Shown: positions 1 to 64,000 of the stretch, piece by piece
How positions within the stretch are numbered: the first letter of the stretch is position 1
How the letters are laid out: every line of letters starts with the position of its first letter
From: Sabellastarte sp. h YS-2021
Taxonomy: Eukaryota; Annelida; Polychaeta; Sabellida; Sabellidae
Length of the DNA: 64,000 bases
Assembly (NCBI GenBank): GCA_964017235.1
Contig: OZ024935.1
Coordinates: forward strand, 31,785,596 to 31,849,595
Direction: 5' to 3'
Translations under genes and position numbers: made by a program
The notes under the pieces: generated by a model
Told to the model about the DNA's origin: nothing
Databases searched by the model: none
What the model saw: only the letters and a program-made list of their open reading frames with translations

Positions 1-2134
1 ATAATATAATATACAAAGGAAGAAAACATCCCTGGCCTTTTAATGCTAATTGACTTCCAGAAAGCTTTTGATTCTGTTTCTTGGAAGTTTCTACATTCTG
101 CCTTAAATTTGGTTGGATTTAAAAAAGGCTTTTGTCAATGGGTTAAGGTTCTTAACACCAGTGTAAAAGCTGCTGTTCTTCAATGTGGTGTACTTTCAGA
201 TTTCTTTGATATTGAACGTGGATGCAGACAGGGTGATCCAATATCACCTTATTTATTTATCATCTGTGCTCAGGTTATGTTTCTATTAATAATAAATGAA
301 AAAAAAATGAAAGGCATATATGTAAATGGCATAGAACATAAGATCACATAGTTTGCTGACGATACAACCTTGATCTTAGATGGAAGCAAAGAATCCCTAA
401 TAGCTGCCTTAAATGTCCTTGAGGTCTTTGGCTCTATATCTGGACTTCAGATAAATACTGAAAAAACCAAGCTGATTTGGATTGGAAAAAAATGATACTT
501 TTGTGACAAAATTGACATTGGGAAGAATTTGGACTGGGGAGCCACCACTTTCACTCTCTTGGGTCTCAATTTTTCAGTAGATCTCGGTTCTATTGTAAAC
601 TTAAATTATACACCAGTGATTCAAAGCCTGGAAGGACTTTTTCATGTTTGGAGCAAAAGACACCTTACACCACTTGGAAAAATAGCAGTCATAAAAACAT
701 TAGCCTTGTCAAAGCTCAATCACCTATTTCTGTCAATACCATCACCAGGAAAAGATATTTTCAAAAAAATAGAAACACTTTTTTATAAATTCATTTGGAA
801 TGGTAAGCCAGACAAAGTGAAAAGGACAATTTTGACAAAACAGTGCTGTGATGGTGGCTTAAATATGATAGAATTAAATAACTTTGACTGTGCACTTAAA
901 ATAACTTGGATACGCAGAATCTATTCCAGCTGCCACACACCTTGGTTAAAAGTTGCAGAACATTACCTTGGATCTTTTAAAAAACTTCTCATGCTTGGAT
1001 CAAGCTATGCTTCATATTTATCTAAGCAAACAAATAATAATTTTTGGGCTCAAACGCTAAATTATTGGAGTCGCCTGATAGCCAGTATTCCAATTAATAA
1101 CACAAATGATGCTTTAAGTGATTCCCTCTGGAATAATCCCAAGGTGTCCAAGCTTCAATTTTTTTTACCGAATTGGTTCAACAAAGGCATCGTATCAATT
1201 GGCGACTTAATTTATGAAAGTGGTGACTTTCTGTCTCAAAATATCATGAAAAAGACATATAATATCAAAACCAATTTTTTAGAATATCACCGAGTTACTA
1301 CTTGTGTAAATATATACATGGCAAAACTGAAGGAGAAATGTACAAGGCATCAAAAACCCCTCCTTCCAAATCAAATAAAAGTTTTACAAAAGTCAAAGAA
1401 AGGAAGTAAAGATTTCTATAGGATCCTCAATAAAGATGACCCAGGGAACCTTTTTTCGAATTACTCTTTTTGGGAAGAAGCTTTGCATATCAATATATCA
1501 AAGGACAAATGGAATCTAATATTCCGGATCTGTTTCAAAACTATAAAGAATAATGACATAATATGGATGCAATATAGAGTGCTATACAGAATTCTTGGAA
1601 CAAATGATTATGTTTTCAAAATTAATCGACGTATTGATGGTATCTGTAACTTTTGTAAACAGAAAAATGAAACCATAATACATCTTTTAGTTGAATGTGT
1701 TTTTGTAAGAAGATTCTGGTCTGAAGTAAGTACATTAATTAAATCAAAAATTGGGTTAAACTTGCCTGTGAATGCATGTAGCATAATTTTAGGAGATCTT
1801 TCAAAAAATGTATCAAATTTTCCAGTTAATGTAATCTATCTAACCGCAAAGTTTTTTATTTTCAAAATCTCAAGGTCAACTGGCATTTTGTCTGTTGGGA
1901 ATTTCTGTGAATATTTAAATAGAATATATCTTGAGCAGGAATATGTTGCTAAATTGGAATTCAAACATGGCAAATTTACAAATACTTGGAGTAGCTTTAT
2001 TGCATTGTTCTCTTGTTGAAAGTTAATGTAACCTTTTAAATTGCAATATTTTAAGTGATACCCACTGTGATACTGTACTATGTTGTTTGAAGTTTCTTGC
2101 TTTTTGTGAAATTGTATATACTGTGATTGTGATG

Positions 2135-2165
<31 letters not shown>
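1..2165 (+). mobile_element. L1/Tx1-like LINE, 3' part, with poly(A) tail
   Basis: This is the 3' portion of a non-LTR retrotransposon that enters from the left edge. It carries the second half of a reverse transcriptase, a C-terminal zinc-knuckle region, about 120 bases of 3' UTR and a pure A run at about 2138-2165. It resembles the minus-strand LINE at 20315-26650 in the RT (shared GCRQGDPI block) and in the region after it (shared ITWIRR/ISWIRR block), so both belong to one broad clade. The poly(A) tail and FADD box fit the L1/Tx1 group. The 5' end and target-site duplication cannot be judged because the copy starts outside the window. Confidence 0.9.
43..2019 (+). pseudogene. LINE ORF2, RT palm to C-terminus, with two in-frame stops
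   Basis: The frame is open from the window edge to 2019 except for a TAG at 349-351, directly before the FADD catalytic box (352-363), and a TGA at 493-495. No frameshift is needed. Visible RT motifs are [24 protein letters not shown] and FADDTTLILDG. The long tail ends with a C-x2-C...H...C knuckle (CNFCKQ then HLLVEC) near 1645-1700, typical of L1-type ORF2 C-termini. Two nonsense changes in about 650 codons suggest a fairly recent copy. As it stands it cannot make a full RT. Confidence 0.88.
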
Positions 2166-2167
<2 letters not shown>

Positions 2168-4046
2168 AAACCAAAAGTTGGTAGACAGAACTAAGATACG
2201 GTCGTTAAAAGAAATTTTAACTAATACCTTAGTTTCTAAAACTAAGAACCCTGTTTGGTCCAGCTAAGTTTGAGTTTGGGCATGCACCATGCATTGTTTA
2301 CATTTGGATTTTGGTGCAATTATTTGAATCAAGGGGTAAGTTATTTTCCTTATATATGACAATATTAGTGTATACATTTGTTAAAATGATTCAAATTTAT
2401 TACTACACCATGTATAGATTAAAATTGTGTGCATTGCAATCAATATTCACATAAAATAAGTTATGTAAAGAGGTTTGTAAATTTGAGGTAGATAGCATCC
2501 TCTATTATTGCTCACTAAAATAAATACTGTTAAATATTCACCTTATTTGATGTATTTCATGGGAAATCCCACAGTAACATTAATCCTTTATATATTATAA
2601 CTGTTTTTCTTTTTTTGTAATATGTTAACAATACAAATTTGAGTGTAATAATAATTTTTATTTTGTTTAACTAATTGTATTTTAACGCATTGGTTTGGTT
2701 AACCAATCTGATTTGTAGGGGCTACAGGCGTTGAGTTGATTAGCCAAACTAACATACATTTGTTAGAATTAGTTGTCCCAACTATTCTATGTTGGTTAAT
2801 TTTTACAATATTTTATTTTCACAATTCCTATTTTTTAGCTTTATGTCACAGTTTGAAGACCAGTCAATTAATAAATCTATTAAATTTGAATATTATTATT
2901 TCACACAAGATGAAGTTCTGTGTGCACTCAAGTAGTGAAATCATTTTATTTATATTTATGTAGCCTCCTTTATTTAAAGCAATGAGATAGATTCCAGAAC
3001 AAGAACTACCAAATGTGAAAACAAGAAAGTAGAGTTCCTGACAACTGAACTATTTCTTCATATCTGTTGATATAAAAATATAAATATATGTTAATTGTAA
3101 ATATATTAATAGAATTATAGAAAAGTATTATGTTTTAATAATTTTGGTGTAGTAAAAATGTAGAAGATGGTATCAAAATATTAAATTTTGTCTAATACTT
3201 TATAGTTTTGATTTTTTGGTTCAGTGAAAACTAAGTTTAAAGCACTGGTGTTTGAGTATTTCATTCACATGATAAATTCTGCAGTTTCTATAACTAAATT
3301 ATTAACCCTTTTCAACCGTTTTTGTGTATTTTAATTCATACACCCATCAGGTAGGTGGTGGTGTCAGTTCAACCTGAACAAGTTTGTAGCAATAAAATTG
3401 GGGATGTAGCAAAGCATACCTTTTTTCAAAATCTTTGAATCAGACCAGTTTCACATTGATGGTACACTGGAAAAGACAATTTGCTACTGTAACACCCCTT
3501 AATTGTATTACCCTATCAGCTGTTTTTGAGTGTCTCAGTCATTGAATATTTCATGACTACAGCTAATGTCACATTATAACTGGGTACACACATTAAATGT
3601 TTTTTTTAAATTTTTCATGTGAACATATCTAATGGAGAACTTATTTATCTCACTGACAAACACCATGTGTTTGTTTTACAGACTGGAAACATTGTTCAAG
3701 ACATACCAGTGATCACAGTCCAATAATTATGTTTCTGCAACATGGCAAGAAAGAATAGATATATCAGATTTTGAATTACACATTCATTTGTACAAGTCAC
3801 TGGAACTGGTAGATGAACAAAGAGTAGATATAGTAGTTGAAGCAGGTTGACTTGAGCCTGTATATAAAACCAACATTAAATCTTCACTGTGCAGTGTGGA
3901 CTAAATGTCAAATATACAGCATAACTTGCTTTCAGTGTGAAAGTTGTTTTGGTTACACTTTTCATTATCTGAGATTTAACAGATTTCTAAAGTGTCTTTA
4001 TTTTGGCTACATTTATGTCAAATCTCATCTGAAATTGAATGAGATA
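2166..4046. other. No gene seen (AT-rich spacer)
   Basis: Nothing with coding character or a recognised family is visible here. Frames are short and low in complexity. Short AACCAA/TTGGTT words near 2690-2790 resemble the degenerate repeat at 7700-8099. Confidence 0.6.
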
Positions 4047-4325
4047 CAAGACCTGCATTCATAAAATAATGCTGAGACAAATTTTCTGGTCTCAAAAATG
4101 AGACATATTTAATTTCAAACTACTTAGTTAATCACACAATAAGTTAGACCAAATCTCAACTTTAGACTAATACAGTGTTGTCTCAGATATTTTAGTAAAA
4201 AGGTTCGAGTGTTATTTCATCTGTACTAACATCCATGTTTTTTTTTGGCTGAGATACTCTCCGTGAATTTAAAGTTGACACTATTTTGTCTCAGAATTAA
4301 GACCTCTTTGTGAATACTGGCCTTG
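4047..4325. repeat. Imperfect inverted-repeat element with a TTCACAAA-type end
   Basis: The left end (tgcattcataaa, then gctgagacaaa) is an imperfect inverted copy of the right end (tttgtctcag, then ctttgtgaatactggcc). Internal GAGAC/GTCTC words can pair along its length. The end sequence resembles the two larger elements at 34120-34669 and 34724-35700, but the inner stem is different. It is probably a small non-autonomous DNA element, and the family is unknown. Confidence 0.5.
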
Positions 4326-4611
4326 GAGTACAATTATCATTTTATTATTTGAGGTATTGTAAGTTTTAAATATTAAATTGTATTGGTATTATAATTTATT
4401 ATCTGTATGGATGCATAAACCTTTTGGTCAGTGTTCCTTCAAATGTTAATATGAAAGTATGTTGATTTAGGTAGTTTAAACCTCTTGTGTCTAACCTAGA
4501 AAGACTAAAAAAACACTTTTGCTTAAAAAATCCAAGTAACAGGATAAATTTCAATTAAAAAGGCTATGAAATGACCTAAAGTTATTTGTAATGAAATGGT
4601 CTTTTAGTAAG

Positions 4612-4725
4612 CTGTGTTGGGGGCTCAGTTGTGTAGAGTGCAATACACTTGACATCAACCTTTGATGTTGACAGTTTGAACCCTGGACCAACCCTATGTG
4701 GTAAAGTTGGTAGTTGCTCACTAAT
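4612..4725 (+). repeat. tRNA-derived SINE, 5' part (split by a LINE)
   Basis: A tRNA-like head is visible, with an A-box-like block (gctcagttgtgtagag) and a B-box-like block (cagtttgaaccctgg). The SINE body (aaagttggtagttgctcact) follows and stops at 4725. Its continuation starts at 6539, after a LINE. The same body occurs near 7420-7450. It is a retroposed SINE and not a working tRNA gene, because the acceptor stem does not pair cleanly. Confidence 0.7.
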
Positions 4726-6538
4726 TTTTAGTTTGACGTCATTTATAAGAAACCATATCAGCTGTAAGAAACCTGTGTATTGTGCTTTTATTGATCTCGT
4801 GAAAGCCTTTGATTGGGTGGATAGAGACCTTTTACTTTATGCATTGCTGAATTTTAATATTGATGGCAAAGTTTATTTTGCAATTAAAGCAATGTACACA
4901 AATACATTTTCTTGTTTACAAATTAATAACTTCCTCACAAAATGGTTTGGAGTAAATTCTGGAGTAAGGCAAGGAGACACACTCTCTCCCACATTATTCG
5001 CTATTTGTACTAATTCCCTAGCTAAAGAAATAAAAGAATTAGGCCTTGGCATTGATATAAATGGAAATAAGATCTTGATTTTACTATACGCGGATGATAT
5101 GGTACTAATAGGAAAAACAGAAGGAGAGGTACAAAATATGCTTAATGTAATGTACAGTTGGTGTAGAAAATGGAGAATAAACATAAATATAGCTAAGAGC
5201 AATATCATTCATTTAACACAAAAAAGCACCAGAAACAAAACAAAAATTTGACTTTGGGCAGAAGGAGATAAATTTATCAAAATCATACAAATATCTTGGT
5301 GTTATTCTTGATGAGCATTTGACATTCCAAGAGTGCATAAAATCCTTGAGTGATTCAGCCAATAGGGCTCTAGTTTCAATAATAACAAAATCTTAAAGTT
5401 GCAAAGATCTTGGATTCAAAACATTCTCTAAGCTACTTGAATCAGGGGTTATACCAATTCTTGATTATGGCTCAGTTATATGGGGCTCATTTAGCCCAAA
5501 AACACCTGATTTTTTTCTAAACAAAGCAGCACGGTTTATATTAGGTGTCCATCAGTATTGTCCAAATGCAATGTTACTTGGGGATACAGGTTGGTTGAGA
5601 GATAAGTACAGGAGGCAACTATCCCTAATAAGATTTTGGAACCATTTGCTTAAAATGCCAAGTGAAAGACTAACAAAGCAGGTATTTTTATGGGATTATG
5701 AAAAATCATATAAAAATTGGTCAAACGACATTATGAAGATCTTTAGTACCTTGGATTTACAGAATATTTATAATCAAAAACAGCTTTGTAACCTTGGGGT
5801 AGTACATGAAAAACTGAGGCTTGAATGTGAAGAAGAGTGGCGACAGATTATCTGCACCAAACCAAAACTAACATCATAAATACAGTTTAAGATGAAGTAT
5901 CATACAGAAGAATACTTAATGTTGTTTATGACAAAATACCAGTGCTCTCTGTTGTCCCAATTTAGGGCTGGTATCCTACCATTGAGGATTTAAACAGGAA
6001 GATTCCATGTTAAAAGTGATATAGAAAATGGCAATGCTAGGCCCCTTCAAGTCGAGGAACGCACTTGCCAAATGTGTAACTCTCAGGATATAGAAAATGA
6101 ATTCCATTTTCTTATGGTATGTCCCACTTATAATGACAATAGGGCAAAATTATTCAACAGCATAAAAGTGTCACATGAATTTAACACAATGTCCATGGAA
6201 AAGAAATTTATATTTATTAACAAGATGTGTCAAAAAAATCTAGCCAAATATATATGTTTTTCCTGGGAAAGGAGAAAGAGTATTTTATATAATTGATAAT
6301 GTATAAATTGCTAACTATATTTCAAATTTCATTGAGAAAAAAGAAATAAATGTTGAGTTTGTATATGATAATGTATTTTAAGATTATGGCATTGTATAGG
6401 TCTTCATACCTACAGTTGGTATAGGTGACATATAAGCCCATGTAGGGCTGGGTACAACTCCATCCATTTTAATGTACTCTGTATTTATACTTGTATGTAC
6501 ATGTCACTACAATAAATAAATTATCTCCTCATCTATCT
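4726..6538 (+). mobile_element. 5'-truncated LINE inserted in a SINE (ACTAAT duplication)
   Basis: A truncated non-LTR element lies between two halves of a SINE. The hexamer ACTAAT flanks it at 4720-4725 and 6539-6544, the expected target-site duplication. The 3' end is a short AATAAATAAATT tail plus a few bases, not a long A run. Its coding region is unlike the L1/Tx1 copies: the RT boxes read GVRQGDTLSPTLF and YADDMVLIG, so it is another LINE clade (I/Jockey-like is a guess). Confidence 0.8.
4735..6296 (+). pseudogene. RT and C-terminal region of the truncated LINE
   Basis: Recognisable parts are FIDLVKAFDWVD, GVRQGDTLSPTLF and YADDMVLIG (catalytic box near 5084-5101), then a tail ending in C-x2-C...H...C (CQMC about 6065-6076, then FHFLMVC) near 6065-6125. 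The frame breaks near 5250, within 5370-5570 and within 5880-6060, by frameshifts and stops. The start is fixed by 5' truncation, so there is no N-terminal endonuclease. The copy is non-functional. Confidence 0.8.
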
Positions 6539-6640
6539 ACTAATGCCCATAGTGTACACTGCAAAATCTTGGCCAACCAGTATGTACTGGTTTCCTCTGT
6601 CCTCTTAACATCTATCATGGTATAAACCTATACATTATGT
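6539..6640 (+). repeat. tRNA-derived SINE, 3' part
   Basis: It resumes the SINE interrupted at 4725, with taatgcccatagtgtacac and then ccaaccagtatgtactgg and tttcctctg. The same blocks are found in order in the uninterrupted copy at 12878-13107 (gaccaactgtatgtactgg, then tttcctctgcc). Confidence 0.7.
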
Positions 6641-6674
6641 TGATTTAGTTTATTTTTTGTTTTATGTCATGTTC

Positions 6675-6893
6675 AACAGCGAGGGTCATATTGCGACATT
6701 TAGTTTATGAGTGGAGGAACCAAAGCATACTAGTTAGTCAAGACTCTGCACTGTAAAGCACTGGGCATCGGCAATTAACTACCAACTTTCCATCATGAAT
6801 TGCCCAGGTCAAGATTTGAACTGGCAACCTTAGAAGTTGAAGGCAAGTACTCCAACCGCTACACCACCGAGCCCCCCTACAATGTGTTGAAAG
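6675..6893 (-). repeat. tRNA-derived SINE, minus strand
   Basis: On the minus strand it starts with ggctcggtggtgtagcggtt (A-box-like), then gttgccagttcaaatct (B-box-like), and ends with a body containing ggtcatattgcgacatt when read on the plus strand. The family is a different tRNA-headed SINE from the one at 4612. I recall similar tRNA-headed SINEs in mollusc genomes, which supports but does not prove that origin. Confidence 0.65.
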
Positions 6894-7344
6894 CAACACT
6901 GAAATGAAATACATCAAATTTAATGAAAACTAAGTTATGTTCTGCTTAACCGTTTATTATTTTGTAAATATCTATTTTGGATAATAAAATTCCTTGTTAT
7001 GCCATGTGTAATAATCCTGGATTAATGAAGATCTTGGTACAACTATTTTAATGTTAAAAACTAAATGTATTAAAGTTACTTTTGTCATCTTTGTTTTCTA
7101 CATTTTTGGATTTTTAAGAACCTGATAGTGCTTGTTAATGAATAAAGTAATGTATTATTAAGAGGACAGTACAAAGAAAGTGCTATTTATATCTTGAACA
7201 TTGGCATTTTACTGCACAAAATTTGGCATAAAATGATCAATTTCTGTTTTCTTCCTTCTGTCAAAGTTTGTTCCATTATCACAAAAAGTATATTACTTGA
7301 ACAAACACGATACCATTTTTGGCATCCTTATCCTTATTGGCATC

Positions 7345-7545
7345 CATATATGAAAGAGGGCTTCAGTGGTGTGTTAGTCAACACTCACTTTCCACCTCTG
7401 AGGACCCAGCAGGTAGTGGCAAAGTTGATAGTTGCTCACTGATGCCCATCAGTTTACAGCACAAAATCTGGACCTACCAATATGCAATGGTTTACCATGC
7501 TACTAAAACTACCTGTTGTGGTGTGACCTATATAATGTGCATGTT
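7345..7545 (+). repeat. Degenerate SINE copy
   Basis: It carries the body blocks of the 4612/12878 family: ggcaaagttgatagttgctcactgatgcccat is represented in two parts, then cctaccaatatgcaatgg and cctgttgtggtgtgacctat. The tRNA-like head is poorly kept. Confidence 0.6.
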
Positions 7546-7699
7546 CAAAATGATATTAAAGCCAATTGAACTAAAAATATCAGTAAAAACACTTTTTAAA
7601 CATTTTATTTCTGATGAAATATGCTTCAATAAAGTATTTTGAGAGTATGAGTTACTTGTTTTTTGTCGTACAAAGCATAATTTTAAAAAGGATGGGGGG

Positions 7700-8099
7700 T
7701 AATAAAATTATTTGACCATGCAGCCAAATCAATAATCAATTTGATTAATAAATGTAACTAGCTTATCTGGTTTGACAAACCTACTTAGCTCTTACCGATG
7801 AAATTAATTTAGGTATCCAACTTACATTGGCCTGTCTAACCAATAAAAGTAACCACACTAACCAACCAACCTTGTTTCAGTAACTAACTCACTTGGCTAA
7901 ATAAACTAAGTCATCTGGTAGACCAAACCAATCACTTTAGTTGGATTAACCAGTATGCTTTGTTTGAGGAACCAACTTAGTTTATTAAATCTAACCAACT
8001 TTATTTTTGTTTGACCAACCAACATACTTTGTTGGTTAAATTAGACATCGTAGGATCAACCAACTTTTCTTTGTTAGACCAACTAACTTTTGTTTTCAG
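7700..8099. repeat. Degenerate short-period AACCAACT repeat, ending TTTTCAGTG
   Basis: About 400 bases are built from variants of aaccaactt/ttggttaa at loose spacing, on both strands. The right edge ends in gttttcagtg, and the same CACTGAAAA-like end closes the hairpin at 11304-11622 region (acattttcagtg at about 11645). A similar stretch lies at 16200-16520. No protein is encoded. Confidence 0.45.
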
Positions 8100-8225
8100 T
8101 GTTTGTAATATTCTGGCCTCAGCCTTTATCTAACTGGAGATACTGAATAGTTTTTTGAAAGGGGCTTAATTTGGTCTATTAATGCAAGCACAAAGCCATT
8201 AGAGACACGAGTAGTGCACTGAAGC

Positions 8226-8299
8226 AGTCACCCATCCGAGTACTAATGTAACCCATTGCTACTTAACTTCAGTGAACAGATACTCATCACGCTGTGCCA
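8226..8299 (-). repeat. 5S rRNA-derived relic (SINE3-like head)
   Basis: Read on the minus strand it contains cactgaagttaagtagc and tagtactcggatgggtgac, which match the well-known internal part of eukaryotic 5S rRNA (A box to C box region) with several differences. The 5' and 3' parts of 5S are not recognisable, so it is a pseudogene or the head of a 5S-derived SINE and not a working gene. Confidence 0.7.
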
Positions 8300-9539
8300 C
8301 AATTCATGAAAGCCTGGAGACAAAAAGTGATCTCTTAAAGTGCAAGCCTCGCTAGAGGTTGCGCTTAAAAATTGGTAATTTAGTGCAACATGTTCATGTG
8401 ATGAAAAGTTGGAATGTTTACAGCTGACACCAAAGTTGTTTATAAATTGTTCAATATATGTAGCAACTCTAATACAGCCTATGTTATCACACTTTACACT
8501 TACATACCCAGCTTGGAAAAGGAAACTGTTGACCAGTCACTGAACTCAATACTTAGTGTCCAAGCAAGCCCTTCCCCCCCAACTGTAGAAACTATGTCTT
8601 CACAAGAAGATGAATTGAATTGATGAGCAATTGTTAGTGTTACAATTGATAAACTGGTAATTCTGTATACATAACTGTTAGTTATTATTGAATAAAAAGT
8701 GTAAAGGAGGAGTAAAAATTATCTTGTATCATATTTTAGAAAACATTGGCGACTGTACACTGAAAATTAATAATTTGTTAGCCTTGCTGAAGGCTCAAGT
8801 TTCTTTGCAGTTAGGGAAAGTTTTCAGTTCAGATAATAGAGTTTCAGTTTCTATAATGTACTCATACATGTACTGACTTTTAAAGCAGCATACAGCTAAG
8901 AGAAAGAGCCTTGTAAACTTTGCTTGAAGTCAAATCCCCCCTAGCCCCACCTCTCTACATGCATTCTGTTTTCTTTATATACACAAGGACCTAGCATAAA
9001 AAGCCACATAGTGAGTTTATGTGGCCTTTTATCTCCACAGACCCAGATCACAGCAAAAGTGTAACACAACACCTTGTAAACAGTACCTGTCTTCATAGTA
9101 CTGCAATAAAACTGATGCTGTTTTTGTGGTATATAAATTCTTTTTAAACTTGATACTGCTTTTCTATGGTCTAAATTCTTTTATAAACTTTGTGAAATGT
9201 TTACTCTGAAATATTTTCTTTTTAGAAAATATTAATGAAGTACCTATTGATTCCTGTGAATACTATTGCAAAAAAAGATCTTATAAATCTGTGTCACACC
9301 AACAACCAACTTTTCCAAAGTTGTATTATACAGAAGAATTAAGAATTTAAATTGTTTTGTAATTTATTTTCACTCTTCATTTTCATCTGCGGAGAGCTAT
9401 GATAGAAATCTAATTCATCACAGTGCAACCAAATTTCAATTTTAAATTTTATGTAAATAATCAAGAAAAAGGGTATTATAATAATATGAAAGCCAAGGAT
9501 AAATAAAAAATAAATAAACTAGAAAGTACTCATGGAGTG
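8300..9539. other. No gene seen; one hairpin at 8995-9027
   Basis: No supported coding region. A hairpin (aaaagccacat and atgtggcctttt with a short loop) lies at 8995-9027 and resembles the hairpin heads of repeats listed elsewhere. Confidence 0.5.
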
Positions 9540-10560
9540 CAGACCTCCACCAATAGTGTTTTTCCTTCCCAAATGTAATAACTACATGTCCATATAAAAT
9601 GCAGAAAGAACTATTCATTGTATCCCCGAAAATCGGAGATACCATGGATCATGCATGGTCATCATACATATACATGTCCGTATACGAGCCCGCGTCCACA
9701 GAGATTTCTTGTGTTCAGCCTACAAGCCACATTTCTTTTGGGATTCCATTAAAACTTTGCAAGTGGCAGAGATCTGGTCACCCTTTTGGTAGCCCAGCAG
9801 TCAAAATTATCCTATGGGGAGCCATAAACATTCCCTGCCAATTTGGTGAAGATATCTTTATGAATGAATGAGATGTTAGGTTTATATAAAAACATGACAA
9901 ACGGACAGACCGACAGACGGACGAACGGATGCACATATGGAAGGCATTTTACAATCTCTTGACCATGGCCCGCCCTTTTCATTGACTGTCTTCACATTCT
10001 GAAGTCATAGCACCAATAATAAGGGACAAATAAGAACATTTTAGTGTGATGACCCAATTTAACCTTTTTTTTTGTACCAGGGGTCAAAGGTCAAATTCAA
10101 CACCTAGAAAAAATTCCCAGGCCATAACTTCCTGCAAGTTGTTTCACATTTCACCTATAGGAGCAATATTAGGGGAGATATAAGGCCTTTTTAAGAGGAT
10201 AACCTTGTTTGACATTAAACATGTGATATGGCAGCCATTTATTTTTTTGAACTAGGCCAAAATTACTATCAGGCTAGCTTTTCTAGCCATATAGCTTTTG
10301 TGCAAATTTGACTAAGCTAGCTGGAATATTTCAAGATCTAGAACACCATTATGATTTTAAAACAATTAGCTATGGCCGCCATTTTGTATTTCAAAATGAG
10401 GCCAAAATTTTGCACAGACAGGTTATCATAGCCATAAACATTCCCTGCAAATTTGGTGAAGATATCTTAATAAATGAATGAGATATTAAGGTTTATGCAA
10501 AAACATAATGAAGAGATGCACAGACGGATGCACATACAGAGGGCATTTTATAACAAGCTG
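9540..10560. repeat. Hairpin-bearing interspersed repeat with two related units
   Basis: An imperfect hairpin (gtatccccga / tcggagatac) sits at 9620-9642. A block starting agccataaacattccctgc occurs near 9820 and again near 10431, each followed by tttggtgaagatatctt, a gacagacggac-type microsatellite, and ggatgcacata. The middle part (10170-10230) is an inverted relative of sequence near 30050-30130 (aaaggccttatatctccctt). It is a non-coding mobile repeat of unknown family. Confidence 0.55.
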
Positions 10561-10568
10561 GTTTCTTG

Positions 10569-10687
10569 ATAGGATAAGACTTGATGTTATAAGGAGAAGA
10601 CTGGAATTGATAAGAAAAAGATTGGAAGTAATAAGACAAGACTGGAAGTAATTAGGACAAGATGGGAAGGGACTAGGACAAGCTGGT
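10569..10687 (+). repeat. 21-bp minisatellite
   Basis: Four to five imperfect tandem units of about 21 bases, of the type ataagacaagactggaagta. Confidence 0.6.
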
Positions 10688-11303
10688 TTCCAGGTGGGGG
10701 GAGGGTCGGTGAAATATCAAACGTGTGTCAGTGTAAATTGGTCTTTTGTAAAGATTTCGCTTATGTTAAGTATGTGTGTTTGAAATTTGCCTCATCTCTT
10801 TGTGATTAACACATTGCCTTGATATATAAGGCATGAGGTTAAATAATTTATCACAATGAAATAAATTTCAAAAGTAAACTGAACAGGTTACATAAAGAAA
10901 ATTATCTCAAATAATGAAATACTTTTTGCTTTTGAAAATATATACAAGTTGAGAGAGCAAGATCATTTGAAAAGTTTTTATCTGTGATTGGCACTTCAAG
11001 TGGGTTAACCACAGCAGTATGCATTATAAAATACACAGATGGCCTGCTCTGCATGTCAAAAAACACACATATGGTTTCAGTCAACTGGAGTTTGGGGGAA
11101 TTCTTCCCTCAGAAGACAGCCTGTCAATCATTTGGTAGTCATGGTAATGGGGGATTGCAAAGCTGAACCGTCTCTGCAAAGTTTACAAGGCTCTCTGTCT
11201 GAGAAGCTTCTATCTCATAACATGTATGAGTGCTTTATGAATACCAAATATTTGTGTGCATGTTTGAAAAGATATCATGCAAATTTGAGCCTTAAGCAAG
11301 GCT

Positions 11304-11622
11304 AATAATTTGTCAAAATGGTGCCTAAAACAATAAGTTTCCTAAATAACCAATTTAAATGCTATTCTCTTGTTGAATGATAATGAAATGTTGTAACTTA
11401 TTGGTCAAATTAACTGAAAACTTATGACAAGAAAATTAGTGCACTTAAAATTAGTTTCATAAGAATGTCAGCAATAAAAGATGCCTAAAATGACAAAGTA
11501 ATTTTACTATCAGGGTTATTTTCTTGCCATAAGTTTGTCAGTTAATTTGTCCAGCAAGAAAATGACAAGTTTAAATTTGTCAATTAGGAAGTTTGTTTTA
11601 GGCACCATTTTGACAAATTATT
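11304..11622. repeat. Foldback MITE-like element (~320 bp)
   Basis: The left end (aataatttgtcaaaatggtg, then cctaaaacaa) is inverted at the right end (ttgttttaggcaccattttg, then acaaattatt). The middle also pairs (acttatgacaagaaaat with attttcttgccataagt), so nearly the whole element is one imperfect hairpin. Non-autonomous DNA element, superfamily not assigned. Confidence 0.75.
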
Positions 11623-11775
11623 GACAGATTAATATTTGTCCGACATTTTCAGTGTAGTACAAGTTTCAAAATGGCAGGAAAAAGCTTAAAAATGTAGAAA
11701 AGATCAACAAAAAAAGAGCAGAGAAAAGAAAGAGTACCAGTGGTATGTTGAGCATTGTTAAGCTTTATCATGTAA

Positions 11776-12560
11776 TTCTATCCCCAGACAAAAGTCCCAG
11801 ATACTTAGGTTTTAGTACTGTCATACCATGCACTGCCATGGCAGAGATACCCTATCATATATGCAATAACTTGAAAAATCTTATATATATGTAGGTATAT
11901 ATGGGTTTGTGGGTGTATATATGTAAGTGCAAAGCAGCATATTGTTTTGACCTTGCATATTGTTTGGTCTTGACCTTTCACTAAAAGGCAGCCTTCAAAA
12001 GTCAAATTTTGTGTATTTCACATTTTGGGTTTTGATATGTGATAACTTACAATGCTTTTCACATATAGACCTTTGAAATTTGGTATGGGGGTACATACTT
12101 CTAAAGTCTCAAAGCCTTTTGTTTTCTGGCCTTGGTCTTTGACTACAAGAGCATTGGTGGCCTTTTGGCAGAAATGGATAATTTAATTTATCTCTATAAC
12201 TGCTACAGATAGAGTGATTTCCAGGAAAATTTAAATATTTTGGGTGCTAGAGTCTGTCGGTGTAGTGGTTCTTAAAATTTTTAATTTTCTGAATTTTTGC
12301 TGACATTTTCAACTTTGGCGAAAATAAAAAATGTCCTTCAACCAATACAGATAGAGCAACTGAGAAAATTCAGACCTTTTGGTAGTAGAAGTGCAAGATA
12401 TAATTCCTCTGAAAAGTATTATATTTTCAAGCTTGTATCCATCACCTTAAATTAAGGCTGAGATTGAAAATGTCATTTATCCTAAAGACAACTACAGATA
12501 AGAGCAATTTCAATTATCGGTAAGGCCTCGGAGCCTATTGTTTCATGGCCTTGCCCTTCA
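11776..12560. repeat. Degenerate hairpin-headed repeat
   Basis: It begins with an imperfect hairpin (tatccccagac / gtcccagata) that is a diverged relative of the perfect one at 19781-19809. Downstream it holds loosely repeated blocks around ggccttggtctttgac and tttgg. No protein is seen. Confidence 0.4.
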
Positions 12561-12877
12561 GCACCATCAGCGGTTAAAGTTATATATGTACAGATACTAA
12601 CATTCAAATGGTTTATAAGTTAGATATAAGTCTAAATACTTTGACAGTAAAGCCCTATTCAGAAGTAAAAGAACTTTTTTTGATGAACAGGGTGAAGTGT
12701 GTTCACTAAACTTAATTTTCCATTTCAGAAACTTCAAAACAGTCAATATTGGGTTTGCAACATTATTTACCATAACGGGTGTAGATGATTTGACCATCAA
12801 AAAACTTCAGAAAACTCTCAAGGTGAGTGTCAAAAACAGGACCAAGACAAAAATCCTGTCTGCTCACAATAGTTTCA

Positions 12878-13107
12878 CAGGTGAGTGAGTGGGAACACAC
12901 TCGCCTCCCACAGCTGAGGTCAGTAGTTCAAACCCCGAACCTTATGTGGGAATGTTGGTACTTGCTTACTGATTGTGGGCAGTTTATAGTACAGAACCTT
13001 GACCAACTGTATGTACTGGTTTCCTCTGCCCATAAAACTCCCTGTCGTGATATGACCTATACAGTGGTGAAACAGATGTAAAACCATAAATAAATAAAAA
13101 ATCAGCA
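12878..13107 (+). repeat. tRNA-derived SINE, complete copy
   Basis: A tRNA-like head with a B-box-like block (agtagttcaaaccccgaacc) is followed by gtgggaatgttggtacttgc, ccaactgtatgtactgg, a cctgtcgtgatatgaccta block and an aaataaataaaaaa tail. This is the best reference copy for the SINE family in this window. Confidence 0.75.
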
Positions 13108-13217
13108 CAACTGCAGAGAGTTGTGTGTGTTTATACATAGAACCCCTATAGCCCACGGAAGCACACACATATTTGCACAATGAGTGGTAGGCTTGTGGTA
13201 TTTTGGGATGTTTTTTT

Positions 13218-14205
13218 TTAAATAAGCTGGATTTCAGAAATTAATGGTCCATTATAAATATTCAGCTTTGGTGTTTGTGTTTTGAGTTTGGACTTCAATT
13301 TTCTGATTCTTGAGTCAAGATCTGATATTTCTTTATTTGACATGATTGCAGCATCACAATCTCTATAATTTGCAAGATATCCCAGTTCATTTCTAATTTT
13401 TCTGTGACTTCTTAAGTTCCGAAAGTAATTATGAAACAGTGTGTTATCAAGTTTGGCCTTTGACATTTCTATTGCTCTGGCTATTTCTAAGTCAACTTCA
13501 TGCAAATCCCTTTCTGTCAGATCATCGTGCTTCTTAACTATCCCAAGTAAAATTTGAAGACATGGAGGGCACACATTCTATATTAGAATTTTTTATAATG
13601 GCCCTTGGATGATGTTGTGATAAGATGAAGCCAACCTTAAATGCTATTCACCTTTCGAAATAAAATTTTCAAAGATCTCTTTTCACTGATGAGAGTTGTC
13701 TTGCAGTGGAATAACCTCTGCTTTCTAATGGAACTTGCATATCATCTGTTTGTATTAAGCACCGAAGACAGAAGAACTTTCCCTTTGCTCCAGACAAGCC
13801 AAACATGGATAATAAAAATTATAATCTCCAAATATAAACAGCCAAATTTTCTTCTTCCCCCAACACTCTTTTTATAGTGTCTGTGTCTGATCCTTGCAAA
13901 TTGTTGCTAATGTGGCAAGGTTTTCAAATGTGCATGCAACTACAAATGTGTTTTGCATTCATCTTTTTGACATTACATATTTGCTAGCATAACTTAAATG
14001 ATTTGCCTCTTGAGTCCCCACCAACTTTTATCTAGACTTCATCGTTGATCACACCATCTCCCCAGACCAGCATTTTCGTTCTCTTGTAATTGTACAGCCA
14101 TTCTTTAATAAATTCCACCAAGTCTGTAATATAAACCACAGGGACTTTGACATCTACTAAAGGTTCAATTCCCATATTTGGGTGGTTGTTTCAGTACTTC
14201 CTATA
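13218..14205 (-). pseudogene. Decayed transposon-like coding relic of unknown family
   Basis: The only intact frame is a 118-residue stretch (13218-13574) rich in charged helices, beginning VCPPCLQILLGIV-like. Upstream on the same strand, broken by stops and shifts, are further blocks with coding character: KMLVWGDGVINDEV and IKVGGD...SFKLC near 13990-14110, and FGLSGAKGKFFCLRCL with a C-x2-C pair near 13740-13815. I recall similar blocks from multicopy hypothetical proteins of invertebrate genomes, so this is probably an old transposon gene. I cannot name the family or function. It is unlikely to be a working gene. Confidence 0.55.
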
Positions 14206-17200
14206 CTTACCCGCAGTTATTAGAACATACGTTTTTCTATTTGCATGGTAGCTTCTTGACAAACAAGTAAGTACTGAAGTGATCGACATATCTCCTCTGA
14301 TTTTATAGTAAGTAAGTCACGTGATAAAACAAAGAAAATGGTAGCAATCACATATTTTACAGTAAAATTGTTATTGAAAACCACAATAATTGTTTATTTA
14401 TTTTTTATTACTTAAATATCAGTGGAAAGCTTGGAAAGAGATAAAACATTTATACATTTCTCATGTTTATTAAGATTAAATAACTTGTTTCCTTTGATAA
14501 AAAAATCCCAGACATAACAGCCTTCAAAATTAATTTAATAAAATTTACCACATAAAATATATTATGTGCAAACCCCTAATATTGAATGGTTTATGCAACA
14601 ATTATATAATTTTCATAACAATTTGTGAGTTTATATGTACAGTTTATATGTAATATTTATATTGCAAGCTAATTTATTGACAGGCTTTACAAATTAAACC
14701 TGGACCTTGGCCTCTGATCATAACAATAGTGTATGGCTGGCTTTAAAACATCCATAATTTACTGAGCTTGGTTTTGTTGAAAGTAAAGAGTGTTTGGCTA
14801 TCATGCAATGTTAGTAACTCCGGTTAGTAATTGTCGGATGAGATGGTACCTTGTTTTATTTAATAGAGGTTAAGACAAAGGATTTAAATCATTAATTAAA
14901 TAACGTGCCCAAAATAATTTAAAAATAACAATTGAGCAAAAGTTAGAATTCTTGCAAACTTGGGGATAAGTCCCTTTTAGAAATTTCAAAAATTTACCTT
15001 TTTTGTTTCATATTTTGTGCATGAAATTGTGTTATATAAAATGCATATTTATTGCTTTTAGTGGCCAAATATTATGAATTACTTACGCAAAAAAAATCCC
15101 AGAATAAAACAACTTTTTGCACTTTTTATTTCTTTATTTATGTACTAATTGGCAATATTAATAAAGTTACTGTATTATTGCCCTTTACCAATACCGGTAA
15201 TGCATGACCAAAGTCTCCTTCTTGGTTATCGGAACCTCCGGACTATCAAAACATAAAAAATGTCTCCCAATAGGTTTGGATAAATGAAAGTCTACTGTTC
15301 ATGTTTCTCTTGCATATTATATAATTTTGATATTTTTTTATATTTAATATTATATTATTTTGATTTTTTTGTATGTTTGATTTTTCCATTTTAGAATTAA
15401 AATCTTGATTAGTATAGTTTTTAATGTTAGTCCTGTTTGAACTTATATGTAGATGAGATGATATTTTTTGTTTGCTTTTGTTTTTTCAATGTTGTAGTAG
15501 AATAGCTCTGTACATTGTGCATATATGTTTGATGTGTGTTTTTTCATATCTGTAATATAAAATATCAGTTGTATACTGTATCTTGTTGGTAAAATAGTGT
15601 TAGATGTTTTGAATTTTAAGTCTGCAATATCTGAATCTGTGTTTGGATCTTAAACATGATATGCCTGCAAACGAAAAGCCGATCTGTAGAAATTCCATAA
15701 ATGTTACCGATCATACTTTTTGCACAGATTTTTCAGCATTTCTTTTGCAACTGTAACTCAAGAATTATGTTTATTTAAGGATCTTGCAATATTGAGATTG
15801 TTAGTTTTTAGACTTCTAGCATTGTTATTAAAATTATTAAATTAATGCAGTACTTATGTAGAATTCAACATAGTTTGTGAATGCTATTTGGCGTTTGATG
15901 ATAAAGACAGGCAGAAATTACTCTTTCTTTTCAATGGTGGAATATTCACTGTATGAATCAGTTTTAATAAAGATGCTTCACTGAAGAAATTGCGTATTGT
16001 TAATATCCTTGTTTGCAAAATTGTTATGTGCCCTGTATCCTGTTTGTAGAGAAGTGAACCATTTTAGTTGATTTGACTTTTTTTCTGGACTGTTACGATC
16101 AGTAATACCAAAAAAATGCATGTTGGCGAGAGAAACCAACTTCCTTTGTTTGACAAATAAACCACCTGGTAACTCCAACCTGTAGATTTCGTAAAAACAA
16201 CTAATCCTAACTTACCAGTTTGGTTATACTATCTCTGATCTACTTTGGTGAACACATAATCTGGTAGTTCAGAACATAAGAGTTTGTTAACACAACCAGC
16301 TTATATTGATCTGAACAATCAACTTAGTTAGCTACACAAACTAACTGGATTGGCAAAAGATACTAAATTACTTAATTGCTTAAACAAAATTCTCTAATTA
16401 TACTAACCATTGAAATTTAAATAATACTCTTTGTTTCGCCAAACAACTTCAATAGTTCCTGTAACTAAATTAGTTGGTTAAAACACACATCCTAATTTGG
16501 CTTAGACAAACACTCGAGAAACTAATCAATAGCGCAGCTTTTAGTGCAAACATGGCTGGAGGCACAATACTAGAATTGTATACTTAGTTGTGGGATGTGG
16601 CAGCAACATGAACAAGCAGATTGACCAACGAAAAGAACTGCAAAGAGGAAAACATTGAGAAAGAAGGAAACCCAATAATCCCTGTGCTGTGGGTTACTCA
16701 CAGCAAGCTAACATTCCACTGGAGCCTGACCCTAACAAGACTTCTTGCAGCACAAAATCCTACAGTTAATAGCCAGAGAACTGATAAAAAAAATAAAATA
16801 CACCCAGAGATAGGTAACATAGATATACCCAGAGAGTATTTGGCGTTGGGCTGTTCTTCACATGGTCGGCAGATTTTGCCGTCATGTGGCCCAGGTTGGG
16901 TCAAAGTTGGCTAATGGTCATATGGTCAGCAGATTTTGCCACAGTTGAGTCATGGTCAATGTTGGCCCTATGGTATTTGGCAACCACTACTCAACCTAGA
17001 ACTTAAAATTATCACAAAAATGGCCACTGACAAATGGGGGGATGTGAGTTGCATAAAATAAATGATGTGTAAGTACTAATATAACAGGGAAAGTGGGCGA
17101 TAATAGGGTATAAAACACACATGTGATGATTGTGGAGTTATACGGCACTCAAAAACAAAAGTAAAGATTCTTTTGTGTGGGAAAGTATATCTGACAAAAG

Positions 17201-17940
17201 GTATTACAAGCAGTTAACAAATTAGCATGTTACAAAAAAATTGAGGTTAATCCTAGAGATTGTTAAAAATGCAATATACACCATGACCTCACACCACCTA
17301 ACCAATAAGTGGGGTACAACTGGTGGGGTGTCTTACGTGAAATTGATTATGTGGACTCAGCATCATCTTTTAAGAAGCTGGTTTGGTCTCTTCCCTGAAA
17401 TGGCTCATGTTTGGTGCTGGTTGGTTCTTTTTCTTGACTTGGGTTAACTTAAAAATTTGAGTTTAGCTTATTCGTATTTAAAGTTATATTTTAATGACAA
17501 ATATTTTCAAAACTTTTAATCCAGCATATCTGCAAATTACTTCATTAGCAGCATGACACCAAAACTCCACAGTAACAGTTTTTATTTGGCCTATGTTTCG
17601 TTATCTTTTTGCCTTCAAAATATGAATTAAAATTTAAGATATAAAATCTGTTCTTGTAGGATATAAACATATACACATTTTCATTCACTTAAAACAAATT
17701 TAGATTTAGATTACAAGTTTATTTGTTATAATGTTTACTGCTGGTGTAAATTTTTTATAGCATGCAAACTCCATTTTCATCATACTATTTAAAATGAAAT
17801 GTAACTTCCAAGAAAGTCATATAGTAATAATATTGGTGATAAAGTTTGTGACCCAGGGAGTGCTTCTGTTGGACTTGTTAGGATGCACCCATTGGGGCCC
17901 GGGTCTCGCTCATTTATCTTCATTTCCTCGCTGAACCCAC
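14206..17940. other. No gene seen upstream of the sulfatase
   Basis: AT-rich spacer with no supported exon. A stretch at about 16200-16520 has AACCAACT/TTAGTTGG-type words like those at 7700-8099. A short repeated block (catggtcggcagattttgcc, then catatggtcagcagatttt) occurs at 16860-16940. Confidence 0.5.
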
Positions 17941-17946
17941 CGTAGC

Positions 17947-17972
17947 ATCACGTGATATTTGTTCATGTGACG
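17947..17972 (+). promoter_or_regulatory. Candidate CLEAR box and M-box before the sulfatase start
   Basis: ATCACGTGAT at 17947-17956 contains TCACGTGA, the core of the CLEAR element (GTCACGTGAC) bound by TFEB/MITF factors at lysosomal genes. A second E-box, TCATGTGAC, follows at about 17963-17971 and matches the MITF M-box core. They lie 28-53 bases before the ATG, so they may fall in the promoter or the 5' UTR. The match is seen in the sequence, and the regulation is inferred. Confidence 0.5.
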
Positions 17973-17999
17973 TTAAAAGTAAACAAGTTTTTCGTTTGC

Positions 18000-18257
18000 A
18001 TGAAAATGAACAAATACACCTCGTTTGCCTTGCCTCTATTCCTCATTCTATGTTTCGAGTATACTTGGTCTAAACGTCCAAACATTGTGTTTATCTTGGC
18101 TGACGACTATGGCTATCACGATGTTGGGTATCATGGCTCTGAAATCAAGACCCCCACTCTTGACAGTCTGGCTGCTGAAGGTGTAACTTTGGAAAGTTAT
18201 TATGTCCAGCCTATTTGCACTCCAACTAGAAGTCAGTTACTCTCTGGACGTTACCAG
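18000..18257 (+). CDS. ARSB-like: ARSB-like exon 1: signal peptide and sulfatase signature
   Basis: Encodes residues 1-86 and ends in phase 0 at TACCAG|gtgatg. It contains the signal peptide, the metal-binding pair in FILADD and the [13 protein letters not shown] signature, whose Cys (residue 73) is the one converted to formylglycine in active sulfatases. Confidence 0.95.
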
Positions 18258-21200
18258 GTGATGCACTGCTTTAATTGCTCTATCTAGGATGTCCCACAGA
18301 AGCACTCGGTGAACCCCAAACTTTTTTCCTCACTGTCGAGTATAGGGATGGGTCGGTAGGCCCGGTATCTCGGTATCGAGAGCATTTTACTGAAATACCA
18401 TGACAAGATTTTAAAACCGCCACTTTGCTTGCCAACATATATAATGGAAGGAAGAGTACGTTAAACTATTAGAAACATACCCCAAATCTGAAGAAATTAT
18501 ATGCTTTTATCCCATATTTTTGTCCATTTACAGACTTTTAGAGCGATACGTTGAGCAGAACTGCCATGTTTTGGTTATGACACTTTATAACCTCAATTTT
18601 GCTTGTCAACTCATATAAATGAAGGAAAACTTAAAATATTGGACAGAAACCACAACTATGAAGATATTATACGTTTTTATTGCACATTTTGTGCATTTGG
18701 GAGCTTTTATTGCGACGTTGTTGCGAGGAAACGTCCATGTTTATTTGGAGTGTACTAACACGCGGAGTCCCGAATTCGGTACGGTTTTGCATTGGCAACC
18801 TCCCGATGTACATATTTTTCATACCGACCCATCCCTACTGTTGAGTAAATCACTTGTAACTTGAAATTATTACATTTAGAGTATTTTGTTTAAACATTTT
18901 CTGCAAATCTTTTGCAAGTATCAGATTTGATCTTTGATCACTGCTTCAAGGTTCAGTTGGGTCATCACATTGAAAAGGCCTTTAATCTCCCTTACCAATG
19001 CTCCTTGGGCTTTGAAACCCTGTTTCATGGTCAGACTACCTCCATTTTTGCTTTATACCTTGCAGGAGATAAAAACACAGTAGTGGACTAGTGGTCTTCT
19101 TGTATCTTATTTCACTTGAAATGTTTTAAAAATATATGATTATCTGTGGGGTTTTTATGCTAGGAAAAATGTCCATGTGTCATAAACATGCCTACAAATA
19201 AGTTTACACTGTGAAATCCTGTTTATGGGTGGAAATTCGTATATATCTTAAACTTGCCTAAACAAATAAGTGTACCTATATTAATATACAATTCTAAAGC
19301 CAAAAATAATATGAAAATAAAGGGCAGATAAAATTATTTACTGCACAGTTTTTGTAACCAATAATAATGAACGATTTTATAGGTGCTCTTCATTGTAAAT
19401 TGCAAAAATATTGCACATCAGAGCTTTAGTCTAAACAGCAACAATGTATCAATTTCTTTTTAAAAGAAAGATAAATGCAAACCAAAACTTAGAATATAAA
19501 GTATAAATTGTAAGGAAACCAAGAGAAAACAGAACGTATCAAACACCATTGACACAAAAATACCACAGATGTAATGTTACATCCAGTCCATGAAACTGTT
19601 GATTTCATGAAATGGACCATATATATATACAAAACTAGTTGCCCCCTTTCATGAATTAAGCAATTTGTCTAGAAGTATTTTTCTTTCTTCAGAACTAAGT
19701 ACACAGTAGACTGAGTTTTTGTCCCATCATCAATTGCTATTGACATAATGATGGTATGCAATGGTGATGCATAGCATTATTATATCCCCAGACGAAAGTC
19801 GGGGATATATTGGATTCAGGTCTGTTGTGCCGCCACCGTAGAAATTTCCTTGCGTAAGCGATAACTCAAAAACAGATCAGTGTTTTTTTTAAAAACTTGG
19901 TACACTGTTAAGGGTGGCCAAAGAAAGATTCCTATTTTAAAGTGACCTTAAACTCAAAATAATAAAGAACTTATTGCCACCTTAAGGTCAGAAGTTTGAC
20001 TTTTGGCCACTTAGAGCCCTCTAGGTCACAAACTATGAGGCTTATCTGGCTAAAAGTTTACCTGAGAACACATTAATATATTCTTAGTACATGTACCGAA
20101 AATCAAGACTTTAAGTTGAGGATACAATTCTGTTTGAGGCCCATAAAGACCCCACTTAGGGATTTTTTCCTACATTTTTCACATGTAATTGGTGATGGTA
20201 CAGAAACTCTGTGTAAGTAGACAGTGATTTCACTATTTATTCACCTATTTTGTTTTTGTATCATTGATGTGAACCAAATTATTTGCTTATGCTTATTTGC
20301 TGAATAGGTCTGAGTTTGTTTTAACTGCACTTATCTGAAAATTTTAGCCAAGCGTCGAACACATTTATCCAAAATTTGTCAGTTGTTCTATTTTTTAACA
20401 CTTGAAAATAACCAGGCCCAAAGTTTATTGTTTTAGTTGTATCAACATTGAAATTTCTTTCAAATAAAGTTATCCACAAGGATTTCCCTGTTGCCATAAA
20501 TAACCGCCTGATCCACGATATTTTCAGAGATGTAACAAAATCTTTAATATTAATCATTTTTAAGCCTCCAATTTTCTTGTCCAAAATAACTGTATGTCTG
20601 TTTATTTTATCTGGTTAAGAGGACCATATAAATTTGAATAGAAGCTCGTTTATTTCTTTGACAAAAGAATCGTCAGGATTTGGCAAGGATGTAAAGAGGT
20701 GATTTAATTTTGCTAATAGGAAGGTCTTAACTATTGTTATTTTACCTAATGGTGTCAGATACCTTTTGTTCCATTTACAAATTAGTGCCTTTATTTCTAT
20801 CATCTTTTGAACAAAATTCATTTTCAAGCAGTCATCCAAATTCACAGAGAAAAGAATACCAAGTAACTTGAAACTTGAAATTGCTTCAAGACTGCAATTG
20901 TTAATATTAATTGTATGTTTATTGTGTTTCTTTTTTCCAATCCAGGCTATTTGTGTTTTTTCTGTATTGACTTTTAATCCTGAAATACTGCCAAAAATTT
21001 CCAGAGTATTAAATGCTACATGTAATGATTCTATGCTGCCATCTAGTATCAAAGTTGTGGTGTCAGCAAACTGTGTTAGTTTGATTTCTACTTTTCCAAT
21101 TGAGATACCTTTTATTTTTTTATTGTTTTTGATCATAATTGTTAAAATTTGTGCTACTATTATGAATAAATATGGTGCAATGGGGTCTCCTTGTCTACAA

Positions 21201-24200
21201 CCACGCTGAATATCTATAAATTCTGATAATACACCACACTGAATTATAGTGGGCTTAATATTATGGTTAAACAGTTTAATCCATTTTATTAGATCTTTCG
21301 AAAAACCTAAGTATGCCATAGTTTGATAGATAAAAGACCAAGAAATGGAGTCGAATGCTTTTTCAAAGTCAATCAAGACTAGCATTCCAGGTAATTGTTT
21401 GTCTTCGGTAAATTTCATTATATCGAATATTAATCTGGTACATTCACTTATATATCTACCTGGAATGAAGCCACACTGTGTGTTATCAATAATCTGGCTG
21501 AGATGAGGCTTTATTCTATTGGCAATCGCAGCTGATGCTAACTTATATATGACAGACAACATTGACAAGGGTCGCCAATTTTTAATATTATTTCGCGGTT
21601 TACCCTTTTTGGGAAGGCATGTAATAACACACTGCCTTAACGATAGAGGAAGTAAACCCTTGTCAAAACTGTCATTGATCGCATAGGTAATACAAAATTT
21701 CAAGTCTTTCCAAAATACTTTTAAAAATTCAAATGAGAATCCATCCAGCCCAGGAGCTTTATTATTTTTAGTATTTTTAAGTGTCATACCAAGTTCGTCA
21801 ATGGAGAGATATCCCTCCATTTCCCTAGCTTGCTCCTTGTTTAGTTTTTTAATATTGTATTTTCTTAAATGGTTATCTCAATTGAATTTTTCAATTTTTG
21901 TATTTTCTCTAAACAAGTCCGCATAGAAGATTTTTATTTCATTCAAAATTCATTTTGATCCCTTGTGTACCTTTTATCTTGTTTTTGAAGATGCTTTATT
22001 GTTTTGTCCACATACTTGCCTTTTTCTAATGCACAAAAATATTTTGAAGGCTTTTCTCCCTCAGTAACCCATTGTGTCCTTGACCTTATCATATGTCCCT
22101 GCATTTCTTCTTGTCGAAAATCAAGGAGTTCATGCTTTTTTAGCTTCAGTAATTCAAGATCAGTGGTGCTTTCACCTAATTCTAATTTTTCTATTTCTAA
22201 AAGTAATAATTTCTCAAAATTTGAATTGAACTTCTTCTTAAAAGCTCCATATTTAATCGATTCTCCTCGAATCCTTAACAATAAAGCTTCGAAAAACAGG
22301 TCAGGGGCTATTGTTAAATGTATGTCTTGGTAGCAACATTTCTCCAAGAATTCAGGTTTGTATACAGGGACTGCATATTTTTGGTATTCTTCTCTTATAC
22401 ATTTATTAACTGAGCGAATATATTTTGAATCTTTTAATAAACTGTTGTTAAGTTTCCATGTTCCCCTCCCCCTTTTAAAGTTGCTAATTAAGAATGTAAG
22501 CTCTACCATTGAGTGGTCACTTCTATATCCAGGTCTAATATTTATACTATCTGTTAAGTCAGTGAAACCAGATGATACTATTATATAGTCTAGTCTTGAT
22601 TGCTTAAGTGGATTCTTTTTGCGCCATGTATACCTCTTTTTGTCTGGATTATAATATCTGAAGAGATCTACAAAATTATTTTCTTCTCTGAAATTGTTAA
22701 CAAAACTTCTGGATTTAGGGTTGTTAATAGAAACATAATTAAAGCTATCTAATGTCAGATTTAATGCCATATTAATGTCTCCACACCAAATTAGATAATC
22801 ATGGTTACTGGTATGCATTTTTTCACAAACAGAGGCATAGAAAACAGGGTCATCCCTGTTAGGTCCATAAATGTTTATGATTTTCAATTTTATCTCATTT
22901 ATTTGCATATTGATTATCAATAAATTTCCTTCATTATCAGTTTCATTACTTAGAATTTCGTATTCAAATTTATTTCCAAAAAATATGGCGACCCCCCTTG
23001 CATTATTTGCTACACCGTTCAAAGTAAAATTCTACAGAGTCTAATTGAGTTAAATGTGTGTCTTGTAGACAAATTATATCTGCTTCTGTGTTTTTCAAGT
23101 AATTAAGGACATCATATCTTTTCTTTCTATCCTTTAATCCCCTACAGTTTGCTGACAACACTTTGATCTTATCTAGAAAATTTCTTACCATTGGTAATTG
23201 TTTACAACATAATTACATTGATTACAGCTGTGGAGCCTACGAATCACCACATTAAACAACAGTATTTCCCCTGAACGACTTTTTAATTTCTTGCTGTTAC
23301 AAGGTGCACTTGACAAAATCTCGTGGATTTTACATTTTAAAACATTTTTATTGATGTTTCTAGTCAATATGTAAGTATTCAACTTATCAATTAATAAAAG
23401 GTAGACAAAAAAATGTTGGTAAGGTTGAACCTCAAATACAATATGCAGTGGACAAAACCAAAACACAAACACATATATACAATATAAAAGAGCCAACATA
23501 GCTGGGATACTTGAGCAGTTAAGCTGCTTGTCGTGTGACATACTTGATTATAGTTGTGTGGATATGTATTATGTCAAAACTAGATATAACAAAACATTAA
23601 GCCATTAATCAGCAGTATTTCTGCAACATGAACTCATCACTAGAATTCTTATACCTTTATAACTACAAACTTATTATAGGCCAATGATCATGAAATAATA
23701 GTATATTCTTGATTTCAATAATATATACCGTTATGTTTCGGCGAACTGAGTCATACCGATAGATTTCACAATGAAATACTTTTTTGTAAAAACTTTAATA
23801 TATCAAGTCAGCTGTTTTATTCACAATGTGCTTTGAAGCCCTTTAACTATAAAAGGAAATTATTACTCAGGGCTGTCAACATGCAGTATATGGTGGAAAA
23901 AAAATAAATAAAAATAAAAAATAATCCTCACTTTTATAGAATTAATACATTTTCAACCTGAATCTGTAAGTGTCAATAACAAGCTGATTTAAGCTCTTAA
24001 AATATGAAGAGTATAATATAAGTGTGTTCACACATGTGTCATATAGTACATATTTTGACATAGAATTCTACCATTGTTGTATCTTTAATACTATGAAGCA
24101 TACACCATGTTAGTATGGCCATTTCTGGTTCACCCTTGATTGGCATAAAAGAATAGCCAATGCTCTGTAACTACAGTCTGACCATTACCCTTTAATGTAT

Positions 24201-27200
24201 CCCTTTTAAGTATATTCAAAAGATGCAAATTGATTTTTGATAAAATTATTATGTTTAACAATTAAATTCAATGTACTAATTTGTCATGTATACAATATAA
24301 TATATAAGAAATCTAAAATTCTTAACTAGTCTTAGGCTTGAAAGTGTGCCATAATTTGACAAAACTTTAAATAGTCTTTCAGTAGGTTAATTATTTTCTT
24401 CTTTTTCTAGACTTTCGGAAACTACCAGTAATTGATTTATAACAATATAGCATTTACGAAAATCATGTTTTTCTTTCAGTTGTCTTAATTATAAATTGTC
24501 ATTATACAAGACAGTTACCTGGTAATAGTTTGACATATAATAGTTCACATAAATTCCTGTCTCAACCTTTATAGTGTCTGTCTGTTTTTCTTTTAGTTGT
24601 CTTAATTATAAATTGTCATTATACAAGACAGTTAATAGTTTTACATAAAATAATTCACTTAAGTTGCTGTCTCACCGTTCCCAGCGTCTGTCCAGCCAGG
24701 TTTTTGCCTGCCCACTTGGTCTCCTTGAACAAGTCAGGGTTCCTGAGAGAAAGTCCAACTCCCCACACCTTATCCGCTGCACTTGCCTCTATCAGTTTAT
24801 TCCCACTGGTTGAGAGGAGATATCCTTTAAGTTTTTCACTTTGGGAAAATTTCAGTAGCATAGCTTGAAACATGTACTCAGTTGACACTCTGTACCATTA
24901 TCATTTATCGAAGCCTTGGATTTTCTTCCCCAACTGTTTAACTTTTTCTGGGTCTTTTGTATCCAGGATTACCTCTGCTGCCTGGCTGTCACCAAAATGA
25001 AGGGCCTTCTTGTAAGTAAAGTAGTGCTCTGATGTTGGAAAGTTTTGACCTTCAGCTTGGAAGCAAAAGGGGTAAAAATTACTGAGAGGCGAGAACTTTG
25101 TGAAATAAGCCTGAATCCCATCTTTTGCTGGAGTGAATACCCTTTCTGGCAGTAAATCTGGGTACTGGATGGTGTCGATATTATCCACAGTATATATCCT
25201 CTCACCAAGATTGATCTTGTCAACATAGCATTTTGGGTTCAGTTCAGGGTATAATTCCCGCGCCTTAAAGTAGATAGGTAGCAGCATTTTCCTCCTTTCT
25301 GTCACTTCTTTTGGGTAGTCCTCTTGGATTGAAAGGTTATTGTTGCGCAGGACCTCTTTCTTGCTTAAAATAGCTTGCTTATCCTTCAAATTGCACAGTC
25401 TAAGTAAAACAGGACGCCTAGCTCCTTTCATGCCTCCTCCAATAAAGTGTACATTCTCAATATCCCGTGAGTCAAGATTTACCCCAACTTCACTCAAGGC
25501 CTGTATAGTTGAAGCCTCCAAATTCTGCTGAGTGTGACAATCAATGCCATATATTCTTATATTTTTTTTCTCGAATACGTTTCTTGCAGTATTAATTCTT
25601 CCCTTATGCCCCTGTTCCACCAAAGGACTAAGCCCCGACCCTGTCCCCGACCCTTAATCGTGGACAGTCTGTGACAAAAAAGGTAAAATGGGCGGGACTA
25701 CTGAAAGTCTGGGATTAAGTTCAGATCGGCCTGAGGAGGCCCCAGACTGGTCCCACAGAGTCCCAGACTGGTCTGGGACTAAGAACCGATTAAGCCATTT
25801 TTCTAGTCATAGACATACCGACTGGGTCCCAGGACGCCTCAGGCCTCCTGGGACTAAGCCCCGACTAACCCCTGACTAAGTCCCGGCGTCCTCAGGCATC
25901 CCCAGACCGAGATAGCCGATTTTTGTTTTGCAATGGGTCTCAGGGTCGCAGGAAGCCTGGGACTAAGGAATAGAGGGTCTGGGACTAAGAGTCGGGGATT
26001 AAGGGTCGCAGGCGGCCTGGGACAACATAGGACTGTGTAAATTTGGTCTGAGGAGGCCTGAGGGAGCCTGGGACTGGACATTTTGTTTATGGCGGGAAAA
26101 AATAATCAGTTGGGGTCGGGAGAAATATCAAACAGGACGCCTGGGACTAAGCAAATTTTTGCAACCGACCCCCCAAAACCCCGTAATCGGGAGCCTTAGT
26201 CGTGTGGTGGAACACCCACATTAGCTTTTTGTTTTCTAATTTCACTTCATTTATTTCTTTTTCCAACAACTGTTGTTTTATTTCTTTTTGTTCCCATTTG
26301 GTTTCAAGGTCTTTGATTTTTTCAACTTCTGACAAATTGCTGTGTGAATGTTCTATTGTTCCAAGTCTGTTTGTAATTGGAGCCAATTTTTCATCTAACG
26401 TTTTACCAATTTCCTCTAAAATACCTTCCATATTCAATGTTTATATTTAAAACAAAAAAACAAAACAAAACAAAACAAAAAAAAATATATATATATATTT
26501 GTCCTCTGTGTGAAACTTCTTCAATCAAGGAATATCAATTATCAAACATTTTTACAATTTCCTCTAATATATCTTCCATTTTCAATGTTTATATTTAAAA
26601 CAAAAATATATCTCCTCTGTGTGAAACTTCTTCAATCAAGGAATATAAACAAGTTTTTTCCCCAGAATAACGGACAAGTTTAAATAATGTGTGCATTCAC
26701 CATATATGCATTCACCATATAAAGTCACTGGTTAATTGAACTATTTGACCTCTGTCTTCTATAGTGTAGGCCCAATATTAAGAGTCATATTGAAAAGGCA
26801 CATGTGTCATTTTATCTGTTAATAACTTTTTTTCCTTTTGATTTTTTAATAATTTTATGTTTCCATCATTGCCCTCACTATTTAACTATTTGCTATAACA
26901 TTTTTTGGCTTGTCTTATGCTATTTAAACATGTTTATTTTTAGCATATTATCCACACAAAATTACTTTCACTTGTTACCCATGTGCTGTCATGTTGAAGT
27001 CTTAGCTAAAGTAACTGGGAAAGTGTTTCATAAAGGTAGACAATATTCAATTAAGTTTTAATCACTTGTTGGGCGGGTTGCATGTAACCAACATGGCTAT
27101 TAGATTGATGTGTCCATCGACTGTCCGTCCTTCTGTCTGTCACCATTTTGATTTCCAGACTCCAACCCAAACACACTTCTGCCGATCGATTTGAAACTTA

Positions 27201-30200
27201 ACTGGGTGGTATGGCATCGTCTAGGCTAGGTTGTTTTTGAAGTTAGGGCCATTTGGAAAAAATAAGATGGCCCTCATGGCCACCATTTTGAATTTCCATT
27301 TCTGGGCTCTAACTTGAAAATGCTTCACACGATCGATTTGAAACATAAAAGAGTGGTAGGGCACCACCTAGGCTAGGTTGCTTTCGAAATTGGTGCCACT
27401 TTGAAAAACAAGGTGGCTACCATCTTGAAATTGCTTTTCCAGACTCTAACTTGAAGATGCTTCTGTCAACTAATTTTAAACTTAACGGGTTGGTATGACA
27501 CCACCTAGGCTAGGTTGTTTTCGAAGTTGGTGCCATTTGGAAAAACAAGATGGCCTCCATCTTGAAATTCTGTTTCCGAAATCTAACTGGAAGACTGTTC
27601 TGCCGATCAATTTGAAACTTAACAGGTTGATAGGATCCCAACTAGGCATTTGGAAAAACAAGATGGTGACATGACTGTCATCTTGAAATTCTGTTTCTGG
27701 GCTCTAACTCAAGATGCTTCTGCCTATCGATTTCAAACTTCAGGGAGTGGTAGTGGTGTTCCCAACTTCCCATCTCCTATTTTTGGGGCAAACAAGGGTC
27801 AGGTATTGCCCACCATTTTATTGTCCCACTTCCTACCTTCCGGTCAGCCGTTTAAGGATTCAGTATGTTTCTTACTGGACAATGGAAGAAAGACCAGAGC
27901 TTTGCACATACTCAGTGTAACTTTTTACCGTAATTTCCATTCTCATGAGAGTGTTCTCCCTCCGAGGATAACTTCATTTTTCCTATTCGCCAAATAACAA
28001 TGAGGTGGAGGAAGTGTACTTCTCTATGTCAAGGTTGCTTAGGTTGATATCAGTCCCTTTTTCTGTGAAAATGGATTGGTGGTTTGTGCCGGATCCCAGC
28101 CCTGATACTGATTGTGCAACCAGCCTTTTGGATCTACAACCCCAGTTTTTTTGTATGATTTAGATTCACACAGGCCTACAGCATGGCATTATATGGCCAC
28201 CACAAGCTAATTGTCTTCCAACAAATATCCCAACAATTGCTGACAAGCTGAAACAGATAGGTTATGCAACACATGCTGTTGGGAAGTGGCATGTTGGATT
28301 TTATAAGTATGAATGCACTCCAACATACAGAGGATTTGATACATATTATGGTATGTATTGACAATATTGATTACCTTCATTGTTTTGCTTTTTTGAAGAA
28401 TTCAAGTTTTAAATTTTATTATTCCCCTGCTTGTTGTCTCTGCAAAAGGGGGAGCTAAGTCACTAATTCCCATTGTCTAGTTACAATTTTCAAACTTCAA
28501 TCTCAAAGCATTTTAAAGTCTGATTGTGGCTGCTACATTTCATATGAAGAGGGAACAAGACACAACATTTAGCCAAGATGCTTCATGGAAAATTAAAATG
28601 AATGTGTTGAATAATTAATAATATGCAAAGGCTGTATTTTCAAATTTTCGTGGATTTAAGTTTTTTCTTTGTTGATCATGTCCACGACATTTGTGAGACT
28701 TATTTCATTCAAGTGAATGTCCTCAGGCAGGTTAGACAGTGCCTAACAGATGAGGCTGCTATCCTGGTGGCAAATGCCTTGGTGAGTAATTGTCTTGATT
28801 AATGTATTTAGTTCCTCAGATATCTCTCCAGCTCTTACATATGAAAACTCCAGTGTATTCAAAATACACTTTTACAGATTGTCATAAACTGTAACAGATG
28901 CAAACAGGTTGCTCCAATTCCCAAAAAAACTCCATTGGTTGCCTGTTGAATATTACTGCATCTTCAAAATGGCCACACTTGTTTGTAAATTTATCCATAG
29001 TGGTTATCATGGCTGTCTCCTCCTTTATCTCTTCATAGTGGTAAATATGACACAAGAAACAGTCGACCAGATAAAAAGTTTTTGAAGGGTCTTCAATTTT
29101 ATCCAATATTAATTTTACAGGGTCTTCTGTACATAGATACATCCAAGAAAGGTTTTGGTCATAGTTTTTCCTGTGATGCGGGCTCAGTTTGACTGAACTT
29201 ACATGTCTCAGAAAAAGCTATTACCTTATATCTAGAATTAACTTGCCTGTATCTTATTTCTGAAATGAACTTGCCTGTTTTCAAAAAATCTAATATCTTA
29301 ACTCTTTGATTAGGCTTTTCCCTCATAGCTTAAAGATTACTCGGCATCTCTATATCATCCAGTTGACTATATATACAGAATAATGATTACTGAATTAGTT
29401 TCTAGTGTTGTGCCTTAGAGTTTGCCTTGGGAAGAGATTAAGCACTGTAACAGTCTTTAATCGAATAAAACAGAATAATTGTTTTACAACATGGCTTGCA
29501 GGTGATTATACCAGTCAAACTTTCTGTAGAATTCATAGTTTTTAACTCCAGCCCATAAAGGCTGGAGTTATAGTAGTCCTCTGTGCCGTCCGGGCGGCGT
29601 CAGCAGCCATAAAGCTTGTGGGTGTTTCATAGCCTAAACCCGTACACGGATTTTCACCAAATTTTCAGGGGATGTTTACCCCAAGAGGATCTAGAGCTGA
29701 TTAGGTTTTGGGGAGTATCCGCTAACACTTGTTGCCATGGCAACACTTTATGATTTTCGGGTTTTAAAGTTTGTGGGTGTTCCACAGACTAAACCCCTGC
29801 ACAGATTTTCACCAAATTTTCAGGATATGTTTATCCCAAGAGGATCTAGAGCTGATTAGGTTTTGGGGGGTATCCGGCGGCAACTGTTGCCATGGCAACA
29901 CTTTAAAATTTCAGGGTCTTAAAATTTCTTATAAAATCTTTCATATTTTCTGTAACCTAAAATATTGCAGCTAGCTTCATCAGATTTGCACAAAATATAA
30001 ATGGATAGGAAATCTTGCCTGAGAGTAATTGTGACCTTGTTTTGAAACAAAATGACCGCCATATCACATCTTTAATACCAAATAGGAGGGTCATTATATC
30101 AAAAAGGCCTTATATCTCCCTTATAATTGCTTCTAAGGCAACAATATATGAAAACTACTTGTAAGAAATCATGGCCTGTGTATCTTTTGTAGAACATTTT

Positions 30201-33200
30201 GTGGGTTCTCTGTACTTCTTACAACAAAAGTTGTTCCTAAAATTTTCCCAAATCTCAATGTTGTTGGCCATTTAGCTGTACCTGCGGGCTGGGGTTCTTG
30301 CCTTCCGAGCCTGGCTAATTGTATTGATTGTTGTTGTTTTAAGATGGTTTAGTTCCAGACAGTTATTATTTAAACATTTTAGTTTCTTCTTTTTTACCGT
30401 CTTCTGTTTAACAAACGTCTGAACAGGAAGTTAATTTCATGTGTATTCTCTGTTGTAGGCTATGGTTAAAAACAAAAAATCAACAACAATGTTCCGCATT
30501 TAATTTAAAACCTCCGAATTATATTTTATGCAGGCTATCTGACAGGCAGTGAAGACTACTACACACATATGCACCCCTGGGGAGGCTTTCAGTCTGGATT
30601 TGACCTAGACTACCAGGAAGGAGAGTCTCTGGTCATGGACTGGGAGAGCAAAGGCAAATACTCTGCCCATTTGTTCACTGAGAGGGCACAGAAGATCATC
30701 CGACAGCATGCCAATTCCTCAGGAGATGAGGTAATATTGGTATTGAATATTGATAAATGTCCCTGTCATACCATATTTCCTGTTGGTGACGTTTTTGTGG
30801 GTTTCTCAAAACATTAGGCAACTCTAAAAAAAATTTTGGGCAATTTTTTTTTCACTCAAATAAGATGTCACTCACCAGGTGTCCTGTGTTTTGTAAGCAA
30901 AATTTTGTTTAATGCAGAAACTTCTATGTAATCATTTATAATGTTTACAGCTTCTACTTTAACCAATTCTACCACTTACAGGGCAGACATACTTAAATAC
31001 AGCAAGGGGACAAATGCTTCACGAACTGACCAGGTTTAATGGGGACATCTTTAAGCCTTTGGGGGCATTCTACTTATAATCAATGAGAAATCCAAACACT
31101 GGGAGAAGACATTGAAAAATGGATTTTCTCTGATTTTGAGTTTGAGGCTATACTAGTCATGCTATTACTAGTCATGCTGGCTCTACCAACCAGTCTCAGT
31201 CAGCAACTTGACAGGGAAACAAATATACAGAGAATCACTATTAAATATTCAAGGTTGTTTTTGAATATATACATGTTTTATTTATGTGGAGTACCTTAAA
31301 AACCCCAAATGTAAAACATCATATATCTTTGACTATGAAAATAACATATTTTAAAAAATCTTTTATGAAACAGTAGTTTGCATTTAAATGAGCTATAGTC
31401 TCAAGTGACAAAAACAATAGTTGACAAACGCTTTGTTAAAAAAACTTCCGATGGAAAAGAGCCTCCTGTAGCCCATACCAGCTTAGGAAATTCAAGGATG
31501 AAGAGCTAGCAGACAGTTCATATAGCTAAAACACACATGTTCCTCATCTTGCATAATTTCCGTGTACAAAACATTTTAAACAGAGAATTTCAAGATACCA
31601 AGAGTTTAATCCACTGTGTTGAAGGAAAGTAAAGTGACCATACAGGGGTGTTGAATGCTAGTTGACAGACGTAGGACTGATGAATACACTTTTTTCTCCA
31701 CTGCTGATCAACAGAAAAGGGCATAAAGAGATTAACTGGGAATTTTACTTTTCAGAATTATACTTCTATAAAGTTTGAGTGTAGCAATGTCAGTAAAAGT
31801 ATTGTTCTTTTTGTATTACAAGTCTTTATTTTTGCAGCCCATGTTTCTGTATATGCCATTTCAATCCGTTCATGCACCACTGCAAGTTCCAGAGGAATAT
31901 CTAAAGCAGTACAGTCACATTAAGAACAGAAATAGACGGATATATGCTGGTGAGCCAGTGTTACAATTTATAGATTTTAGTTCTTCCTTAGTAAGAACCA
32001 TCTCAATTAATGGTAGTAATCAAGTGTTGAATCTCAGAATGCAAATTTACTGGCATTCAAGGCCATTTTTACCCCACAGCCTTTATGGTGTCCGGATGGG
32101 CATGTGGCCAGGCGGGCGGTCGGTGGGAAAAAGCTTGTCTGAGCTGTACCTCAGAAACCTGAAGTGTAAGATGTTGAAACTTGGTAGGGACATTGGTTGG
32201 GGGTGTAGGTGTGCAGCATCATGTGACCTTGACTTGACCTTTGACCTTGCTGTAGTGCGCCTGAGTTTGAAAATCTTGTCTGGGCTGTATTTCAGAAACT
32301 ATAAGGTGTAGGAAGTTGATATGTGGTAGGGACATTGGTTAGGGGGTGCAGGTATGCAACTTAATGATGTGACCTTGAGTTGACCTTTGACCTTGCTGTA
32401 GCCCCCTTGAACTTTAAGATATTTTCTATCTTAGAAAATATAAGGTACAGGACATTGATACTTGGTAGGGTCATTGGTCAGGGGATGTAGGTATACATTG
32501 TCATGCTGTGACCTTGGTTTGACCTTTGACCTTGCTGAAATGACATTGACGTTTAAAGTCTTGTCTGGGCTATATTCCAGAAACCATAAGGTATAAGAAA
32601 TTGATATTTGGCAGCGACATTGGTTATGGGGTATAGGTGTACAACGTCATGTCACACTGTTTGCTCTGAAAGTCTCCCAATCTTTGTACTGTGTTACTTA
32701 ATATGTATCTCATGTTGTTGTAAACTATTTCCCTGGGCTGTGGGGTAGGTGCATCTCAGCTGCTATTTTTAATCCTTTGATAAGCTGTTTTGTTTCATGT
32801 AAAACTGTGGTATATTTGACATACTCTTTGTTATTAGTGAAGTTAAGTAACATTTTCTACCTTGTTTGTATTTATTTGCACCTTAATAGCAAATAATACA
32901 ATGTAAAATTCTGGATAATATTGTTGCCTGAAATAGCTAAATCAACACATGTATTCCCTGGGAGCGTAAGTAAGTACATATGTATTAAATTATATTGATA
33001 GTCTATTGTGCTTGAATCATTAGTTGATAAGGGTTTATTAATTATATTGAAGAAGAACAGGACAGTTCCTAATGCTTACATTAAACTCTCTGTGGATGAA
33101 ATTTTCATGGTTTATTTTTACAGGTGGGTTTGTACTGAATTTTCTGGGTCTGTATCTCGTCAATGCTGAACTGTTGTAATTCTGGGATTCAGAAAGTATT

Positions 33201-36200
33201 GCACTCTAGTGTTAACATCAATATAGTAGGCCAGGCAACAATTTGACAAAAATTACAGATTCAGATTGTTGGTTTCCCTCCATTATATCTGCTGACAGTT
33301 GAGATATCTTGGATAATATTTTGTCACAGTATTTCAGAAAAAATGGAATACCAGAATGCAGGTGCCAATGAACCATTCTTCATTACTTTTATAGCGTTTG
33401 ACACAATTTATAGACTTGCTAGTGGTATGTGTTGGTGTTTTTTTGAGATGGGGGGAGAGGGGAGGGAGGAAGGCATGATGATAAGTATGTCTAGAAATGT
33501 CTTAGTGACCCATATCCAGATATCTTGCTTCTACTCATAAATTTCTGTTGTTTTTTTGGCCCACATCAAATAGAGGTTTTGTGCTGTGTTGGTATTGTTC
33601 AAGTTTATTGGTAATTTTTGAGCAAATGGACCTGTATGGGCACATAAAATCTGTTTCTTTCTGATATCCACATGCTCTTCTTTATAACTTTAATTACTTT
33701 GCGGTCCATATTAAGTATTGACTGAGTAACTTTATGACAGTGTTATTCTATAGATTGTGTGATTTGTTAGGTATGGTAACATGCATGGATGAGGCCATTA
33801 AGAATGTGACTGACACTCTGAAAGAGACAGGAATGTGGGATGACACACTGTTCATCTTCTCCACAGGTATGAGTAGCTTTTCTCACAAGATAAATTCTGA
33901 GAATGACACTCCTTAATTGCTAACTAGTATAATAGATAACCATCTTCTTCACATCACAGACAACTTTGTGATGAGTATGCCAAAGAGTGGATTATGATCC
34001 TTTCAAGGCCCCCAAGAAAGAAATTTTAATTTTTGTAAAGAGTCTGACTACCACTTTATTGATTGTAATAAATGTGAAATTTACAAAGTATATGAAATTC
34101 ATCATTATTTCCTTGACTTCAGGGGTCGATTTCACAAAAGGACTTAGCCCAGACTTAGACTTAAATTGAAGACTTTTGTCTTAAAATGAGGCTAAGTCTG
34201 TGATCTTAGACTTGGAGGATTTCACAGAGCTGCTAAGTCTAGGCTTTAGCTAAGTCTACCCAAGAGTGGGCTTAACTTTTGTAAAAACAGGCTTAAATAT
34301 GGCCGCCATATATTTTTCTCACTTCAACATTTGAAATGCTTGAAAATAAAAAATAAATATATAGAACACCTCCCTAAATTATTCTTTGGACATGTCTGTA
34401 TGATTATAAGGTTTCCCATTTAAAAATACAGCATTTTTTCAAAGATAAAATGACCTAAACAAGGGATATATATTACCACTAAAATATTTTGAGTAGAAAT
34501 AAGGGGTCACATGACATAGAAAACCACTGTGGTTATATGACAAGCTTGGACTTCGCTAAGTCACCCTTTATGAAATCCATTTAAGTCCAGGACTTGGCAA
34601 AGACAAAAGACTCAGATTTAAGTCCCTGACTTAGCCTAAGTCTGAGACCCTTTGTGAAACCGGCCCCTGGAAAATTCTATGCACATTAAATTATTTCCTG
34701 ATTTTTCTGACTTTATTAGGCCTCTGGGGCCAGTTTCACGAAGGCTCCTTAAGATAAAGGTCACCTTAAATTCTAGGATTTCCTTGATTTTCTCCCTCCT
34801 TTAAAAAATCTCAGGTTCACAAAACCCCCCTCCTTAAAGGAGACCTTGAAAACTCCCTTGAATTTCAAGGAAGCTAAGGACCTACCTTAGATTTAAGGAA
34901 GTGTCCTTCAAGGAATGTTTATTAACTTTAATGAACATTTTAAGGTGAATCCAGCTAAATATATAGAACTTGAAACATTATTGTCAAACCTACATCCACA
35001 AACAATGTTTTGCTGTTTATTTCATACAATTTGGTTGTTTAATCCTTGAAAAATTGATGTTCAAACTTTTGAAGTGAGAAACATATTCACGGAGTTTCCT
35101 TGAACATAAAAGGCCCCTCCCTGACTTTTGGTAAAAAATTGTCATGTGACCTACTGTATTAATTTGCAAAATATAATCACAACCAATCTGCATTTTACAA
35201 TATTTATTAAAATATAGTAAAATATAGATTTACTGACTTTACTGATCTTTAACAGTGTTACAATAAGGACATTACCTCCATAAGGTAATTTAGGTACAAA
35301 ATAAGTGCACAAGTACACATGTACTTACAGTGAAAGAAAAACATTGGTGTGGTTATAGGTTTTGGAAACAACTCCCAAAAGAAATAAAAATGCAAATAAT
35401 GTATCTGAAGATTAAAATGTACCTAATGTACCAAGTTTAAAATGTTAAAATGCAATTTACTCTCTTAATATTTAAAGTAAATTGTGTGAAGGTTATGTAA
35501 GTAATGGAGGGGAAATTCCAAGCAGTGTGGTTATACAGGGAATCTCCCTTCCTTTGTTTTAAGGAAAATCTTTGGTAAGGTGGAACAAAGGAGGCTTTGT
35601 GAAAGAGGATTTAAGGGAAGCCTTTCCAAAGGTTAGAAATCCCCCTTCCTTTACTTTAAGGAAGGAAAAAACAAAGGAGGCTTCATGAAACCGGCCCCAG
35701 ATCTCATAATTGCACAAGTTTTGATTAATTTGTCTTTTGATGGTGGTGAAAAGTACTTAGTTTGTCTTTCACACAGACAACACTTATAAACACTTGTGTA
35801 TTTTTATAACCAATAAATTGCCTTCAAAATGATTTACGCAAAATTATTTTATCTTTATACAGACAACGGAGGTGAAATTCATGAAGGTGGTAACAACTGG
35901 CCACTGAGGGGCTGGAAGCACAGTCTGTGGGAAGGGGGCATGCATGGGGTGGGTTTTGTCAGTGGACCCCTTGTCAAGGACAGGCAGGGTGTTGTGTCAC
36001 ATGACCTGATCCATGTCTCTGATTGGTTCCCAACCATGCTAAGTGCTGCAGGGGGAACTGCTGAAGGTCTGCATTTAGACGGATTTGACCAGTGGGAGAC
36101 CATAAGGTAAGTTTTTCTTTATTATCTCCCGCCGGGCTTTAGCCCGGGAGGGAGATTATGAAATGATGTCTGTGTGTGCGTGCGTGCGTGCGTGTGTGCG

Positions 36201-39200
36201 TGCGTGCATTAGTTAGTCACGCAGATTTCTCCAAAACTACTACAGCTACAGATTTTTTGTAAATTAATTGTCCCAATGAATTTTCATGCCCTTGAAAAAA
36301 TTTTTGGTTTTATTGACTTAGGCCTAAAGATAAGTGAGTAATAGCAATCTTAGCTACTTTGAGTAAAGGGCTCATAACTCAAAAACTATTGCAGTAACAA
36401 CTTTTTCTTCAAATATGTTGTTCAGCTACTTTGTCCTTAGCTATAAGATGGTACATAGTTTGGGGTCCCATTGCATGCCATAAGTGAGTAATAGCTATTT
36501 TCTCATTTGTAGCTAAATAACACAAGAAGTAAATGTCAAATATCTTCAAAAGTATTGAAGTTAGGGAAATCTTTTCAAATATGTTGTCCATCTTCTTTTT
36601 GGTAAGCTATCACATACTAAAGTTTCAGACCTGTTGCGCCTTGGATAGCTGAGTAATAGCTACTTTGAAATTCTGACTGTTGAGTAAAGCTATTGTAACT
36701 AAAAAAGTGTTGCAGTTAGAGTGTTTTCCTAAAATATGTTGTTCAGCTACTTTGTTCTTAGCTATAAGATGGTACATAGTTTGGGGTTCTATTGCTTGCC
36801 ATAAGTGAGTAATAGCTATTTCCTCATTTGTAGCTAAATAACAGAAGAAGTAAATGTCAAATATCTTCAAAAGTATTAAAGTTAGGGAAATCTTTTCAAA
36901 TATGTTGTCCATCTACTTTTTGGTAAGCTATGACATAGTAAAGTTTCAGACCTGTTGCACCTTGGATAGCTGAGTAATAGCTACTTTGAAATTGTGACTG
37001 TTGAGTAAAGCCATTGTAACTCCAAAACTATTACAGTTGGAGTATTTTCCTAAAATATGTTGTTCAGCTACTTTGTTCTTAGCTATAAGATGGTACATAG
37101 TTTGGGGTTCTATTGCTCGCCATGAGTGAGTAATAGCTATTTTCTCATTTGTAGCTAAATAACAGAAGAAGTAAATGTCAAATATCTTCAAAAGTATTGA
37201 AGTTAGGGAAATCTTTTCAAATATGTTGTCCATCTACTTTTTGGTAAGCTATAACATAGTAAAGTTTCAGACCTGTTGCACCTTGGATAGCTGAATTATA
37301 GCTACTTTGAAATTCTGACTGTTGAGTAAAGCCATTGTAACTCCAAAACTATTGCAGTTAGAGTATTTTCCTAAAATATGTTGTTCAGCTACTTTGTCCT
37401 TAGCTATAAGATGGTACATAGTTTGGGGTTCTATTGCATGCCATAAGTGAGTAATAGCTATTTTGTTATTTGTAGCAAAATCATGACATAAGTAAATGTC
37501 AAATATCTTCAAAAGTATTAAAGTTAGGGAATTCTTTTCAAATATGTTATCCGTCTACTTTTTCATAAGCTATCACATAGTAAAGTTTCAGACCTGTTGC
37601 ACATTGGCTAGCTGAGTAATAGCTACTTTGAAATTCCACAGTTGAGTAAATCCATTGTAACTCCAAAACTATTGCAGTTACAATATTTTCGTAAAATATG
37701 TTGTTCAGCTACTTTGTCCTTAGCTATAAGCTGGCATGTAGTTTGGGGTTCTATTGCATGCCATAAGTGAGTAATAGCTATTTTCTAATTAGTAGCAAAA
37801 TAATGACATAAGTAAATGTCAAATATCTTCAGAAGTATTAAAGTTACGGAATTCTTTTCAAATATGTCATTCATCTACTTTTTTTGTAAGCTATCACATA
37901 GTAAAGTTTCAGACCTGTTGCACATTGCATAGCTAAGTAATAGCTACTTTGAAATTGTGACTGTTGAGTAAATCCATTGCAACTCCAAAACTATTGCAGT
38001 TACAACTTTTTCTTCAAATATGTTGTTCAGCTACTTTGTCCTAACTATAAGATGGTATATATTTTGGGGTGGTATTGCATGCCATAAGTGAGTAATAGCT
38101 ATTTTCTTATTAGTAGCAAAATAACAACATAAGTAAATGTCAAATATCTTTAAAAGTATTAAAGTTAGGGAAATATTTTCAAATATGTTATTCATCTAGT
38201 TTTTGATAACCTATCACATAGTAAAGTTTCAGACCTGTTGCACATTGGATAGCCGAGTAATACCTACTTTGAAATTGTGACTGTAGGGTAAATGCATATA
38301 GTTTGTGGTTCTATTGCATGCCATAAGTGAGTAATAGCTATTTTCTTATTTGTGGCAAAATAATGACATAATTTTTCTCAAATAACTGCTTCATCTACTT
38401 TTGGGAGAGCTTTCACATGGTGAAGTTTCAGACCTGTAGCTAATTATTCACCTACTCAAAATGAGTAAATGATAATTATCTCTAAAAGTATTGCGGATAT
38501 CCAATTTTTATCAAATAACTCATTCGTCTACTTTTGGGAGAGCTTTCACATGGTGAAGTTCCAGACCCGTAGCTAATTACTCACCTACTCAAAATGAGTA
38601 AATGTGAATTATCCCTAAAAGTATTGGGGATATCCAATTTTTCTTAACCTCTTCGCCACCAAGGGAACAGCATTCTACTATACCAAAGGAAAATCCGGGA
38701 TGAAGAGCTTACAGACAGTTTAGGTTGCTAAAACACACACCACAAGTGATTTCGTTGTCCATAACGGCCTCGTACATAATATTTTATTTACCGTATTTCA
38801 GTATACCAAGACGTTTAATTCTACAGTGCTGAATGAAAGCTTGCATATCATATGGGGGTGTCGACTGCTAGCCGACAGACATGGTACTGTAGAATACACA
38901 TTGCTGTCGACTGTTGGTCGACAGTTAAGGTCTTTAAGGGGTTAAATAACTCATTCACCTACTTTTGGAAGAGCTTTCACTTGGTGAATTTTCAGACCCG
39001 TAGCTAATTATTCACCTCCTCAAAATGAGTAAATGCTAATTATCTCTAAAAGTATTGTGGATATCCAATTTTTATCAAATTACTCGTTCATCTACTTTTG
39101 GGAGAGCTTTCACATGGTGAAGTTCCAGACCCATAGCTAATTACTCACCTACTCAAAATGAGTAAATGTGAATTATCTGTAAAAGTATTGCAGATATCCA

Positions 39201-42200
39201 ATTTTTCTCAAATAACTCATTCACCTACTTTTGGGAGAGCTTTTACTTGGTGAGGTTTCAGACCCGTAGCTAATTATTCACCTACTCAAAATGAGTAAAT
39301 GTGAATTATCTCTAAAAGTATTGCGGATATCCAATTTTTATCAAATAACTCATTCATCTACTTTTGGGAGGGCTTTCACATGGTGAAGTTCCAGACCCGT
39401 AGCTAATTACTCACCTACTGAAAATGAGTAAATGTGAATTATCTCTAAAAGTATTGCAGATAGCCAATTTTTATCAAATAACTCATTCACCTACTTTTGG
39501 AAGAGCTTTCACTTGGTGAATTTTCAGACCCGTAGCTAATTATTCACCTCCTCAAAATGAGTAAATGCTAATTATCTCTAAAAGTATTGCGGGTATCCAA
39601 TTTCTATCAAATTACTCGTTCATCTACTTTTGGGAGAGCTTTCACATGGTGAAGTTCCAGACCCGTAGCTAATTACTCACCTAATCGAAATGAGTAAATG
39701 TGAATTATCTGTAAAAGTATTGCAGATAGCCAATTTTTCTCAAATAACTCATTCACCTACTTTTGGGAGAGCTTTCACTTGGTGAAGTTTCACACCCGTA
39801 GTTAATTATTCACCTACTCAAAATGAGTAAATGCGAATTATCTCTACAAGTATTGCAGATAGCCAGTATTTCTGAAATAACTCATTCACATACATTTTGG
39901 AGAGCTTTCAATTAGTGAATTTTCCGATCTGTAGCTAATTACTCACCTACTCAAAATGAGTAACTGCCTATTATCACTAAAAGTATTGCAGATAGCCAAT
40001 ATTTCTCAAATAACTCATTCACCTACATTTTGGAGAGCTTTCACATGCTAAATTTTTTTAATGAATTTTTTAAATAGTTTTTAATGCATTAAAATTCATG
40101 AAATCATGCACTAAATCAATTATAACTTGAAAAGTATTACATTTAGAGCACCTTGTTAAAATATGTTATCTTTAGTACATCTAATTTATATGGCGGGAGA
40201 TAAATGCATGCGTCAGAATGCTTGTTCATTGATAAATTAGATTTCTTGGATTTGATCATTGCTTACAATAACTAGTGTCGGTTCTATCACAATGGGCAGT
40301 TAGGTGGTAACTTACAGGAGGGTTTTTAGTGTTGATGAACTATGGTGTTGATGCTATATTTCAGTTTTATGGGCGATTTTAGTGCATCTATTTATTGTGA
40401 TACAAATTATGTACCATATTCTCTTTTTCATTTCATTATGATAAAAACAACAGGGTTGTGTTGTCAGTTACAGTATTGCCAGTATTTTAGGCCTGTGTTA
40501 GTAAAGTACAGCAGAAACTCTATTATCTGATCATCCTGGGGAGTAACGATTAGGTCGGATAATAGAAAAGTTGGATAATAAAAAGCCTGAAATAACAGGT
40601 TTAAATGAAGTTGGGAGAGTGACTTTGAGGTTGGATAATTGAAAATTTGGATAATAGAGGGTCAGTTAATAAGAAGTTCTACTGCGCCTTATATGCCACA
40701 GGTCTAATTAAAATCCATGAGGATTTTAAATCCGCCTAGACCAAATTAAAATTTTGATTTCACCATGGTGATTTTGAAATTTTTGAATAATTTCGTATTT
40801 CATTTACACACAATCAAGTAACAAATTACAGTTTCAACAATTTTTTTTTGTTTTTGACATTTCAGATGATGATTTTAGACAGTAATTCACAGGGCACACA
40901 GAGTTATAGCACATGTACTTAAATGACTTTTTATATGTTGCTCTCAAATCCACAAAATTGTTCATTTCTTGAAAGAGGTAACTGGTAATGTTTACATTTT
41001 GTAAAATTGGCAAAAATTGATTTGACCATTTCATGAAGTGACTTATGAGTAATACTTTCAGGTAAGAAAAATAAAGTTTTGTGCAAAAAACTTCAGATGT
41101 TCTTTCTCCTTTACCTGGACTCTTGAAATTATATGTAAATGCTACTTACTCACCCTTACTCATGTCAAGCAATATCAGGACAAGTACTAAGATAAAGACA
41201 ACCGTTAAATCAATTGATGAAGTAACTTCTACAAAGTGGACAAGTAAAATAAAAAACGTATGCCTGAAGAAGTTGTTGGAATATTATGTCTAAATGCTAC
41301 TTTCTCATTTCTGAGCACATTTTAAATATGATGTGGACCAAAAATATATTTATTTTATTGGGTATAAAATGTGTTCTTATATGTTCGGTAAATGAAATTT
41401 TGTGATATCTTACTACATATTGAATATGTGTTGTTTGGGAACATTTTGTTTTAATTTAAAATCTGCCTTGTTATTTTCTATGGTTAATTATCTAGGATAT
41501 TAATTTCATGTAGTACACTAGTACCAGATTGAATGTCTACTAGGTGAACTTTTTAATCTTGTCCAGTCAAAATTAAAAATTTAATGTTGTTTAGGCAACA
41601 TTTAATATTTTACTAAAGTTAGCTGATAAAATTTAAATCAAAATTTTAATTAGGTTTAGGTGGATTTTAAATCTAACTGGGCAAAACAACCAATTTCACC
41701 TTGGCAAGATTACAATTTTGATTTTGCCTAGGCCGATTTAAAATCCGCCTGGAATTTAATTTGGCCTGTGACAATAATATTATTGAGTACTAAGCCATTT
41801 TAACTTTCGAGAGAATTTTGCAAACACTGTATCTCAGTTGTTTAGTTGTTTGTACTTTATCCAGCAAAGGTAAGGCAAGTCCCAGAGAAGAGATCTTGCA
41901 CAATATTGACCCACTTTTTGCACCAAAAGGCCAGCGTCTGTATAACCACACCTTTGACACTCGTGTGAGGGCCGCCATCAGAGTGGGTGAATGGAAGTTG
42001 ATTACAGGTGATCCGGGTGAGTATAAGATCTAGTATAGCCAATGACAATATGGCCAATGTATTTCATTTGTTTTTCTGTACTTTTTCAGAATGTAGCTTC
42101 AAAAGGTTATTATAAAAATGTTGAGCAGTCAGAAAAGTAATTACTTGCTAATCTTCAACCCATTCATTGGGTATTTCACTGTTGTTGTTAACCAACTAGT

Positions 42201-43197
42201 GGTGTCATCATCTGGGTATTTGAGGTATCGAAACCTTGAACAAAACCGTGAGCGATATTGCATTGTCATTTTTTCACAAATTAAACCTACGTTTGCACTT
42301 TAAATAGATGTGCATTGATAAATTTGACTGAAATATACTAGCTTATATGTTTCAATTGTGCTAACAGTGGGTAAAATGGTGAATATTTGAAGAAATAAAA
42401 AGTAAACAACATTTGTTTTTTTTTACTTCCTGTAGGAAGTGGAAGTAGTCATCACCATAGTTATGTCAGAAATCAAAACAAAACTGCATTAAAATAAAAA
42501 ATATATGAATATATTTATTAAATTCCTTCGAAAATAAGCTAAAGACATCGGATAAATTATGTTTATGAGATGCATCACGGATGATCACTAACCCTCGTTC
42601 ATCATCCATTTATTCCATCACCGGTGAATCTGCGATATTGGCCCTCATGATGACACCACTTTATGTGTATCAACAGCTGAATTTTTCCTTCCAGGAGTAC
42701 ATATTACTGCCGTCCTACTTACCTGATAGCTTATAAAAATTCACTGTATTCTTGAAAAGTTATTCAAAGACACTTGATATAGACTCTGTATTTTGAAAGA
42801 ACACTTAAATGGGCCCGTTTAATTAAGATTTTACAAAGTGAAACACTTTTATCTAAATTTCAGTTACATAGAACGTTTTTCTGGTCACATAAGTGTTCAA
42901 TTGAACATGGTTCAACTGTGTATATTTCCAGGTAACAGTAGTTGGATTCCACCACCCAGTGATACAATGTACTTCACACCTACAGTTGCTGAAACCACTC
43001 AAAACCTGTGGCTGTTTAACATTGAAAATGACCCGAATGAACATAACGACCTGTCAGCATCTCGTCAGGATGTTGTACTGACGTTACTTGATCGGTTGGC
43101 TTTTTACAACTCCACTGCTGTACCTGTCAGGTACCCTCCCTATGACCCAAAAGCTAATCCCAAGTACCATGGAGGCGTGTGGCTACCCTGGGATTAA
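18000..43197 (+). CDS. ARSB-like: Arylsulfatase B-like sulfatase (eight exons)
   Basis: Arylsulfatase B removes the 4-sulfate from N-acetylgalactosamine in dermatan and chondroitin sulfate in the lysosome. The exons join 18000-18257, 28164-28350, 30534-30730, 31838-31949, 33771-33866, 35863-36106, 41865-42016 and 42932-43197, giving 1512 nt and a predicted 503 residues (human ARSB has 533). All introns are GT-AG. Residues 1-24 form a signal peptide (hydrophobic [11 protein letters not shown]). Metal and active-site residues are D35, D36, formylglycine site C73 in CTPTR, R77, K127, H129, H226, D284, N285 and K302, each 16 or 18 lower than in human ARSB. The alternative in-frame start upstream is GTG, so ATG 18000 (or ATG 18006) is chosen. 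The exact substrate of this invertebrate paralog is not certain. Confidence 0.95.
18343..18837. mobile_element. hAT-like MITE (495 bp) in intron 1
   Basis: The ends are inverted copies (tagggatgggtcggta at the left, taccgacccatcccta at the right). The flanks ctgtcgagta (18333-18342) and ctgttgagta (18838-18847) are a near-perfect direct repeat; 8 bp of it fits a hAT target-site duplication. The interior has two related blocks (tgcttgccaacatat near 18427, tgcttgtcaactcat near 18601), so it may itself be partly duplicated. No transposase is present. It lies 85 bases after the exon 1 donor. Confidence 0.75.
19781..20290 (+). repeat. Hairpin-headed repeat in intron 1
   Basis: It starts with a perfect hairpin, TATATCCCC (19781-19789) and GGGGATATA (19801-19809). 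A gcgataactcaaaaacagat block follows and then loosely repeated text. The right edge is not clear and abuts the truncated 3' side of the minus-strand LINE. Confidence 0.5.
20321..21820 (-). pseudogene. LINE ORF2 reverse transcriptase with altered catalytic box
   Basis: Reverse transcriptase domains are clear: [55 protein letters not shown]. The catalytic box reads FADT where the sister copy at 352-363 has FADD: the codon at 21059-21061 is Thr, so the second catalytic Asp is gone. A TAA lies in frame at about 20615-20617, where the frame continues on both sides, and the protein ends at 20321 with the far C-terminus missing. The element is inactive by at least three independent criteria. Confidence 0.88.
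21943..23191 (-). pseudogene. LINE ORF2 AP-like endonuclease and linker
   Basis: The start codon is at 23191. Endonuclease motifs are [15 protein letters not shown] (Asp in place of the usual Glu of QETH), [20 protein letters not shown] and SDHSMVEL. A frameshift at about 23005-23020 separates the first 56 residues from the rest. The segment between 21943 and 21820, which joins to the RT, holds at least one stop. The endonuclease would nick target DNA for target-primed reverse transcription. Confidence 0.85.
23192..24472 (-). other. Unusually long ORF1-ORF2 spacer
   Basis: About 1.3 kb between LINE ORF1 and ORF2 has no recognised domain. The one longer frame (23185-23541 on the minus strand) is hydrophobic and unconvincing. 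It may be a later insertion with unclear borders or a true feature of this LINE family. Confidence 0.4.
24473..24665 (-). repeat. Tandem duplication of ~118 bp at the end of LINE ORF1
   Basis: The block ttgtcttaattataaattgt, then cattatacaagacagtta, occurs at about 24480 and again at about 24597, each followed by similar aaattcctgtctcaac / aagttgctgtctcacc text. The second copy runs into the ORF1 C-terminus. Confidence 0.7.
24655..26437 (-). pseudogene. LINE ORF1 with coiled coil, RNA-binding region and C-terminal NADAR domain
   Basis: In the minus direction, residues from 26437 to about 26217 form a coiled coil. A small DNA transposon interrupts the gene at 25611-26215. From about 25600 to 25170 comes an L1 ORF1p-like RRM plus C-terminal domain ([30 protein letters not shown]). 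Then, with no stop or shift, a NADAR domain runs from about 25115 to 24656: [32 protein letters not shown], then [13 protein letters not shown] and [16 protein letters not shown] enzymes remove ADP-ribose from guanine bases. Two adjacent in-frame stops (TGA, TAA at 24898-24903) fall between GFD and the last third of NADAR. The normal role of ORF1p is to bind element RNA; the NADAR role is inferred. Confidence 0.82.
25611..26215. mobile_element. Small non-autonomous DNA transposon inside LINE ORF1
   Basis: The left end (ctgttccacca, then ggactaag) is inverted at the right end (cttagtcgtgtggtggaac). The insert is markedly more GC-rich than its surroundings and is filled with variants of tgggactaag and ggcctgaggaggcc. 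It interrupts the ORF1 reading frame: the coiled coil is upstream and the RNA-binding part downstream. Target-site duplication is unclear, so the superfamily (PIF/Harbinger-like or hAT-like) is open. Confidence 0.65.
26398..26645 (-). repeat. Tandem 5' units of the LINE (~149-bp period)
   Basis: The block holding the ORF1 start and the bases before it (aatttcctctaaaatacctt, then caatgtttatatttaaaac, then gtgtgaaacttcttcaatc) recurs 149 bases away (caatttcctctaatatatct and so on). Tandem 5' units of this kind act as promoters in some L1-type LINEs. An A-rich stretch and a TA microsatellite separate them. Confidence 0.7.
27061..27760 (+). repeat. Hairpin-headed tandem repeat (~120-145 bp units) in intron 1
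   Basis: After a weak hairpin (gttgg / ccaac at 27069-27093) and a ctgtccgtccttctgtctgt microsatellite come about five imperfect units, each with a gatcgatttgaaacttaac-like core, taggctaggttg, and aagatggcc...catcttgaaatt. Confidence 0.7.
28164..28350 (+). CDS. ARSB-like: ARSB-like exon 2: catalytic Lys and His
   Basis: Encodes residues 87-148 and one base of codon 149. The block [12 protein letters not shown] follows directly on the signature in exon 1, as in the family. VGKWHVG provides K127 and H129. It ends in RGFDTYYG, split by the intron after the first base of the Gly codon. Acceptor gatttag, donor gtatgt. Confidence 0.95.
28690..29050 (+). repeat. CR1/L2-like LINE 3' relic in intron 2
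   Basis: The translated + strand, in broken frames, shows [16 protein letters not shown] and [10 protein letters not shown], blocks also found in the minus-strand LINEs at 48964-53470 (LHWLPIRHR and similar). It is a decayed 3' fragment with stops. Confidence 0.6.
29540..29910 (+). repeat. Hairpin-headed tandem repeat in intron 2
   Basis: A perfect hairpin (taactccagcc / ggctggagtta, 29543-29570) is followed by a gtccgggcggcg block and two units of about 155 bp (gtgggtgtttcatagcctaa, then ttttcaccaaattttcagg, aagaggatctagagctgatt, and ttgccatggcaacac). Confidence 0.75.
30534..30730 (+). CDS. ARSB-like: ARSB-like exon 3
   Basis: Finishes codon 149 and encodes residues up to 214, ending in phase 0 at GATGAG|gtaata. 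[11 protein letters not shown] matches the ARSB block after RGFDTYFG. It includes a possible N-glycosylation site (ANSSG). The exon has a 197-nt copy at 48254-48450. Confidence 0.95.
31441..31740 (+). repeat. Old copy of the TTAA-type MITE
   Basis: It shares, in order, gatgaagagct, gctaaaacacaca, gataccaagagtttaat and ggggtgttgaatgctagt with the sharper copy at 38648-38941. The ends are decayed. A third fragment lies near 44330-44365. Confidence 0.6.
31838..31949 (+). CDS. ARSB-like: ARSB-like exon 4: catalytic His
   Basis: Encodes residues 215-251 plus one base. [16 protein letters not shown] holds H226, equivalent to His242 of human ARSB. Acceptor tttgcag, donor gtgagc. The copy at 51588-51699 differs only at synonymous sites. 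Confidence 0.95.
32040..32660 (+). repeat. Tandem repeat (~130-135 bp units) in intron 4
   Basis: Four to five imperfect units each carry a gtctgggctgtatttcagaa-like block, a ggtagggacattggtt block, a tgcagcatcatgtgac block and tgacctttgaccttgctgta. A head with ccccacagcctttatggtg and ggcgggcggtcgg precedes them. The element is absent from the paralogous intron at 51700-52123. Confidence 0.7.
33771..33866 (+). CDS. ARSB-like: ARSB-like exon 5
   Basis: Encodes residues 252-283 plus the first base of codon 284. It contains [16 protein letters not shown] with a possible N-glycosylation site at N263, and ends at FIFST just before the DNGG metal-binding block. Acceptor tttgttag, donor gtatga. Confidence 0.95.
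34120..34669. repeat. Inverted-repeat element, GGCCGGTTTCACAAAG-type ends, ACTTAGCC stem
   Basis: The left end (aggggtcgatttcacaaaag, then gacttagcc) is inverted at the right (ggcttagtc-like words, then ctttgtgaaaccggcccct). The interior is dense in acttaag/cttagtct words on both strands, allowing long pairing. No coding sequence. It lies in intron 5, just before a second element with similar ends. Confidence 0.7.
34724..35700. repeat. Inverted-repeat element, GGCCGGTTTCAC-type ends, CCTTAAGG stem
   Basis: Left end ctggggccagtttcacgaag, then gctccttaag; right end cttcatgaaaccggccccag. Subterminal ccttaaag/ctttaagg words are repeated on both strands. The ends match the neighbouring element, but the stem text is different. 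No transposase frame is seen in 977 bases. Confidence 0.7.
35863..36106 (+). CDS. ARSB-like: ARSB-like exon 6: DNGG block and catalytic Lys
   Basis: Completes D284 and encodes residues to 364 plus two bases. It carries DNGG (D284, N285), NNWPLRGWK (K302), [11 protein letters not shown] and [10 protein letters not shown]. Residue 288 is Glu where the family usually has Gln. Acceptor atacag, donor gtaagt. A mobile hairpin begins only about 12 bases after the donor. Confidence 0.95.
36170..36207 (+). repeat. (GCGT)n microsatellite
   Basis: A run of gtgcgtgcgtgcgtgcg-type units directly after the hairpin head. Confidence 0.85.
36410..38390 (+). repeat. 321-bp tandem repeat, six units, each a diverged dimer
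   Basis: The block aaatatgttgtccatctact recurs at 321-base steps (about 36570, 36891, 37212, 37533, then slightly diverged near 37860 and 38180). Within each unit two halves of about 160 bp share ttcagctacttt...agctataag / ttcatctacttt...agctatcac text and a following gagtaatagcta block, so the unit is a higher-order dimer. Repeated minus-strand open frames here are a by-product of the repetition. Confidence 0.85.
38390..40060 (+). repeat. ~134-bp tandem repeat, about eleven units
   Basis: cttttgggagagctttcac recurs about every 134 bases from 38397 to near 40030, with gaccc/cgtagctaattactcacc and aaaatgagtaaatg inside each unit. The blocks correspond in order to those of the 321-bp dimer halves, so both arrays descend from one ancestral unit. 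A MITE interrupts the array at 38648-38941. Confidence 0.85.
38648..38941. mobile_element. piggyBac-like MITE (294 bp) with TTAA duplication
   Basis: It is flanked by TTAA at 38644-38647 and 38942-38945. The ends are cctctt and aagggg, consistent with piggyBac-type ends. It interrupts a 134-bp satellite unit whose halves rejoin exactly when the insert and one TTAA are removed. No transposase. Confidence 0.75.
40509..40684. mobile_element. pogo/Tigger-like MITE (~176 bp)
   Basis: Ends cagcagaaactctattatct and its imperfect inverse aataagaagttctactg. Internal ggataata words are repeated. Short ends starting CAG fit pogo/Tigger-type elements. TA duplication is only clear on the left. Confidence 0.55.
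40697..41771. mobile_element. Long-TIR non-autonomous element (~1.07 kb) in intron 6
   Basis: Left end ccacaggtctaattaaaatc, then ggattttaaatccgcctag; right end, inverted, ccgatttaaaatccgcctgg, then aatttggcctgtga. The subterminal attttaaatc words are repeated. No transposase frame is supported inside. Confidence 0.6.
41865..42016 (+). CDS. ARSB-like: ARSB-like exon 7
   Basis: Enters in phase 2 and leaves in phase 1. It encodes [14 protein letters not shown] and [16 protein letters not shown], the conserved ARSB C-terminal blocks, after residue 364. Acceptor tatccag, donor gtgagt. No copy of this exon is seen downstream in the window. Confidence 0.93.
42421..42445. repeat. Small hairpin (ttacttcctgtaggaagtg)
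   Basis: cttcc and ggaag pair around a four-base loop, with ttacttcc/ggaagtag extending it. It is probably the head of another short repeat in intron 7. Confidence 0.4.
42932..43197 (+). CDS. ARSB-like: ARSB-like exon 8 and stop
   Basis: Encodes the last 88 residues: [41 protein letters not shown] and the terminal GVWLPWD before TAA at 43195-43197. The LWLF...DP block and the GVW...PW ending are typical of ARSB. Acceptor tttccag. Two possible N-glycosylation sites (NSS, NST) are present. Confidence 0.95.
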
Positions 43198-43683
43198 GAT
43201 TAGTGTGAGAAACTTTTTCACAAGTAGAGAATGTCTTATTTTTCTTAGAATTTTGTGGAAATTTCGTAAAGAATTCATGAGTTATGTAGCTATTTTAGTC
43301 TGTTGAATTTTTTCATCTTTGTTTAACTGTAAGGATTTGTGGAGTGTAGAGTTTAATGTATCATGGTGTTGACTACACCAGGCAAAAATTACAATACTAG
43401 AGCATGTAAAACTGGATAAAACCTTATGAACAATTAGTTACAAATGGTTCATGGAGTATCAGATATTGTCACACTGTTGAATATGACATGGAAATTTGTA
43501 TTTGAGAAAAAAAATGGCAGATTTGTCACTTGTTTGTTTTTTGTTCAGATTCATTGCATGGATTCTAAGTTAAGTGTGTTGTACATTAGAAGCAGGAAAA
43601 TAGATTATTGCATTAATATGTCTTTGCTCCTGGTTGGGTATCATGGCAGAGTAAACAATATGACAAAAAGTAAATAACACTGC

Positions 43684-43689
43684 AATAAA
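43684..43689 (+). terminator. Candidate polyadenylation signal AATAAA
   Basis: First clear AATAAA after the sulfatase stop, giving a 3' UTR of about 490-510 nt. A canonical signal in AT-rich sequence, so modest confidence. Confidence 0.4.
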
Positions 43690-43699
43690 ACCCCTATTA

Positions 43700-46600
43700 T
43701 CTATAACTGTCATCGAGGGAAGGTTTGTTAGAACAGGAGAAAGTTATTAAATCAAAGTTGTGATTCAGTCATTGTGGAAACAGCAGGAGACAGTAGAAAT
43801 AAGTTCATGAAGTTTCATTTTCTTAATTAGAGGTTCCCTACTTTTCATTATTGATTGTTGAGAGAACATAATTTCTGTTCAGATTTGAAGATAATTTAAA
43901 AGAAATTTTAAAAGTGGCAGACCCCACCAGTTACACCAAATAGTATTAAATATGTGTTCTAAATGGTTGAGACATTAAAAATGGCTGACCCTAAGATCAT
44001 TCTGTATTTACAACAAGTGATCAAGTGTCCGAATCCTATACACTTTAAATGTCTGTAATAGGGGCAAATCCAATCAAGTGATTACTTAGAGTGATTGACA
44101 AATCAACATTAAAGGAATGGCCTCTGTACTGTTAAGTAAGCCATTCCTTTCATGTTGGATTATTTTCTGAGATATGTATGTTGATTGCATTTAACTTCTG
44201 TTTTAGACTAGGTATAGGTAACATCCTCACAGGAGTATCACCAAAGAGATGAAAAAATAGATTTACACTGAATTAATATATAAATGAAAATAACTATACT
44301 TATAAATTAGCACTGATGAATATACTTTATTGTTGACTGCTAGACAACAGACCAGGTCTTTAAGGGATAAGTAACACTGGTAACACTGCCCACTTCATAT
44401 GTCTCTCACTGTGGGTTTGAATCTCATCCACTGCAATAAGTCAAGGATTTAGCATTCAGTGCAAAAACTTTATTAAGCTGGTATACCAGATTTATGTTAA
44501 TTATGAAATTGTACATTGTTATATTAATAGTGATGATGAATGTAGCTTACAATGTAATCAGATTCATATTTTGGGGCAAATTGTGTTAGAATATTGAAAT
44601 ATGTATGATTTTTGTGTACTTATGTAGAAATCTTTCTTCCTTTTTTCTAGAGCTGTTATGTTTTTTTTTTATTTTGTATATGCAGTAGACTGTGTATAAG
44701 TAGAACCAGTGTGACATGAATTCAGGTCTGAAGGGGTCCAAACATCACCAAGTGATGTATTTCTGCCACTCTAAGTGGAAATTAGACATAACTAGAACCT
44801 CAATTTGTGAATGTTGAAGATTTTGGTGACACTGTTCAATATTTTTACACACTTTTTACTTTTTATATATATATATTTTTTTAATTTCAAACTATTGTGC
44901 AAATTGTATGAAATTAATTGTAATTAACTTGTAGTAAGATGTGTTCTGTTAAGTTTTCTGCTTACTCAAATTAGTGTTTATTAGCCAATGACTGTCCAAG
45001 TCAAGTGGTTCTGTTTCCTAAAGTAGCAGTGAGTACTGCTGATTAAATCAAAAGTAAGATGGAGAAAGTTAATAACAGCTGATTTATCTGTGATAACTGC
45101 TTTACATTCCTCAAAGCTCAGTTATCCTGATTGTACATATTTGGTGCAAACACGGCTGAATGATCAAACCGTGTCTGCTCTTTTAAATTTTCTTTTTTTA
45201 TTTATGTTAGAAGAGATAGTTATTGTGTTCAGTTAAATTGCCTTTGAAGTACACATCAGGTCTTTCAGTGGCTTGACAGTGCTTAACTAATACTTTCACT
45301 GTTATCAGAAATGCCTGAATAAGTAAATGTATTTTTACCAATGTCTTGAGATTCACTTCTACCAGGATTAAATCTATTTGTTGAAGTGTGTGTTATTCCC
45401 ATGCAAATCAGTTTTGAAAGTTTTTTATTTATGTTAATTCCTACCTATAATCTAGTTTTTGAATACATAGATCTTATTTTTTTTAAATAAATGTCTGGTG
45501 TTTTATGTAAGACATCTGTGATATATAACTTCAGTGCCTAGATGTAAATCATATTTTTTAAATTTTCTATTTTTTGTTGTTTTATTTGAAAACAGTAATA
45601 AACAAATATTTAAAACATTGTACATTGTGTATACAGTTCTTGTCTTGTGCTGTTACATACTAATAAATAGGTTATGTACATATCTCTTCAAAAGCTACGC
45701 AAAATGCAAGATATGCTTACTATGCAAACATAAAATGAAATACAGTTGATTTTTAATTGTTTTAACTTTTTAAGTATCTTGACTGCAGAAAAACCTTTGA
45801 TAATAGAATGATACCTAAATGTCGGCAATGTAATAGTTTATCTGTCTATCAAAAACTTCTTCATGTATGGAAAAAAAAAAACAACATAGTAAGTTTGAGT
45901 TACTGATATTTTAGAATATATAAAATGCAAGAAAAATATTGTTCTGTTGAATTAAGTTTTTCTATCGAATAGACAGTTCAAAGTAATATATAAACATAAT
46001 GTTTGGAGTGCCCTGAGAGCCTAGGTGTAGGCTGGCTGCAGTACATGATGTTTATTAAGGGTTTTGTAGAGAAGTTCTTTGTATTATAAAGTATTAAGTA
46101 CATGAAAAAAATGACACTAAAATTTTGTGAAATTCAGTCCACAAATTTCAGTTGAAATTTTGTAAGTAATAGCCTAGTTGAGTCAAAACTAGCCTGTTAC
46201 TTTTCTATACTTTGATCCAATTTCTATTTGAAAAAACTTGATTTAAATGAATAGGTTTCACCGTGACTTGTGATACAAGATAATGCAGTGTTGCTTCTAG
46301 CACATGGGATATGCAATAGTTTTAGTATGGTATGAGTTTTAGTATGGTAGAAGGCGCAGTACATCATGTTTACAGAATGTACATACAATGATTGTTATGT
46401 GTGAATACTTTCAATATTTGATAAGAAAAGGCTATATTTACTATTATTTAATCAGTTTTTTTAGTTAAAAATGACATGTTATGTAAAGACATAGATATAA
46501 ATTTGGGTTATTCTAAAGAAACATTTACTACAATGATGATCTAATGCCATTGAATTAGTCTGCTGGTGTGTTTGTCTGTGGTATTTTTGTGTTAGTGGTG

Positions 46601-48110
46601 TTTTTTCATGCAGCCTTTTTTTTGTGGGTTTTCTTATAAATTATACTGTAATAGACTGAATTTCTGCTTGTATTTGGAAATTGATGATTAGTAAAAATGT
46701 CTTTGAAAAACAATTTTCATGTGATAACTGAAGCTCCAACTAAATTAAGAAAATTACTTTTTGTTGTTGTCCCAAGATTCTACCAAATAAATTTTAAATA
46801 ATTGGCAACAAAATTTCTTTTTGTCCTTCATTGACAAAGTACAAGACTGGTTCCCATCTAATTTGACCAAGCCCCTACTGTTTTCAGACATGGGGGGAAC
46901 TGCCCCCATCTAACAAAATTTCTAGATTCAACACTATAATAAGGTAATCTTTAGCTAGACTTATTTATTAAGCAAAAGCCAAATCACAGTTGAAACTTGA
47001 CCATAATGAGATGATTTTCACTTGTTTGTATCAGTTAAATATTTTTCCGGAAGCCTTTAAAAATATGTTCCAATTTTATATGTCCTTTTTGAGATTGAAT
47101 GTGTTAATAATCATATATCAAATCTCTATCAACTTCCTTGTTGTCTTTATATATTCTGTAAATTTTTTCTGAAAAGGAGTTGGTCCATCTAAATAGGCAC
47201 CATTTTTTATTCCAGTTCACTTGATACCAAATTTTTCTGTAGATGATAGCTGTTTAGTAAGTGTTGCTAAGGTGTAGTAAGACATGCGAAAAAAACATTT
47301 AGTACTCTATCTAATGCATTATACAATTCTATATGTGTTAATTTTTCTAATATATCTTAACTGTGAAATGTATTTGCAACATGTAATAGATATACAAAAC
47401 TGTATGAATTTATTAAAAAATACACAATTAGTGCTTGTTTTTATATTGATCTTTACTGGCAGTTGAGTGGGACATACAACCTAACTTTGACCTTTGTATT
47501 GATCTGTAATTCCATGCATATGATTTTAAATTGGTCATCTGTATTTTTTTCAGTCTCCAAAAACCATAAAGCTAGAAATAACTCACAGTGAGGGAATTAT
47601 GTTTATCTCATATTACAGTAACATAGCTAGATCATTGTTCAAGACTAGACCATAAAGTATTTACAGCTCAAAAGAGGATACATATACTCCATAAGGTTAC
47701 CATAAGTTTAGGGTTACTTCATCTGAGATTAAGGTTAACATGACATGACAGATAATAAGAATTCAATACAAGAAATACAAGCAATTTAAGGTTAACTCAT
47801 ATGAAGTACTTAATAATCTTAGAACTAAATGTCACCTCAAAGTGAACTGCTTAAACCCCATAGGAAAGCACGCCATAACTGTGTTGAGGTCAAAGGGAAT
47901 TTATTAACTTTAAGGTGGCTCAAACTTTTTTGTGTGCTGTTGTTTTATGTCATTCATTACAGAACTTAAAATTACCTATACACTTAAAATGTAAAATGAA
48001 ATACCGGTAATTTAGAATTCATATTTTAATTGAATGTTATGATTTTAAGCCTTAAAGATGGAGAGGTTAACACTTAAATATGCTACTTTATTGTTTGCTT
48101 CTGTTAATCA
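43700..48110. other. No gene seen between the two sulfatase exon sets
   Basis: No counterpart of sulfatase exon 1 or 2 is visible, and no other gene. A short TTAA-MITE fragment (ttgttgactgctagacaaca, then gtctttaaggg) lies at 44330-44365, followed by a B-box-like gggtttgaatctcatcc near 44413. Confidence 0.55.
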
Positions 48111-48253
48111 AAAGTCTGAATAGAAAGTGCATTCATTATCTGTCCTGTGTTGTGGAAATGTCAAAAACAATAAAGTTAACATGAAACATCAGTTACAATG
48201 AATCCCGTACTGCTCAACTGTACATTTCAACCTCAGAATTCCATTTTATGCAG

Positions 48254-48450
48254 GGTATCTGACAGGAAGTGAAGACTACTACACACATACACACCCCTGG
48301 GAAGACTTCCAGCCTGGATTTGATCTAGACTACCAGGAAGGAGAGTCTCTGGTCATGGACTGGGAGAGCAAAGGCAAATACTCTGCCCATTTGTTCACTG
48401 AGAGGGCACAGAAGATCATCCGACAGCATGCCAAAACTTCAGGAGATGAG
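48254..48450 (+). CDS. Copy of exon 3
   Basis: Same phase and length as 30534-30730. Amino-acid changes relative to it are few and clustered at [10 protein letters not shown] to [10 protein letters not shown] and ANSSG to AKTSG, which loses the possible N-glycosylation site. Acceptor tttatgcag, donor gtaata. Confidence 0.9.
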
Positions 48451-51400
48451 GTAATATTTGTATTGATAAAAAATTGTCACTGTTATACAGAATTTCAGGC
48501 CATTCAGGCTTTTTTGGGGGGGTGGGGGGGGTCATATATTAGCAATTAATAGAGAGATATTTCTCACTCCCCAATATAAGTCTCACTCACCAGCTGTCTT
48601 GTGTTTTAAGCAAATTCTATCTTGTACTGAAGCTCTTTCTAACTGCTTGTTAATCACTTCTGTATTAACACAGATAGGACAGACATTTAAACATGAATCT
48701 GGACATCTTGGGCTTCCAAAAACAATACTTTGGATATGTTTCATTACTTTTAACTTTTCTATGCGATTGGTATTATGCCTGCAAGTATATATATATATGC
48801 ATAAAAATTAATAATTCCTGTATTCCATGCATGCTTGAATATTAATGCATTATACAAGTCTGCAAATTTAAAGTGTTTGATGTTCACATATAAACCAGCT
48901 GTTGAACAGGACGTAAAACCCCAACTTGAACCTTTGTTTAAACATAAAATATTTTTTATCAAGTCTAATCTAATCTAATGTGGACTTTTATAGCGCTTAA
49001 TCTCCATCACTGATGGACTCTAAGGCGCATCTAAACATAACCTCTGAACAGAGAGTTACAATAGTCCAGACGAATACTAACCAAGGCATTTGCAGCAAGG
49101 ACTGCCACTTCAGGAGTGAGATACTTTCTAATTCTACGGAGGTCATGCATCTGAAGGAAGCATGCTTTGCAAGTCCTCTTGATATGCTCAGAGAATGAAA
49201 AATCTGCATCAAACCACACACCTAGATTTCTAACAGAATCAACCGGATGAAGAAGGCTACCAAGAATGCTAACAGGAAAGTGAGAGGAAATCTTCTGATG
49301 TTGAGCCTTGGAACCAAAGACAATAAACTCAGTTTTTTCAGGGTTGAGCTTCAATTTGCTGAGAGACATCCACTCTTGGACATCATGAAGGCAGGTATTT
49401 AGCTTGGTGAGAGCCGAAGAAGCATTCTTGTTGGAGAGATGGATGTATAACTGAGTATCATCCGCATAAAAGTGGAATTTAATATGCGGGTGGAGGCGAA
49501 TAATTTTACTAAGTGGTGTTGTATAGAGTGAAAACAGTAATGGACCCAGAACAGAACCTTGCAGAACTCCATAGATGAGATTGCTTAGTGGCAGCCTTTC
49601 TATTAAAATATAGTTAGAAAATCTGCCGGGAATTCCATGACCTGATATTTTATACTCTTTTTGTCTTTGGTTGTCAGATGCTATGTAAGCTGAGTTTGTT
49701 GGCCAACTTTGAAATGGGCTAAGATGTCCATAAACCTTTAAAAACACCAAGGTGACAAATTCCTCAACTTACCAAACTTAATGAGGACAAGTTAGCCTTT
49801 GGGGATGTTCTGAGTACAATCAATGGGAAATCTAAATAATGTGAGTGTACACAATATTGAAAATTAGATTGAAAGATTATCTCTGAGTTTGAGTTTGAGG
49901 CTGGTAGTACTAACTTTATCAATCATACTTGGCCAGAAACTTAATGCGGAAATAAATGTATAGAGAATTATTATTAAATGTTCAAGGTGGTTTTTTTGAA
50001 TGCATGTATGCTTTTGTATCTAGTTTGCCTTAAAAACCAATAACGTTAAACATGTTTCTGAAAATAACTTCAATTTTAATGTTATTGAACAATTGTTAAA
50101 ATACAAATTATCTGTAGTCAAACACTTAAGTTGAATCTGAAGCATTTATAAAGATAAATCTACTTTACAAACATTTGAGAAAGAAACAGTAAGTCTCAAC
50201 GGAAAAGGATTCCAATTCCAATTCAACTTTTATAGCGCTTAATCTCTGCCAAAGTGACAGACTCTAAGGCGCAACATCATAAGCATAATCACAAAAAATC
50301 ATTGTCCTTATCCATAGCAATGGTCGACATCACGGAGAATGCCATATGGGGTGGAAAATACTAAGGAGGATAAGCTTGGTAGAATAGGTATGCCTTAAGT
50401 TTTTTTCTGAAGGAAGCAATAGAAGTGGCAGATCGTACATCATTCGGGAGTTCATTCCATATTTTGAGAGCATCATATGCAAAGCTTAGACCAAACTGCT
50501 TTGTGGATTTGTAAATAGATGGTTGGTATTGAGGAACATGTAGAATTATACCATCAGATTGACTCAACCGAGTATTATAGGCACATTGTCTAACTTTGAG
50601 GAATGGACTGAAATATTATGGACAGTTAGTATGTAGGTATTTGTATACCAGCAAGGCAGTCTTGAAGGTGCAACGGTGCCTTATGGGTAGCCAATGAAGG
50701 GCTTTTCTTAATGGAGTGGTATGAGAAAGAGATGTGGCTCTACAAACAATTCTGGCCAGACTGTTTTGAATGCATTGTAGCTTGCATAGGTTAGAAACAG
50801 ATAGACCCCTAAACAAGGAGTTACAGTAGTCAAGTCTACACCCCACAAGTGCGTTTGCAGCCATAAGAGCAACATCACGAGTCAAGTACTGTCGAATTTG
50901 TCTGAGATCCCTCATCTGGATGAAACAAAGTTTACATACACTTTTAACATGTTTGGTGAAGGAAAAGTCTGAGTCAAACCGGACACCCAAATTCTTAACG
51001 GCATCTGAAGGTATCGGTGATTCACCCAATATGTTTACCGGAAAGAATGGGTTTAACTTATTTTGTTGAGACTTGGAGCCAAATATAATGAAGTCAGTCT
51101 TATCGGCATTCAGCTTTAGTTTATTTGCACACAACCACAGTTTGACATCTTCGAGACACTTTCCTAGCCGATCGAAGGCAATTTTTGCATTTTTGTGTGT
51201 CAGGTGAATAAACAGCTGGGTGTCATCAGCATAGAAGTGAAATTTGACATCTGGATGTTTAGAGATTACTTTGCTCAAAGGTGTGGTATACAACGAAAAA
51301 AGAAAAGGACCAAGAACTGAACCTTGAGGAACCCCAAACTTAAGCTTACTAGTCTCAGAGAGAACAGAGCCAATCTTGATGCATTGGGTACGATCAGAAA

Positions 51401-54400
51401 GGTATGACTTGAACCAATCAAGGCATCTACCCCCGACACCGAACCGTTTTCTTAAGGACCCTCTGAAGACCAGATTTTTAGTTCTTAATTAGGAATTTAC
51501 TTTTCTGCATTCTAAATTTAAGAAATATAACTTAGCTATGTCAGTCAAAGTAATATTTTTATTGTGTGGCACATTGATTTTTTGCAGCCCATGTTTCTGT
51601 ATATGCCATTTCAATCCGTTCATGCACCACTGCAAGTTCCAGAAGAATATCTAAAGCAGTACAGTCACATTAAGAACAGAAATAGAAGAATATATGCTGG
51701 TGAGCCAGTGTTACAGTTTTATAACTTTTAATTTGTATGAACCATTTAAGTAAGGGGGAAATCAAGTATTCATTGTCAGACTGGAAGTATCAGACTAACA
51801 TTCAAAACCAATTTTATCCTTGTTAACTTGAATATATTATTACTTGTAATACTGTGGTTTTTTGACAAATCTGTGTCAACTTTTTGCCTTGTTTGTAGGT
51901 AGTGGCTTTTTATTGCAAATAATAATATGTAAGATATCTTGATAAACTAATTGTTACATAGAATGGCTAAATATACATATTATGTTATATCCATTGGTGT
52001 ATGTACTTGTTATACATACCCAAAATGACATAAATTTTCAATTGTACATGATTCATGGGTTGATAAGGACCTGTTAATGATACTGAATGAAATTATTGAA
52101 TTTCCTGTGTTGTGATTTGTCAGGTATGGTAACATGTATGGATGAGGCCATTAAGAATGTTACTGACACTCTGAAGGAGACAGGAATGTGGGGTGACACA
52201 CTTTTCATCTTCTCCACAGGTAATAGTTTTGGTAACAGAATACTGGTATTCCACTTCGTTTAGTTGTGCTTGCGAGGTCTTCATTGGGCCAGAGATTAGC
52301 AAGTTTGGCAACCATAAGCATAAGCAGTCACCTCAAGATGGATCAAATTGTGGAAATTGTAGAAGAAACTGTAGCTGAAAATATTGTGTTAAAAGAGAAG
52401 ATTAATAAAGTGACCTCAAACCCTCAAAATTCTTATTCCAGGGTGCTAAACAGGATGGAAGTACGAGAACTAGTGTAAGTATGTGAAAAACACTAAATAT
52501 AAAGTGCCAAAATTGATGTAAACATCCTCTGAGGTGCTGAAAAAGGGATAGTCCAGTTCCAAAAAGAGGTCCGTTTCCATATTAGCATCTGATAGGGGAG
52601 ATAGGCTATGGTGGAGGATAGGCTAATCTGAAAAGATATGTTTTCAGTTGTTTTCTGAAACCAGAAATGCTTTCTGGTTCTAATGGCTTGAGGAAGCTTG
52701 TTCCACTCTGTGGGAGCAGCTACTATGAAGCTGCGCAACCCTGAGCGTTTATTTGGTTTGGATGAGGAAATTGATAGGCGATTGTCCCGTGTGAGATCAC
52801 TCCGTCTAATCAGAGAGGAAAGATATGGAGGTTGGCTGAAATGTATTGCTTTTTAAGTAAGCAGATTGTATTTGAACAATATACGGTAATGAATGGGGAG
52901 CCAGTGTAGTTTGGGCAAGAAAGGTGTGACATCACAATATTTATTTAGTTTGCACACCGTACGACATAAGGCATTTTGAATTCTCTGTAGTCTGCCGGTA
53001 TATGCCTTTTTTGTAAAGCAGTGAGTTACAGTAGTCCAGGCGACTGCTAAAACAGGCATTTACCACCTTTACAGCTGTTTCATGATTCAAGTACCTGCGG
53101 ACCCTTCGTAGTTCCCGGAGATGGTAGTAACTTATGCGACATAGATTAGCCACATGTCTTTGCATTGAATTTTCAGCATCCAGGATGACACCCAGGTTTT
53201 TGACCGATTCAGCTGGTTCCATGATGTTGCCAAGCAAAGTCAATGGGAAAGATGACTTCAGGGAGCTTCTAATTTGATCATCACCAATCACTATGAATTC
53301 TGTCTTGTCAGGATTTAATTTAAGTTTATTATTTCCCATCCAAGCCTGGACGGCCTCAAGGCAATTTTGTCAGCTCAGTGATACTAGAATCAAAGTTCCT
53401 AGAGTCAAGTTCCAAGTAAAGTTGTGTGTCATCTGCATATAAGTGAAATGGTTTATGGCCTGAGACATTTAAACTTCCAGGATCTGTTACAACTACACTA
53501 AGTCTTCAAGACAAGAAAAAAAGACAGGACTGTTAACAAGGAGAATTGCTGTAGACATGGATGGGGCAACTGACACTCAAGAATCAGATAATGAAGGTCA
53601 TGGGGTGCCGACTTATCACAGAAAGCAAATTCACAGGGCACAGAAACAACAGGGCTTTCTGTGTGTTTAGACTAGCCAAAACTACAACAGATTAAGAATT
53701 CAGAATTTATGCAGAACAGAGAGACATTAAAGTGCAGGACGCAATGCAATTATCACACCCGCATTCCAAGTTCAAGTCTTTTAACTAAACTTTACTAAAA
53801 ACTGAAGTATCTAAGGTGTTAGACTCGAATAGTTGGCCAAAAGGAGTGGGTGTGAGAAGATACCATTTCTTTACACAAAAACAAGAGGATCCCCCTTCAG
53901 AGTTGGAATAGCGTGCTCTTAAACTGGACCTTTCGCAAAATCTATATCGCTTAGGTCGGAAGTAATATGTAAGTGAAATACTTAAATGTAACAATTTTGT
54001 CTTAGTTCAGGAAAACTGGCTGTTAAACATTCAGTTTAGTACATGTGAAAAATCTATCAAAACTACTGTTGTCAATGTATATCAGGTATGTCCAGTAAAA
54101 TAATTTACAAAGGAAGACCTTTTGAAAATTGACATATTGTTAGATATTACTCAAGTAGAAACAGATTCCACTCGTATATGTGCTGCTAAATTCTCAGTGA
54201 ATAAAAAGCTTATTTTACTTTGTTGTGTCTATATGTTAAATCAAAATGGTAACTTTTACAAGTACACAGAGTCACAGATACACTAAATGAACTGATAGTG
54301 TTAAATGTTTTGCACATTCCTGATATTTAATTCATTGCTTTCGATGGCCACTGTTATGATATGAACTGCTCCAAACATAATGTTGCAAATGAGAAATTTC

Positions 54401-56490
54401 TGAATGAGTCATTACATTTATGTCTGTTCTGCAGCAAAATGTCAGTCCCTGAAAGGGGGTCCCACGAAAAATGATATTACTGGTTGGAAGGCATATTTGA
54501 GCCTTACAAAAAAGTATGTAATACTGCTACATATTTTGGCACAATATTTGGGGAAGAAAATGATGCATCTCAAAGTGATGTACAACATTAATAAGAACTA
54601 GGACAAAATGTGAACAACGACATGTGAAAAACAATAGAGACTCATTAAAAGCTAATGGCATTGCTCAATATATGTTAGCAATAATCACAGAAGTTTCAAG
54701 AAAACAAGAAATCATCTGCAGGATTCAAGAAGACTGTCAAATTAGTAAGTGCTCTAACAAACATGATGTTACTGTTATGGATGTATTGACTTCAGTGAAA
54801 TGCTTGAAACATGGTAAATATGATGGTGTTACTGGTCACTGTTCAGGCCATCTGATTAATGTTACACACAAACTCAATGCCTTAGTCTTTTGTATAAACT
54901 TTATGAAGCAATGTTAATTCAAAGATATATTCATAGTGCTTTACTTCTATCTTACGGTCGTGCCAATACCTAAACAACAGCAAAAATCATTGATCTGTGC
55001 TAACAATTACAGAGGTATAGTCCTTAGCAGCATAGTGGGAAAGTTGTTTGATATGATAATAGTTAAGCAAAATATAAATATTTTTACAACCGGTGAATTT
55101 CAGTTTGATTTTAAACAAAAGCATTCTACCTGTCAGTGTACCCTTGTCTTGAATGAGGTGATGGAGTTTTATGGTAGTGATGGATGTGATATGTACATTA
55201 TTTTTCTAGACTACAGCAAAGTATTTGATTGGGTGGACTGCACTAAACTCATTTCTCTATTGATCAACCAAGGTTTATGTTCAATAAGAGCAAGATTACT
55301 TGCTAATCTATGTACAGTGCAAAAAATTAAATTAAGTGGGGCATCTCTATCTCAGATCAAGTGAAAGTAACAAATGGTGTTAAATAAGGTGACACTCTGT
55401 GTTCTATTTTATTTATGGTGTACATGGAAGAACTCCTGTTGAAAGTAAAAGAATCCAGAATAGGGTGTCACATTGGAAACACTTTCTGTGGTGCTCTGGG
55501 ATGCGCAGATGATGTGTCACTGTTGTGCCCTTCACATTCTAGTCTAATAATAATGCTTATAGTAGCTGATGAGTTTGCAAACAATTTAGTGTAACATTTA
55601 AGGCTCTGAAATACCAATTATTATTGTATTCATGCTGTGATAATCAAAGTGAACACAATGGCATATTTATAAGAGTTTTACCATATATCCCAATCATCTG
55701 GGTAATTTAACTGGTTTCTAAACAGAGAGATTATGCCATTTCTTATGTTACTGATAACTTTTGTATTGCATGCAGTGCAATATTAAATACTTTTCTCAAA
55801 TTGTCATGTGCAGTTAGATTTAAATTGTTCAGACATTCTGTATGCCACTTTATGGCTTCTTGCAGTGAGATTTGTTATCTGGTCATTATATTGAAAATGT
55901 TTGTATAAACAATGGCGCAATGTGCCAGAAAATCTTCAGAATTTCAAATATGACACATTGTATTTTATTACACCTGCATGTACAGATTTGCCAGTAGAAA
56001 TCCAGTTGTGTAAAGGGTAAATTGGTAAATCTTTGTGGCAGGCTTGCACACAGTGAAAGTCTTTCAAAGGCCTATTCTATGACATACATAGCACACAGAT
56101 GTAACCTGAATATGTCATGAATTATTGAAGAACCCAGAAAGGTACACAAAGTACTGACAACATACAAACAGCATGTTTTATAAATAAATAAAAATAAATT
56201 GCCTTCATAATTACTATATTTTTAACATTATTTTACCTTTATACAGACAATGGCGGTCAAATTCTTGAAGGTGGTAACAACTGGCCACTGAGGGGCTGGA
56301 AGGGCAGTCTATGGGAAGGGGGCATGCATGGGGTGGGTTTTGTCAGTGGAGCACTTGTCAAGGACAGGCAGGGTGTTGTGTCACATGACCTGATCCACGT
56401 CTCTGATTGGTTCCCCACCATGCTGAGTGCAGCAGGGGGAACTACTGAAGGTCTACACTTGGACGGGTTTGACCAGTGGGAGACTATAAG
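48254..56490 (+). CDS. Second ARSB-like exon set (copies of exons 3-6), partial
   Basis: Four exons at 48254-48450, 51588-51699, 52124-52219 and 56247-56490 copy exons 3-6 of the upstream gene, with identical lengths (197, 112, 96, 244), identical phases and GT-AG borders, and no stop. Introns are also similar where not overrun by insertions, so this was a genomic duplication starting near 30400/48110. First and last exons are absent within the window. It may be a partial gene, a duplicate whose exons 7-8 lie beyond 64000, or an alternative exon set spliced from exon 2 upstream. Exon 6 catalytic residues (D, N, K) are kept. Confidence 0.85.
48700..48963. repeat. SINE-like relic in the duplicated intron 3
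   Basis: ctgttgaacaggacgtaaaa, then ccccaacttgaacctttg, at 48899-48936 matches the end of the SINE near 57290-57400 (gttgaacgggacgtaaaacc). The tRNA-like head is missing. Confidence 0.45.
48964..49700 (-). mobile_element. CR1/L2-like LINE, 5'-truncated, copy 1
   Basis: The minus strand encodes [16 protein letters not shown], the catalytic box [24 protein letters not shown] and [10 protein letters not shown], with an open frame over 49031-49750 (its first part is intron). The 3' end carries an (ATTAG)n tail at 48964-48980, like the short tandem tails of CR1/L2 elements. It is absent from the equivalent intron of copy A, so it inserted after the duplication. Confidence 0.82.
50209..51440 (-). 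mobile_element. CR1/L2-like LINE, 5'-truncated, copy 2
   Basis: It contains [44 protein letters not shown] and LHWLPIRHR. The frame is open over 50616-51293 and then 50361-50567. The last 40 bases match copy 1 (cttttatagcgcttaatctc), and the 3' tail here is (AATTGG)n. It lies in the intron between the copies of exons 3 and 4. Confidence 0.85.
51588..51699 (+). CDS. Copy of exon 4
   Basis: Identical protein to exon 4 at 31838-31949. The only differences are synonymous (GAG/GAA, and CGG/AGA). Keeps the catalytic His. Acceptor tttgcag, donor gtgagc. Confidence 0.92.
52124..52219 (+). CDS. Copy of exon 5
   Basis: One amino-acid change relative to exon 5 (MWDDT to MWGDT). The NVT site and the terminal FIFST are kept. 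Acceptor tttgtcag, donor gtaata. Confidence 0.9.
52334..52478 (+). repeat. Possible ORF1 start of a + strand LINE
   Basis: A short frame ([15 protein letters not shown]...) looks like the coiled-coil start of a LINE ORF1. It ends where the minus-strand LINE begins and may belong with the + strand RT relic at 54400-55575. This link is inferred. Confidence 0.35.
52490..53470 (-). mobile_element. CR1/L2-like LINE fragment, second subfamily
   Basis: The minus strand shows [36 protein letters not shown] and [20 protein letters not shown] with two frameshifts (near 53050 and 52850), plus the C-terminal [14 protein letters not shown] block. The catalytic box lies near 53430 in broken sequence. It differs clearly in sequence from the two copies at 48964-51440. 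Confidence 0.78.
54401..55575 (+). mobile_element. LINE reverse transcriptase relic, + strand
   Basis: Broken frames show [31 protein letters not shown], a GDTL block after an in-frame stop, and a catalytic box read as [11 protein letters not shown] near 55505-55540, where Tyr is Cys. The 5' side to about 54401 gives further weak coding text. It is a non-functional fragment of another LINE clade in the intron before the copy of exon 6. Confidence 0.65.
56247..56490 (+). CDS. Copy of exon 6
   Basis: Five amino-acid changes relative to exon 6: E to Q and H to L after DNGG, H to G after RGWK, P to A in SGPLV, and A to T in GGTAE. DNGGQ is the usual family form, so this copy is closer to consensus there. 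Acceptor atacag, donor gtaagt. Confidence 0.92.
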
Positions 56491-56507
56491 GTAAGTGGAG
56501 CTGTATT

Positions 56508-56533
56508 AAGTCTCCCTTGGAAAAGGGACACTT
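56508..56533. repeat. Hairpin just after the exon 6 copy
   Basis: aagtctccctt and aagggacactt pair around a four-base loop, 18 bases after the donor. A different hairpin lies at the same place in copy A (36124-36156). Confidence 0.55.
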
Positions 56534-57289
56534 ATTGGTTTTGTCCCCATTTTCAGACAGCCTACACCACTGCCACAGCATTTTCTAAGTTTAGTATCTC
56601 CCTTAATATAATGTCCATCAAAATGATTTTTTGGCAGTCATAATCTGTAGGTGTGGGAAAATATTCTGACAGGTACTAATTTGACCAAGGACTTTAGCAA
56701 TTTTTTCTTCCTTTTTTACCAGATTTTCTCAGATATTACAACATGTAGGTCTGCAAAAATGGGATGCACTTTCCTCACATCAAAAACTAAGTGTCAGTAG
56801 AATTTCAGATCAATCGGGCCTTAATTAACCAATTCAGAGCTGATTGATTATTGCTTAGTAAAATAAACATTGTGAAATTGACCCTTTTGGGCATATATTG
56901 TGAAAATCTACTCATATTGATGGCCTTACACAGCTTCAGTGTGCTCTTGAAGCATGAAAATTGGGTTTCTAGCTTCAAAAGGTGCATCATCAAGTTGAGG
57001 TTACCCCACATTCAGCCAAGTCTGGTGTCTTGTTTATGCTGTATACAAGCATAAGAGAATTGTGAAATAACAAATATCTCTTTATTTTGGATTTGAGCAT
57101 TGGAATATATTGGGAGGTGATAGAAAACCATGGCATGGGATTCCAAATATACCAACAAATCTGCACCTGATTCCCCTTTAAGGTCAAACTAAAATCGAGT
57201 TTCTTATATGTTGGAGTCTATCTTTAAAAATATTTCCTGAAATCCTATAAAACTTTATGGAGTTATTCTTCAGGACTATGTAAACCCAG

Positions 57290-57400
57290 TGATAGGGTTC
57301 TTTGGTTCGAGTCCCACAAGTGGCAATTCTGAGGACCTGTCCCAATATGACCCTGGCTGTTGAACGGGACGTAAAACCCCAACTTTGACCTTTGATAGGG
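57290..57400 (+). repeat. tRNA-derived SINE fragment
   Basis: A B-box-like ggttcgagtcccac, then tggctgttgaacgggacgta and aaaccccaactttgacc. The second half matches 48899-48936. Confidence 0.55.
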
Positions 57401-57689
57401 TTCTTTGTCCCTTCCTGGCCTTTCGGGCCCACTTATGGCCCTAAATTGGTCAGATTTTCACTTATTGCTTAATATTTCTTTTATTTTTGCACTTAACTCT
57501 TTGGAATGTATTGAGAGCCCCCACACTCAAGTCAAACTGCATCAAATTATATGATCTGGATAGATCTCGTTTACTTGAGTAAATATAATGGCCTTTGTAT
57601 TTTGGTATTGAAAAATGGGTTGCAGATGTTATAGATGAAAATGATAAATGCATTTTACTGTTATTATTTTTTAGATGAACAATATATTG

Positions 57690-57890
57690 TTTTATTGCGT
57701 TAATACATCCTATCCAATGGACAGTTGCTTTACCGGTCAGCACAGACCGGCCTGCCAAACGACAGAAAAAGTCGCCTTATATGAGTGCATAATGCCCCCA
57801 CAAGCTGGCCGGTCCCATTGTGCACTCGCCAGGTGGCGTGTCGTACTTCCTTCCTGTCTAGACAGTGTGACGTCATAGCATCTTTTTTTT
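57690..57890 (+). repeat. DIRS left inverted terminal repeat
   Basis: 57736 to about 57886 is the inverse of 64000 to about 63852 with few mismatches. It contains a 10-base palindrome TGTCTAGACA (57856-57865, also in the right repeat), a CRE-like TGACGTCA (57868-57875; altered in the right repeat) and a TATA-like ccttatatgag. The first 37 bases are inverted again in the internal complementary region. Confidence 0.9.
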
Positions 57891-58049
57891 GTTTGGCGCA
57901 TGCTTTGTGTACACAGAGTTTTTGGCACAGAAATTTATCTTCAGATAATCACATACATTGGTGAGAATTGTTTTTAAAACTTATTGTAACTTTATTCTGG
58001 GAGTGTATAGAACGTTTTGGGATAATTTATATTTTGCCATCAGATCATT

Positions 58050-60138
58050 ATGTCTTCTCCGGGCCAGAAGCATGGTAGCTGTGGCCATATCATGGCTAGC
58101 TTCGACAGCCATTGTTTCTGCGCACGTTGCAGAGAGAAGGGTAAAGGTACAGACCCCTGTATTAACCATAATGATTGCCAGGCCTGTAATTCTTTGCCTG
58201 AGGAACAACGCGTTCAGTGGTCTACCCCCAGTTATCGATTAAAGAAAGAAAAGCGGGACTTAAAGAAGTCTTCTGATACTCCCATCAAGCAATCTGACAG
58301 TTCCACCCTCATTGACCCTCTGTGACGGTAGTGGGGGCTGTGGACGGCCAGGGGATGACTCAGTCTCCTGGTTCAGGTACATCTACAAAAAAGAAGTCTA
58401 CATCTTCTGAGAAGAAAGTTTCCACTTCTAAACATGCTAAGTCTTCAGAGAAGCCGGTTAAGTCGCCTACCCCTCACAGATCCTCAGCTGACGCAAGGAT
58501 TGATGAGCTGGACCAGAAATGGTCCAATAGGTTTAATAGACTGGAGACTATCTTGCTTGCAAAGACTGTGGATAAGGAACCTACCTTCTCAACTGTTAAA
58601 GTAGCTCCTACTACTTCAGCTCCGGCTGGTATCTCCAAGTCAACGGAACCCTTCATCCGACCATCAGATACTGTTCAGACTTCAGATTTGGCCGGTAGCC
58701 ACAACTCCCCTCAGAGTCAGGCCACCAACAAGTCGCTTTCTTCCGCTTCTGATAGCCAACGCCCATCTACTTCAGATTTGCATGGTGTATCTCAGACTGC
58801 TCTCAGAGCTCAGTCAACCAGCAAGTCGCGTAAGGAGAAATGAGTCACCGACCGACCCTCAGACCTTGCTGGTACTGACCCACCATCTTTTCAACAGGTT
58901 TCCAGCAGGTCGTCCTCAGCACCAGCCGGCCGACAGAGCCCACTGGCTATGGATACTGATTCCGACTCTGATTTCTCTGATCAACCGCCAGTGGACCTTT
59001 TGTAGAAGGGGAGTTGTCCGACCAGGACCCAGATGCTGTTTCTGCCGACCCCGACCAGACCCTCTCAGAGGACCAGAACTATAGAGAAACTATGAGAGGG
59101 ATCAGGTCCTACATGGGGTGGTCGCATATACCTGATATGGACATAAAGGCTGCTACATCCGACGACAACCCTTTCGCTGGTCCACAGTCACAGCCTACAG
59201 GAAAGGTCTCCCTTAAAATGCCAACCGACGAGTGGTTGTGCAAGAAAATGGGCAAGCTAAACCTGACTCTGGTGGAGGGTTACCCCTCACGTAGCTCAGA
59301 AGCGGGAGGTCTGTTAAAGGACCAGTTTGTGAAGCCGGCACGTTCACAGGCCAAATGGTGCGGCTTTGTATCTGATCAACAGAAAAGTGACACTGGTACT
59401 GAGAAAACTGTTACTTCTTGGAATACAGACGCCTGTAAGGTCAACAGTACCTATAGCTGTATTGCTAAGGCAGCAGGTGTTTCATCTACACCATCAGCCT
59501 CCCGACAAATCTCTCAGGACAACCTAAGACGTTGGGAGAAGTCGGCAAGGGAAGCTTCCACCATATGTAACCAAGCTGCTGGTTTCAACAGGTGTTTGTA
59601 TAGAGTCCAAGACAACATGAAAACACAGTTAAAGATCATCAAGACAGATATGGCCAAAGGGAAGTCGTCTTCCAAAGCAGCTGGCACGGCCGACGAGCTG
59701 CAATTTTTGATGAACTTTAATGCTAGTATTACCCAGGCCATGGCAAAGACTCTAGACCATCTGAGTGACTTTGTTACAGTGGCCAATACGACCTTGACTC
59801 GCAGAGACTCGTATTTGTCGCACCTCAAAGCTGGTATCAAACCAGACACCCTAGCCTCTCTCAGGACCGCACCTCTCCACATTCCAACGCTTTTCCCTGA
59901 TGAAGTCCTCAGGCAGGCAGAACAGGACATTGCCGCTTTTGAAAGCAAGGGTCAGCATCAGCCAGGGAAGAAAGGTCGGTTTCACCCCTATGATCGTCCT
60001 GACAAATGTGGGGATAACAGAAAACAGGAACGACCAGCATGGAAAAACATTGGTCAACGAGGACAGGGCAAGAAAGCTAGGGGCAAGGCCTCCTACTACT
60101 CTTTGAGACCGGCCAAGGGCCAGCAGTCTTACAAATGA
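58050..60138 (+). pseudogene. DIRS gag-like ORF1, three frames
   Basis: It starts with a Cys-rich block (CGHIMASFDSHCFCARC, then DPC and DCQACNS) typical of DIRS ORF1. The frame shifts at about 58320 into a Ser/Thr/Lys-rich linker ending at 58843, then into a third frame open from 59014 to 60138, which encodes the larger conserved part and a basic C-terminus. The function is assumed to be packaging of element RNA. Two frame changes and a stop make it non-functional. Confidence 0.75.
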
Positions 60139-60157
60139 CAGTTATTGTGTAAACAGT

Positions 60158-62176
60158 TTGACAAGAAGACTGCTGGCCGGGAGCACAGTTCACAGAAAAA
60201 CAGACACTTTTTTAAACTTAAATGTTGTGCCTCGTGTTCATACTGCGCCCGGGCATTCACAAAAGAAAAAAATAAGTCCCGGGGCAGCAGTTTGTTTTTC
60301 TCAGAGCAATTACAAAATAAAATCTGTGAAACTTGCTTCTTGTGTCACTGCATTATCTTGTGTCAAATCTGTGGTAAATGTCAGAAATGCTGTCACAAAT
60401 CCCTCTGTAGGGGCCAGACTTCAAAAATTTTGGCAAGTTTGGTGGAATCTGGGGGCCAGCCCCAAAATAGTCCAGATCTTAAAGGAAGGTTACACTCTCC
60501 CCTTCCAGAACAGGCCCCTCCTGTCAAGGCACCCTACGGTCATAAGCCGTTATGTGAACCACCACAGGAACAGCTACCTGTCGGAGGCTTTGCATCAGCT
60601 TATTTCCAAAAATGCAGTCGAACGGGTGCAAAACCCAAGATCTCTAGGGTTTTTCAACAGACTTTTCCTAGTGCCAAAACCCAATGACAAATGGAGACCC
60701 ATTCTAGACCTAAGCAAACTGAATCCTTTTCTCAGGGTGGAGAAATTCAAGATGGAAACACCGGAAACCATCAGAACTTCCCTGCAACAAGGAGAATGGG
60801 TCACCTCAATAGACTTCAAAGACACCTACTTCCACATACCAATACAGGAACAATCCAGAAAATTTCTGAGATTTCACGTCCAAGGTCAGACATACCAATT
60901 CAAGGCCCTGCCCTTTGGTCTGTCCACAGCACCTTTGGAGTTCACCGTGGTAGCCAAGGAAGTAAAGCTAATGGCCACACACAAGGGTATAAGGATCCAC
61001 CAGTACCTAGACGACTGGTTGGTGAGAGCCAAGTCCCACCAAGTCTGTCTCCAGCATACCAGGGACCTGCTGAAAGACCTGGGCTGGATAGTCAACTTAG
61101 AAAAATCAGAGCTGGAACCGAAACAAGTCTTCGACTTTGTAGGTTACCAATTCGACCTCAAAGCTGGTCGGGTCCGACCCACACCAGAACGGTGGCAGAA
61201 TCTCAAAGCAAAGATTCAAGCTATGCTAGCCCGACCTTCCTGTCGGGTCCGACAGTTCATGTCCTTGATAGGTCTCCTAACGGCCACAGAAAAGCAAGTT
61301 TATCTAGGCCGACTACACATGAGGCCTATACAGTGGCACCTGAAAAACAACTGGAGAGTACCGGAATCACTAGAAAAGGTCATTCCAATACCCACTTCTC
61401 TGCACCCCCATCTAGAATGGTGGTTAGAAGAAGACAACGTGCTACACGGCCAACCGTTACACCCACTAAAACATGCTCTGCAGATCTTTACAGATGCATC
61501 AAAAGAAAGGTGGGGCGCTCACTTAAACAAGCACAAGCCAAAGGCGTCTGGTCTCTGCCAGATAGCAGGCTACACATAAATTACCTAGAGTTGAAGGCAG
61601 TCCTTCTAGCTCTAAGGGATTTTCAGCAACACGTAGCCAAACCAAATAGTCCTTGTAGCTACAGACAACACCACAGTAGTTTCTTACATAAACAAGGAAG
61701 GCGGCATGAGGTCAGGCCCACTCTGTGCCCTACTGTGGAGAATTTTGACATGGTGTACGGTAAACCAAGTTACTCTCAAAGCCCGGCATATTCCAGGCCG
61801 GTTGAATGTGGTGGCGGACAAACTGTCCAGACTGGGCCAGATTATTCAAACCGAATGGTCTCTCCTCACAGAGGTTTTTCAGACCATATGCACCAGGTGG
61901 CACCGACCTCAAATAGACCTCTTTGCCACGCGGTTCAACAACAAACTCCCTCGGTTTGTCTCACCGGTGCCCGACTCCCTGGCCACTGCAGTCGATGCAC
62001 TCAGTCTGCCATTGGAGGATCTGGATGCCTATGCCTTCCCACCAGTAGCCATCTTGGGCAAAGTAGTGCAGAAGCTACTAGACTCCCCAGGCAACAGGAT
62101 AATCCTGATTGCTCCAGGTTGGCCCAACATGCCTTGGTTTTGGGACCTAGTGGACATGTCCAGCCAAATCCCATAG
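60158..62176 (+). pseudogene. DIRS reverse transcriptase-RNase H ORF2
   Basis: RT motifs: VPKPNDKWRPILDLSKLN, VTSIDFKDTYFHIP, FKALPFGLSTAP and catalytic YLDDW at about 61003-61018. RNase H starts with FTDASKERWGAH near 61485 and ends with ARHIPGRLNVVADKLSR. A Trp/Pro-rich region follows (IDLFATRFNNKLP, AYAFPP, LIAPGWPNMPWFWD), which lies where Dam-like methyltransferase domains are annotated in other DIRS elements. The frame is lost between about 61525 and 61640 by two compensating shifts. RT and RNase H make the cDNA that the recombinase inserts. Confidence 0.88.
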
Positions 62177-62179
62177 AGT

Positions 62180-63342
62180 CTGCCCAACCTACCAAATCTT
62201 CTGACACAGCCCTTCAACCAGACCCCTCACAGAAATCTGTCAGGGCTGAATCTCCATGCATGGCTCCTAGAGCCTCAGCAATCAAAGAGCAGGGCTTCTC
62301 TGAGGCAGTGGCGACAAGAATTGAGGCTCCTCAAAGAGGATCCACCAGATCAGTCTATGAGGCAAAGTGGGCCATTTTTACAAAGTGGTGCCTCACTAAT
62401 AAGGTGGACTTCGGGGCTCCCCCGTAACCTCAATCGCCGACTTCCTTCTCTATCTTTTCCAAGATAGGAAGTTACAGCCCAGTACCATTGATGGGTACAG
62501 ATCCGCCATTGCTGATAAGCTAGGGAATTCCTCTCTTAACATCAGCAAGGATGAAAATCTCACTCGTCTCCTGGACAGTTTCCACAGAGACAGGCCTAAA
62601 GGTCGGAGGGGCATCCCTTCCTGGAACCTCTCCCTGGTTTTACACCAGTTGACCAAAGCTCCTTTTGAGCCTCTTAGAGACGCCTCCTTGAAGCTTTTGA
62701 CCTTCAAGACGGTTTTCCTCTTAGCCCTTGGCTCGGGCAAACGTAGAAGTGAGATTCATGCTTGGCAAAACAGGAACATCAGGCACCAGTCTGACTGGTC
62801 CAAAGTCTCCTTGTACCCTTCACCCAGCTTTCTCTCAAAAGAACCAGCTGGCCAAGGAGGGTCCAGAGAGTGTGGCCCCAGTGGTTATTCCAGCCCTGGC
62901 CCCTACCCTGGACAAATCCCTCAAGTCTGACAGGTCCCTCTGCCCAGTCAGAGCCTTGCGCTACTATTTGGACAGGACCTCAGACCTCAGGCAGAATAAG
63001 GAGTTAGTTTTTGTCTCCTTTAAGAAAGGTTTTGACAAAGACATCTCCCCTGCCACTATCTCCTCATGGATCAAACAGACTGTGATCCTATGTTATGAGC
63101 TCTCGGACCAAGAGTCCCACACCCTGCATCAGGTCAAGGCCCATGATGTCAGAGCCTTTGCCGCTTCTAAAGCCTTCCAGTCGGGAGTCTCTTTAGAACA
63201 AATTCTATCAGCTTGCCATTGAAAGTCGCATAACACCTTCACACAATTTTACTTGAAGGATGTGGCTTGGGTTGACTCAGAGCTCTACCACCTGGGCCCT
63301 ATAGTGGCTGCACAGCAGATCCACCAACAGCCCAAAATATAG
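62180..63342 (+). pseudogene. DIRS tyrosine recombinase ORF3, broken
   Basis: The N-terminal core-binding part lies in one frame to 62427, shifts at a run of C (about 62420), continues to about 62838, shifts again, then runs to 63342 with one in-frame TGA at 63221-63223 where a Trp codon is likely. Catalytic residues are visible: Arg in SGKRRSEIH (about 62735-62760), the H-x-x-R of AHDVRAFA (about 63140-63165), and the Tyr of TFTQFYLKDV, which falls after the TGA. So the nucleophile is not made from this copy without readthrough. Confidence 0.83.
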
Positions 63343-63690
63343 AGGAGATCTGTACATATGTAAATATTTGTACAGCTGTATATATTGCACATATAGCTAA
63401 GAAAAGCACAAAAAAAACCAAAAAAACTCTGACGTGCTTCCTTCGGGAGGTTTATTTCTATGGGACTGAACTCATCCCTCTCTTCCCCTACCTCAGAGCA
63501 GGTCTGTTAAAAAGGGGGGGGGGAGGTAGGTCGGTTGGAACTGGTTAGCCGGTTTCTATTAACCGACCTTGGCCTTTAAGGGTTTCCTGACCTCAAGGTC
63601 CACCCAGGCTTTCATCAATTTGTTATTTCTCATTTTGAGTTCAATCGAGTCCCTAGTAACTTACCCACCGACCAAGCGGTAGTTATTCAG
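63343..63690 (+). other. DIRS 3' non-coding region
   Basis: Between the recombinase stop and the internal complementary region. It contains an A-rich stretch (63400-63425) and a G run (63516-63527). No gene. Confidence 0.6.
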
Positions 63691-63785
63691 CAATTGTCCA
63701 TTGGATAGGATGTATTAACGCAATAAAATTGCAAATTTAATATGTAAATTAAATTTTTATAAGTTAATACCCTATCCAATGGACA
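63691..63785 (+). repeat. DIRS internal complementary region
   Basis: 63691-63728 is the inverse of the left terminus (57690-57726). 63764-63784 (ttaataccctatccaatgg) reads like the left terminus with a small change, as expected for the complement of the right terminus. In DIRS elements this region is thought to template the joining of the two ends into a circle. Confidence 0.82.
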
Positions 63786-63851
63786 CACAAGACCCCCCCA
63801 CCGACCCCGCTATCAGCTTACTAGGGGTCTAATAGCTTTAGACAACGGAAA

Positions 63852-64000
63852 AAGATGCTATGACGTCGCGCTGTCTAGACAGGAAGGAAGTACGACACGC
63901 CACCTGGCGAGTGCACAATGGGACCGGCCAGCTTGTGGGGGCATTATGCACTCATATAAGGCGACTTTTTCTGTCGTTTGGCGGGCCGGTCTGCGCCGAC
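63852..64000 (-). repeat. DIRS right inverted terminal repeat, cut by the window edge
   Basis: The inverse of 57736-57886. The outer part is not in the window. Its CRE-like site is altered (atgacgtcg) where the left repeat has TGACGTCA. Confidence 0.88.

What the first reader, a model, noticed from the sequence alone, without database searches (positions are those of the whole stretch)
24655..25623. LINE ORF1 protein with an in-frame NADAR (YbiA-like) domain
An L1-type ORF1 (coiled coil, RRM-like part, C-terminal domain) runs with no stop or shift into a NADAR domain, shown by [28 protein letters not shown] and [13 protein letters not shown] in order. NADAR proteins remove ADP-ribose from guanine bases and are partners of DNA-ADP-ribosylating toxins in bacteria. 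A retrotransposon carrying one could reverse ADP-ribosylation of its own nucleic acid, perhaps countering host PARP-like defence. The fusion is seen directly; the role is inference. I do not know whether it has been described.
Basis: partly seen in the sequence, partly recalled or inferred. Interest (0 to 1): 0.87.

Follow-up and report, generated by a model that had tools for sequence, protein, structure and literature searches.

The report
LINE ORF1 carrying an ADP-ribose-removing domain
This is a dead copy of a large family of jumping genes in an animal genome; intact relatives encode an RNA-binding-type protein with a built-in enzyme domain of a kind known to strip ADP-ribose off guanine, and that domain looks strongly selected.

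The parts
20298..26994 (-). decayed LINE copy, about 92.5-96% identical over long pieces to six close copies; its last ~1 kb (3' end with poly-A) is missing at 20298; 5' end about 26931-26994
   Evidence: blastn to L009-L014
26222..26431 (-). ORF1 N-terminal coiled coil (residues 1-71 of P0001), in a different frame from the rest
   Evidence: tblastn, 93% identity; frames
25608..26220 (.). 613-bp insertion inside ORF1 with imperfect terminal inverted repeats (GTTCCACCA..GACTAAG); absent from the six close copies
24904..25569 (-). ORF1 RRM-like part, CTD and N-half of NADAR, one open frame
   Evidence: tblastn to P0001 from residue 84; NADAR profile 9-82, E 1.7e-13; relatives
24898..24903 (-). 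two tandem in-frame stop codons in the middle of NADAR
24658..24897 (-). C-half of NADAR, same frame; ORF1 stop codon at 24655-24657
   Evidence: NADAR profile 85-163, E 4.8e-21
23023..24654 (-). long AT-rich region between ORF1 and ORF2 (its last part holds N-terminal endonuclease codons in another frame)
   Evidence: compare spacers of about 1.3-1.5 kb, 27-32% GC, in 7 relatives
21943..23022 (-). ORF2 endonuclease part
   Evidence: Pfam PF03372 below its cut-off (E 0.012); 95% to the ORF2 of a close copy
20615..21820 (-). ORF2 reverse transcriptase part, L1-like
   Evidence: RVT_1 5.1e-33; human L1 ORF2p 4.1e-52 against R2 9.2e-27

Best explanation
The window holds an old, broken copy of a lineage of L1-group (L1/Tx1-type) LINEs in which ORF1p is an L1-type protein (coiled coil, RRM, CTD) with a C-terminal YbiA-type NADAR domain. 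Supported by results here: the layout, its presence in many diverged ORF1s of one genome, unbroken aligned catalytic residues, strong purifying selection on NADAR, co-inheritance with the rest of ORF1, and retrotransposition marks. Inferred: if ORF1p coats the element RNA as L1 ORF1p does, its NADAR acts on that ribonucleoprotein and hydrolyses ADP-ribose from guanine bases of the element's RNA (or of cDNA at the insertion site), keeping the template readable when host or environmental ADP-ribosyltransferases modify it.
Against: No enzymatic activity, expression or RNA substrate is shown. Synonymous sites between families are saturated and the codon model had kappa fixed at 1, so omega is approximate. 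The fetched copies were found with a query that includes half of NADAR, so NADAR-less families could be under-sampled; the searches meant to test that (PF02994, reverse transcriptase) did not complete. The Arg of P. nicotianae (R79) is replaced (K298: 27 K, 4 R, 2 G, 1 N, 1 H) and D86 aligns with a Lys in P0001. [quoted passage not shown] E. coli YbiA was less active on RNA than C7 NADAR. Some hits lack a called NADAR: P0011 and P0013 of 14, and P0011, P0017 and P0025 of 23; P0011 has a NADAR deletion, P0013 and P0017 are truncated, P0025 is a 200-aa ORF1-like protein without it. One open genomic copy lacks NADAR (L050). No Scabin-like writer was found in the genome; that search rang in none of its control genomes either.
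Confidence: 0.55

Rival explanations
1. NADAR serves ORF1p only as an extra RNA-binding or assembly module; its catalysis is irrelevant.
For: It is fused to an ORF1 RNA-binding part in 35 of 40 fetched loci in one frame, and 42 of 107 collected proteins have the ORF1 CTD as well as NADAR.
Against: The aligned E264, K271 and E344 do not vary in 35 of 35 ORF1s, which go down to about 30% identity to L009.
Confidence: 0.15
2. NADAR acts on small molecules (riboflavin-pathway intermediates, ADP-ribose signals) or on products of RNA repair rather than on guanine in the element's nucleic acid.
For: NADARs are described as acting on riboflavin intermediates, and viral NADARs were proposed to act on soluble ADP-ribose derivatives or by-products of RNA processing (passages, one section read). 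The Ectocarpus paper suggests RNA processing.
Against: Fusion to an RNA-binding-type protein points to a nucleic-acid substrate; the NADAR and YbiA proteins tested also hydrolysed guanosine-ADPr (passages).
Confidence: 0.25
3. One-off fusion or chance: a LINE ORF1 next to an unrelated NADAR fragment.
For: The window copy is broken by two stops and an insertion.
Against: Intact fusions in many diverged own-genome loci and in other deposited proteins.
Confidence: 0.01

Closest known systems
Tx1 LINEs of the Pacific oyster with ORF1 hits noted as YbiA-family NADAR (PMC12477816, Genome Biol 2025; passages read)
   Same: L1-group LINE, ORF1 with a YbiA-type NADAR
   Different: In the passages seen, one sentence with a supplementary figure that I could not see; no test of selection, co-inheritance or ORF2 context there. 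The oyster sequences were not at hand, so whether this is the same clade was not tested.
[quoted passage not shown]
   Same: a retrotransposon that carries YbiA-type NADAR
   Different: LTR element, domain in Pol, brown alga; probably an independent gain (inference)
Human LINE-1 ORF1p (PDB 2ykp/2yko)
   Different: no NADAR in the matched chains; sequence identity about 15%
Phytophthora nicotianae NADAR (8bau) and E. coli YbiA (2b3w)
   Same: NADAR fold, 34-35% identity over the aligned residues; catalytic Glu and Lys aligned
   Different: stand-alone domains of 189 and 168 residues, not joined to a LINE ORF1
DarT1-NADAR toxin-antitoxin systems
   Same: same domain superfamily; guanine-ADPr hydrolase by published assay (passages)
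   Different: no Asp at the position two before the superfamily Glu (L or I in 19 of 19); in the loci read, ORF1 is followed by ORF2, not by a DarT gene

Membership tests
NADAR superfamily, YbiA type | PF08719 over the curated cut-off | tested here: met
   Window halves 51.6 and 76.1 bits (cut-off 35.1); P0001 148 bits; five further ORF1s 129.8-149 bits
NADAR superfamily, YbiA type | NADAR/YbiA fold | tested here: met
NADAR superfamily, YbiA type | catalytic Glu and Lys plus late-strand Glu | tested here: met
   E264, K271, E344 in 35 of 35; mapping by hand
NADAR superfamily, YbiA type | hydrolysis of guanine-ADP-ribose | not testable with these tools
   needs a biochemical assay
L1-group (L1/Tx1) LINE | ORF1p with coiled coil, RRM and CTD | tested here: met
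L1-group (L1/Tx1) LINE | ORF2 with endonuclease and L1-like reverse transcriptase | tested here: met
   RT and/or EN in 20 of 20 long loci, both in 19; L1 ORF2p is the best solved relative. Of three further ORF1s read 2.3 kb downstream, two showed no ORF2 and one a distant endonuclease
L1-group (L1/Tx1) LINE | poly-A tail and target-site duplications | tested here: met
   six of six close copies; TSDs of about 7-13 nt read by eye, the shortest weak
L1-group (L1/Tx1) LINE | placement in the Tx1 rather than the L1 clade by RT phylogeny | not tested
   no reference Tx1 sequences at hand
DarT1-associated NADAR antitoxin | catalytic Asp two residues before the superfamily Glu | tested here: not met
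   L or I there in 19 of 19; position taken from the numbering

The most novel reading that the evidence does not exclude
Animal LINEs of this lineage carry a guanine-ADP-ribose eraser on their RNA-coating protein because their hosts mark foreign RNA or cDNA by guanine ADP-ribosylation, so that retrotransposons, and the bivalve and annelid picornaviruses reported to carry NADAR, have independently taken the same counter-weapon. Clams with guanine-N2 DNA ADP-ribosylating activity (CARP-1 type) would hold the writer.
Probability: 0.2. Interest if true: 0.88.

Novelty: new member of a known kind. Interest (0 to 1): 0.52.

Why it matters
The physiological role of NADARs in eukaryotes, animals included, is called unclear (PMC11125620, passages). 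A domain kept with invariant aligned active-site residues in 19 ORF1 groups (each under 90% identical to the others) of one genome gives a concrete, testable role: reversal of guanine ADP-ribosylation on a mobile element's nucleic acid. If so, guanine ADP-ribosylation could be a host defence against selfish RNA in invertebrates.

Tried and rejected
Splicing of the NADAR-plus-spacer piece: L050 joins the ORF1 CTD to ORF2 in one 1519-aa frame without NADAR, with a 34-nt poly-A and a 9-11-nt TSD. Sequence 99-100% identical to its two sides lies about 2.3 kb apart at one other locus. The junction shows no GT..AG and a few untemplated or mismatched bases, so I read it as a one-off internal deletion and not as splicing or a NADAR-less family. 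In one search the only other row covering the ORF1 side of the query was the parental locus, but 40 of 155 candidates were scored. Three other rows also end before NADAR, in frames of 161, 90 and 238 aa; two of them have a partner row beside them on the same strand; none was fetched.

One-off fusion: rejected. A non-canonical code or readthrough of the two stops: not needed, because close copies are open there; L014 (= L007) has one stop at the first of the two places.

Origin of NADAR: a tree of 98 domains put 49 of 53 LINE-linked domains on one side with three others, at support 49; four LINE-linked ones fell near stand-alone NADARs. Unresolved.

Host writer: Scabin-like family PF22596 (accession recalled) had no match in the own genome, and none of the control genomes rang, so this is inconclusive. 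PF24596 (recalled as pierisin-like) did not complete.

Unbiased search for NADAR-less ORF1s: PF02994 and a reverse-transcriptase query did not complete; nor was PF08719 in the own genome. A second LINE at the window start has no ORF1 match in 3.5 kb upstream, uninformative. Read 2.3 kb downstream of three ORF1s, L051 and L052 show no ORF2 match and L053 a distant endonuclease (30% identity). Left open.

Close-pair dN/dS for NADAR: counts are tiny and mixed. L033/L034 give 0.18, but L032/L037 give 0.91, L035/L036 0.97 and L022/L023 1.84. L022, L028 and L037 were dropped before the tree-wide fit; L012, L014, L024, L030 and L046 failed the single-frame rule and were not among the 35.

Full report
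WHAT IS THERE. The feature is on the minus strand. A frame open from 25569 to 24904 holds an RRM-like part, a CTD and the first half of a NADAR domain. Two tandem stops follow (24898-24903). The same frame then gives the second half of NADAR to 24658. Pfam NADAR scores 1.7e-13 and 4.8e-21 for the two halves. The coiled coil is at 26222-26431 in another frame, behind a 613-bp insertion with imperfect inverted ends and a one-base gap near 25565. ORF2 follows downstream with endonuclease and reverse transcriptase, itself frameshifted and lacking about 1 kb at its 3' end.

THE FAMILY. A protein search returned 14 relatives, among them P0001 (387 aa, 94% identical) and six ORF1-NADAR proteins of 393-399 aa at 53-62%; a profile search returned 23. 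In the window's own genome (1.786 Gb) the query gave 150 scored matches out of 1925 candidates, window copy included, from 92-93% identity for the closest copies down to about 30%; a few rows are pieces of one locus, and four end before NADAR. I fetched 40 of these places (20 with 8.4-8.5 kb, 20 with about 1.5 kb). In 39 of 40 the ORF1 profile is matched to position 381 or beyond, counting pieces; L030 stops at 345. The 20 long loci all carry endonuclease and/or reverse transcriptase of ORF2 downstream, 19 both; 9 of 20 keep an ORF2 frame of at least 1,100 aa open from stop to stop. Bias: the query contained the first half of NADAR, so these counts cannot give the share of NADAR-less relatives.

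RETROTRANSPOSITION. Six close copies are 98-99% identical to each other and about 92.5-96%, over long pieces, to the window copy. All six end in poly-A, start at different 5' points, and are flanked by short duplications at different targets (duplications of about 7-13 nt read by eye). By these marks the lineage was active recently; no shared target site is visible in the six.

SELECTION AND DESCENT. On 19 ORF1s under 90% identity, a codon model gave omega 0.112 (coiled coil), 0.098 (RRM), 0.066 (CTD) and 0.050 (NADAR). Fixing omega at 1 cost 216, 280, 347 and 613 log units. Synonymous change between families is saturated and kappa was fixed at 1, so the values are approximate; close pairs have too few changes to decide. 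Trees of RRM-CTD and NADAR share 7 of 16 splits (permuted mean 0.15, maximum 3) with no conflict at support 90 or more. Among the 107 proteins collected in three searches, 42 had the ORF1 CTD as well as NADAR. A tree of 98 domains does not resolve the origin.

A NATURAL DELETION. One row had a 1519-aa open frame with a match that stopped before NADAR. Fetched as L050, it fuses the ORF1 CTD directly to ORF2 and lacks NADAR and the spacer. It has a 34-nt poly-A and a 9-11-nt TSD. Its two sides match one other locus at 100% and 99%, about 2.3 kb apart there, and the ORF2 side matches a dozen more places at 99%. There are no splice signals at the junction. I read it as an internal deletion. If it arose during reverse transcription, the RNA still held NADAR; so this copy shows neither that NADAR is dispensable nor that it is needed.

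MECHANISM. NADARs remove ADP-ribose from guanine in DNA and in RNA, not from phosphate ends (PMC11543638, PMC11125620, PMC11833690; passages). ORF1p of L1 coats its own RNA (recalled). I infer that NADAR works in cis on that ribonucleoprotein. A plausible writer exists in some bivalves: guanine-N2 DNA ADP-ribosylating activity was found in six edible clams (PMC11209040, passages). Bivalve and annelid picornaviruses are reported to carry NADAR (PMC9503650, section 19 read). Both bear on this genome only if the host is a bivalve, which I did not establish. That NADARs erase CARP-1 marks is an assumption of PMC11543638, not tested there. A search for the Scabin-like family found nothing but had no working control.

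PRIOR WORK. The Ectocarpus paper (PMC12477816, passages) describes NADAR in Gypsy elements and states in one sentence that ORF1 proteins of several oyster Tx1 LINE families also appear to be YbiA-type NADARs, with an RNA-processing guess. The listings of five searches (4 to 20 papers listed each, many more held the terms except, where all 4 were listed) showed me no other such report; they cover only open-licence PMC papers, and I saw listings, not the papers. Verdict: the layout is known in outline; the evidence that the domain has intact aligned catalytic residues, is selected and is widespread in one genome is, as far as those listings show, new.

Noticed in passing
L050 (G000:C2:121912900-121918500): A LINE copy with ORF1 CTD fused to ORF2 in one 1519-aa frame, lacking NADAR and the spacer; 34-nt poly-A, 9-11-nt TSD; both sides 99-100% identical to another locus.
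   Followed up: partly
23023-24654 and loci L009, L011, L015, L018, L021, L025, L026: An AT-rich stretch of about 1.3-1.5 kb separates ORF1 from ORF2 in seven loci of five families; between families blastn found no similarity outside the ORF2 start. Unusually long for a LINE (recalled).
   Followed up: partly
25608-26220: 613-bp insertion with imperfect terminal inverted repeats inside ORF1; no other copy in the window or in the loci searched.
   Followed up: partly
18061-18260 and about 28155-28355: Stretches that read like arylsulfatase exons ([13 protein letters not shown]..), so the LINE may sit in an intron; by eye only.
   Followed up: no
1-2019 (+) with L049: A second LINE with an L1-like reverse transcriptase, ORF2 broken by stops, no ORF1 match in 3.5 kb upstream.
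   Followed up: partly
36375-38292, 38370-38642 and 38944-40044: Tandem arrays: a 321-bp unit (6.0 copies) and a 133-bp unit (2.1 and 8.3 copies).
   Followed up: no
58322-63222: A run of ORFs that reads like a DIRS- or Ngaro-type retroelement; by eye only.
   Followed up: no
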